Positions 1-43,031 of a stretch of 43,031 nucleotides of DNA are shown here, piece by piece. Within the stretch, counting starts at the first letter, position 1; every line of letters begins with the position of its first letter. This DNA is from Mycobacteriales bacterium (GTDB lineage: Bacteria > Actinomycetota > Actinomycetes > DATLTS01). Below the pieces are notes generated by a model. That model was not told the origin of the DNA. It saw nothing but the letters and a program-made list of their open reading frames with translations, and made no database searches. Location of the stretch: positions 1 through 43,031 of the forward strand of contig DATLTS010000056.1 of the NCBI GenBank assembly GCA_035533475.1. The letters run 5' to 3'. The translations under genes were made by a program, and so were the position numbers.

Positions 1-44
1 CTGGTCCGGCCGCGCTCGTCGACGACGATCTCCTTGGGCGTCAC
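1..44 (-). CDS. Possible N-terminal fragment of a small antitoxin-like protein (cut by window edge)
   Basis: Reading leftwards from a GTG at 44, the minus strand gives MTPKEIVVDERGRT before the window ends. This opening (a short lysine/glutamate stretch, then VVDERGRT) resembles the start of small AbrB-like antitoxins of actinobacteria, which I recall only loosely. Only 14 residues are visible, so the assignment is weak. If it is real, it is divergent from the ORF that follows and limits how far that ORF can extend upstream. Confidence 0.25.
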   Translation of the reverse strand, partial: MTPKEIVVDERGRT

Positions 45-410
45 GCTCTGAAGATACCTAGAGCGACCGCTTACGACGCGCTTGCCCGGCTGGAGGCGAC
101 CCCGGAGGCAGCCCCGGTTCTGCAAGCCATCAATCGCAGCCGCGGCCGTCTGACCGAGGACCCGTTCAACCCGCGCCTCGGGACAACCGCCTTCCGCACC
201 GACGAACTGGGCGGGGTCAGTGCCACCCCAGCCCGCATCGAGGACTGGTACATCTTCTGGCAGCGTGGCGTGGACAAGAACACGATCGAGATCGTTCTGA
301 TCCACCAGCTGCCGACAGCCTCGGGCCGAGATGCGAGCGCGATCAGCAACTATCTGATCCGTCCATGGCTTGCCCACTGGTTAGGATCAGGTCAGAATTG
401 TGACCTATGA
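3..410 (+). CDS. Unknown ORF without a visible start, coupled to a toxin-antitoxin pair
   Basis: The frame is open from the left edge to a TGA at 408-410. No ATG, GTG or TTG occurs in frame before a GTG at 270, so the gene either starts outside the window or is a 5'-truncated remnant. The first codons (ATA, CCT, AGA near 54-62) are unusual for a GC-rich genome. The middle part (FRTDELGGVSAT, then EDWYIFWQRGVDKNTIEIV) looks like real protein. It ends in alternating beta-like hydrophobics before a charged tail, which faintly recalls RelE-fold toxins. I do not recognise a family. Its stop overlaps the antitoxin start by four bases (ATGA), which suggests co-translation with the pair downstream. 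Confidence 0.4.
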   Translation, partial: GPAALVDDDLLGRHALKIPRATAYDALARLEATPEAAPVLQAINRSRGRLTEDPFNPRLGTTAFRTDELGGVSATPARIEDWYIFWQRGVDKNTIEIVLIHQLPTASGRDASAISNYLIRPWLAHWLGSGQNCDL

Positions 411-661
411 GTGAGACCCTGCCTTTCTCCGAGGCCAAGGCGCACCTGTCCGATCTGGCCGACAGAGTCGAGCGGCAACACGAACGCGTTCTGGTTACTC
501 GGAACGGGCGGCCCTCGTTCGTGCTCATCAGTCCGGCCGACCTGGAATCGTTGGAGGAGACGCTCGAGATCGTTCGGGACCGAAAGCTGATGGCTTCGCT
601 ACGTCGCTCACGTGAGGAGGCGGCCCGCGGTGAGGTTGCGCCGCTTCCCGAGCAGGGGTGA
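407..661 (+). CDS. Phd/YefM-family antitoxin
   Basis: This 84-residue protein has the Phd/YefM layout. An N-terminal dimerising and DNA-binding part comes first (LPFSEAKAHLSDLADRVE), followed by a strand-turn segment with a variant of the family's ITRNGRPVAVLVS motif (here LVTRNGRPSFVLISPADLE). A charged helical C-terminus (residues 50-84) would wrap the toxin. By family knowledge it neutralises the RelE-type partner and represses its own promoter. The ATG at 407 overlaps the previous ORF's stop, and its own stop overlaps the toxin start (GTGA), so the three frames look translationally coupled. Confidence 0.88.
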   Translation: MSETLPFSEAKAHLSDLADRVERQHERVLVTRNGRPSFVLISPADLESLEETLEIVRDRKLMASLRRSREEAARGEVAPLPEQG

Positions 662-933
662 GCGACGCGGCGTATGAGATCGCGATCACCCACGAGGGGC
701 TGCCGCACCTGAACCGGTTGCCGGAGGCGGTGCGGGCGGCCGCCGTCGAGCTGATCACCGGTCCGTTGGCGGAGAATCCGGCCCGGCTGGGCAAGCCGCT
801 GGTAGGGGAGCTGGCTGGGCTGTATTCGGCGCGCCGGGGAGACTATCGGGTGATCTACGAATTCGACGATCGGCGCCGCGCCGTCACCGTGCACCGCGTC
901 GTGCATCGTCGGGCGGCCTACCGACGCCGATGA
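658..933 (+). CDS. RelE/ParE-superfamily toxin
   Basis: This 91-residue protein starts with GTG inside the antitoxin's last codons. It has the RelE fold signature: an N-terminal strand (AYEIAITHEGLPHLNRLP), two helices, then GKPLVGELAGLYSARRGDYRVIYEF and a C-terminal strand ending VHRVVHRRAAYRRR. The GDYRVIYE and VHRVxHRR segments are typical of RelE enzymes. These cleave mRNA in the ribosome and use basic residues plus a C-terminal Tyr/Arg, present here as HRR and AYRRR. Family knowledge suggests growth arrest when the antitoxin is degraded. Nothing in the sequence shows inactivation. Confidence 0.88.
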   Translation: MSDAAYEIAITHEGLPHLNRLPEAVRAAAVELITGPLAENPARLGKPLVGELAGLYSARRGDYRVIYEFDDRRRAVTVHRVVHRRAAYRRR

Positions 934-1222
934 TGCTGACCTCGTGGCGGCGAGGGTGGCCAATGGCGGCGCCGTGGCGCGTCGATCTTGGTGGCAGCGG
1001 TCGACCTGGAACGGCCGCTCTGAGCGATCTTGGAATCCGTCCTCCGGTGCCGCCCGGCGAGCGAACCTGCCGTCGATGGTGCCGTTGAGCGGACGCGGTG
1101 ACTGGGCGGCATCGCAGATTGCTGACGCGAGGCGGGTCGATGTCCGACGCTTAGCCCCGGTGGCCTGACCGTATCGTTTCGACCACGGGCTGAATTGATC
1201 CCCCTCTCACCAGAGGTTCGCC

Positions 1223-1666
1223 ATGCCACTTGAAGACGAGTACGAACCAAGCCCCCGGGAATGGGTGCGGGACCAGGTCGCCGAGTACGAAGCCTCGGGC
1301 GGCCTGCGTGCCAACACCTTGCGCGACACGGGGCTGCCCATCGTCATTTTCACCACCAGGGGGGCGAAGAGCGGCAAGATCCGCAAGGTCCCGGTCATGA
1401 GGGTTGAGCACGATGGCGAGTACGCCCTTGTGGCCTCCATGGGCGGGGCGCCGCAGAACCCGGTCTGGTACCACAACCTGCTCGCCCACCCCGACGACGT
1501 CATGCTCCAGGACGGCCCCGAGCCCTTCGACGTCGCAGTCCGACAGGTGAGCGGGGAAGAGCGGGCGCTGTGGTGGGAACGCGCCGTGCAGGCCTACCCT
1601 CCCTACGCCGAGTACCAGGAGAAGACGACACGCGCGATCCCCGTCTTCGTGGCCCGGGCCCGATGA
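1223..1666 (+). CDS. Ddn-like deazaflavin (F420)-dependent oxidoreductase, DUF385
   Basis: The protein has 147 residues, the usual size of the Ddn/nitroreductase (DUF385) split-beta-barrel family found in F420-producing actinobacteria. Diagnostic stretches are VIFTTRGAKSGKIRKVPVMR (strand, basic loop for F420 phosphate, strand), YALVASMGGAPQNPVWYHNL and a late ALWWERAVQAYPPYAEYQ. The last is the family's conserved W-x-x-(A/x)-x-x-x-(Y/F)-P-x-Y-x-x-Y pattern. Members transfer hydride from F420H2 to quinones or other acceptors; the substrate cannot be read here. The ATG follows an AGAGG ribosome-binding site about seven bases upstream. It stands alone, with about 290 non-coding bases before it and 200 after. 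Confidence 0.85.
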   Translation: MPLEDEYEPSPREWVRDQVAEYEASGGLRANTLRDTGLPIVIFTTRGAKSGKIRKVPVMRVEHDGEYALVASMGGAPQNPVWYHNLLAHPDDVMLQDGPEPFDVAVRQVSGEERALWWERAVQAYPPYAEYQEKTTRAIPVFVARAR

Positions 1667-1863
1667 ACGCCGTGCCGGCGCCAGCCGAGCCATCGCCGCA
1701 CTGACCTTGCTGGCGTAGCCCGAAGGCACCGCCATCCGTCCACCCGCGAACGCCACGCACCCGAACGCCCGCCGCACGGTGGGGAGGGCGCTGTAGCCGA
1801 TCTTCTCGGCTGCGCCACCACGCCAGCAGGAGGGGTGCGGTCGACGGGAGCCGCTGGCACCAT

Positions 1864-2616
1864 GTGGGGATGACCGAGTCGGGGCTGTCTGAAAGCGTCG
1901 CACGGATCATGCGCGAGCAGCACGGGCTGCGGGCTGACTTGGACCGTCTGACCGGCTGGGGTGAGGCTCACCCGGACGTGTTCGCAGGGGTCTGGTTCGA
2001 CAACGCCGCCGCCGAGGCCGGTACCGGCCCGGTCCGGATCGGAGTCGGGGTCGTGGGCGACCCGGCCGCGTTCCGTGCAGCGCTCGAGCCGACCTTGGAG
2101 CACCCGAACCTGTTGATGCTCGTGGCCAAGCGCTACCCGCTCGAGGAGCTGAACGCGCTCTCCGGCCGTATCGTGGAAACGTTCATGGGGGGCTCCCGGT
2201 TAGCCGGCGAGCCGTACGTCAGCCAGGTCGGCGCGAAGGTACACCTCAACCGGGTCACGGTCTCGATCAGTCAGGACGATCCGGCCGCGCTCGCCCTCGC
2301 GTCGCAGATCGAGGCGCGGTTCGGCCCGGACATGATCCAGATCAGCCTCGGCCACGTCGAGCCTCCCGAACCACCGGTCCCTCCGCGGCCCCCCGGTGTC
2401 GACAACGACTGGTTCAGCGGCGAGACACTCATCGGGCTCCCCGTCGAAGCCGCTCGGGAGCGGGCCGCCGAAGCCGGCTGCTCACTGCGGGTGAGGACCG
2501 CCGGCCCGGTCCACGCGGACTTGGTCCGAAACCGCATCGATGCCTGGCTCGTCGACAAGAAGATCGCTGCCGTACGACGGCCGGGCCCCCGACCCAGCGG
2601 GCCCGCCCGAGCCTGA
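1864..2616 (+). CDS. Unknown protein with I78-like protease-inhibitor tail
   Basis: The protein has 250 residues, with GTG at 1864 or ATG at 1870 as start. The first 165 residues contain alternating helices and strands (WFDNAAAEAG, VRIGVGVVGD, PNLLMLVAKRYPLEELNAL) and no membrane segment or signal peptide. I do not recognise this part. A proline-rich hinge (residues 168-178) follows. A tail then reads LIGLPVEAARERAAEAGCSL ... NRIDAWLVDKKIAAV, which has the pattern of the I78/potato-inhibitor-I-like family: LIG-x(3)-EAxxxAxxAG, then RIxxxVxxxxI. Family members bind serine proteases, but this tail lacks a clear reactive-site loop, so inhibition is only a possibility. The last 15 residues are basic and disordered. 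Confidence 0.6.
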   Translation: MGMTESGLSESVARIMREQHGLRADLDRLTGWGEAHPDVFAGVWFDNAAAEAGTGPVRIGVGVVGDPAAFRAALEPTLEHPNLLMLVAKRYPLEELNALSGRIVETFMGGSRLAGEPYVSQVGAKVHLNRVTVSISQDDPAALALASQIEARFGPDMIQISLGHVEPPEPPVPPRPPGVDNDWFSGETLIGLPVEAARERAAEAGCSLRVRTAGPVHADLVRNRIDAWLVDKKIAAVRRPGPRPSGPARA

Positions 2617-2804
2617 CGCTCGAGGGCGCCGGCTATGCGCGCGTGCTCGCCGACGGCGAAACGAAAAGGGCCGTCACTACCGCCCGGGAGGGAGCGAGCG
2701 AGCTTGCCAACCGGCGGACTCGATAGCCGCCTGACCGGCGCGTTTCTCCCCGTACTCGTTCTCCGGTCCGAAGATCCGCTCGTCCACGTTCGGGCGCTAC
2801 AGGA

Positions 2805-3557
2805 CTAGGCCCGGGCCGCGACTGCGTCGAGCAACCGGCCGGCCAGCGCCGGTAGGCAGACGAGCAGGTCCGGCAGCCAGGGGTCCGGCTGGTTGTAACG
2901 GAGCGGCGAGCCGTCCAGGCGGCTCGCGTGCAGCCCGGCCGCGCGGGCGACGGCGACCGGCGCGGCCGAGTCCCACTCGTACTGACCGCCGCCGTGCAGG
3001 TAGGCCTCGGCCCGACCCTCGATCACGGCGGCAATCTTCGCGCCGGCCGAGCCCAGCTCGCACAGCTCCGCGCCGAGATCCGCCGCGACGCCGGCCACGA
3101 AGTCCGGCGGGCGGGTGCGGCTGACGACGATCCGGATCGGTGTAGCGGGTGGCGGCGGCGGCGGTGCGGGCGTGCCGGTGGTCAGGGTGCGGGCGACAGC
3201 GGGCAGCGCGAGCGCGCCCGCCACCAGGTCCCCGGCCTGCCAGAGGGCGACGTGCACCGCCCAGTCGGCGCGCCCGGGCTCGCCGAACTCCCGCGTGCCG
3301 TCCAGCGGATCGACGATCCAGACCCGGTCGGCGGCCAGCCGGGAGCGATCGTCACGACCCTCTTCGGACAGGATCGCGTCCCCGGGCCGGGCCCGGGCCA
3401 ACGCCTCGGCAAGGAAGCGGTGCGACGCCTCGTCCCCGGCCCGGCGCAGCTCGGCCGCGGGCAGCGAACCGCCGCGCAGCCGGATCAGCAGCTCGCCGGC
3501 TTCGGTCGCCAGCCGGCCGGCGAGCCGGTGATCGGACTCTTCACGCACTGCGCTCAC
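2805..3557 (-). CDS. cysQ: 3'(2'),5'-bisphosphate nucleotidase / inositol monophosphatase family (CysQ-like)
   Basis: This is a Mg-dependent phosphatase of the inositol monophosphatase superfamily. It carries the metal-binding acidic motif AILSEEGRDD, the signature WIVDPLDGTREF and the late motif YEWDSAAPVAVARAAG. The short length (250 residues) and the sequence around these motifs fit actinobacterial CysQ, which removes phosphate from PAP formed during sulfate assimilation, or acts on inositol phosphates. A frame extending to 3650 is open, but the upstream residues are low-complexity. GTG at 3555-3557 gives a start just before the conserved EESDHRLAGRLA helix, so I chose it. A run of six prolines (APPPPPPA) near the middle is an odd insertion. 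No sulfate genes are adjacent. Confidence 0.85.
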   Translation of the reverse strand: MSAVREESDHRLAGRLATEAGELLIRLRGGSLPAAELRRAGDEASHRFLAEALARARPGDAILSEEGRDDRSRLAADRVWIVDPLDGTREFGEPGRADWAVHVALWQAGDLVAGALALPAVARTLTTGTPAPPPPPPATPIRIVVSRTRPPDFVAGVAADLGAELCELGSAGAKIAAVIEGRAEAYLHGGGQYEWDSAAPVAVARAAGLHASRLDGSPLRYNQPDPWLPDLLVCLPALAGRLLDAVAARA

Positions 3558-3720
3558 CCGCGTTCGCGCCCTCGGGCGGGGCGCCCCGGAAAGCCCACCA
3601 CACCGGCGCGTCGAACCGTCGACCCCCCCGCAGGGCCCGATAGATCGCACAAGTCGGTCATCGTTAGGCCATTCGGGTCCGTCCGGCTAGCCCGTGGCGG
3701 CGGGCCGGGTAGCCACTCCT

Positions 3721-3806
3721 GACCAAATGTGACCGAAAGTATTCACACGGTCGCCTGACGTCACCATTATTGGCCTCGATCACCATCACCTGCCTGGGGG
3801 TACGAC
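3721..3806 (+). promoter_or_regulatory. AT-rich upstream region of the protease gene with two inverted repeats
   Basis: Between cysQ and the protease this stretch is clearly less GC-rich than its surroundings. It holds a perfect inverted repeat TGTGA-N10-TCACA (3728-3747) and the palindrome TGACGTCA (3756-3763). The N10 spacer is too long for a classical CRP site (N6). The regulator is unknown; the composition and symmetry suggest the promoter and operator of the protease/GGDEF-EAL unit. Confidence 0.35.
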
Positions 3807-5297
3807 GTGTCGAGGATCCTCACCACACTGCGCGGTCGGCTGCTCGTTGCGATCGCGGTGACCGGAAGCCTGCTGGCCAGCACCTCGTGGGCGACCGCGG
3901 ACACCAGCAGCTCCGCGAGCGAGCAGGTCATCGTCACCTCCGACTCCGCGACGGACGCCGCCTGGCTGGCGAACCTGGCCGGCGGTCAGGCCGGGAACTC
4001 GCTCCCGCTGGTCAACGCCGTCGCCGCGCAGCTCACCGCGAGCCAGGTCGGCTACCTGACCAGCCTCGGCGTCACCGTGACACCGGACGTTTCGGTGCCG
4101 GTGACCATGGCTGAGGACAACCCGCCGCACGCGCCGTCGGACGTCTTCCCGCAGGTCACCGGGGCCAGCCAGCTGACCGCGAACGGCACCACCGGTGCCG
4201 GGGTCGGCGTCGCCGTTCTCGACACCGGGATCGATGCGCTTCCCGACTTCAGCGGTCGCCTGGTCGACGGGGTCGACTTCACCGGAGAAGGCAACCCGTT
4301 CCAGGACGACTACGGGCACGGCACGTTCGTCGCCGGCCTGATCGCCGGCAACGGGGCGTCCTCCGGCGGCGCCTACGTCGGGGAGGCGCCTGGCGCCAAC
4401 CTGATCTCGATCAAGGTTGCCGGCGCCTCTGGGGTCGCCCACGCGTCGACGATCATCCGCGGGATCGACTGGGCCATCAAGCATGCTGACTCGGACAACA
4501 TCCGGGTCCTCAACCTCTCGCTGGGCGCGATCCCCACCGGCCCGACCGCCACCGAGCCGATGGACCAGGCCGTCGAGCGGGCCTGGCAGGCCGGGATCGT
4601 CGTCGTCGCGTCCGCCGGCAACTCCGGACCGAACCTCGGCACCATCCTCTCCCCGGGCGACGACCCCATGGTCATGACGGTCGGGGCGAACGACGACAAC
4701 GCGACGGTCACCCCCACCGACGACGCGATCCCGTCGTTCAGCAGCGAGGGCCCAACGCAGTTCGACGGCTGGCTCAAGCCGGATCTCGTCGCCCCGGGCC
4801 GCTCGGTCATCAGCCTGGCCGCCCCCGGGTCGACCATCTACAACACCTACCCGTCGGCGATGGTCGGCAGCGCCAACTTCGTCGGCTCCGGGACGTCGTT
4901 CTCTACGGCGATCACCAGCGGCGCGACCGCACTGCTGCTCCAGGCCCACCCCTACGCCACGCCGAACCGGGTGAAGGCGAGGCTGCTCACGGCGGCCGAT
5001 CCGGCGGCGTCGGCCAACCCCGTCGTGGCCGGGCACGGCGAGTTGGATGTCGCGGCCGCCACCGCCATGCCGGCGATCACGCTCAGTCAAAGCAGCGGGC
5101 AGTCCGTGGCAAAGACGTCCAGCGGGGTAATCCCGATGTCGGCGTCGTGGACGCTGTCGACCTGGAACCCGGCTAACTACAGCGGTCCGGAGACGACGGT
5201 CACCGGGACCACCTGGAACGGCTCCACCTGGAACGGGACGACGTGGAACGGGACCACCTGGAACGGGACCACCTGGAACGGGTCAACGTGGAACTAG
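3807..5297 (+). CDS. Secreted subtilisin-like serine protease (S8) with C-terminal Trp-Asn repeats
   Basis: The protein has 496 residues. A Sec signal peptide occupies residues 1-31 (basic start, LLVAIAVTGSLLAS core, ATA-D cleavage). A short I9-like propeptide region follows to about residue 120, then the S8 catalytic domain to about residue 415. The triad is visible as D139 in VAVLDTGID, H171 in YGHGTFVAG and S364 in GSGTSFSTA. The oxyanion Asn is N272 in ASAGNSG. The last 30 residues are six copies of G-(S/T)-T-W-N running to the stop codon, with no sortase motif or membrane anchor. By family it should act outside the cell. The GTG start follows a GGGGG-containing site. The GGDEF-EAL gene starts ten bases after the stop, so the two are probably one transcript. 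Confidence 0.92.
   Translation: MSRILTTLRGRLLVAIAVTGSLLASTSWATADTSSSASEQVIVTSDSATDAAWLANLAGGQAGNSLPLVNAVAAQLTASQVGYLTSLGVTVTPDVSVPVTMAEDNPPHAPSDVFPQVTGASQLTANGTTGAGVGVAVLDTGIDALPDFSGRLVDGVDFTGEGNPFQDDYGHGTFVAGLIAGNGASSGGAYVGEAPGANLISIKVAGASGVAHASTIIRGIDWAIKHADSDNIRVLNLSLGAIPTGPTATEPMDQAVERAWQAGIVVVASAGNSGPNLGTILSPGDDPMVMTVGANDDNATVTPTDDAIPSFSSEGPTQFDGWLKPDLVAPGRSVISLAAPGSTIYNTYPSAMVGSANFVGSGTSFSTAITSGATALLLQAHPYATPNRVKARLLTAADPAASANPVVAGHGELDVAAATAMPAITLSQSSGQSVAKTSSGVIPMSASWTLSTWNPANYSGPETTVTGTTWNGSTWNGTTWNGTTWNGTTWNGSTWN
5205..5294 (+). repeat. Six tandem 15-bp units encoding G-(S/T)-T-W-N
   Basis: The 3' end of the protease gene consists of six in-frame 15-bp units. Each has the form GG(G/C)-(A/T)C(C/G/A)-AC(C/G)-TGG-AAC, and the TAG follows the last one directly. 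Units differ mainly at codon third positions. Every unit boundary gives N-G-(S/T). A degenerate earlier copy (STWNP) sits near 5157. Confidence 0.95.
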
Positions 5298-5307
5298 GGC
5301 CCACCCG

Positions 5308-8040
5308 ATGAACCTGCCATGGCGGGCGCGGTTGGTCATCGGGGCCCAGGTGCTGGCTGCGGTCGTCGCGGCGGCCACGGTGCTCGCCCTGCCGCATGCG
5401 CCGGGCTTCGGACCGGCCTGGGCGACCACCGTCATCGGCGCCCTGTTCGTCGTCGCCTGGGCCCGCCCGCTGCTGGTGTTCCGGGGCTCTTCGTCCGAGG
5501 CGGTCCAGTTCGACGAGGGCCTGCTGATCGTGGCGCTCATCGTGCTCCCTCCCGGTGGCGTGCTGTTCGTGGTCGGCGTCGGCACGATCGTCGGGATGAC
5601 GGTCCGCCGCCGCCCGATGATCAAGCGCTTGTTCAACCTGGCACACACGGTGTTCTCGGCCGCGCTGGCCATCCTGGTCAGTTCGACCTTGGCCCAGTTG
5701 CCCACCCACACGCTCGGCCCCCGGCGGCTGACCGCGGCGGTGGTCGGCGCCGCGGTGTTCTTCCTCGCCACGAACCTGACGACCACGTTGATCCTGGTCG
5801 CGACCGGCGGCGGCCGCGCCCGGGACTTGAGTCGCAAGCACATCGACCTCCGGCTGGCGATGCTCGGCGCCGGAGTGGTGCTCGGCTCGACCTGCGCGGC
5901 GGCATTGTCCGTGCATCCGTGGACGGTCGTCCTGCTTCCCCTTCCCTTCCTCACTCTGCGTTTCGCCATGGCCGGTCACTTCGCCGCCCGCCACGACCGG
6001 GACCGGCTGCTCGGCCTGTTCGACGCCACCTTGTCGGTCCACCGGCCGATCGACGCACATGAGGTCGGCCAGCAGCTCACAGCCACCGCGTCCGAACTGC
6101 TGCGCTGCTCGTCGGCCCGGCTGTCCAGCACGCCGCCGGTACCGGGTGAGATCGCCACGTCGATCGTCGCCGAGAACGGAACCAGCTGGCTCGCGCTATC
6201 CGGCCGGTCGCGGAGCGAACCGTTCGACGCCGCCGACGAGCAGCTTCTGGCCGCGCTGGCGGCCGTCGGGTCGAGCGCGCTGCGGCATGCCGCCATCCAC
6301 GCGACCGTGAGCCGCCAGCAGGAGCGGCTCGCCGCGATCATGGGCAGCCTCGCCGAGGGGGTCATCGCCTTCGACCCGACCGGCTACCCGGTGTTCGTCA
6401 ACCCGGCGGGCGAGGGGCTGCTCGGCATGGCGGCCGACGAGCTGACCGCACGGGTGCACAGCCTGGCCGCGGCCGAGGTCGTGGCGCCACTGAGCGCGAT
6501 CGCCCGGCGCTGCCTGCACGAGGCGCACTCGGTCACCGACGATTCGACCATGTTCACCAGCGCCGCGCGCCTGCCGATCGCGGTGAGCTACACCTGCTCC
6601 CCCATCTACGAAGGTGACGAGCTGGCTGGTGCGGTTCTCGCATTCCGCGACATCACCGAGCGGGTCGCCGCGGAGCGGGAACTCGCCTACCACGCCTTCC
6701 ACGATCAGCTGACGGGGCTGCCCAACCGGCGCCTTTTCCTCGACCGGCTGGAGCAGGCGCTGCGGCGCAGCGACCGGACCGGCGCTTCGCATGCGGTGCT
6801 GTTCGCCGACGTCGACCGCTTCAAGCTGATCAACGACAACCTCGGCCACACCGCCGGGGACGAGTTGCTGTGCGAGATCGCGCAACGGTTGGCGGTCGTG
6901 TTGCGGCCGACCGACACCATCGCCCGCTTCGGCGGTGACGAGTTCACCGTCCTGCTCGAGGACGTCGACCACGGTCCCGGGGCCGAACTGCTGGCCGCTC
7001 GGGTCCGCTCCGCGTTGCGCGAGCCGATCCGTCTGGCCAGCGGGCGAGAGGTCATCGCCAGCGTGAGCATCGGGATCGCTTCGACGCGCGGAATCTCGAC
7101 GCCGGACGACGTACTGCACAACGCCGACGTCGCCATGTACCAGGCGAAGACCGAGGGCACCGGTGGCGTGCACCACTACGACGCCGCGGCCATGCGGGCC
7201 CGGTCCGCCCAGCGGCTGGACGTCGAGGCGGACCTGCGCCGAGCTGTCGACGAGGGCCAGCTCGACGTGCATTACCAGCCGCTCGTCGACGTCCGCACCG
7301 AGGCGATCGTCGAACTCGAGGCCCTGGTCCGCTGGCGCCACCCGCAGCACGGCCTGCGGATGCCGGCGGAGTTCATCCCGATCGCCGAGGAGTCGGGCCT
7401 GATCTTCCCGCTCGGCCGCGCCGTGCTCGCCGCGAGCTGCCGGCAGGCCCGCGAATGGCTCGGCGCGGGCGCCGACATCGGCGTTGCCGTCAACCTCTCG
7501 GCCCGCCAGTTCCAGGACCCGAACCTGGTGTCCCTCATTGGGCACTGCCTGGAGGGCAGCGACCTCCCCGCGCACCGGCTGTGCCTGGAAATCACCGAGA
7601 GCCTGGCCATGCACGACGTCGACGACACGATCCGTACCCTCGGCCGGCTCAAGGAACTCGGGGTCCGGCTGGCTATCGACGACTTCGGCACGGGGTACTC
7701 CTCGTTGAGCTACCTCAAGCGTTTCCCGGTCGATGTGGTGAAGATCGATCGCAGCTTCGTCCGTGATCTCGACCGTTCGGACGTGGACCGGGCCATCGTC
7801 GCCGCGATCGTGGGGCTCACCGACGCACTGGGGATCGTGACCGTGGCCGAGGGCGTCGAGGACAAGAACCAGCTGGCCCGGCTCCGGACGATCGGTTGCG
7901 GCCTCGCCCAGGGATACCACCTTGCCCGGCCCGCGTCGGCAGCCGAGATCAGCCGGCTGCTCGGGACCCCCTGGCCGGCGCTGCCCGCACAGCGCCCCTC
8001 GACCGAGGTCGCGCACCTGCGGCTTGCGCCGAGCGCCTGA
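5308..8040 (+). CDS. Membrane-bound PAS-GGDEF-EAL cyclic di-GMP enzyme
   Basis: The protein has 910 residues. An N-terminal membrane part (about residues 8-220) has seven or so hydrophobic segments. A weak GAF-like region follows (about 235-335), then a PAS domain (about 338-455, starting MGSLAEGVIAFDPTGYPVFV). The GGDEF domain (about 460-625) has an intact FGGDEF at 541-546, and RPTD (533-536) sits exactly five residues upstream, matching the product-inhibition I-site. The EAL domain (about 640-890) keeps ELEALVRW, LEITES, AIDDFGTGYSSL, KIDRSFV and VAEGVE. Both the cyclase and the phosphodiesterase therefore look catalytically competent; which dominates cannot be told. It follows the secreted protease by ten bases, suggesting coupled expression. 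Actinobacterial relatives control development, motility or surface properties. Confidence 0.93.
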   Translation: MNLPWRARLVIGAQVLAAVVAAATVLALPHAPGFGPAWATTVIGALFVVAWARPLLVFRGSSSEAVQFDEGLLIVALIVLPPGGVLFVVGVGTIVGMTVRRRPMIKRLFNLAHTVFSAALAILVSSTLAQLPTHTLGPRRLTAAVVGAAVFFLATNLTTTLILVATGGGRARDLSRKHIDLRLAMLGAGVVLGSTCAAALSVHPWTVVLLPLPFLTLRFAMAGHFAARHDRDRLLGLFDATLSVHRPIDAHEVGQQLTATASELLRCSSARLSSTPPVPGEIATSIVAENGTSWLALSGRSRSEPFDAADEQLLAALAAVGSSALRHAAIHATVSRQQERLAAIMGSLAEGVIAFDPTGYPVFVNPAGEGLLGMAADELTARVHSLAAAEVVAPLSAIARRCLHEAHSVTDDSTMFTSAARLPIAVSYTCSPIYEGDELAGAVLAFRDITERVAAERELAYHAFHDQLTGLPNRRLFLDRLEQALRRSDRTGASHAVLFADVDRFKLINDNLGHTAGDELLCEIAQRLAVVLRPTDTIARFGGDEFTVLLEDVDHGPGAELLAARVRSALREPIRLASGREVIASVSIGIASTRGISTPDDVLHNADVAMYQAKTEGTGGVHHYDAAAMRARSAQRLDVEADLRRAVDEGQLDVHYQPLVDVRTEAIVELEALVRWRHPQHGLRMPAEFIPIAEESGLIFPLGRAVLAASCRQAREWLGAGADIGVAVNLSARQFQDPNLVSLIGHCLEGSDLPAHRLCLEITESLAMHDVDDTIRTLGRLKELGVRLAIDDFGTGYSSLSYLKRFPVDVVKIDRSFVRDLDRSDVDRAIVAAIVGLTDALGIVTVAEGVEDKNQLARLRTIGCGLAQGYHLARPASAAEISRLLGTPWPALPAQRPSTEVAHLRLAPSA

Positions 8041-8111
8041 TCCGCGGGGCGACACCCAACCAGATAACCCCCGCGTCGAACCGGACGCCGCGCGCGACCG
8101 TGCAAGTCCGC

Positions 8112-8597
8112 ATGAGGTCCCCACGCCCGTCCATAGGAACGCTCGCCGCGACGGCCGGCCTGCTCGGCGCCCTGTCGGGTTGCGGCGGAGCCGGCGCACC
8201 CGGGCTGCACGTTGGTAACCCGACGGCTCGACCCTCCGGAACGGCACCCGCCCCGCGACTTGCAACGCCGGCCCCGACGGCCCGCCCCAGCGTGGCGGCG
8301 AGCCCGGGCGCGCTGACCCGGGCGCCCACCGCCAGCCCGCCGCCGCTGGGTTCGCCGAGCCCCGCGGCGCGCACCACCGCGCCCACCGCGGCGCGCACCA
8401 CCGCGCCCACCGCGGAACCGACGCGTTCCGCGTCGCCGTCACCGCGCGCGTCGACCGCCAGCCCAACCCGGTCCCCGACCCCAAGCACGTCCCCGCGGCC
8501 GACCGCGACCGCTTCCGGATCGTGCATACCGCAGGGTGGCGGCGACGGCGACGGTGACAACGGCGGGGGTCCGAGCGACGGGGACGGCTGCACGTGA
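8112..8597 (+). CDS. Pro/Thr/Ser/Ala-rich lipoprotein
   Basis: The protein has 161 residues. ATG at 8112 is followed by a lipoprotein signal peptide ending LLGALSGCGG, so the lipidated cysteine is in the lipobox LSGC. The rest is low-complexity Pro/Thr/Ser/Ala sequence typical of cell-wall-spanning linkers, then a short tail with one Cys, a Gly/Asp-rich stretch and a final Cys (SGSCIPQGGGDGDGDNGG ... DGCT). A 24-bp unit is perfectly duplicated in tandem at 8364-8387 and 8388-8411, giving AARTTAPT twice. The two tail cysteines could pair. No catalytic domain is present. A longer frame runs upstream inside the GGDEF-EAL gene, but the lipobox fixes this start. Confidence 0.7.
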   Translation: MRSPRPSIGTLAATAGLLGALSGCGGAGAPGLHVGNPTARPSGTAPAPRLATPAPTARPSVAASPGALTRAPTASPPPLGSPSPAARTTAPTAARTTAPTAEPTRSASPSPRASTASPTRSPTPSTSPRPTATASGSCIPQGGGDGDGDNGGGPSDGDGCT

Positions 8598-8616
8598 GTC
8601 GACCCGAGCGCCATCG

Positions 8617-9390
8617 CTAGCCGGCCGCCGGCTTCCCGGGTTTGCGGGGTGCCGCCGCCTTCGGCGCCTCGTCCGGGGGGACCGGCGGAACGCCGAGCAG
8701 CCGGCCCAACTGGGGGCCGAGGATTCGCTTGAACTTGCGCCGCGGCCGGTTGCGGTCGAGCACCGCGACCTCCAGCTGCTCCGGGGTGAGGGTGCGGGGT
8801 TCGCCGTTGTCCGCCGCCGGGTCGGCCCGCAGCGCGGCCACCGCGATCGCGAGCGCGGCCGCGAGGTCGAGGTCGGGCCGGTGGCTTTCCCGGAGCCGGC
8901 TGCTGATCGCCTCGGCGGACCCGCCCATAACGACGAAGTTCTGTTCGTCACCTACCGAACCGTCGTAGGTGAGTCGGTACATCTGGTCCTCGTCGGCCCG
9001 GTCCCCGATCTCGGCGACGACGAGCTCCACCTCGAACGGCTTGTCCCCGGGCCCGGAAAAGATCGTGCCGAGGGTCTGCGCATACGCGTTGGCGAGTCCG
9101 CGCCCGGTGACGTCGCGCCGGTCGTAGGAGTAGCCGCGCAGGTCGGCGAGCCGGACCCCGGCCTGCCGGAGGTTCTCGAACTCGTTGTACTTACCAACCG
9201 CGGCGAAGGCGATCCGGTCGTAGATCTCGCTGATCTTGTGCAGCGCGTTCGACGGGTTCTCCGCGACCAGGACGATGCCGTCGACGTACTGCATGACGAG
9301 CACGCTTCGGCCGCGCGCGATGCCCTTGCGGGCGTAGTCGGCCCGGTCCTTCATCAGCTGCTCGGGCGAGACGTAGAACGGGGTCGCCAA
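8617..9390 (-). CDS. prcA: Proteasome alpha subunit
   Basis: This is a 257-residue alpha subunit of the actinobacterial 20S proteasome. The N-terminus [20 protein letters not shown] is the gate and alpha-ring segment, followed by [14 protein letters not shown], the alpha-type [15 protein letters not shown] and [19 protein letters not shown]. The fold lacks the catalytic threonine, as expected. The C-terminus is a long basic and Pro/Ala-rich extension (after residue 215), which is usual in actinobacteria. The start codon is TTG at 9388-9390; an AGGAGG lies eight bases upstream and the protein aligns with known N-termini from there. It follows prcB by 29 bases on the same strand. pafA, often next in this order, is absent: the next gene is a convergent lipoprotein. 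Confidence 0.96.
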
Positions 9391-9419
9391 CGGTGCGTCC
9401 TCCTGTGGTCGGGTGGTGC

Positions 9420-10268
9420 CTAGGCCGGCCGGAGCGGGGCGGGCAGGCCGCCCGGGTTGGCCATCCGCTCCTCGACGACAGCTTGCGTGATGCCCGCCAC
9501 GTCGCCCTCCGCGAGCTTGCGGACACCCTCGGCGGTGACCGCAAGCACCACCGGGAAGATCCCCCGGGTGAGGTCGGGTCCGCCGGTGGCCGAGTCGTCG
9601 TCGGCGGCGTCGTAGAGGGCGTTGATGCTGGCGAGCACCGCGTCGGCTTCGGTGAAGCTTTCGCGATAGGTCTTCTTCAGCGCGCCCCGGGCGAAAACCG
9701 AGCCCGACCCGACCGAGTGAAACGAGTGCTCCTCGTACCGGCCGCCGGTGACGTCGTAGGAGAAGATCCGGCCGGCCCGTGCCGGGTCGTCGGCGTCGAG
9801 GTCGTAGCCCGCGAACAGGGGAACGACGGCGAGGCCCTGCATGGCCATTGCCAGGTTGTTGCGGATGAGCATGGAGAGCCGGTTTGCTTTCCCGTCGAGG
9901 GAAAGCACGGTGCCCTCGATCTTCTCGTAGTGCTCGAGCTCCACCTGGAACAGTCGGACCAGTTCGATGGCGATCCCCGCCGAGCCGGCGATGCCGACGG
10001 TGGAGTAGTCGTCGGCCTGGAAGACCTTCTCGATGTCGCGCTGGGCGATGTAGCTGCCCATCGTGGCCCGCCGGTCCCCCGCCATGACCACACCGCCGGC
10101 GTGCGCGACCGCAACGATTGTGGTGCCGTGCGGTGCCTCCGGGACCGGCAGGGCGGCGTTGGTCGGACGGCGGCTCGGCAACAGGTCGGGAGCCTGCTCG
10201 GCGAGGAAATCCGCGAACGACGACGTGCCGGGTCTCATGAACCCGGCGGGAAACCGGAGGTCGGTCAC
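9420..10268 (-). CDS. prcB: Proteasome beta subunit
   Basis: This is a 282-residue catalytic beta subunit. Residues 1-48 form the propeptide that is removed on assembly. The junction [11 protein letters not shown] exposes Thr49 as the N-terminal nucleophile. The conserved Asp, Lys and Gly segments follow ([23 protein letters not shown]), as does the late [10 protein letters not shown]. Seven-membered beta rings form the proteolytic chamber between alpha rings. Translation starts with GTG overlapping the pup stop by four bases (GTGA), so pup and prcB are coupled. Confidence 0.96.
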
Positions 10269-10480
10269 TCTCCGCCCTTCTGGATGTAGCCGCGCACGAA
10301 GTCCTCCGCGTTCTCCTCCAACACCGAATCGATCTCGTCGAGCATCGCGTCGACGTCTTCGGTCAGCTTCTCGTGCCGCTCGGCGAGGCTTTCGGTGTCT
10401 GCCGCTTCCGGCGCGACGTCCTCGACGTCCTCGCTCTTTCTCGAGGCCCGTTGCTGCCCGCCGGGCTCTTTCGTGGCCAT
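10265..10480 (-). CDS. pup: Prokaryotic ubiquitin-like protein Pup, ending in Gly-Gly-Glu
   Basis: The protein has 71 residues, with the disordered charged N-terminus and the conserved Arc-binding helix region ([19 protein letters not shown]), then [14 protein letters not shown]. Pup is ligated through its last residue to lysines of target proteins, which Arc and the 20S core then degrade. Here the genome encodes Glu directly, where mycobacteria encode Gln, so no deamidation is needed before ligation. ATG at 10478-10480 has a GAGGAGAG site upstream. The stop overlaps prcB. Confidence 0.97.
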
Positions 10481-10571
10481 GGCGCCCTCTCCTCGGGTTA
10501 TCCCGCGGGCTCCGAGCCTATCTGCGGCTCCGCTCGGCCCGGCACGAACGCGGCCCCCAACACCGCCGAAA

Positions 10572-11615
10572 TCAGCGTGGCCGTCCCGCCCGGTAGATCG
10601 TGTAGCCGGAGGAGGCCCGGTACGGCGGTTCGACGGTCAGGCCGGCTCCGGCGAGCAGCCGGTCGACCTCGGGGGCCGGAATGGCCACCCCGTAGCCTGG
10701 CCCCCCGGCGGCGAGCGAGTCCTGCATGCAGTAGACCAGCGCGCCGGCATACCCGACGACCGATGCCGGATCGGCGGTATCCACGTCGAGGTCACCGCTC
10801 TGCGTGGGCTCGACGACGACCAGCCGGCCGCCGGGACGCATGACCCGCGCGGCTTCGTCCAGGACGGCGGCCGGATCTCCGAAATGGTGCAGCGAGTCGA
10901 GCACCAGGACCAGGTCGTAGCGTCGGGGCCCGGGAAGGGCGCGGACGTCGGCTTCGATCAGGTCGACGTTCGTCACCAGTGCGGCGTCGATCTCCTTGCG
11001 ACCTCGGTCGAACGACTCCCCGTCGATGTCGAACCCGGTGATCCGCGAGCGCGGGAAGGTGCGCCCCACGAGCAGGCAGGCATGCCCGCGGCCGCACCCG
11101 AACTCGGCCACCTCGATGCCGTCCTCGAGTGCCTCGAGCAGGCCCGGGACGCTGGCCAGCCATTCGGGCACGAGCAGCGCGTCGTAGACGGGGGCGTTGA
11201 ACCGCTCGAGCAGGTCCCCGGCCACCTCGTGGAAACGTTCCGGACGGATCCCCGCGCCGGTGCGGATCGCCGTGGCGACGTCCGGCAGCAACTCGGGCAA
11301 CCGCCGAGCGAACTCGAAAACCACCCCGGGGTCCAGGCCGAGCGCCCCGCTGAAGGTCGCCCGGGTTTCCTCGGTCGGCCGGAACCGGCCGCCGCGGTGC
11401 GTGAGGTATCCGGCGGCGGTCATCCCGGACAGCCAGCCCAGGGCACACCGTGCGTCGAGGCCCGCGTGCCGCGCGACCGCCTCCGGGGTGTCCGCGCCGT
11501 CCAGGACGGCGGCCAGGGCGCCGGTCCGCCGACCCAGGTCGACCAGGACTACGGAGTAGTAACCGGCGAGATGGCGCGCGGCGAGCGGCTCGCTGCGGCC
11601 CTCGGGCGGCTCCAT
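10572..11615 (-). CDS. Class I SAM-dependent methyltransferase inserted in the Pup operon
   Basis: The protein has 347 residues. Residues 1-90 look like a winged-helix or dimerisation domain, as in O-methyltransferases (ADTPEAVARHAGLDARCALG, then MTAAGYLTHRGGRFRPTEE). The SAM-binding Rossmann domain begins around residue 165 with VAEFGCGRGHACLLVG (motif I), FDIDGESFDRGR, LVLVLDSLHHFGDP and RPGGRLVVVEPT. The substrate is unknown. It lies on the pup strand, 91 bases before pup and 310 bases after dop, with a repeat-rich spacer before it. It is not a standard member of this operon. A role in proteasome biology should not be assumed. Confidence 0.85.
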   Translation of the reverse strand: MEPPEGRSEPLAARHLAGYYSVVLVDLGRRTGALAAVLDGADTPEAVARHAGLDARCALGWLSGMTAAGYLTHRGGRFRPTEETRATFSGALGLDPGVVFEFARRLPELLPDVATAIRTGAGIRPERFHEVAGDLLERFNAPVYDALLVPEWLASVPGLLEALEDGIEVAEFGCGRGHACLLVGRTFPRSRITGFDIDGESFDRGRKEIDAALVTNVDLIEADVRALPGPRRYDLVLVLDSLHHFGDPAAVLDEAARVMRPGGRLVVVEPTQSGDLDVDTADPASVVGYAGALVYCMQDSLAAGGPGYGVAIPAPEVDRLLAGAGLTVEPPYRASSGYTIYRAGRPR

Positions 11616-11688
11616 GCCTCGACGCTAACCCGGCCCGCCGCGCGGGTCCACCGGAATCCCCCGTTCCACGCCGGGGGCGGGCTTCGGT

Positions 11689-11920
11689 GCGGCCCCGGGC
11701 ATCGCCCAGTGGGCGGTTGTGCACTACCGCCACGCTCCGACTGGGCGGTTCGCCCCGGGCAGGACGCCCACTCGCGGAAGGGGTTCGCGCCGGACAGGAC
11801 GCCCACTCGCGGAAGGGGTTGCGGCCCCGGGCATCGCCCAGTGGGCGGTTGAGCACTACCGCCACGCTCCGACTGGGCGGTTCGCCCCGGGCAGGACGCC
11901 CACTCGCGGAAGGGGCTCGC
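11689..11920. repeat. Direct repeat of about 100 bp plus extra partial unit in the dop-methyltransferase spacer
   Basis: The segments 11689-11788 and 11821-11920 match with about two differences in 100 bases, at an offset of 132. A 24-base core (CAGGACGCCCACTCGCGG, then AAGGGG) occurs three times, at 11760-11783, 11795-11818 and 11892-11915. Each large unit also holds the near-perfect palindrome CGCCCAGTGGGCG and an ACCGCC-N12-GGCGGT inverted repeat, so it can fold. Frames across it are open only because of composition. The whole 310-base gap between dop and the methyltransferase holds no gene I can support. Confidence 0.9.
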
Positions 11921-11925
11921 CCCGG

Positions 11926-13464
11926 TCAGGCCGGGTGGCCGCCGGAGAGCTGGTCGACGAGGTCCACCGCGGTCGGGCACCGGGCGAGCAGGTCCCCGAC
12001 GTGGGCCTTGGTGCCGCGCAGCGGCTCGAGCATCGGCACCCGTTGCAGGGAGTCCCGGCCGACGTCGAAGATGACCGAATCCCAGGATGCCGCCGCGACC
12101 GCCTCCGGGTAGAGCTCCAGGCACCGGCCGCGGAAGTACGCCCGGGTGTCCTCGGGTGGCGAGGTCATGGCCCGGAGCACCTCCGGCTCGGCGACCAGGG
12201 TCCGCATCCGCCCGCGGGCCACCAGGCGGTTGTACAGCCCCCGGTCGGGCCGGACGTCGGAGTACTGAAGGTCGACCAGCTGAAGCCTCGACGCCCCCCA
12301 GTCCAGACCGTCCCGGGCCCGGAACCCTTCCAGCAGCTCGAGCTTAGCCACCCAGTCGAGCTCCTGGGAGAGCGACATCGGCTCCTCGGCCAGCCGGGCG
12401 AGCACCGACTCCCAGCGGTCGAGGACATCGGTGGTCTGCTCGTCCACGTCGGCACCGAACCGGTCCTCGACGTACTTGCGAGCCTGTTCCAGGTATTCGA
12501 GCTGGAGTTGGATCGCGGTCATCTTCCGGCCGTCGCGCATGGTCAGCTGGTAGCGCAACGTCGGGTCGTGGGAGACCGCACGAAGGGTCGGCACCGGGCT
12601 CTCGACCCCGAGGTCTACGCCGTTGTCGCCCAACCAGCGGTCCTCGATCATCGCCAGCACCAGGCAGGTGGTGCCGAGCTTGAGATAGGTCGACACCTCG
12701 CTCATGTTGGCATCGCCGATGATCACGTGCAGCCGGCGGTACCGCTCCGGGTCGGCATGCGGCTCGTCCCGGGTATTGATGATCGGCCGCTTGAGCGTCG
12801 TCTCCAGCCCGACCTCGACCTCGAAGAAGTCGGCCCGCTGGGAGATCTGGAAGCCGTCCCCGCGCCCGTCGGCGCCGATCCCGACCCGCCCCGCCCCGCA
12901 GACCACCTGCCGGGAGACGAAGAACGGGGTCAGGTGGCGGACGATCTCGGCGAAGGCGGTGGCCCGCGCCATCAGGTAATTCTCGTGGCAGCCGTAGGAG
13001 GCGCCCTTGTTGTCGGTGTTGTTCTTGTAGAGCTGGATCTTCCCAGCACCGGGAATCTCGGCGGCGCGCAGCGCGGCGGCCGCCATCACCCGCTCCCCCG
13101 CCTTGTCCCAGAGCACCCCGTCCAGCGGGTTGGTCACCTCGGGCGTCGAGTACTCCGGATGGGCGTGGTCGACGTAGAGCCGCGCCCCGTTGGTGAGGAT
13201 GACGTTGGCCAGTCCGAGCTCGTCCTCGGACAGGTTCTCGTCGCCCCTGCTCAAACCGGTGGTCAGGTCGAACCCGCGCGCGTCCCGCAGCGGGGACTCC
13301 TCCTCGAAGTCCCAGCGGGGCCGGCGGTCCCGCGCCGCCGCCGACGTGGCGGCCAGGTACCCGTTGACCACCTGCGACGAGGCGAGCATGTGGTTCGCGC
13401 CCGACTGGCCGGGAACGGCGATGCCGTACTCGGTTTCGGTGCCCATGACCCGGCGAACCGTCAC
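11926..13464 (-). CDS. dop: Dop, depupylase/deamidase of Pup
   Basis: The protein has 512 residues of the glutamine-synthetase-like Pup ligase/Dop family. The N-terminus [18 protein letters not shown] (ATP and Mg site) and the later [33 protein letters not shown] and [11 protein letters not shown] are family hallmarks. The GTETEYGI form and the overall order fit Dop rather than PafA. Dop deamidates Pup-Gln and removes Pup from substrates. Because the local Pup already ends in Glu, only the depupylase role is required here. GTG at 13462-13464 lies six bases after the arc stop, so arc and dop are co-transcribed. ATG at 13446 is a less likely start because it removes conserved residues. Confidence 0.95.
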
Positions 13465-13470
13465 GGTGGC

Positions 13471-15198
13471 CTACAGGTACTGCCCGGTGTTCGCCACCGT
13501 GTCGATGGCCCGCCCGGTCTCGTTGCCCTTGCCGGAGATCAAGGTGCGGATGTAGACGATCCGCTCGCCCTTCTTGCCGGAGATCCGCGCCCAGTCGTCC
13601 GGGTTGGTCGTGTTCGGCAGGTCCTCGTTCTCCTTGAACTCGTCGATGCACGCGGCGAGCAGGTGGGCCATGCGCAGGCCCTTCTGGCCCAGCTCGAGGA
13701 AGTCTTTGATCGCCATCTTCTTCGCCCGCGCGACGATGTTCTCGATCATGGCACCGGAGTTGAAGTCCTTGAAGTAGAGGACTTCCTTGTCCCCGTTCGC
13801 GTAGGTGACCTCGAGGAACCGGTTCTCCTCGGTCTCGGTGTACATCCGCTCGACGACCCGCTGGATCATCGCCGCCACGGTGCCCTCGCGGGATCCGCCG
13901 TTCTCGGCCAGGTCCTCCGCGTGCAGCGGCAGCTCCGGAACGATGTACTTCGAGAAGATGTCCCGGGCGGCCTCGGCGTCCGGTCGCTGGATCTTGATCT
14001 TCACGTCCAGCCGGCCCGGGCGGAGGATGGCCGGGTCGATCATGTCCTCGCGGTTCGATGCGCCGATGACGATGACGTTCTCCAGGCCCTCGACCCCGTC
14101 GATCTCGCTGAGCAACTGCGGGACGATGGTGTTCTCGACATCGCTCGAAACGCCGGACCCTCGGGTGCGGAAGATCGAGTCCATCTCGTCGAAGAACACG
14201 ATCACCGGAGTGCCTTCGCTGGCCTTCTCCCGGGCCCGCTGGAAGACCAACCGGATGTGCCGTTCGGTCTCGCCGACGTACTTGTTGAGCAGCTCCGGGC
14301 CCTTGATGTTGAGGAAGTAGGACCGGCCCTCGCCACCGCCGACCGACGCCACCTGCTTGGCGAGGGAGTTGGCGACCGCCTTCGCGATCAGCGTCTTCCC
14401 ACATCCCGGTGGCCCGTACAACAGGATCCCCTTCGGCGGCCGGAGCTGGTGCTCGCGGAACAGGTCGCCGTGCAGGAACGGCAGTTCCACCGCGTCGCGG
14501 ATCTGCTCGATCTGGTCGCGCAGGCCGCCGATCGACTCGTAGTCGATGTCCGGTACCTCTTCGAGGACCAGCTCCTCGACCTCCGACTTCGGGATCCGCT
14601 CGTAGACGTATCCGGACCGGGTCTCGAGAAGCAGGGAGTCGCCCGGGCGCAGCGGACCGTCGAGCAGCGTGTCGGCGAGCATGACGATGCGCTCTTCATC
14701 GGTGTGTCCGACGACGAGCGCCCGGTCGCCGCCCTCGAGCACTTCCTTGAGCTGGACGACCTCGCCGAGCCGCTCGAACTCCAACGCGCGAACGACGTTC
14801 AACGCCTCGTTGAGCATGACCTCCTGACCCTTGCGCAGCTGCGAGACGTCGATCGCCGGGCTCACCGTGACCCGCAACTTCCGGCCGCCGGTGAACACGT
14901 CGACGGTCCCCTCGTCCTGCGCGGTGAGGAAGATGCCGTAGCCGCTCGGCGGCTGGGCCAGCCGGTCGACCTCTTCCTTGAGCGCGACGATCTGGTCCCT
15001 GGCCTCTTTGAGCGCACCGGCCAGCCGATCGTTCTGCCCGACCACCGCCGCGAGGTTCGCCTGTGCGTCGGTGACCCGGTCCTCGAGCGCCTTCGCCGTG
15101 CGCGGCGACTCGGCAAGCTTGCGGCGGAGCAGGGCCACTTCCTCCTCGAGGAAGGTCACCTGGGTCGAGAGGTCGTCGGCGTCGCCCGCAGTCGCCAT
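13471..15198 (-). CDS. arc: Proteasome-associated AAA ATPase Arc/Mpa
   Basis: The 575-residue protein has an N-terminal coiled coil (about 13-82) that binds Pup, two OB-type beta domains (about 85-205) and the AAA module with Walker A GPPGCGKT (262-269) and Walker B FFDEMD (335-340). The C-terminus is GQYL, with the penultimate tyrosine that docks on the alpha ring. It unfolds pupylated proteins into the 20S core. ATG at 15196-15198 has a strong GGAGGAG site on the minus strand. The ferredoxin gene diverges from it across 94 bases. Confidence 0.97.
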
Positions 15199-15280
15199 GC
15201 TGGATCTCCTCCCGCTTGCCCGCAGCCTACCTTCGGCCCAGGGGGACCGGTTCCGAATCGCCGACCGATGCCCGGCTTGT

Positions 15281-15292
15281 TATGGTCAAGCC

Positions 15293-15293
<1 letters not shown>
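15281..15293 (+). promoter_or_regulatory. Candidate leaderless promoter of the ferredoxin gene
   Basis: A -10-like TATGGT (15281-15286) ends six bases before the ATG at 15293, which places the transcription start at or next to the A of the start codon. No Shine-Dalgarno sequence is present. I see no convincing -35. Leaderless mRNAs are common in actinobacteria, so this arrangement is plausible. Confidence 0.4.
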
Positions 15294-16428
<1,135 letters not shown>

Positions 16429-17574
16429 CTACGCCGGGCCGCGGAGCGCGGCGAGCACGTCGGCCTGCGCGAGCACGCCGTAGACCTGACCGCTCGCCTC
16501 GACGACCAGGTACTCGCTGGCCGGCGCCGCCTGGAGCGCGGCCATCAGGTCCTGACCCGAGAGATCCGCCGCGATCCGCAGCTCGGGGGCGATGTGCCGG
16601 GACAGGCTTCCGACGTTGATCCACGGCCGCCGCTCGACCGGGACCGCGGTGACCGACGCCTCCGGGACGATCCCGTCCGGGACCCCGCGGCCGTCGACCA
16701 CGACCAGGGCCCGCGACTGGGTCTCATGCGCCCGCCGGATCGCCTCGGCGAGCGGCAGGTCGGCGGCGACCGGGAGCGCCCGGCGGGTAAGCGTGCGGGC
16801 GACGAGGGACGGCACCACGCTGGAGAGCCGGAGCTGGGCCAGGGACTGGCCGGCGCTCTGCCAGAGGAACATCGCGAGCAGCAGCAGATAGAGGAAGTTC
16901 AACGTGCCGTGCCCCTGCGGGCCGAAGGTGCTGACGACCGCGAAGAAGGCGACCGCGGCGGCGATCCCGCGGCCGGTGTAGGCCGAGACCCGGGTGGCCG
17001 AAAGCTTGCTCTTGAGCCCCCACCACAGGCCGGCGCGGAGCACCCGGCCGCCGTCGAGCGGGAGGCCGGGCAGCAGGTTGAAGACGGCGACCAGCGCGTT
17101 GAGTCGGGCGAGCGCCCAGGCGAGGACCCAGGCGACACTGTGCGCCGGAAGGTTCCGCTCCGTGGCGAAGCCGACCCCGGCGAGCAGCAGCGAGGTCATC
17201 GGCCCGGACACCGCGACCAGGTACTCGATGCCCGGGGTGGGCGCCTCGCCGGTGATCTCGGACAGACCCCCGAGCAGCTGTAGGACGATCCGCCGGACCG
17301 GCAGGCCGAGGGCCCGCGCGACGACCGAGTGGGTCAGCTCGTGCAGCAGGACCGAGCCGTAGAGGGTGAGCACGCAGGCCGTGGTCACCAGGTAGGCCGT
17401 GCCGAGGGTCTGCTGGGGCAGTTGGGCGTGCACGGCCGGCCCGAACAGGTAGACGCCGAGCAACGCCACGACGAACCAGGAGGGGGCGACCACGATCGGG
17501 ATCCCGAGGATCCGGCCCAGGTGCAGGACGTTCGTCGCCCGCCTCGGCGGAGGTGCGGGCGCCGGGGCGGTCAT
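16429..17574 (-). CDS. Membrane zinc metalloprotease M50 (site-2 protease type) with CBS domains
   Basis: The protein has 381 residues from ATG at 17572-17574; the frame continues upstream without a good start. Several membrane segments surround the zinc motif LLHELTHS (HExxH) and the third-ligand motif NLLPGLPLDGGRVL. The C-terminal 130 residues form a CBS pair (PLAEAIRRAHETQSRALVVV ... YLVVEASGQVYGVLAQADVL). This layout matches the Rip3-like intramembrane proteases of actinobacteria, which cut membrane-bound regulators. The substrate is unknown. It is upstream of trmI in one transcript and divergent from the RecB-like nuclease. Confidence 0.9.
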   Translation of the reverse strand: MTAPAPAPPPRRATNVLHLGRILGIPIVVAPSWFVVALLGVYLFGPAVHAQLPQQTLGTAYLVTTACVLTLYGSVLLHELTHSVVARALGLPVRRIVLQLLGGLSEITGEAPTPGIEYLVAVSGPMTSLLLAGVGFATERNLPAHSVAWVLAWALARLNALVAVFNLLPGLPLDGGRVLRAGLWWGLKSKLSATRVSAYTGRGIAAAVAFFAVVSTFGPQGHGTLNFLYLLLLAMFLWQSAGQSLAQLRLSSVVPSLVARTLTRRALPVAADLPLAEAIRRAHETQSRALVVVDGRGVPDGIVPEASVTAVPVERRPWINVGSLSRHIAPELRIAADLSGQDLMAALQAAPASEYLVVEASGQVYGVLAQADVLAALRGPA

Positions 17575-17650
17575 TCCCCGATGGTACGGGCGGACCGCCC
17601 GTCGGCGTGGACCACGGAAATTGTCGGTGCCCGGCCCTAACCTGACCCAC

Positions 17651-18523
17651 ATGACAGCGATCGACGAGGTGCTCCGCCCGGGCGGACCCGGGCGGGTCCT
17701 GTCGCTCTCCCCGTCCCGGGCCAGCGACTTCATGAGCTGCCCCCTGCTCTACCGGTTCCGGGCGATCGACCGTCTGCCGGAGAAGCCGAGCTCGGCGGCC
17801 ACCAGGGGCACTCTCGTCCACACCGTGCTCGAGCGGCTGTTCGAGCTGCCGGCGAGCCAGCGCTCGCCGGAGCAGGCGGCCGCGCTGGTCGAGCCGGCCT
17901 GGGCCGAGCTCCTCGACTCCGAGCCAGAGGTGGCCGACCTGTTCGCCGACAGCCGCGAGCTGCTCGACTGGCTCGGCTCGGCCCGGGAGCTGGTGGCGGC
18001 CTACTTCTCCCTCGAAGACCCGACCCGGCTCGAACCGGCCGCCCGGGAGCAGCTGATCGAGACGACCCTGCCGTCCGGGCTGCGGCTGCGCGGTTTCGTC
18101 GACCGGCTGGACGAGGCGTCCACCGGGGCGCTGCGGATCGTCGACTACAAGACCGGCCGCGCGCCGGATCCGATGTTCGAAGCGCGGGCGCTGTTCCAGA
18201 TGAAGTTCTACGCCCTGGTCATCTGGCGGACCCGGGGGGTGGTGCCCGCGGTGCTCCAGCTCATGTATCTCGGGGACCGGGAGGTGCTGCGGTACAGCCC
18301 CGACGAGGTGGAGCTGCTGGCGACCGAGCGGAAGCTCGAGGCGTTGTGGGCGGCGATCGGCAGATCGATCGAGAAGGGCGAGTTCCGGGCCAGCCCGAGC
18401 CGGCTCTGCGACTGGTGCGACCACCAGGCGCTCTGCCCGGCTTGGGGCGGGACCGCGCCGCCGATGCCGGCGCTGGCCGAACAGCGAGTGGAGGAGGAGC
18501 CGGCCGTCGCCGTGGACGTCTGA
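17651..18523 (+). CDS. RecB-family PD-(D/E)XK nuclease with probable Fe-S cluster
   Basis: The protein has 290 residues. Nuclease motifs occur in order: GTLVHTVLERLF (His), RGFVDRLD (Asp) and LRIVDYKTGRAP (D-x-K core). One cysteine near the start (MSCPLLYRF) and three at the end (LCDWCDHQALCPAW) match the four-cysteine iron-sulfur clasp seen in AddB and Cas4-type nucleases. No helicase motor is attached and no cas genes are near, so it is the stand-alone actinobacterial RecB-like protein of unknown DNA substrate. ATG at 17651 has no ribosome site. TAACCT (17638-17643) seven bases upstream suggests a leaderless transcript. Confidence 0.9.
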   Translation: MTAIDEVLRPGGPGRVLSLSPSRASDFMSCPLLYRFRAIDRLPEKPSSAATRGTLVHTVLERLFELPASQRSPEQAAALVEPAWAELLDSEPEVADLFADSRELLDWLGSARELVAAYFSLEDPTRLEPAAREQLIETTLPSGLRLRGFVDRLDEASTGALRIVDYKTGRAPDPMFEARALFQMKFYALVIWRTRGVVPAVLQLMYLGDREVLRYSPDEVELLATERKLEALWAAIGRSIEKGEFRASPSRLCDWCDHQALCPAWGGTAPPMPALAEQRVEEEPAVAVDV

Positions 18524-18528
18524 GCGGC

Positions 18529-18885
18529 ATGATCGACGGCATGATCGAGGTGAGCCGGCAGCGGTTCGAGGAGCTGGTAGGCGACGCCCTCGACGGCCTG
18601 CCCCCGGAACTGGGGCGGCAGATGCGCAACGTCGGGGTTTTCGTCGAGGACGTCGCGCCGGCACCGAACCTGCTCGGGCTCTACCGCGGCGTCCCGCTGA
18701 CCAGCCGGGACACCCACTACGCCGGCGTCCTCCCCGATCAGATCACGATCTTCCGGGACACCATCAGCGCCCGCTGCGCGACCGAGCAGCAGCTGGTCGA
18801 GGCGGTGCGGGTCACCGTGGTACACGAGGTCGCCCATCATTTCGGCATCGACGACGAGCGGCTCCGGGAGCTGGGCTGGGCCTAA
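18529..18885 (+). CDS. Small zincin-like metallopeptidase
   Basis: The 118-residue protein carries VTVVHEVAHHFGIDDERLRELGW, which includes the zinc motif HExxH followed by H and an acidic residue, as in the small zincin-like metallopeptidase family (DUF1025-type). An N-terminal segment RFEELVGDALDGLPPELGRQ matches the family. The substrate is unknown and no signal peptide is present. ATG at 18529 or 18541 could serve; the second gives the family's usual MIEVSRxRFEE start. It follows the nuclease by a few bases and its stop TAA overlaps the stop of the convergent gene. Confidence 0.85.
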   Translation: MIDGMIEVSRQRFEELVGDALDGLPPELGRQMRNVGVFVEDVAPAPNLLGLYRGVPLTSRDTHYAGVLPDQITIFRDTISARCATEQQLVEAVRVTVVHEVAHHFGIDDERLRELGWA

Positions 18886-19256
18886 CCGAGCGCGCCTGCC
18901 AACCCTTCGAGGTCCTCGACCGTCACGGTCATCCCGGGGTGGCGGAGCCGGCCGGACGGTTCGAGCGCGGGAACCGGGCGGTGGAACTTCACGCACAACC
19001 CGGCCCGGGTGTTCGTTCCGAAGGTGACCCCATGGTCGGTGAAGGACAGCCGCGGGCCGATCGCCCGGTAGGCGCGGTACGGACCGGACCGTTCCACCCC
19101 CGCCACGTTGTCCAACCCGGTGCGCAATCGCCACAGCCCGAACCGCACGACGAGCACCGTCTCGCTCACGGTGACCGACGTGGTTCTCGGTAGCACACCG
19201 AGCGCGGCGAGCGGCAGGGCAAAGCGCGGATCGAAGCGGAACTCGAAGGTGGCCAT
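18882..19256 (-). CDS. Conserved actinobacterial protein of unknown function
   Basis: The 124-residue protein has mainly beta pattern (VTVSETVLVVRFGLWRLRT, YRAYRAIGPRLSFTDHGVTF) without catalytic motifs, signal peptide or membrane segments. Similar proteins of this length occur in mycobacteria and relatives as uncharacterised. They share the features GPYRxYRxIGPxLSxxDxGxTFG and a late LRHPGxTVTV, both present here. It overlaps the convergent zincin gene at the stop codons and precedes the Smr gene by about 40 bases on the same strand in reverse order of transcription. Confidence 0.75.
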   Translation of the reverse strand: MATFEFRFDPRFALPLAALGVLPRTTSVTVSETVLVVRFGLWRLRTGLDNVAGVERSGPYRAYRAIGPRLSFTDHGVTFGTNTRAGLCVKFHRPVPALEPSGRLRHPGMTVTVEDLEGLAGALG

Positions 19257-19295
19257 CCCGCTATCCTGCCGCCCGGGCGGGCGATCCGGAGCCGG

Positions 19296-19550
19296 CTACT
19301 TCCAGCGGAAATGGACGAAGACCCGGCCGAAGTTGTCCGAGTCCTTCTCCACCCGGTGGTACAGGGCCTTGATCTCCTTCTGCTCGAGGAAACGCAACAC
19401 CCGCTTCTTCAGGGCGCCGGAGCCCTTTCCCGGGATGATCTCGACCAGCGGCGCCTTCCTGGCCACCGCCTCGTCGATGATCGCGCGCAGCGCCCGGTCG
19501 ATGTCGTCGCCCCGGTTGTAGATGTCGTGCAGGTCGAGTTTGAGCTTCAC
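19296..19550 (-). CDS. Stand-alone Smr domain protein
   Basis: The 84-residue protein is almost entirely an Smr domain. It has the start KLKLDLHDIYNRG (L-D-L-H motif), a helix ALRAIIDEAVARKAP and the phosphate loop VEIIPGKGSGALKKRVLRFL (G-x-G-x-G). It ends with VEKDSDNFGRVFVHFRW, the family's glycine-to-hydrophobic terminal strand. Smr domains, also found at the end of MutS2, nick or cleave nucleic acids or act on stalled ribosomes. The role of this small version is unknown. GTG overlaps the HAD gene's stop by four bases, so the two are coupled. Confidence 0.85.
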   Translation of the reverse strand: MKLKLDLHDIYNRGDDIDRALRAIIDEAVARKAPLVEIIPGKGSGALKKRVLRFLEQKEIKALYHRVEKDSDNFGRVFVHFRWK

Positions 19551-20215
19551 CGCAGCGTCCAGGGAAGGCCGAGCAGCCAGTCGAGGTCGATGCCGGCGAG
19601 CGTGGCCACGACCGGGCGCAGTGGGGTGGGCGCGATCGGGACGACGTCGGGGACCGCCACGACGATCGCACCGGCCGCCTCCCCCGAGGCGACCCCGGCG
19701 GGTGCGTCCTCGAGCACCACGCAGTCCCCGGCCCGGACCCCGAGCCCGGCGGCCGCCCGCAGGTAAGGCTCGGGGTCGGGCTTGCCGTGGGTCACCTCGT
19801 CACCGGCCACGGTGACGTCGAAGCGATGCTCGCCGAGACCGGCGAGCGCGGCGTCGACGAGGCGCCGGTAGGAGGAGGACACCAGCGCGATCGGGACGCC
19901 GGCGGCGCGGATCGCGTCCGCGAGCTGAACCGCCCCCGGCCGGGTCGGCAGGTCGGTCGCGAACAGCTCGGCCATCCGGGCGAGCAGGAACTCGCTGGCC
20001 GCGGAGACGGTGTCGGCGTCCGGCTCGATGCCGTAGTGGGTGAGGATCGTCGGTACCGCGAGCTCCAGCCGGGTGCCGGCGATGGCCGCCTTGAGCGCCG
20101 GATCCCAGACATGGCCGAGGCTCGCGGCGAGCTCCACCTCGGCCCGGGTCCACAGCGGCTCGGAGTCGACCAGCAGCCCGTCCAGGTCGAACAGGACGGC
20201 CGCGGCCGACCTCAT
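19547..20215 (-). CDS. HAD-superfamily phosphatase (beta-phosphoglucomutase-like)
   Basis: The 222-residue protein shows HAD motif I VLFDLDGLLVDSEPLW, motif II IALVSSSYRR, the lysine motif GKPDPEPYLRAA and motif III VVLEDAPAGVASGEAAGA. The helical cap between motif I and II fits subfamily I phosphatases and beta-phosphoglucomutases; the substrate cannot be told. ATG at 20213-20215 overlaps the metH stop (ATGA) and its own stop overlaps the Smr start. metH, this gene and the Smr gene therefore form an operon. Confidence 0.9.
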   Translation of the reverse strand: MRSAAAVLFDLDGLLVDSEPLWTRAEVELAASLGHVWDPALKAAIAGTRLELAVPTILTHYGIEPDADTVSAASEFLLARMAELFATDLPTRPGAVQLADAIRAAGVPIALVSSSYRRLVDAALAGLGEHRFDVTVAGDEVTHGKPDPEPYLRAAAGLGVRAGDCVVLEDAPAGVASGEAAGAIVVAVPDVVPIAPTPLRPVVATLAGIDLDWLLGLPWTLR

Positions 20216-23200
20216 CGGGCGTTGAAGTACTTCGCCTCGGGATGGTGCACGACGATCGCGTCGGTGGACTGCTCGGGATGCAGCTGGAACTCCTCGGACA
20301 GGGTCACCCCGATCCGGTCCGGCCGGAGCATCTCGACGATGATCGCCCGGTCCTCCAGATTCGGGCAGGCCGGGTAGCCGAACGAGTAGCGCGATCCGCG
20401 ATACCCCTGGTGCGCCAGCACCTGGTCGAGCGAATCGGCGTCCCCGGCCCGGATCCCGAGCTCCTCGCGGACCCGCGAATGCCAGTATTCGGCGAGCGCC
20501 TCGGTGAGCTGCACCGACAGGCCGTGCAGCTCGAGGTAGTCCCGGTAGGCATTGCGCTCGAACAACTCCTTGGTCGCCTCGGCGATCCGCCCTCCGACGG
20601 TGACCAGCTGGAAAGCGACCACATCGATCTGCCCCGACTCCTCCGGCCGGAAGAAGTCGGCGAGACACAGCCGCCGGTCCCGGCGCTGGCGGGGGAAGGT
20701 GAACCGGGCGCGCTCGGACCCGTCCTCGTGCAGCACGATCAGGTCCTCGCCCTTGCTGACGCACGGGTAGTACCCGTAGACGACGCCGGCCTCGAGCCAC
20801 TGCTCGGCCTGCATCCGCTCGAGCCACATCCGCAGGCGCGGGCGACCCTCGGTCTCGACCAGCTCCTCGTAAGAGGGACCCTCCCCGCGGGCGCCGCGCA
20901 GCCCCCACTGGCCCATGAACGTCGCCCGCTCGTCGAGCATCGACGCGTACTCCGCCAGCCCGATTCCCTTGACCACGCGGTCGCCCCAGAACGGCGGGGT
21001 CGGGACGGCCACGTCGGTGGCCACGTCGGAGCGCCCGGGCGGTTCGACCGGCTCGTCGATCTCGGTCCGCACGGTGCGGGCGACCCGGGGCGCCCTGGGC
21101 GCGGGCAATCCGGCCCCCGGCTCTCCGCGCTTGATCGCGGCCACCGCGTCCATCAACCGCAGCCCCTCGAACGCGTCCCTCGCGTAGCGGACCTCGCCCC
21201 GGTACACCGCCGCCAGGTCCCGCTCGACGTAGGCGCGGGTCAGGGCGGCGCCCCCGAGCAACACCGGCCAGCGGGCGGCGACCCCCCGGGAGTTCATCTC
21301 CTCGAGGTTCTCCTTCATCACCACGGTGGACTTGACGAGCAGACCGGACATCCCGATCGCGTCCGCCGAGGCCTCCGTCGCGGCGTCGAGGATCGCCGAG
21401 ATCGGCTGCTTGATGCCGAGGTTGACGACCGTGTACCCGTTGTTCGACAAGATGATGTCGACGAGGTTCTTGCCGATGTCGTGCACGTCCCCGCGCACCG
21501 TCGCCAGCACGATCGTGCCTTTGCCCGCGGTGTCCGCCTTCTCCATGTGCGGCTCGAGATGGGCCACCGCGGCCTTCATGACCTCGGCCGACTGGAGGAC
21601 GAACGGCAGCTGCATCTGCCCGGACCCGAACAGCTCACCGACGACCTTCATGCCCTCGAGCAGCGTGTCGTTGATGATCTCCAGTGCGGGCCGGACGGTC
21701 AGCGCCTCGTCCAGGTCGGCCTCCAGCCCGATCCGCTCGCCGTCGACGATCCGCCGGGCGAGCCGCTCGGACAGCGGCAGCCCGGCCAGCTCCTCGGCCC
21801 GGGTCGCGCGGTTGTCCGCCGCGCTCACGCCCTCGAACAGGTCGAGGAAGGCCGTCAGCGGGTCGTAGCCATCGCGGCGGCGGTCGTAGACCAGGTCGAG
21901 CGCGACCTCGCGCTGCTCGTCCGAGATCCGGGCGATCGGCAGGATCTTCGAGGCGTGCACGATCGCCGAATCCAGCCCGGCGTTGACGCACTCGTGCAGG
22001 AACACGGAGTTGAGCACCATCCGGGCGGCCGGGTTGAGGCCGAACGACACGTTGGACAGGCCCAGCGTGGTCTGCACATCGGGATACGCGCGCTTGAGCC
22101 CACGGATCGCCTCGATGGTCTCCAGGCCGTCCCGACGGGACTCCTCCAACCCGGCCGCCAGGGTGAAGGTCAGGCAGTCCACCAGGATGTCCGAAACGTG
22201 CATCCCCCAGTTCGCGGTCAGGTCCTCGATGGTGCGCCGGGCGATCGCAACCTTGCGCTCGGCGGTCCGGGCCTGGCCCTGCTCGTCGATGCACATGACG
22301 ACGACCGCCGCCCCGTGCTCGGCGACCATCGCCATCTTGCGCGCGAAATTGCTCTCCGGGCCGTCCCCGTCCTCGTAGTTCACCGAGTTGACGACGCTGC
22401 GCCCACCGAGGCACTCGAGCCCGGCCTCGATCACGTCGGGTTCGGTCGAGTCGATCATCAGCGGCAGGGTCGAGGCGGTGGCGTACCGGGAAGCCACCTC
22501 GTGCATGTCGAGGGCGCCATTGCGGCCGACGTAGTCGACACACACGTCGAGCAGGTGCGCGCCGTCGCGGGTCTGCTCGCGGGCGATGCCGACACAGTCG
22601 TCCCATCGGCCCTCGATCATCGCCTCGCGGAACGCCTTGGACCCGTTGGTGTTCGTCCGCTCGCCGATGGTCAGGTAGGTCGTGTCCTGGCGGAACCCGA
22701 TGCTCTGGTAAAGCGAGGCGCACGCCGCCTCCGGATGGACCCGGCGTGCGCTCACGGGGCGGCCGCCCACCCGCTCGACCACGGCGGCCAGATGCTCGGG
22801 GGTGGTGCCGCAACAACCACCGACGAGGGCCAGCCCATAGTCCCGGGTGAACGTCTCGTGCGCGTCGGCCAGCTCGGTCGGGGTCAGTGGGTAGGACGCC
22901 CCGTCCGTGCCGAGCACCGGCAGGCCGGCGTTGGGCATGCAGGACAACCCCACCCGCGCCTGCCGGGACAGGTACCGAAGGTGCTCGCTCATCTCGGCCG
23001 GGCCGGTCGCGCAGTTCAGGCCGATCAGGTCGATCTCCAACGGCTCGAGCGCGGTGAGCGCCGCCCCGATCTCCGAGCCGAGCAGCATGGTCCCGGTGGT
23101 CTCCATGGTGATCTGCACGAATAGGGGCAGCCGTGTTCCCGCCGCGCGGAAGGCGCGGCGGGCGCCGTTAAGGGCGGATTTGGCTTGGAGGAGATCCTGC

Positions 23201-23679
23201 GCCGTTTCTACGAGAATCGCGTGCGCGCCGCCGGCGATCAGCCCGGCGACCTCGGCCTGGTAGGCGTCGCGCAGGTCGGCGTACCGGGCATGGCCCAGGG
23301 TCGGCAGCTTGGTTCCGGGACCGACCGAGCCGATCACCCAACGCGGCCGGTCCGGGGTGCTGTAACCGTCGGCGACCTCTCGGGCGAGCCGCGCTCCGGC
23401 CTCGGACAGCTCGTAGATCCGATCGGCTATCCCGTACTCGGCGAGATTGGCGAGGTTGGCGCCGAAGGTGTTGGTCTCGACCGCGTCGCAGCCGACGACG
23501 AAGTAGGCGTCGTGCACCCCGCGGACGACATCGGGCCGGGTGACGTTGAGGATCTCGTTACAGCCTTCGTGCCCCTCGAAGTCGTCGAGGTCGAGACCGG
23601 CGGCTTGCAGCATCGTGCCCATCGCGCCATCCGCGACAACGACCCGCTCGGCGAGCGCGCGGATGAGGTCGGCGGGCAT
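20212..23679 (-). CDS. metH: Cobalamin-dependent methionine synthase
   Basis: The 1155-residue protein contains all four MetH modules. The homocysteine domain (about 1-300) has zinc cysteines in GLNCATGP and GGCCGTTPEH. The pterin-binding domain (about 320-590) has ERTNTNGSKAFREAM. The B12 module (about 610-850) has DVHDIGKNLVD (lower-ligand His in D-x-H-x-x-G). The C-terminal activation domain has SFGYPACPNLEDR. It transfers methyl from methyltetrahydrofolate to homocysteine. A CTGGAG site precedes the ATG. The 151 bases to the divergent stress-protein gene show no recognisable cobalamin riboswitch. Confidence 0.97.
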   Translation of the reverse strand: MPADLIRALAERVVVADGAMGTMLQAAGLDLDDFEGHEGCNEILNVTRPDVVRGVHDAYFVVGCDAVETNTFGANLANLAEYGIADRIYELSEAGARLAREVADGYSTPDRPRWVIGSVGPGTKLPTLGHARYADLRDAYQAEVAGLIAGGAHAILVETAQDLLQAKSALNGARRAFRAAGTRLPLFVQITMETTGTMLLGSEIGAALTALEPLEIDLIGLNCATGPAEMSEHLRYLSRQARVGLSCMPNAGLPVLGTDGASYPLTPTELADAHETFTRDYGLALVGGCCGTTPEHLAAVVERVGGRPVSARRVHPEAACASLYQSIGFRQDTTYLTIGERTNTNGSKAFREAMIEGRWDDCVGIAREQTRDGAHLLDVCVDYVGRNGALDMHEVASRYATASTLPLMIDSTEPDVIEAGLECLGGRSVVNSVNYEDGDGPESNFARKMAMVAEHGAAVVVMCIDEQGQARTAERKVAIARRTIEDLTANWGMHVSDILVDCLTFTLAAGLEESRRDGLETIEAIRGLKRAYPDVQTTLGLSNVSFGLNPAARMVLNSVFLHECVNAGLDSAIVHASKILPIARISDEQREVALDLVYDRRRDGYDPLTAFLDLFEGVSAADNRATRAEELAGLPLSERLARRIVDGERIGLEADLDEALTVRPALEIINDTLLEGMKVVGELFGSGQMQLPFVLQSAEVMKAAVAHLEPHMEKADTAGKGTIVLATVRGDVHDIGKNLVDIILSNNGYTVVNLGIKQPISAILDAATEASADAIGMSGLLVKSTVVMKENLEEMNSRGVAARWPVLLGGAALTRAYVERDLAAVYRGEVRYARDAFEGLRLMDAVAAIKRGEPGAGLPAPRAPRVARTVRTEIDEPVEPPGRSDVATDVAVPTPPFWGDRVVKGIGLAEYASMLDERATFMGQWGLRGARGEGPSYEELVETEGRPRLRMWLERMQAEQWLEAGVVYGYYPCVSKGEDLIVLHEDGSERARFTFPRQRRDRRLCLADFFRPEESGQIDVVAFQLVTVGGRIAEATKELFERNAYRDYLELHGLSVQLTEALAEYWHSRVREELGIRAGDADSLDQVLAHQGYRGSRYSFGYPACPNLEDRAIIVEMLRPDRIGVTLSEEFQLHPEQSTDAIVVHHPEAKYFNAR

Positions 23680-23830
23680 GACCGGCGGCTCCAGAGCAGG
23701 TGGATAGCGAAAACCGAGTCTACCGGGGGCGGGCCACCGGTTTGTCCGACGGCGCGGCCGGGATACGGTGCGACGGAGCAGCGTCGGACCAGCGGCGGAC
23801 CGGCGGCGGACCGCAGCCGAGGAGGTTCCC

Positions 23831-24292
23831 GTGGGCAGTTATCGCACGATCGTCGTCGGCACGGACGGGTCGGAGTCGTCGTTCGTCGCGGTCGACCGAG
23901 CCGCCGCCGTGGCCCAGGCCACCGGCGCGAAACTGCTGATCGCCTGCGCCTACACCCCCATCGACGAGCGCACCCGCAACCGGGCGTCCCGGGAACTCGG
24001 CGAGGAAACCTACAAGGTCACCGGGTCGCACCCGGCCGAGGACCTGCTCCGCGACGCCGACGCGCGGGCCCGCAAGGCGGGTGCGACCGACGTCACCACC
24101 CGCAGCGAGCAGGGCGACCCGGTGGAGACCCTGGTCCGGGTCATCAAGGACGCGGGGGCCGATCTGGTGGTGGTCGGAAACCGCGGACTGAACAGCCTGG
24201 CCGGCCGGCTGCTCGGCTCGGTGCCGGCGAACATCTCCCATCGCGCGTCCTGCGACGTGCTGATCGTCCACACGACCGACGGCGGGCGCTAG
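23831..24292 (+). CDS. Universal stress protein (UspA family)
   Basis: The 153-residue protein has a single Usp domain. The start YRTIVVGTDGSESSFVAVDRAA (strand and first helix) and the nucleotide-binding end VVVGNRGLNSLAGRLLGSVP ... HRASCDVLIVH match the ATP-binding G-x2-G-x9-G-(S/T) pattern. GTG at 23831 is preceded by AGGAGG at a six-base spacing, so I use it over the upstream ATG. Members respond to starvation and hypoxia. The hydrolase gene follows five bases after the stop. Confidence 0.93.
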   Translation: MGSYRTIVVGTDGSESSFVAVDRAAAVAQATGAKLLIACAYTPIDERTRNRASRELGEETYKVTGSHPAEDLLRDADARARKAGATDVTTRSEQGDPVETLVRVIKDAGADLVVVGNRGLNSLAGRLLGSVPANISHRASCDVLIVHTTDGGR

Positions 24293-24297
24293 CGCGG

Positions 24298-25242
24298 ATG
24301 GGTGAGCCCGACCTGGAGCCGCTCGGGTCGCGCACGCCGGTCGCCGGTGGCATCGATCTCGACCTGCCCGGGGACGGGGTCCGGCTGGCCGCCACCCGCT
24401 GGCCGGTGCGCCACGCGGGCAGCGGCCCGCCCGTGGTGCTGCTGCACGGCCTGGCGAGTCAGCGCCGGTTCTGGAACCTTGTCGTCCCGGAGCTGTCCGG
24501 GTTCCCGCTGCTCGCCCTGGACGCCCGCGGCCACGGCGACTCCGAGCGGCCGGCCTCGGGGTACGACACCGAGCAGGTGGTCGCCGATGTCGCCACCGCC
24601 CTCGACGCGCTGGGCATCGACCGGGCGGTCGTCGTCGGGCACTCGTGGGGGGCCGCGATCGCCCTGACCTTCGCCGCGAAGCACCCGGAACGGACCCTGG
24701 CCGCGGTCGCCCTCGACGGGGGCCTGTCCGCTCCGGGCGGTGTGTCCCCGGCCGACCGGGGCGCGATCCGGGAGCGGATGGCCCCGCCGCGGGTGGCGTT
24801 GCCGCCGACGGAGCTGGCCGGGCTGCTCGCCCACGGGCCGCTCGCACCGTGGTGGTCACCGGAGCTGGAAGCCGCGATCCTGCCGGTGTTCGGGGTCGGC
24901 CCGGACGGCCTGGCCAGAGCCCGCTTCCCGTGGGACGCGCACATGCAGGTCGTCGACGCGCTGCTCGACTACGACGCCGCAGCCGTCTTCGCGGGGATCC
25001 GCTGCCCGGCCTGGTTGGTGTCGTGTGAGGCCGTCGCCGGCGACGAGGAGATCCGGGGCGGAACCGCCACGGACTGGGCGGTCCAGAAGAACGCCGGCCT
25101 CGAGATCGCGGCGACCGCCCTGGCGCAACCTCGGCTGTTCCGCTGGGGCGGGGCGCTGCACGACGTACCCTTGCAGTGGCCGGCGCTGGTCGCCGGGCTC
25201 GTCCGGGCGGCCGCCGCGGACACGGCCGTCGGACGGGGGTGA
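24298..25242 (+). CDS. Alpha/beta hydrolase
   Basis: The 314-residue protein has the alpha/beta hydrolase fold. It carries an oxyanion loop VVLLHGLASQRRFW, a DARGHGDSERP segment, the nucleophile elbow VVGHSWGAA (S116) and a C-terminal HDVPLQWP with the presumed catalytic His. The acid is probably in the VSCEA segment near residue 245. The substrate is unknown; homologues include esterases and epoxide hydrolase-like enzymes. The frame is open far upstream, but those residues are antisense to metH and the stress gene. ATG at 24298-24300 starts the conserved part. The PAC2 gene follows four bases after the stop. Confidence 0.88.
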   Translation: MGEPDLEPLGSRTPVAGGIDLDLPGDGVRLAATRWPVRHAGSGPPVVLLHGLASQRRFWNLVVPELSGFPLLALDARGHGDSERPASGYDTEQVVADVATALDALGIDRAVVVGHSWGAAIALTFAAKHPERTLAAVALDGGLSAPGGVSPADRGAIRERMAPPRVALPPTELAGLLAHGPLAPWWSPELEAAILPVFGVGPDGLARARFPWDAHMQVVDALLDYDAAAVFAGIRCPAWLVSCEAVAGDEEIRGGTATDWAVQKNAGLEIAATALAQPRLFRWGGALHDVPLQWPALVAGLVRAAAADTAVGRG

Positions 25243-25246
25243 CGCG

Positions 25247-26089
25247 ATGGGCCTCCCCGCGCTCCGCTCGCCGATACTCCTCGCCGCCTTCGAGGGCTGG
25301 AACGACGCGGCCGACGCGGCCACCGGGGCGATCGAGCATCTGGAGAGCGCCTGGTCCGGACTGCCGCTCGCCGCGATCGACCCGGACGACTACTACGACT
25401 TCCAGGTCAACCGCCCGATGGTGTCCCTCATCGACGGGGTGACCCGTCGCATCGATTGGCCCACCACCCGGCTGGCCCATGCGTCCACCGCCCCCGGTGA
25501 GCGGGACATCGTGTTGCTCCGCGGGCTGGAGCCGAACATGCGCTGGCGCGCCTTCTGCAACGAGATCATCGAACTGGCCCGCCAACTCGGCGTCACCAGC
25601 GTCGTCACCCTGGGCGCGCTGCTCTCCGACTCGCCGCACACCCGCCCGGTGCCGGTCAGCGGCACCGCCTCGGATCCGCGGACCGCGACCCGGCTCGGGC
25701 TCGAAGGCTCGCGGTACGAGGGCCCGACCGGGATCGCCGGGGTCTTCGCGGACGCCTGCGCCCGGGCCGGCCTCGCCTCGGCGTCGTTCTGGGCCGCGGT
25801 TCCGCACTACGCCGCGCAACCGCCCTGCCCGAAGGCGACCCTCGCCCTGCTGCGCCGGGTCGAGGACATGCTCGATGCGGTCGTGCCGCTCGGCGACCTC
25901 GCCGACTCGGCCCGGGTCTGGGAGCTCGGGGTCGACGAGCTGGCCCGGGAGGACGCGGAGATCGGCGAGTACGTCCGCTCGCTCGAGGCCCGCGAGCCGG
26001 AGGCGGAGCTCCCCGAGGCCAGTGGCGATGCGATCGCGCGCGAATTCGAGCGTTACCTGCGCCGCCGCGGGGACGGTCCGGAGCGCTAG
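25247..26089 (+). CDS. PAC2-family protein
   Basis: The 280-residue protein belongs to the PAC2 (proteasome assembly chaperone 2-like) family. It starts [21 protein letters not shown], has the [11 protein letters not shown] motif and [12 protein letters not shown]-like segments, and contains [20 protein letters not shown] and [18 protein letters not shown]. Archaeal and actinobacterial members accompany proteasome genes, but a chaperone role in bacteria is not shown. Its stop TAG shares a CTAG palindrome with the convergent mshC stop. Confidence 0.92.
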
Positions 26090-27318
26090 ACGCCGAGCAG
26101 CGCGTCGACCAGGTCGGCGACCGCCTGCGGCTCCCCGGGTTCGGCGCTGCCGGTCCCCGCCAGGCAGGCGGCGACCCAGGCGTCGACGGCGGCGATCGCA
26201 GCCGGGCTGTCCAGGTCCTCGGCGAGCGCCACCCGGACTTCGTGCCGGACCGCGGCGGCGGGTGGGCCGTCCGGGCGCCCGAGCGCCGACCGCCACCGCT
26301 CGAGCCGGCCGGCCGCGGCGTCCAGCTGCGCGTGGGTCCAGTCCCAGTCCTCCCGGTAGTGGTGGGCCAGCAGCGCCAGCCGAATCGCGGTGGGGTCGGC
26401 CCCTTCGGCGCGCAGCCGGGAGACGAACACCAGGTTGCCGCGGGATTTCGACATCTTCTCCCCGGCGAGGCCGACCATCCCGGCGTGCACGAACGCCCGG
26501 GCGAACGGGAAGACGCCCGAGGCGACCGTCCCTTCGGCCGCGGACAACTCGTGGTGCGGGAAGCGCAGATCGCTGCCGCCGCCCTGCACGTCGATCGTCG
26601 GGCCGAGGTGGGCGAGGGCCATCGCCGCGCATTCGATGTGCCAGCCGGGTCGTCCCGGGCCGAACGGGGATTCCCACGCCGGTTCACCGGGCCGGGCGGC
26701 CTGCCAGAGCAGCGCGTCGAGTGGGTCCTTCTTCCCCGGCCGGTCCGGGTCGCCGCCCCGCTCGGCGCTGAGCCCGAGCATCGTCGTCCGGTCGAGATGG
26801 GCGACCCCACCGAAACGGGTGGCGGCGGCCACCGGGAAGTAGATGTCGCCGTCGAGTTCGTAGCCGGCCCCACGCTCGAGCAGGGTGGCGATGAAACCGA
26901 CCACCAGGTCGATCGACTCGACGACGCCGGGATAGACGTCCGGTGGCAGCAGCCGGAGGGCCGACATGTCCGAACGGAACCGGTCGATCTCGCGCCCGGC
27001 CAGGGCGGTCCAGTCCTCGCCGGTCCGCGCCGCCCGCACGAGCAGGGGGTCGTCGACGTCGGTGACGTTCTGGACGTAGCGCACGTCCAGCCCGGCGTCC
27101 CGCCAGACCCGCTGGAGGGTGTCGAAGGCGACGTAGGTGGCGGCGTGGCCGAGATGGGCCGCGTCGTACGGGGTGATCCCGCAGACGTAGAGCAGTGCCG
27201 GGCGGCCCCGGGCAACTGGGACGAGGGTGGCGCTGGCGCTGTCGTAGACGCGCGGCCACGGCCGGTCCGGCCCGGCAGGCGCCAGCCGCGGCAGGACCGG
27301 CGCCGCCCAGGACTGCAT
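26086..27318 (-). CDS. mshC: Cysteine:glucosaminyl-inositol ligase MshC (mycothiol biosynthesis)
   Basis: The 410-residue protein is related to cysteinyl-tRNA synthetase. It has the HIGH-type motif [13 protein letters not shown] and the KMSKS loop [13 protein letters not shown]. Zinc-binding residues follow the CGI and HIE-C segments ([18 protein letters not shown]). The C-terminal tRNA-binding domain of CysRS is missing, as expected for MshC. It ligates cysteine to GlcN-inositol, the ATP-dependent step before mycothiol acetylation. The start ATG at 27316-27318 matches known N-termini (QSWAAPxLPRL). The gene opens toward a divergent region shared with no promoter I can name. Confidence 0.96.
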
Positions 27319-27327
27319 GCCCGGAGC

Positions 27328-27873
27328 TTACGGGGACTCGACTAGCTCCCCGGGGAGCAGCGAGGCGACCCAGCCGTCGACCCGGTCGCCCCGGTGGAGC
27401 AGGAACTTGCGGAGCAGGCCCTCCACCGAGAACCCGAGCTTCTCGGCGACCCGCCGGGACGAGGTGTTGCCGACCTCGGCGTACCACTCGAGGCGTTGCA
27501 CCCCCAGGTCCTCGAACGCCCAGCGGGCGATCTCCCGGACCGCTTCGGTGACATAGCCCTGTCCCCGGCTCTCGGCGGCGCACCAGAACCCGACCTCGGC
27601 GATCCCGGGGTCGCGGCCACGGCGGTGCAGCCCGGCCGCGCCGAGCAGGGCGCCGTCCCTCGTAACCGCGAAGGGCATGTCCTCCCCGGTCGACCAGCCG
27701 CGCGGGGCGATGTCGGTGACGAACGACTCGGCGTCCGCCAGCCGGTAGGGCGACGGCACGGTGGTCCAGCGCTGGATCGCCGGGTCCTGGCAGGCGGCGT
27801 GCACCGCGGCGATGTCGGCGCGGGTGAAACCGCGGAGCACCAGCCGTTCGGTGTGCAGCACGATCGGGTGCAC
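27328..27873 (-). CDS. GNAT acetyltransferase, RimJ/RimL type
   Basis: The 181-residue protein shows the RimJ/RimL pattern: TERLVLRGFTRADIAAVHAA, then AEVGFWCAAESRGQGYVTEAV (the acetyl-CoA loop R-G-x-G-Y), then VQRLEWYAEVGNTSSRRVAEKLGF. It acetylates an amino group of a protein or small molecule; the acceptor is unknown. GTG at 27871-27873 starts about 13 bases after the SCO1664-like gene's stop. Confidence 0.9.
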   Translation of the reverse strand: MHPIVLHTERLVLRGFTRADIAAVHAACQDPAIQRWTTVPSPYRLADAESFVTDIAPRGWSTGEDMPFAVTRDGALLGAAGLHRRGRDPGIAEVGFWCAAESRGQGYVTEAVREIARWAFEDLGVQRLEWYAEVGNTSSRRVAEKLGFSVEGLLRKFLLHRGDRVDGWVASLLPGELVESP

Positions 27874-27886
27874 GTCCGGCCTCCGC

Positions 27887-28633
27887 TCAGAACGGGGGCC
27901 ACGGTACCGCCGGCCACTCCTCGCTGGGCATCGGATATCGGCGGCCGGCGATGAGCCGGTCCAGCCGGGCGACCGTCCGGGTCACCTCCCGGCGGGTGAG
28001 CAGCTCGAGCAGGTCCGCGCGCAGCCCCCCGTCGAGCGCGGACCGGACCGCGGACAGCACGTCGATCGCGTCCGCGGTCAGCGGCTGCCCACGCCAGCGC
28101 CAGAGCAGCGTCCGCAGCTTGTCCTCCGGGGAGAAGCACACGCCGTGGTCGACGCCGAAGACGTGCCCGTCGACGGTCGGCAGCAGATGGCCCCCCTTGC
28201 GGTCGGCGTTGTTGACGACCGCGTCGAAGACGGCCATCCGACGCAGCTGCGGGTGGTCGGAGCGGGCCAGCGCCACCAGGTCCACGGTCTGGTCGGTCTC
28301 GATCCAGAGCTGGCACATGCCGGGGCCGAACGGTCCGTCCCGCATGACCGTCGGGGGGACGATCTCCCAACCGGTGGCCACGCTGACCCGGTACGCGGCG
28401 ACCTCGCGGGCGGCCAACGTCCCGTCCGGGAAGTCCCAGAGCGGCCGCTCACCGGCCACCGGCTTGTACACGCAGGCCGCCTCCACCCCGGCGGCCGTGA
28501 CGGTGGCGTACAGCGTGGCGTTCGACGCGTCGACCAGCCGGCCCACCAGCTCGAGCCGGCCGCGGGCCAGCAGTTCCAGCGCCTCGTCGACGTCGAGCCG
28601 ACTCAGCCCCGGTGCCCGTTCTGGCGGGGGCAC
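27887..28633 (-). CDS. SCO1664-like protein related to PI3/PI4-kinase fold
   Basis: The 248-residue protein is of the actinobacterial SCO1664-type family. It shows kinase-like elements: VYKPVAGERPLWDFP (lysine motif), MAVFDAVVNNADRKGGHLL (catalytic D-x-x-x-N-N-x-D-R-K-x-x-H) and VFGVDHGVCFSPEDKLRT (metal Asp). Family members are uncharacterised; phosphorylation of an unknown partner is inference. I place the start at GTG 28631-28633. A longer frame to GTG 28666 and a shorter CTG form are also possible. It overlaps DUF3090 by about 30 bases. Confidence 0.85.
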   Translation of the reverse strand: MPPPERAPGLSRLDVDEALELLARGRLELVGRLVDASNATLYATVTAAGVEAACVYKPVAGERPLWDFPDGTLAAREVAAYRVSVATGWEIVPPTVMRDGPFGPGMCQLWIETDQTVDLVALARSDHPQLRRMAVFDAVVNNADRKGGHLLPTVDGHVFGVDHGVCFSPEDKLRTLLWRWRGQPLTADAIDVLSAVRSALDGGLRADLLELLTRREVTRTVARLDRLIAGRRYPMPSEEWPAVPWPPF

Positions 28634-29139
28634 ACGTGCCCGGTGGCGTCGAGCGGGAGGCCGCACAGCGGGCAGGGCGGCCGGCCGGCCGAGACGACCC
28701 GGAGGGCGCGCTGCACGAAGGCCCTCGCCGGGCCCGGGCCGATCCGCACCCGGAGCACGTCGGGGTCCGCCGGCACCTCCCCCGAGGCGTCGAGCGAGGA
28801 CGCCTCGATGACCACCCGCCGATCCTCGGGATCCCAGGTCAACCCCAGCGTGCCGACCCGGAACTCCTCGGCGATCGGGACCTCCAGCGGCGCGACATCG
28901 GTGAGTTCGCGGGCGGCGACCGCCGGGATGTCCGAGCCGGCGCCCTCCCGGCGGAGCAGCTCGTCGAGCAGCTGGTCGAGCCGTTCGGCGAGCGCCGCGA
29001 CCTGGACCTTCTCGAGCGACACCGAGATGGTCCGCCCCGCGCCGCTGGCCTGAAGGTAGAAGGTGCGCTCCCCCGGCTCGCCGACCGTGCCGGCGACGAA
29101 CCGGTCCGGCGGGTCGAAGGAATGTTCCTGTCCGGCCAC
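28603..29139 (-). CDS. DUF3090-family protein with zinc-ribbon tail
   Basis: The 178-residue protein matches the DUF3090 type: DRFVAGTVGEPGERTFYLQA, VSLEKVQVAALAERLDQLLD and RVGTLGLTWDPEDRRVVIEA. The C-terminus CPLCGLPLDATGHVCPRQNG has three cysteines and a histidine as a likely zinc ribbon. It always travels with the SCO1664-like and histidine-phosphatase genes in actinobacteria as far as I know; function is not established. GTG start at 29137-29139. Confidence 0.85.
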   Translation of the reverse strand: MAGQEHSFDPPDRFVAGTVGEPGERTFYLQASGAGRTISVSLEKVQVAALAERLDQLLDELLRREGAGSDIPAVAARELTDVAPLEVPIAEEFRVGTLGLTWDPEDRRVVIEASSLDASGEVPADPDVLRVRIGPGPARAFVQRALRVVSAGRPPCPLCGLPLDATGHVCPRQNGHRG

Positions 29140-29148
29140 GAGTCGACC

Positions 29149-29844
29149 CTACGTGGCGGCCGCGCCGCCGGCCCCACCACCGACGGGAGCGTCACTCGAC
29201 GCGCGCCGGCGGCCGCGCTTGGCCGGTCGCAGGTCGTCGACGGCGCCGCCGGTGTCGTTGAGCCGGAGCACGAACGGCCGGAGCTCGGTGTAGCGGATCG
29301 CGGTGAGCGACCCCGGATCGACGCTGATCCGCTGGAACAGATCCAGGTGCAGCCCGAGCGCGTCCGCGACGACGGCCTTGATCACGTCCCCGTGGGACAC
29401 CGCGATCCAGGTGGCGTTCGGGCCGAGCCGTTCGTTCCAGTCCCGCACCGCGGCGACCGCCCGGCGCTGGGTGTCGGCCAGCGCCTCGCCCGCCGGGCCG
29501 GGGAAGGTGACCGCGGAGGGATGCGCCTGGACGACCCGCCAGAGCGGGTTCTTGGCGAGCTTCGCGAGCTCCTGCCCGGTCCAGTCGCCGTAGCGGGCCT
29601 CACCGAGCCGGTCGTCGACCGCAACGTCGAGCCCGCGCCCGGCGACCAGGGCCTGCGCGGTTTCCCGGCAGCGATCGAGCGGGCTGGAGACGACGGCGAG
29701 CACCGGGACGGGCCGCAGCCGCCCGGCGAGCGCGGCGGCCTGGGCGGCGCCCCGCTCGTCCAGCGAGATCCCCGGCGTCCAGCCGCTGAGGACGGGGCCG
29801 GTCTGGGCGGTGAGGCCGTGCCGGACGAGCAGAACCGTGGCCAA
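29149..29844 (-). CDS. Histidine phosphatase-family protein (MSMEG_4193-like)
   Basis: The 231-residue protein starts ATVLLVRHGLTAQTGPVLSGW with the RHG catalytic motif. It continues ISLDERGAAQAAALAGRL, VVSSPLDRCRETAQ and WIAVSHGDVIKAVVADALG (second catalytic His). The phosphate donor is unknown. The TTG start at 29842-29844 lies four bases past the stop of the oxidoreductase gene and lacks its own ribosome site, suggesting translational coupling. The last 30 residues are basic and Ala/Gly-rich. Confidence 0.9.
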   Translation of the reverse strand: MATVLLVRHGLTAQTGPVLSGWTPGISLDERGAAQAAALAGRLRPVPVLAVVSSPLDRCRETAQALVAGRGLDVAVDDRLGEARYGDWTGQELAKLAKNPLWRVVQAHPSAVTFPGPAGEALADTQRRAVAAVRDWNERLGPNATWIAVSHGDVIKAVVADALGLHLDLFQRISVDPGSLTAIRYTELRPFVLRLNDTGGAVDDLRPAKRGRRRASSDAPVGGGAGGAAAT

Positions 29845-29848
29845 CTGA

Positions 29849-30898
29849 TCAGTCGCCGACGCCGGCGCGGTCCAACGCCTCGGCGACCGTGCGCAGCGTA
29901 TCGACCCGCTCGGCGAGGGTCGCCCCGTGCGGGCTCACGGTCAACGTGGTCACCCCGGACTTGGCGTACTCGCCGAGCCGGTCCGCGATCCGGGGCGGCG
30001 GACCGAGCAGGCTGGTCCGGTCGATGAACTCGACCGGGACCGCGGCGCCGGCCCCGGCGTAGTCGCGTTCGAGGTAGCGGTCCTGGATCACCGTGGCCGC
30101 CTCGTCGAAGCCCATCCGGCGGGCCAGCGCGTTGTAGAAGTTGCGATCGCGGCTGCCCATGCCCCCGACGTAGAGCGCCGCGTACCCGCGAACCGGCTCG
30201 GCGCACTCCGCGACGTCGGCCCCGACGACGACCGGGACGGTCGGGACCACATCGAACGCCTGACCCGAACGGCCGGCCCGGTCCTGCCCGGCCCGGACCA
30301 GCGCGAGCTGCTCGGCCGCGTACTCCGGGGAGAAGAAGACGGCCAGCCAGCCGTCGGCGATCTCCCCGGCCAGCTCGAGGTTCCTCGGCCCGATCGCCGC
30401 CAGGTAGATCGGGATGTTGTCCCGGACCGGGTGCACCGTGAGCTTGAGCGCCTTGCCGGGGCCATCCGGCAACGGCAGCGTGTAGTGCCGGCCCTGATAG
30501 GCCACCCGTTCCCGGGACAGGGCGAGCCGGATGATGTCCACGTACTCCCGGGTCCGCCCGAGGGGCGAGTCGAAGCGCACCCCGTGCCAGCCCTCGGATA
30601 CCTGCGGACCGGATACCCCGAGTCCGAGCCGGAACCGGCCGCCGGAGAGGGTATCGAGGGTCGCCGCGGTCATCGCGGTCATCGCCGGGGTCCGGGCCGG
30701 GATCTGGAACACGGCGCTGCCGATGTCGATCCGCTCGGTGTGCGCGGCGACCCAGGCGAGGATCGTGGCGGTGTCCGAGCCGTAGGCCTCGGCGGCCCAG
30801 GCCACCGCGTATCCGAGCCGCTCCGCGGCCCGGGCGAGCTCGAGGTTCTCCGCGTCGTTGCCGGCGCCCCAGTAGCCGAGGTTGATCCCGAGTCGCAT
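29849..30898 (-). CDS. F420-dependent LLM-class oxidoreductase
   Basis: The 349-residue protein is a TIM-barrel luciferase-like monooxygenase. It shows RLGINLGYWGAGN, AERLGYAVAWAAEAYGSD, GSAVFQIPARTPAMTAMTA and RFRLGLGVSGPQVSEGWHG, the usual F420 or flavin contacts of the class. A frame extends to 31087, but the barrel begins at MRLGINLGYW, so ATG 30896-30898 is chosen. It heads the operon with the phosphatase, DUF3090 and SCO1664-like genes and diverges from the aldo-keto reductase across 43 bases. Confidence 0.9.
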   Translation of the reverse strand: MRLGINLGYWGAGNDAENLELARAAERLGYAVAWAAEAYGSDTATILAWVAAHTERIDIGSAVFQIPARTPAMTAMTAATLDTLSGGRFRLGLGVSGPQVSEGWHGVRFDSPLGRTREYVDIIRLALSRERVAYQGRHYTLPLPDGPGKALKLTVHPVRDNIPIYLAAIGPRNLELAGEIADGWLAVFFSPEYAAEQLALVRAGQDRAGRSGQAFDVVPTVPVVVGADVAECAEPVRGYAALYVGGMGSRDRNFYNALARRMGFDEAATVIQDRYLERDYAGAGAAVPVEFIDRTSLLGPPPRIADRLGEYAKSGVTTLTVSPHGATLAERVDTLRTVAEALDRAGVGD

Positions 30899-30941
30899 GG
30901 ATCGGGAGCGTATCGGACCTCGCGGGATAGCCTCGTCGCTC

Positions 30942-31910
30942 ATGGAACAGCGACCCCTCGGCCACACCGGCCTCACCGTTTCCCGGCTGGGACTGGGCAC
31001 CATGACCTGGGGCCGCGACACCGACGCCGACGACGCCGCCGCCCAGCTCACCGCATTCGTCGATGCGGGTGGCACCCTGGTCGACACGGCGGACGTCTAC
31101 GTCGAGGGCGAGAGCGAGCGGGTGCTCGGCCGGCTGCTGGCCCGCGGTGACGTCGACCGCCGGGACATCGTGGTCGCCACGAAGGCGGCGTCCCGTCGCG
31201 GTGAACCCAGGGCCCGGGACGCGTCCCGACGGCACCTGCTCGATGCCCTCGACGCGTCGTTGGAGCGGCTGGGGCTCGACCATGTCGACCTTTGGCAGAT
31301 GCACGCCTTCGACCCGGCGACACCGATCGAAGAGACCCTGGCCGCGCTGGATACGGCGGTGAGCTCGGGCCGCACCCGCTACGTCGGGGTCTCGAACTAC
31401 AGCGGCTGGCAGACCGCGAAGGCGGCTACCTGGCAGCGGGCCTGGCCCGGCCGTAGTCCGCTGGTCTCGACACAGGTGGAGTACTCGCTGCTCCAGCGCG
31501 CGATCGAGCACGAGGTCATGCCGGCGGCGATCGACCTCGGCCTCGCCATCCTGCCCTGGTCACCGCTCGGCCGCGGCGTGCTCACCGGGAAGTACCGGGG
31601 CGGCACGCCGGCCGACTCGCGCGGGGCGTCCCCCGCGTTCGCCGACTTCGTCCAGCCCTACCTCGACGAACGGTCCGCCCGGATCGTCGGCGCCGTACTC
31701 ACCGCGGCCGACGGGCTCGGGGTCTCCCCGGTCGCCGTCGCACTCGCCTGGGTGCGTGATCGGCCCGGCGTGACCGCGCCGATCGTCGGGGCCCGGACCG
31801 TCGCCCAGCTCAAGGGCTCACTCGACGCCGAGCACGTCGTACTGCCCGATGAGATTCGCGAGGCCCTCGACGACGTTTCGGCGCCGACGTCGGGACACCC
31901 CACCGCGTGA
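30942..31910 (+). CDS. Aldo-keto reductase
   Basis: The 322-residue protein has the AKR tetrad. VDTADVYVEGESE holds Asp and Tyr, IVVATKAASRRG the Lys and LWQMHAFDP the His. NADPH-binding residues lie near IVGARTVAQLKGSLDA. It reduces aldehydes or ketones; the substrate is unknown. TAGCCT (30928-30933) eight bases before the ATG, without a ribosome site, suggests a leaderless message. The helicase gene starts inside its stop (GTGA). Confidence 0.9.
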   Translation: MEQRPLGHTGLTVSRLGLGTMTWGRDTDADDAAAQLTAFVDAGGTLVDTADVYVEGESERVLGRLLARGDVDRRDIVVATKAASRRGEPRARDASRRHLLDALDASLERLGLDHVDLWQMHAFDPATPIEETLAALDTAVSSGRTRYVGVSNYSGWQTAKAATWQRAWPGRSPLVSTQVEYSLLQRAIEHEVMPAAIDLGLAILPWSPLGRGVLTGKYRGGTPADSRGASPAFADFVQPYLDERSARIVGAVLTAADGLGVSPVAVALAWVRDRPGVTAPIVGARTVAQLKGSLDAEHVVLPDEIREALDDVSAPTSGHPTA

Positions 31911-33637
31911 GCGCCCCGGGCAGCCGGGCCACCGCCCGCGACGAGGCTCGGGCCGAGGTCGCCGCGCTGCTCAGCCGTGGTGGCCTGCCGGAGCGGCTGG
32001 CCACGGCGGCGGTGACCTTGCTCGGCGAGCGGGCGGCCGGACGGATCGTCGAGGACCCGTGGCTGGTTCTGGACCTACCCGGGGTCCGGCCGGATGCCGC
32101 GGATCGCTTCGCCCTGGAGGTCGCCGACCCCCGCCCGGAGCGCGACGACGGGAGGCGCGGCCGGGCCTTCGTGGTCCACGCCCTGAGCCGGGCGGCTCGG
32201 GACGGGCACACCGTCGTCGCCGAGTCCGTGGTCGACCGTGCGGTCGCCGGCCTCGGATTCCCGCAGCCACGAGCCGCGATCGAGGCGGCGATCGAGGACG
32301 ACCGGGTACTCGGTTTCGAGCCGGAGCTGCTGGCCCTCGCCCGCTACGCCATGGCGGAGGACTCGGTCGCCGACGGGCTGCCGCGGCTGGCCGCCACCGC
32401 GGAGCCGCTGTCCGACCCTGACGAGGCGGAGGCCGCCGCCGCTGGACTCGACGACGCGCAACGCGCGGCGGTCGCCGCCGCCGCGGCGCACGGCGTCAGC
32501 CTGCTCACCGGCGGCCCGGGCACCGGGAAGAGCCGGACGGTGGCCGCCCTGGTCAAGCTCGCCCACGAGCACGACCATCGGCTGGCCCTGGCCGCGCCCA
32601 CCGGGCGGGCGGCCAAACGACTCGAGGAGCTCACCGGTGAGCCGGCCGGCACCCTGCACCGGCTGCTCGGCGCCCAGGGGCGCACCGGCAACTTCGTTCG
32701 TGGCGAGAGCTGGCCGTTGGACGCGGACGTCGTCGTGGTCGACGAGACGTCGATGCTCGACGTCGAGCTCGCCGCCGCGCTGCTGGACGCGTGCGCGGAC
32801 GGCACCCACCTGGTGCTGGTCGGGGACCCGGCACAGCTGCCCTCGATCGGTCCCGGCCGCGTGCTCGGCGACATCGTCGATTCGGCCGTCACGCCGGTCA
32901 CCGAGCTGACGACCCTGCACCGCCAGGCCATCGGCGGCGCGATCGCCAGGCTGGCCAGCTCGGTGCGAACCGGCGAGCTGCCGGCGATCGACCCGCCAGG
33001 CCCGCAACCGGAGGTGGTCGTCGTCCCCGCAGGAGGCGCCGAGGCGGCTGCCCGTCGCACGGTGCAACTGGTCACCGACTCGATACCGCGGGCCCTCGGC
33101 ATCCCCACCGAGGACATCCAGGTGTGCACGCCAGTCCACCGCGGGCCGGCGGGCACGGTCGCGCTGAACCAAGCGTTGAAGAGCATTCTCAACGAGGGCC
33201 CCGGTGCCCGGGGCGGGTTCGACCCAGGGGACCGCGTCGTCGCCACCGCGAACCATCTCGACCTCGGTTTCGCCAACGGCGAGGTCGGCGTGGTGGTCGC
33301 GCTCTCCGACGGCGGCGGCCTGGAGGTGGTTTTCGGGACCGGCCTCGTCGAGGTGCCCGCCGCCGTGCTCGGGGACCTGGCGCACGGGTGGGCGATCACG
33401 GTGCACCGGGCACAGGGCTCGGAGTGGCCGGCCGTCGTCGCGGTGCTGCCGGCGGAAGCCGGTGGCCTGCTGTCCCGGCCGCTGGTCTACACGGCATTCA
33501 CCCGTGCCGAGCGCCACCTGTCGATCGTGCACGCCTGCGGACCGGCCCTGGCGCACGCGGTCCGCGCGGTGGGCGCCCGCCCGCGTCGGACGCGTCTTGC
33601 CGCACTGCTCCGGGAATCGAGCCCCCGCCCGGTTTGA
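31907..33637 (+). CDS. RecD-like superfamily 1 helicase
   Basis: The 576-residue protein shows a helix-hairpin-helix-like N-terminus (LPERLATAAVTLLGERAAGR, LPGVRPDAADRFA) and the SF1 motifs: I in LLTGGPGTGKSRT, Ia in LAAPTGRAAKRL, II in VVVVDETSMLD, III in LVLVGDPAQLPSIGPG and V/VI in AITVHRAQGSEWPA ... VYTAFTRAERHL. It is nearest RecD2-type 5'-3' helicases but shorter, with a reduced N-terminal part. No recB or recC is nearby. GTG overlaps the reductase stop by four bases, and its stop abuts that of the convergent peptidase. Confidence 0.9.
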   Translation: MSAPGSRATARDEARAEVAALLSRGGLPERLATAAVTLLGERAAGRIVEDPWLVLDLPGVRPDAADRFALEVADPRPERDDGRRGRAFVVHALSRAARDGHTVVAESVVDRAVAGLGFPQPRAAIEAAIEDDRVLGFEPELLALARYAMAEDSVADGLPRLAATAEPLSDPDEAEAAAAGLDDAQRAAVAAAAAHGVSLLTGGPGTGKSRTVAALVKLAHEHDHRLALAAPTGRAAKRLEELTGEPAGTLHRLLGAQGRTGNFVRGESWPLDADVVVVDETSMLDVELAAALLDACADGTHLVLVGDPAQLPSIGPGRVLGDIVDSAVTPVTELTTLHRQAIGGAIARLASSVRTGELPAIDPPGPQPEVVVVPAGGAEAAARRTVQLVTDSIPRALGIPTEDIQVCTPVHRGPAGTVALNQALKSILNEGPGARGGFDPGDRVVATANHLDLGFANGEVGVVVALSDGGGLEVVFGTGLVEVPAAVLGDLAHGWAITVHRAQGSEWPAVVAVLPAEAGGLLSRPLVYTAFTRAERHLSIVHACGPALAHAVRAVGARPRRTRLAALLRESSPRPV

Positions 33638-34930
33638 CTAGCAGGCGGTGAGGAAGCGGTCGAGAACCCGGGTGCCGAATGCCAGGGCATCGAGCGGCAC
33701 CCGCTCGTCGACGCCGTGGAACATCCCGGAGAAGTCGAGGTCGGCGGGTAGCTGGAGCGGAGAGAACCCGAAGCAGCGGATCCCCAGCCGGCTGAACGAC
33801 TTCGCGTCGGTTCCACCGGACAGGCAGTACGGAACCGGCTTCGCTTCCGGGTCCTCCGCGACCAGCGCGGCCATCATCGCCTCCAGCAGGTCACCGTCGA
33901 ACGTCGTCTCGTAGGCGATGTCACGGTGAATGGTCTCCCGGGTCACGCCCGGACCGAGGAGCCCGTCGATGGCCGCGAAGAAGTCGTCCTCGTGGCCGGG
34001 CAGGAACCGACCGTCGATGTTGGCGTGCGCCATCTGCGGTATGACGTTCACCTTGTAGCCGGCGTCGAGCATGGACGGGTTGGCGGTGTGCCGCAGGGTC
34101 GCGCCAACGATCTTGCCGGCGGCGCCGAGGCCGGGCAGCAGATCCTCCGGGGACGCCGGATCGAACGGTTGACCGAGCGCGGCCGCGACCTCGACGAGAA
34201 AGGACTCGACGGCGGGGGTGAGCACGGTCGGGAAGCGGTGCGCGCCGATCCGCGCGACCGTCTGCGCAAGTGCTGTGACGGGATTCGCCTCGTTGAGCAT
34301 CGAACCGTGTCCGGCGCGACCGCGGGCCGTCAATCGCAACCAGGCGATCCCCTTTTCCGCGGTCTCGATCGGATAGAGCCGGGTTTGCCCGACCGTGAGG
34401 CTGAACCCGCCGACCTCGCTGATCGCCTCGGTGCATCCCTCGAAGAGCTCGGCATGCTGGTCGACGAGATAGCGGGAGCCGAACGTACCGCCGGCTTCCT
34501 CGTCGGCGACGAACGCGAGCACGATGTCGCGCGGGGGTAGCCGCCCCTCCCGCGCACGGGCCCGCACGACCGCGAGGGTCATCGCGTCCATGTCCTTCAT
34601 GTCGACGGCGCCACGACCCCAGAGGCAGCCGTCGCGGATCTCTCCGGCGAACGGGTCAACCGACCAGTCCGCGGCGTCGGCGGGGACCACGTCGAGATGC
34701 CCGTGGATGAGCAACGCGGGCCGGCTCGGGTCGGTCCCTTCGAACCGGGCGACGACGTTCGCCCGGCCCGGCGCGGATTCGATCACCTTCGGGTCGAGGC
34801 CGACCTCGGAGAGCCGGGCAGCCACGTACTCGGCGGCGACCCGCTCGTTGCTCGTCGGATTCGAGCTGTCGATTCGAATCAGGTCCCGGCAGAGCTCGAC
34901 GACATCGTCGGCGGCCGGCGCTCCGGTCAT
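33638..34930 (-). CDS. M20-family zinc peptidase (ArgE/DapE/carboxypeptidase G2 type)
   Basis: The 430-residue protein carries the M20 zinc ligands and catalytic residues: ALLIHGHLDVV, WGRGAVDMKDMDAMT, FVADEEAGGTFGS and a C-terminal DFSGMFHGVDERV. A lid-domain dimerisation region lies between. It resembles the acetylornithine deacetylase, DapE and dipeptidase group; the substrate cannot be decided. ATG overlaps the lipoprotein stop by four bases, so the lipoprotein is upstream in one transcript. Confidence 0.92.
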   Translation of the reverse strand: MTGAPAADDVVELCRDLIRIDSSNPTSNERVAAEYVAARLSEVGLDPKVIESAPGRANVVARFEGTDPSRPALLIHGHLDVVPADAADWSVDPFAGEIRDGCLWGRGAVDMKDMDAMTLAVVRARAREGRLPPRDIVLAFVADEEAGGTFGSRYLVDQHAELFEGCTEAISEVGGFSLTVGQTRLYPIETAEKGIAWLRLTARGRAGHGSMLNEANPVTALAQTVARIGAHRFPTVLTPAVESFLVEVAAALGQPFDPASPEDLLPGLGAAGKIVGATLRHTANPSMLDAGYKVNVIPQMAHANIDGRFLPGHEDDFFAAIDGLLGPGVTRETIHRDIAYETTFDGDLLEAMMAALVAEDPEAKPVPYCLSGGTDAKSFSRLGIRCFGFSPLQLPADLDFSGMFHGVDERVPLDALAFGTRVLDRFLTAC

Positions 34931-36006
34931 CCGGAAGAGGATGAAGGCTGGCTCGAGCTGCTCCGGCCCAGGTTACCGAGCAGGCTGAAGATCTGCGACA
35001 GGTCGATCGGTGTGGCGGACGGAGCCTGGACGGCGGCCGCGCTCTGGCTGAAGTCCACCTCGATCGGGATGCCCTGTCCGTGCAGCTTCGCCTGATCCGT
35101 GGCCGAGAGCGTCTGCGCGGCATTGAACACCATCTTCGAAACGATGCCGTTGGAGACGTAGGCGTCGATGTTCAGCACCTTGTCCGGGAGCCGCTGCGGA
35201 TTGGCCTTGGACAGCGCGCTGGACGCCGACGGGACGAGCGAGCCGATCGCGGCTTCGAGGTCGGTGGCGAGGGTCCGCACGTTGCCGCTCAGCACCAGGT
35301 GGTCGCTGCCGTCGGACGCGGTGCCGCTGTCGGCGACGGTGACGTCGCGGGCGAGGATCGCGCGCAGACCGGCGAGGAACGACTGCTGCTGGGCGGCGTT
35401 GGGCGTCGCCTTGGCGCCGGGCAACTGCGCTTCGAGGCTCTTGATCTGGGCGAGCGTGATGGACACCCACTGGCCCTGTAGGGCGGCGTGCGCCCAGGTC
35501 AGCGTGGGCGGGATCTGGGCAGACAGGCCGGACAGGGTCTGGGCGCCCTTCGGCCCGGCGATCTGTGCGATCTCGGTTGTGCCCAGCCGGGCGTAGAGGG
35601 TTCCACCCAGGTAACGGATCTCGACAACTGGACCACCGCCGACGTTGATTGCGACGTCCACCTGCAACGCGGAGGCGTCCACCGGCTGGGCGTCGAGCGA
35701 CTTGCCGTTCGTGAGCTTCTCCGAGACCGTGAGGCTCGCGGTCGAGATGAGCTGATCGGTGGTCGGGCTGCTCTTGCTGCCGGTCGCCTGGTCGATCGCC
35801 GCCGCCTGGGCCGCGGTCACGTCGATCTTGAATGTCATGGTCAAGGCGCTGCCGTGCCCGAGCGCGGTCATGGCGTTCTGGAAGCGAGCCTGCGGGGTGC
35901 TCCCGGCGACGCCCCCCTTGGCGCTGTTGCCACCGCACCCGGCTGCCGAGGCGGCAGTCACGAGCGCGAGGGCGCCGGCGGTCATCAGTCGACTCGTGGC
36001 GCGCAT
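34927..36006 (-). CDS. LppX/LprAFG-like lipoprotein
   Basis: The 359-residue protein has a lipoprotein signal ending ASAAGC (Cys24). A beta-rich domain follows (MTFKIDVTAAQ, LTVSEKLTNG, VEIRYLGGTLYARLG, VLNIDAYVSNGIVSKMVF) like the LppX/LprG lipid-carrier fold of actinobacteria, here possibly doubled given the length. The C-terminal end is a Ser-rich run. It may carry a lipid at the cell surface; this is inference from the fold family. GAGAGGAC precedes the ATG. It overlaps the peptidase gene. Confidence 0.75.
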   Translation of the reverse strand: MRATSRLMTAGALALVTAASAAGCGGNSAKGGVAGSTPQARFQNAMTALGHGSALTMTFKIDVTAAQAAAIDQATGSKSSPTTDQLISTASLTVSEKLTNGKSLDAQPVDASALQVDVAINVGGGPVVEIRYLGGTLYARLGTTEIAQIAGPKGAQTLSGLSAQIPPTLTWAHAALQGQWVSITLAQIKSLEAQLPGAKATPNAAQQQSFLAGLRAILARDVTVADSGTASDGSDHLVLSGNVRTLATDLEAAIGSLVPSASSALSKANPQRLPDKVLNIDAYVSNGIVSKMVFNAAQTLSATDQAKLHGQGIPIEVDFSQSAAAVQAPSATPIDLSQIFSLLGNLGRSSSSQPSSSSG

Positions 36007-36309
36007 GGCGATGTCCTCTCGTTGAATCCTCGCGGGTGACGGTATCAGCGGGAGGCTGCGTCCGGGGGGTTGTGGCGCAGCGGGACCAAGGTGTGGCTAA
36101 ACCGTAGTTTTCCCGTTGTTTCGCCTCCCATGCCGGTGTGGCGCGAAAGTGGTCTGGGCCGCGGGGCGGCAGCTCGGAAACGTCGAGGTGATCAGCGTGG
36201 CCGAGGGCCTCGATGTCCTGGGCGGCTTCGGTCGGCAGGCCGTGGGACCGCTGGTCGACGTTGCGCTCAGCGCGCGTGGACACTTGCCGCAGGCGCTCTT
36301 CGACGGGTC
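36007..36309. other. Spacer without a supportable gene
   Basis: About 300 bases between the lipoprotein start and the first recognisable piece of the decayed regulator. Short frames exist on both strands, but none shows family features. It probably holds the lipoprotein promoter on the minus side and may include lost 5' sequence of the regulator. Confidence 0.5.
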
Positions 36310-38008
36310 CCTGGTGTCGGAGTGCTCGACCGGGATCTCGGCTATGTCCAGATCAATCCGGCTTTGGCCGCCATCATCGGGCGCGGCCCGAGGAGGTCGA
36401 GGGACGTCACGTCGAGGAGGTACCCGGCGAGCTCGGCGGCCGGATAGGTGTGTCGCTACGCGGGGTGTTCCAGACCGGGGAGGCGAGCAGCCTGCTCGCC
36501 GAATCGCTCGACCTGGACCGCACGCTCGCCGCCCTGGTCGTCCCCGGCTTCGCCGACCACTGCATCGTGGACCTGATCGACCAGGACGGTCGGATCCGGC
36601 GAAAGGCGCTGAGCCACGCCCCAGCTGCTGCCGGCCCACGAAGCCTGGACATTGCCCGGGCGCGAGGTGGCTTACCAGCCGGGACAGCCGACGCTCGAGG
36701 CGCTCACGACTGGTCGCACTGTAGTCACGCCCGGCGAAACGTCGGAGTTCGACTTCGCGGCTGTCGCCCCCACCCCCGAGTCCGCGGCGTTCGCCAGGCA
36801 GGTGGGGTTGCACTCGGCGATCACGGTGCCGCTGGTCGCCCGCGGCCAGAACCTCGGTGTGCTGTCCTTCGCCCTGTCCGCGAGCCCGCGGCGGTTCGGG
36901 CCCGACGAGATCGCGCTGGCGGCGCGACTGGCCAGCCGGGCCGCGGTGGCGATCGACAGCGCGCTGCTGTTTCGCAAGGAACAGCGGTCGGGTCGGCGGT
37001 GACTGGTACGACCCGATCGAACTCACCGCCGGCCGGGTAGCCATCGTCATCTGGGCCGTGGGATCCGCGCAGCCGCGCTGACGGGACAACTGCGGGCCGG
37101 CGTCCGCGGTTACGCGGTGCAGGACCTGCCGCCGGCGGACGCCCTCACCTACCTCGACGAGGTGGGCGACGGGCTCGACGAGGTGGGTGACGGCATAGTG
37201 ACCTGCGTCTACGCGGTCTACGACCCCGCGGAACAGGCGCTGTGCCTGGCCAACGCCGGCCACCTGCCCCCACTGCTGCTGGGGGCGCAGCGGGTCGAGC
37301 TGCTAACCCAGGGCGGTCCCCCGCCCGGCGCGGGCGGAAGCCCATACGACCAGAGCGAGGTGGAATTCCCCGTGGGATCCACACTTGTCCGCTACGCCGA
37401 GGGTCCGGTCGAGAGCCGCACCGCGGACCTCGACGTTGGCATCACCCGGCTGATCGAAGCGCTCACCCCGGTACCCGGGCGCGTGACCGATATCCCCCGT
37501 CTTGGCCACCCGACTGCTCGACCCGGACGAGGGACACGACGACGACGTGGCCCTCGTCGCGGTGCGACCGGACCCTGATCTCGCGCCCTACCTGGCCACG
37601 CTCCCGCTGCTTCCGGAAGCCACCGCGGTCCGCCGTGCCCGGGCGTTTCTGCGCGCCAGCCTGGCGCCCTGGGATGTTCCCGCCGACCTGCTGCCGACCG
37701 CGGAACTGCTGGTCGGCGAGCTGGTCACCAACGGGATCCGACACGCCCACGGGGACCTCGAGCTTCGGCTGCACCGCACCGAGCGGGAGCTCTACATCGA
37801 GGTGGTCGACGGACACGGCCGGATACCGCACCGCCGGCAGTTCACCCTCGATCGCGAGGACAGGCGGGGCCTGAACCTGGTCGATGCGCTCGCCAGCCGT
37901 TGGGGCGCCCGAATCCTCGTCGACGGGCGCAAGGTCGTCTGGTGCGCGTTGCGCCTGCCGGCGCGGGACACCGTCGGCTCATCCCGGCGCCGGGACGAGC
38001 CCGGCTGA
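36310..38008 (+). pseudogene. Decayed PAS-GAF-SpoIIE(PP2C)-HATPase regulator
   Basis: Pieces of one multidomain regulator occur in order on the plus strand in changing frames. PAS (about 36310-36385) reads VGVLDRDLGYVQINPALAAI. A linker and GAF start (about 36385-36640) reads EEVEGRHVEEVPGELG ... LDRTLAALVVPGFADHCIV. The main GAF part (about 36640-36990) contains HSAITVPLVARGQNLGVLSF. SpoIIE begins about 36990 with VGGDWYDPIELTAGRVAIVI, continues in another frame to about 37495 (CVYAVYDPAEQALCLANAGH) and ends around 37500-37585. HATPase is intact from about 37590 to 38008 (ELLVGELVTNGIRHA). At least four frame changes are needed. The linker before VGGDWYD and the GDVVGxG segment are missing, and the usual YTDG is YAEG. 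Intact relatives dephosphorylate anti-sigma antagonists. Confidence 0.85.
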
Positions 38009-38057
38009 TATCGTCGGCGCCGCGCCGGACGGTGCCCCAGCGGGGTCCCGGTGCCAC

Positions 38058-38141
38058 GTCGGAGTGGCGGAATAGGCAGACGCGCATGGTTGAGGGCCAT
38101 GTGCCCGCAAGGGCATGGGGGTTCAAGTCCCCCCTCCGACA
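38058..38141 (+). tRNA. tRNA-Leu, anticodon GAG
   Basis: This is an 84-base class II tRNA. The acceptor GTCGGAG pairs with CTCCGAC. The anticodon stem CATGG/CCATG encloses loop TTGAGGG with anticodon GAG at 38092-38094. A long variable arm (TGCCCGCAAGGGCA) follows, and the T-arm is GGGGG-TTCAAGT-CCCCC. CCA is not encoded. An integrase lies downstream, so the 3' half is a likely attachment site. Confidence 0.97.
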
Positions 38142-38144
38142 CGA

Positions 38145-38159
38145 TCTTGACCCTCAAGA
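38145..38159 (+). terminator. Hairpin TCTTGA-CCC-TCAAGA after the tRNA
   Basis: A perfect six-pair inverted repeat with a three-base loop sits four bases past the tRNA end. A T-rich stretch (CCTTATTCTT) follows. This suits a tRNA terminator. The nonamer CGATCTTGA at its left side recurs at 38240-38248. Confidence 0.5.
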
Positions 38160-38207
38160 GTCCTTATTCTTCAGGGGATTTTCGTCAGAGTCGCCTCACA
38201 TGATCTC

Positions 38208-38279
38208 GCCAGGGGGGTTTATCGGGGGGTCTATGTGTTCGATCTTGATTCAGTGACGCGGCCAGGGGGGTCTATTTCG
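38208..38279 (+). repeat. Three G-tract motifs (GGGGGGT-(C/T)-TAT)
   Basis: GCCAGGGGGGTTTATC (38208-38223), ATCGGGGGGTCTATGTG (38221-38237) and GCCAGGGGGGTCTATTTCG (about 38261-38279) share a six-G core followed by T-N-TAT. They lie between the tRNA and the end of the HTH-repeat gene. Related motifs in opposite orientation occur at 40498-40528. Confidence 0.6.
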
Positions 38280-38322
38280 CGCGGTTCTCGACCCGCGGGA
38301 TGAGCGGCGAACGGCCCCGCGA

Positions 38323-40176
38323 CTAAGGGTTTCCGGCTGTGTGCACGGGGTCGCCCGGTGCGGCAGCAGTGACCGCCTCGGCCGGGTACGGCGGACTGCT
38401 CGGTAGCTCGCCGAGAAGACGCCGACGCCAGGGACTGGCACCAGCGTTGCGGCGCGGCTTGAGACCTGCGGCACGCAGGGCATCGAGGATCTGCTCGTGG
38501 GGTTGGCCGGTCAGCAACTCGATGTGGCGGGCGGACAGGCCGAGCTCGTCGTAGAGCTCGCCCAGCAGCCGTTCCCCCAGCGGCACTGGAACGGGGAACC
38601 GCTCGGCGATGGTACCGGGTTGTGGCCGCTGCGGAACGCCAGACCGGGCGAGCGCGTCGGTGATCTGCCGGTCGTCATACAGCTCGTCGAGCAGCTGAAT
38701 CGTCGCGTGGTGGCGCCGGCGCGTGCGCACCGGGATACCGTGGTCGTGCATCGCTCGCAGCACCTTCGGCAAGGCCGCGCCGAGGTACTCGGCGACTTCT
38801 CGGCCGCTGAGCCCGTGCGCCCAGTACAGGTCCTGCAGGGTCTCGGCCGGCAGGTCCGCTCGGCTGGCCCGGCTGGTGCGCGGCGTGATCGGGACCTTAG
38901 CGGCCAACAGCCAACCTCGGACGATCGGGACGCTGGTGTGGAACCGCTGGGCGAGCTGGGCGAGGGTGCGGCCGTGCTTGAGGTACAGCGTGTGAAGGGT
39001 TGCATCGGGTGGTGCCGCTGGAGGCGGAGGATGCGGCGGAGGCACGGCCGGCCGGTGAATGGCGTGGCGACGCAACGCGATCGTGACTGCGTGTTCGGGT
39101 ACCTGGTGAGCGCTGGCAATCTTGCTCCGCGCCCAGCGTTGCTCGACGTAGAGCTGGCGCAGTGTGGCCGGGTCGAGCGGCGAGGGCGACCGCGGGCTCG
39201 GCTGGTGCAGCGGATCGCCGTGGTCCACGAGGGCCTGGCGGACCAGCCCGGTCGCGTGGCGGGTGTGCCGGGCGATGTCCGCGACGCTGCGACGCTCGCT
39301 CACATAGAGCTGCTCGAGCAGCTCGCGGGTCAGCGGCAGCGGCTCGGGGCGGTCCGGGCGAGTGCCGCGGGGTCGAGGCTGGATGCCGTGACGGTGTAGG
39401 CCGGCGGCGATGCGGCTTACGCTGCAGCCCAGTTGGGCCGCGACCTGCGCCCGAGTGAGCCGTTGCCGGCAGTAGAGCTCCTCCAACAGCTCCCGCGTCA
39501 GCGACGCCAGCCGCGGGTCCGGCTGGCGCGGCGCGCGTCGGTGTGGAACACCGAACCGGTGCAGCAGCTCTCGAACCGTGGCCTGATTGCAGCCCGCCCG
39601 CGCCGCGATTTCTGGCACCGTCAGCCCCTGCTCGACGTGCCACTCGGTCAGCACCTCCGCCGTCAAGCCCAGTCTCGATCGTTGCGGCGGCAGGATCGAT
39701 AACCCGCCACGGACCATGCGCAGCTTGACCTGGTCGACCGAGAGCCCCATCCGTCGGGCTACCTCGACCAGGGGCAGCCGCTGCTGGTGGTGCAGCTCAC
39801 GCAGCGTGTCGACCAGCCCCGGATCGGGTACGACAGGACGACTACCGGCGAACCGGCGCGCTGGTATGCCGTGGCGCGCCAGCAGCCCCGCCACCCCCGA
39901 GGCGCTGAAGCGGATTCGTGCGGCGATCTGGGCGCAACTCAACCCCTCGTCCACGTACCAGCGGCGCAGCGTCGCCGCATCAACCGGCACCTCCTTGTTC
40001 GCACCCGCCGGACGCAGCGGGATGCTCGCCGCCCTCAGCGCATCGCGGACATACTGGGACGACCGGCCGACCTCGGCCGCGATCCAGCCGGCGCTGCGCC
40101 GCTCCTCGACGTACCAGCGGGCGAGCAGCGCCGGATCCAGCGCCGCCAACCGGGGGTAGATGAGCCGGCTCGCCAT
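38323..40176 (-). CDS. Protein built of eleven tandem helix-turn-helix-like modules
   Basis: The 617-residue protein is almost all one repeated unit of about 44 residues joined by 8-12 residue linkers. Modules begin near residues 13, 65, 118, 171, 226, 282, 334, 390, 442, 493 and 533, a mean step near 53. The unit reads L-x3-L-x2-LY-x4-(R/G)-(L/S)-x3-(I/V)A-x5-S-x3-V-x3-L-x2-HGIP-x-R. Examples are ATLRRWYVDEGLSCAQIAAR and ELLEELYCRQRLTRAQVAAQ. The pattern fits a three-helix homeodomain or resolvase-type HTH. The module at 493 lacks its second half. Linkers are Pro/Arg-rich and the protein is basic. There is no nuclease, ATPase or membrane part. ATG at 40174-40176 has only a weak ribosome site. 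I know no described function. Sequence-specific binding along a long DNA site is inference. Confidence 0.85.
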   Translation of the reverse strand: MASRLIYPRLAALDPALLARWYVEERRSAGWIAAEVGRSSQYVRDALRAASIPLRPAGANKEVPVDAATLRRWYVDEGLSCAQIAARIRFSASGVAGLLARHGIPARRFAGSRPVVPDPGLVDTLRELHHQQRLPLVEVARRMGLSVDQVKLRMVRGGLSILPPQRSRLGLTAEVLTEWHVEQGLTVPEIAARAGCNQATVRELLHRFGVPHRRAPRQPDPRLASLTRELLEELYCRQRLTRAQVAAQLGCSVSRIAAGLHRHGIQPRPRGTRPDRPEPLPLTRELLEQLYVSERRSVADIARHTRHATGLVRQALVDHGDPLHQPSPRSPSPLDPATLRQLYVEQRWARSKIASAHQVPEHAVTIALRRHAIHRPAVPPPHPPPPAAPPDATLHTLYLKHGRTLAQLAQRFHTSVPIVRGWLLAAKVPITPRTSRASRADLPAETLQDLYWAHGLSGREVAEYLGAALPKVLRAMHDHGIPVRTRRRHHATIQLLDELYDDRQITDALARSGVPQRPQPGTIAERFPVPVPLGERLLGELYDELGLSARHIELLTGQPHEQILDALRAAGLKPRRNAGASPWRRRLLGELPSSPPYPAEAVTAAAPGDPVHTAGNP

Positions 40177-40497
40177 GGGCCCGGTCCGCTACCGCCCCGC
40201 CATCGCCGACACCGGTTCGTCAGGCCGGGTCGAATCGGCGAAGCCACTGTCAACGTCCGGGACCGCGCGTAGTGTGCTCACCGTCGCGGCCCGGCAGCGG
40301 GGCCCGGCAGCCCCGCCGGCCGTGGTTTTGCGCGGGGTGGGCCGAGTGGACACGTCGTCGTTTCCTGTCGGTAGGTGTGCACGCCCTCACCTTCGAGCGT
40401 CGGTCACCGACGATCCTCGCGACCCGGACACGATGAGGCAAGGGCTGTGGCCGCATGTCACGAAAGCGCGGGGCTCTCCGTCTGTGCACTGCTGAGC

Positions 40498-40528
40498 CAT
40501 ACGCCCCCGAGGCCATACCCCCCGAGCT
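40498..40528 (-). repeat. Two C-tract motifs, inverse of those beside the tRNA
   Basis: CCATACGCCCCCGAGG (40498-40513) and CCATACCCCCCGAGCT (40513-40528) are a near-identical pair. On the minus strand they read CTCGGGGG-(C)G-TATGG and CTCGGGGGGTATGG, close to TCGGGGGGTCTATG at 38222-38235. They lie upstream of the HTH-repeat gene. Confidence 0.5.
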
Positions 40529-40678
40529 ATAGGCCGCCGACGCCGAGGGAGATGATTCCCACCCGTTGATCGTCTCCGGATGCGACGAGCGCGATCTCTT
40601 GCCCTGCCCAACGACCGCGGTTCAGAGCCAGCGACAGACAATCGCTTTGCAGACCGCCGAACTGATCCGCGACTGACG

Positions 40679-40700
40679 CCCGGGTCAGACGAGACCCGGG
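40679..40700 (-). terminator. GC-rich hairpin downstream of the integrase gene
   Basis: CCCGGGTC (40679-40686) and GACCCGGG (40693-40700) form a perfect eight-pair stem with a six-base loop (AGACGA). There is no T tract on the integrase strand. It lies about 165 bases past the integrase stop and could end its transcript. A protein-binding site is an alternative. Confidence 0.5.
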
Positions 40701-40863
40701 GGTCCCACGCTCGCTTTGCAAGTCGGCATGCTGAGCGCCACATGACAGTACTGATCATCCGGGCACGGACACGCGTGCAGCATCGGCAAAACGCGGACAG
40801 AGCATTGCCGGGCCGCAAGGCGCCGCTCTGCACAGCGAGCGGCCGGCGCTGACCACGGGGACG

Positions 40864-42255
40864 TCAGTCGCGACCGGCGGCTGGGCGTCGCCGTGACCGG
40901 GCAGGGCGAGGTGAGCCGCGCTCACGCCGCTCGGCTGCGTCGCCGCCCTCACCGACGACTCGTCGCTGAGGCTTCGTCGACGCTGCTGCGGTGTCGGGTG
41001 CCGCATTCTCGGGCGGCCCGAGGACGAGTTCGGTCATCATCGCGGCTGCCCGGGCAGCCCGTTCCTTGTGGACGTGCGAGTAGATGGTCCGAGTTATGAC
41101 GACGCTGTCGTGGCCGAGGATCTCGGCGACGACCTGCTCATCGATGCCGGCGAAGATCATGCTCGTCGCAGTCGAGTGCCGGGCATCATGTAGCCGGATC
41201 TCCGGTAGGACGGAGTCGGGATGCGCCTTGTTGTAGGCGACAATCATCCTGCGGAAGCTCCTGGACAGGCGCTCCGGATGCAACGGTCCACCCGCCTTGT
41301 GTTCGGGGTGACGCACACCATCGTGAACGAATACGTACCCGGTGTCTTGCCACCCATCGGCCGCGATCGCGGCTTCACGTTCGGCTTCCCAGCGGCGACG
41401 ATGATCCTTCATGATCTCGACGAGGAACGAGTCGAGCGGGATGAGGCGGCCTTGGCCTTGGCCCTTGGTGGTCTCCCGCTCGATGACCCGGCCGGCGTGG
41501 GCAGTGCGATTGCGAATCAGGTGGATTGTGCCGTGCTCGAGATCGACCTCGGGCCAGCGAACGCCGAGCAGCTCGCCGCGTCGAGAGCCGCGGGTGAAGT
41601 ACAGCCAGTACAGGGCGATGAGCCGATGGGCCTTGTAGTGCTGCAGGAAGGCGAGGATCTGCTCCGGCTCCCAGACGTTGTAGCGGCCCCGGTCGGCGCG
41701 GGCAGGTGTGCGTGGAAGGTCATCCTTGTTGATCTGCGAGCACGGGTTCGCCTGCCGTAGCGGCGGGTTGCGGGTGATCGCATCACGGAAGCAAGCTCGC
41801 AGGATGGCGTGTATGTAGGCGACGGTGCGCTGCGACAGCTTGCCATTGCCGCCAGGGCTGCCGTGCCCGAGGAGCTCATCGTAGAGCTCGCTGAGGTGCC
41901 GGGCGTTGACCTGCTGTATCCGCAGCTGACCTAGCTGCGGCCGGATGTGCAGCCGGATGTTCTTCCGGTAGGACTCGAAGGTGGTTTCGCTCATCGTGCC
42001 GAGACGTACTCGGCGCTGGATAACGTTCTCCCACTCGTTGAGCCATTCGCCGACGGTGACTCGGCTCGGGGCGAGGATTTTCCCCTCGTTGTTGTCCGCG
42101 GTCTTCAGCAGGTCACGCAGCCAGCGGGTGGCCGCCGCCTGGCTGGAGAAGCCCTTCCTGCGATGTCGCCGCCCGTCGACGGTGATCTCGGCCGTGTAGG
42201 TGCCGGAGGCCGGGTCCTGGTAGGTGGTGCCCTCGCCCTTGCTGCGTCGAGCCAT
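40864..42255 (-). CDS. int: Tyrosine recombinase / phage-type integrase
   Basis: The 463-residue protein has an N-terminal AP2-like arm-binding domain (GTYTAEITVDGRRHRRKGFSS), a core-binding SAM-like domain (about 65-165) and the catalytic domain (about 195-400). Active-site residues are visible: R225 in RGSRRGELLG, K264 in ETTKGQGQGR, H356 and R359 in LHDARHST, H382 in ILGHDS and Y392 in TIYSHV. A 60-residue Arg/Ala-rich tail follows and is dispensable in relatives. It faces the tRNA-Leu gene, as integrases of actinobacterial integrative elements do. ATG at 42253-42255. The excisionase gene lies 67 bases upstream on the same strand. Confidence 0.95.
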   Translation of the reverse strand: MARRSKGEGTTYQDPASGTYTAEITVDGRRHRRKGFSSQAAATRWLRDLLKTADNNEGKILAPSRVTVGEWLNEWENVIQRRVRLGTMSETTFESYRKNIRLHIRPQLGQLRIQQVNARHLSELYDELLGHGSPGGNGKLSQRTVAYIHAILRACFRDAITRNPPLRQANPCSQINKDDLPRTPARADRGRYNVWEPEQILAFLQHYKAHRLIALYWLYFTRGSRRGELLGVRWPEVDLEHGTIHLIRNRTAHAGRVIERETTKGQGQGRLIPLDSFLVEIMKDHRRRWEAEREAAIAADGWQDTGYVFVHDGVRHPEHKAGGPLHPERLSRSFRRMIVAYNKAHPDSVLPEIRLHDARHSTATSMIFAGIDEQVVAEILGHDSVVITRTIYSHVHKERAARAAAMMTELVLGPPENAAPDTAAASTKPQRRVVGEGGDAAERRERGSPRPARSRRRPAAGRD

Positions 42256-42322
42256 GTGAACCGTCCCCGGGGAGATCGTGCGGCGACAGCGGCGTGCCGC
42301 CGGCCGCCTCTTTATGATCCGC

Positions 42323-42514
42323 TCAGCGTCCGCCAGCGTTTCGGGTTATCCACAGCCTCAGATCGGCGGAAGTGAACCTGAGTTCGCGCCCGAGCTTGAT
42401 CGCGCGGAGCTCGTGGCGGTGTCGGTACACCCAGTCCTTACTCATCCGCAGCACTTGGGCGACCTCGTCGACGGTCAGCAGCGGCTCCACGCCGGCCGAC
42501 TGGGCCGTGGTCAT
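42323..42514 (-). CDS. Excisionase-like helix-turn-helix protein
   Basis: The 63-residue protein is a MerR/Xis-type winged HTH: LLTVDEVAQVLRMSKDWVYR is the recognition helix segment, followed by LRAIKLGRELRFTSADLRLW. Such proteins direct excision with the neighbouring integrase or repress its operon. ATG at 42512-42514 is preceded by GAGAGACACGCC. A longer upstream frame is Arg/Pro-rich and was not used. Confidence 0.9.
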   Translation of the reverse strand: MTTAQSAGVEPLLTVDEVAQVLRMSKDWVYRHRHELRAIKLGRELRFTSADLRLWITRNAGGR

Positions 42515-42524
42515 GGCGTGTCTC

Positions 42525-42791
42525 TCATGAAGATCCGACCCGGTGCGACGGGCGCAGGCCTGGCGACGCGCATCCGTCGGGTTCGGTGGCGCCGATCTCG
42601 GCTGCGATCGCGGTGAAAGCCGCGGCAAGGTCGGCCGCTGACGTGTGGTTGAGACGCTCAAGGAGGTCGGCAATCCCGGCCGGTGTCAGCTCGGCCCCGT
42701 TCACAAGGGCTTGCGCGAGGGCTTCGAGGGCCCGCTCCCCTCGCGCTGTGAACGTGATCGCCACGTCATCCGAGAGGCGGGTCGTGGTCAT
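42525..42791 (-). CDS. Small unknown protein of the integrase operon
   Basis: The 88-residue protein is of unknown family. The first 65 residues form amphipathic helices (GERALEALAQALVNGAEL, GIADLLERLNHTSAADLAAA) that could pack as a small helical bundle. The tail is Pro/Gly/Ser-rich. ATG overlaps the stop of the next gene upstream by four bases (ATGA) and the excisionase follows about ten bases on, so the genes are co-translated. Role unknown. Confidence 0.7.
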   Translation of the reverse strand: MTTTRLSDDVAITFTARGERALEALAQALVNGAELTPAGIADLLERLNHTSAADLAAAFTAIAAEIGATEPDGCASPGLRPSHRVGSS

Positions 42792-43031
42792 GACGCTTCA
42801 CTGACGTCGTGGCCAGCGATGCGTGCAGCGGCATCACGGACACGGTTGGCGTCGAAACGGACAACGTCCAAGGGACGATGGCCGTCAAGCGCCGGGTTGG
42901 TGGCGCGCAGCCACAGCAGCGTGTCGTTACCGGAGAGGTGCCGGTCGGCTTCGGCGACGGTGTCGCGCAGCGTGGTGAGCATGGTGTAGGCGCGGGGGCT
43001 GACGTGGCGGGTGCCGCTTCGCCATTCGCAG
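42788..43031 (-). CDS. MbcA/ParS-like (DUF2384-type) protein, 5' end outside window
   Basis: The frame is open to the right edge and ends at 42788. Its last 80 residues include AEADRHLSGNDTLLWLRATN, then PALDGHRPLDVVRFDANRV. The W-L-x-x-x-N-P-A-L-x-G-x-x-P-L-D-V pattern is that of the C-terminal toxin-binding domain of Xre/MbcA/ParS antitoxins. A RES-type toxin partner would be expected beside it but is not within the window. It could instead be an element regulator that uses this domain. Confidence 0.65.
   Translation of the reverse strand, partial: CEWRSGTRHVSPRAYTMLTTLRDTVAEADRHLSGNDTLLWLRATNPALDGHRPLDVVRFDANRVRDAAARIAGHDVSEAS

Follow-up and report, generated by a model that had tools for sequence, protein, structure and literature searches.

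What does a single protein built of many helix-turn-helix (HTH) units do beside the integrase of a mobile element? The window analysed here, a 43,031-nucleotide stretch that makes up the whole of contig C56 of a Mycobacteriales genome (3.27 Mb in 68 contigs), encodes such a protein of 617 residues, P0001, from an ATG start on the minus strand (positions 38323-40176). A chance open reading frame was ruled out by the G+C content at the three codon positions (0.78/0.53/0.83, coding-like) and by matches to an HMM of the modules.

The array gene and its modules

P0001 consists of ten full tri-helical HTH modules and one shortened unit, with steps of 52-56 residues between modules. On the minus strand of the window, module 1 occupies residues 14-57 (40006-40137), module 2 residues 66-109 (39850-39981), module 3 residues 121-164 (39685-39816), module 4 residues 172-215 (39532-39663), module 5 residues 227-270 (39367-39498), module 6 residues 283-326 (39199-39330), module 7 residues 335-378 (39043-39174), module 8 residues 390-433 (38878-39009) and module 9 residues 443-486 (38719-38850); all were delimited with the module HMM, and modules 3, 8 and 9 also by comparison with the relative P0005. 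They are followed by the short unit (residues about 492-518; 38623-38703), which has helices 1 and 3 without helix 2, by the final full module (residues 534-577; 38446-38577) with the motif HIELLTGQP, and by a C-terminal tail of ~40 residues. The short unit and the final module, defined by the module HMM and the relatives, are the signature of the family.

The preliminary description had reported ten full units and a shortened one at a steady step, and this periodicity was confirmed. In searches of the single sequence P0001, leave-one-out HMMs built from the remaining modules recovered each of the ten full modules (E 1e-4 to 7e-18), and the self-similarity peak at offset 55 exceeded that of 300 out of 300 shuffles. 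Identity between modules averages about 24-27%. The shortened unit, as judged from the sequences of relatives, is a conserved feature of the array family and not a product of decay. Pfam matched P0001 to HTH_23 (E=1e-13), HTH_28 and Sigma70_r4. The Pfam and NCBIfam searches gave no other domain, all of the matches listed falling within HTH modules, so the earlier statement that there is no other domain stands for the library matches but overlooks the tail after the last module.

Predicted structure of P0001

AlphaFold2, run without an alignment, modelled all full modules but module 7 as three helices, nine out of ten, which bears out the expectation of repeated HTH folds; module 7 was predicted poorly, with just two helices of low confidence, and the short unit was likewise given two. 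The pLDDT was about 70-80 across modules 1-6, and the pTM of the whole chain was 0.20. A two-module model with the other P0001 modules as alignment rows reached a pLDDT of 75 and a pTM of 0.40. A beta wing was sought, and no strands were found in either the single-chain or the two-module model, both of moderate confidence. The fair confidence of these predictions thus applies to the single HTH folds and not to the placing of the modules relative to one another.

The solved chains that best match P0001 are mostly HTH proteins. Foldseek placed Cbp1 (2lvs) first, with E 0.04, and a Foldseek search with the full P0001 model gave no match at E < 0.1. A profile search of the PDB found Cbp1 2lvs at E=3e-6, and also chain 8vd6, named 'CAP REPEAT', which matches one helix-turn-helix stretch (E 8e-7). 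VIA-align returned single-HTH matches only (Z 5-7), a common arrangement.

The integrative element around the array gene

The hallmarks of a tyrosine-integrase element inserted at a tRNA gene are present: an integrase, an excisionase-like gene and a duplicated tRNA 3' end. The integration target is a tRNA-Leu(GAG) gene found by tRNA search (38058-38142, plus strand), the last 29 bases of which (38114-38142, plus strand; the att core of attL) recur exactly at C54:10980-11008 in the same genome. Three arm-like sites with the sequence GGGGGT(C/T)TAT lie just right of the core in the window (at 38213, 38225 and 38266, spanning 38213-38275, plus strand) and two just left of the C54 core (at 10848 and 10860); a motif count found no further copy in the window, C54:1-20000 or C58:1-20000. 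From the two core copies and the attL/attR layout of the arm sites, we conclude that the element starts at 38143, leaves C56 at its right end and, after a middle part that is not seen, ends at C54:10979. G+C content is 68.6% over 38143-43031 versus 71.6% over 1-38000.

The array gene lies between attL and the integrase gene. The two are separated by 687 bp (40177-40863) with no convincing gene, and are followed by the excisionase-like gene. The integrase (463 aa; 40864-42255, minus strand) matches Phage_integrase and SAM_3, in agreement with the adjacency noted previously, at a distance of about 690 bp, and the excisionase-like protein (63 aa; 42323-42514, minus strand) matches HTH_17. No relaxase was seen in the window. 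The C-terminal part of an Xre/MbcA/ParS antitoxin domain (42788-43030) runs off the contig end. On C54 (L026; 2673-2751 and 2769-5632), within the far end of the element, a canonical fluoride riboswitch stands directly 5' of an acetyl-CoA synthetase gene, which is followed by a SatP-like acetate transporter gene. Right of the C54 core, at 13689-17958, three tandem XerC/D-like recombinases, together with a further integrase and part of a TrwC-type helicase, may belong to an adjacent element.

The array family

Relatives of P0001 were recovered by a genome scan with three sequences, after an earlier scan with a narrow pattern had given none. A short unit followed by a final HTH module with an xELLTG-like motif is common to P0001, P0003, P0005, the short form P0006 and the arrays of loci L041, L034 and L068. 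On these sequence features, P0001 belongs to an undescribed, sporadic actinobacterial family with the architecture of n HTH modules, a short unit and a final HTH module. No close match to P0001 outside its own genome was found among 394 members of its class. In IMG/VR, no relative came up in scans for P0001, the integrase or a pattern of the tail, and tblastn in plasmids and phages gave short generic module matches only. In a genome of the same class, two loci (L006 and L010) encode proteins of ~250 aa with several weaker HTH units and without the family tail, which are another set of short HTH arrays.

The relative P0005 is a 668-aa array from an Actinobacteria MAG (L039), where an excisionase-like gene, an integrase gene and the array gene stand in a row in the same xis-int-array order as in the window, with 39 bp between integrase and array. 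P0001 and P0005 are collinear without rearrangement, at 39.8% identity over 593 residues. With only 30% identity between the integrases of the two cassettes, the arrays could have travelled independently; the recurrence of the linkage with integrases this different suggests that the function of the array is tied to the element. Within the genome of P0001 itself, P0003 on contig C58 is 37% identical to it over 197 residues and shares the short unit and the final module. A 307-aa array lies near enolase in a Streptosporangiaceae MAG (L040), and a genome of the same phylum (G625) has two array copies. A search among kin of L039, L040 and others yielded a further pair of long arrays, of 629 and 565 aa, together with some ten short-form orthologues.

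Ahead of the short unit and final module, the short form has three modules, P0001 nine, the L039 array ten (the first weak) and the L068 array seven, plus one further weak module. The L067 array has nine full modules with the short unit in mid-chain and then a final-like module; the order of its units is what a fusion of two short-type arrays might give. The genes next to the long arrays also vary. In a Nitriliruptoraceae MAG (G729, L041), 222 bp separate an N-terminally cut array from the TrwC relaxase gene downstream of it. In L067 (1664-6005), an AEP-TOTE primase-helicase gene precedes the array by 38 bp, and a Fic gene is the next neighbour; no integrase was seen beside either. These two neighbourhoods would fit a factor for transfer, replication or partition that marks the oriT or origin of mobile elements, but the two best cases are linked to an integrase and not to a relaxase, and we consider such a role quite improbable.

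Conservation of the recognition helices

If each module reads DNA, its recognition helix should be conserved in its own right. In ten pairs of orthologous modules of P0001 and P0005, the exposed recognition-helix positions are 31% identical, versus 14% in non-orthologous modules (20,000 permutations, p 1e-4), with the exposed columns chosen from general knowledge of the HTH fold and not from a P0001 structure. The exposed positions of helix 1 (16 versus 18%) and helix 2 (20 versus 18%) show no such excess. The signal rests mainly on modules 8, 9 and 11; restricted to the first seven modules, the test gave p 0.06. Ten short-form orthologues (44-76% identical) point the same way: conservation is 0.66 at recognition-exposed positions, 0.72 at DNA-facing positions, 0.67 in linkers and 0.75 in the core, but only 0.36 at exposed helix-1 positions (p 0.001). 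Each short-form module has its own conserved helix, e.g. DRQRV, PQRTVRDRL and SRQIVLRAAHDEG.

Modules that each contact bases of their own would be expected to show this pattern of sequence conservation. As the recognition helix of each module is separately conserved in relatives, the array probably reads one long fixed DNA sequence. The preliminary description had offered long modular reading as one of several options and had called the modules old and selected. The collinearity with P0005 and the retention of recognition residues position by position uphold the age and selection, and the same retention favours the modular reading. The recognition-helix face may also serve another role, e.g. 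protein contact. The chain of many basic HTHs might alternatively coat DNA with little sequence preference, as a nucleoid protein or filament does, and RdfS, BldC and Xis do form HTH filaments on DNA (PMC11963761). A non-specific coat, however, would not need recognition helices that differ among modules yet are kept at each position, which makes this alternative improbable.

The short form and fluoride riboswitches

As a chromosomal gene, the short form (three modules plus tail) is conserved within gene clusters that carry fluoride riboswitches, with one copy, P0003, in this genome. Contig C58 (L005) has fluoride riboswitches at 10653-10716 (minus strand) and 3146-3207 (plus strand), one of them directly 5' of the P0003 gene, which is near enolase; P0003 itself probably begins at the ATG near residue 28 of the listed frame. 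Other short forms have hyf-like hydrogenase, UspA, pyrophosphatase and SatP genes as neighbours, together with RF01734 riboswitches. Enolase, pyrophosphatase and formate hydrogen lyase genes are tied to the fluoride riboswitch (PMC11139923).

The setting of the short forms gives rise to the main rival explanation, that the long array is a captured chromosomal regulator, kin of the fluoride-cluster gene, which acts on host or cargo genes and has no role in mobility. Also in its favour are the acetyl-CoA synthetase and satP genes behind a fluoride riboswitch at the far end of the element. On the other hand, neither the window nor the surroundings of the other long arrays examined showed a fluoride riboswitch at gathering score, and the array follows the integrase directly in two distinct cassettes; we regard this explanation as rather unlikely.

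A 50-bp conserved block upstream of the short-form genes was considered as an operator and rejected: alignment and model searches showed its likeness to the fluoride aptamer, and it was therefore not counted in favour of a site bound by a protein. A conserved leader, CGGCGGAGGGGCTCGCCGT...CGCCAACGGTCCCT, is fluoride-aptamer-like with changed pocket bases (AUG to GAG, UGAUG to CAACG). Copies occur in L040 (3311-3381), L071 (7615-7683), L072 (7887-7959 and 8941-9012), L073 (7977-8046), L076 (7602, 4571 and 1508), L055 (1159 and 2232) and L057 (2403 and 1318). An Rfam search at E=1 found no fluoride match for the leaders in L055, L057 and L074, and a model built from nine leaders matches canonical fluoride riboswitches too, weakly. 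By its sequence, the leader is a candidate variant riboswitch.

Comparison with known tandem HTH proteins

The closest known protein is Cbp1 of Sulfolobales (2lvs, NF040595), which is among the leading named matches of P0001 in the Foldseek, PDB profile and NCBIfam searches; P0001 scores 34.3 bits against NF040595, below the curated cutoff of 140 bits. Both proteins carry tandem tri-helical HTHs on one chain. Cbp1 reads one asymmetric site along its length, its three HTHs following one another 5' to 3' on a single CRISPR repeat (PMC10883916), and P0001 would read its site in a like way. Cbp1 differs in being archaeal, in its three modules and about 135 aa, and in lacking both the short-unit tail and a link to an integrase. 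With this precedent, the earlier claim that no system of this form has been described was too strong. Also counting against it are HNH endonucleases from haloarchaeal viruses and from phages (phrog_8446, phrog_7545, HJTV-4 ORF23), in which up to four modules of the same type stand in a row.

These endonucleases differ from P0001 by their HNH nuclease, fewer modules and the lack of the family tail. The PHROG HNH families score best (E 2e-45) and HJTV-4 ORF23 combines four such HTHs with an HNH domain, as if P0001 were the DNA-targeting part of a homing endonuclease that has lost its nuclease. Yet the Pfam matches listed for P0001 include no HNH domain, the PHROG HNH profiles align through the HTH part only, no family member seen has a nuclease domain, and HJTV-4 ORF23 lacks the short unit and the tail motif; the likeness is that of a generic module, and we consider this origin highly improbable. 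The phage profiles phrog_323 ('D5-like' regulators) and phrog_12058 (768 aa, unknown), with several such HTHs each, likewise share only the generic module, and PADLOC gave no whole-length defence family for P0001, only a short generic HTH match to mad1.

RdfS, Xis and BldC bind head-to-tail with about one HTH per 10 bp, and elements of this kind also encode recombination directionality factors (RDFs). RdfS, Xis and BldC are separate subunits with a beta wing, whereas the units of P0001 are covalently joined and predicted, with moderate confidence, to be all-helical, and the element in the window has an excisionase-like gene besides the array. TAL effectors would have linear modular DNA reading in common with P0001 if our inference is right. 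Their 34-residue two-helix repeats with an RVD code have an unrelated fold; the units of P0001 are of 52-56 residues and three helices.

Proposed function

RDFs bind att and promoter DNA in extended arrays, with about 10 bp per HTH (PMC11963761). Given this precedent, that of Cbp1 and the integrase linkage, we favour P0001 as a single-chain, sequence-specific DNA binder that serves as a regulator of the element or as an accessory recombination factor, a reading to which we give about an even chance. We infer DNA binding, the length of the site and the role in the element, the role being moderately supported. Each tri-helical module would insert its own recognition helix into successive major grooves, with the Pro/Arg linkers probably running across the minor groove. 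RdfS and BldC take about 10 bp per HTH unit; on this measure, a single asymmetric site read by ten modules would be roughly 80-110 bp long. In the integrative element, the long form is the third gene of an xis-int-array cassette, and its product most likely binds element DNA, either the att region or the promoter of the integrase or array gene; it would govern integrase expression or excision in the manner of oligomeric RDFs such as RdfS, except that its units form one chain. The chromosomal place of the short form and the long arrays beside TrwC relaxase and AEP-TOTE genes speak against this reading. A search for a candidate site gave none, the intergenic stretches sharing no conserved block with L039 or the other loci. 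More tentatively, the array may be a modular reader in which each HTH recognizes its own sub-sequence and the order of units equals that of the sub-sites, so that a unique ~100-bp address controls integration or excision of the element, while the shorter sister serves the chromosomal fluoride response.

No entry describing the array family was found in Pfam, NCBIfam, PHROG, PADLOC or the PDB, where the matches are generic HTH or Cbp1-like, and no description was found in the open-access literature; the length of the array and the family itself appear undescribed in the libraries searched. The tandem-HTH DNA binder is a known type, and what stands out here is the length, the linkage to an element and the separately conserved modules. 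Bacterial HTH regulators mostly gain specificity by binding short sites as dimers or oligomers. If true, a chain of ten HTHs that act independently, each with a recognition helix conserved in its own right, would be a bacterial counterpart of zinc-finger and TAL arrays, and the natural series of module numbers, from three plus tail to ten plus tail, is one from which a code could be learned. The undescribed gene family would also be connected both with integrative elements and with the fluoride response.
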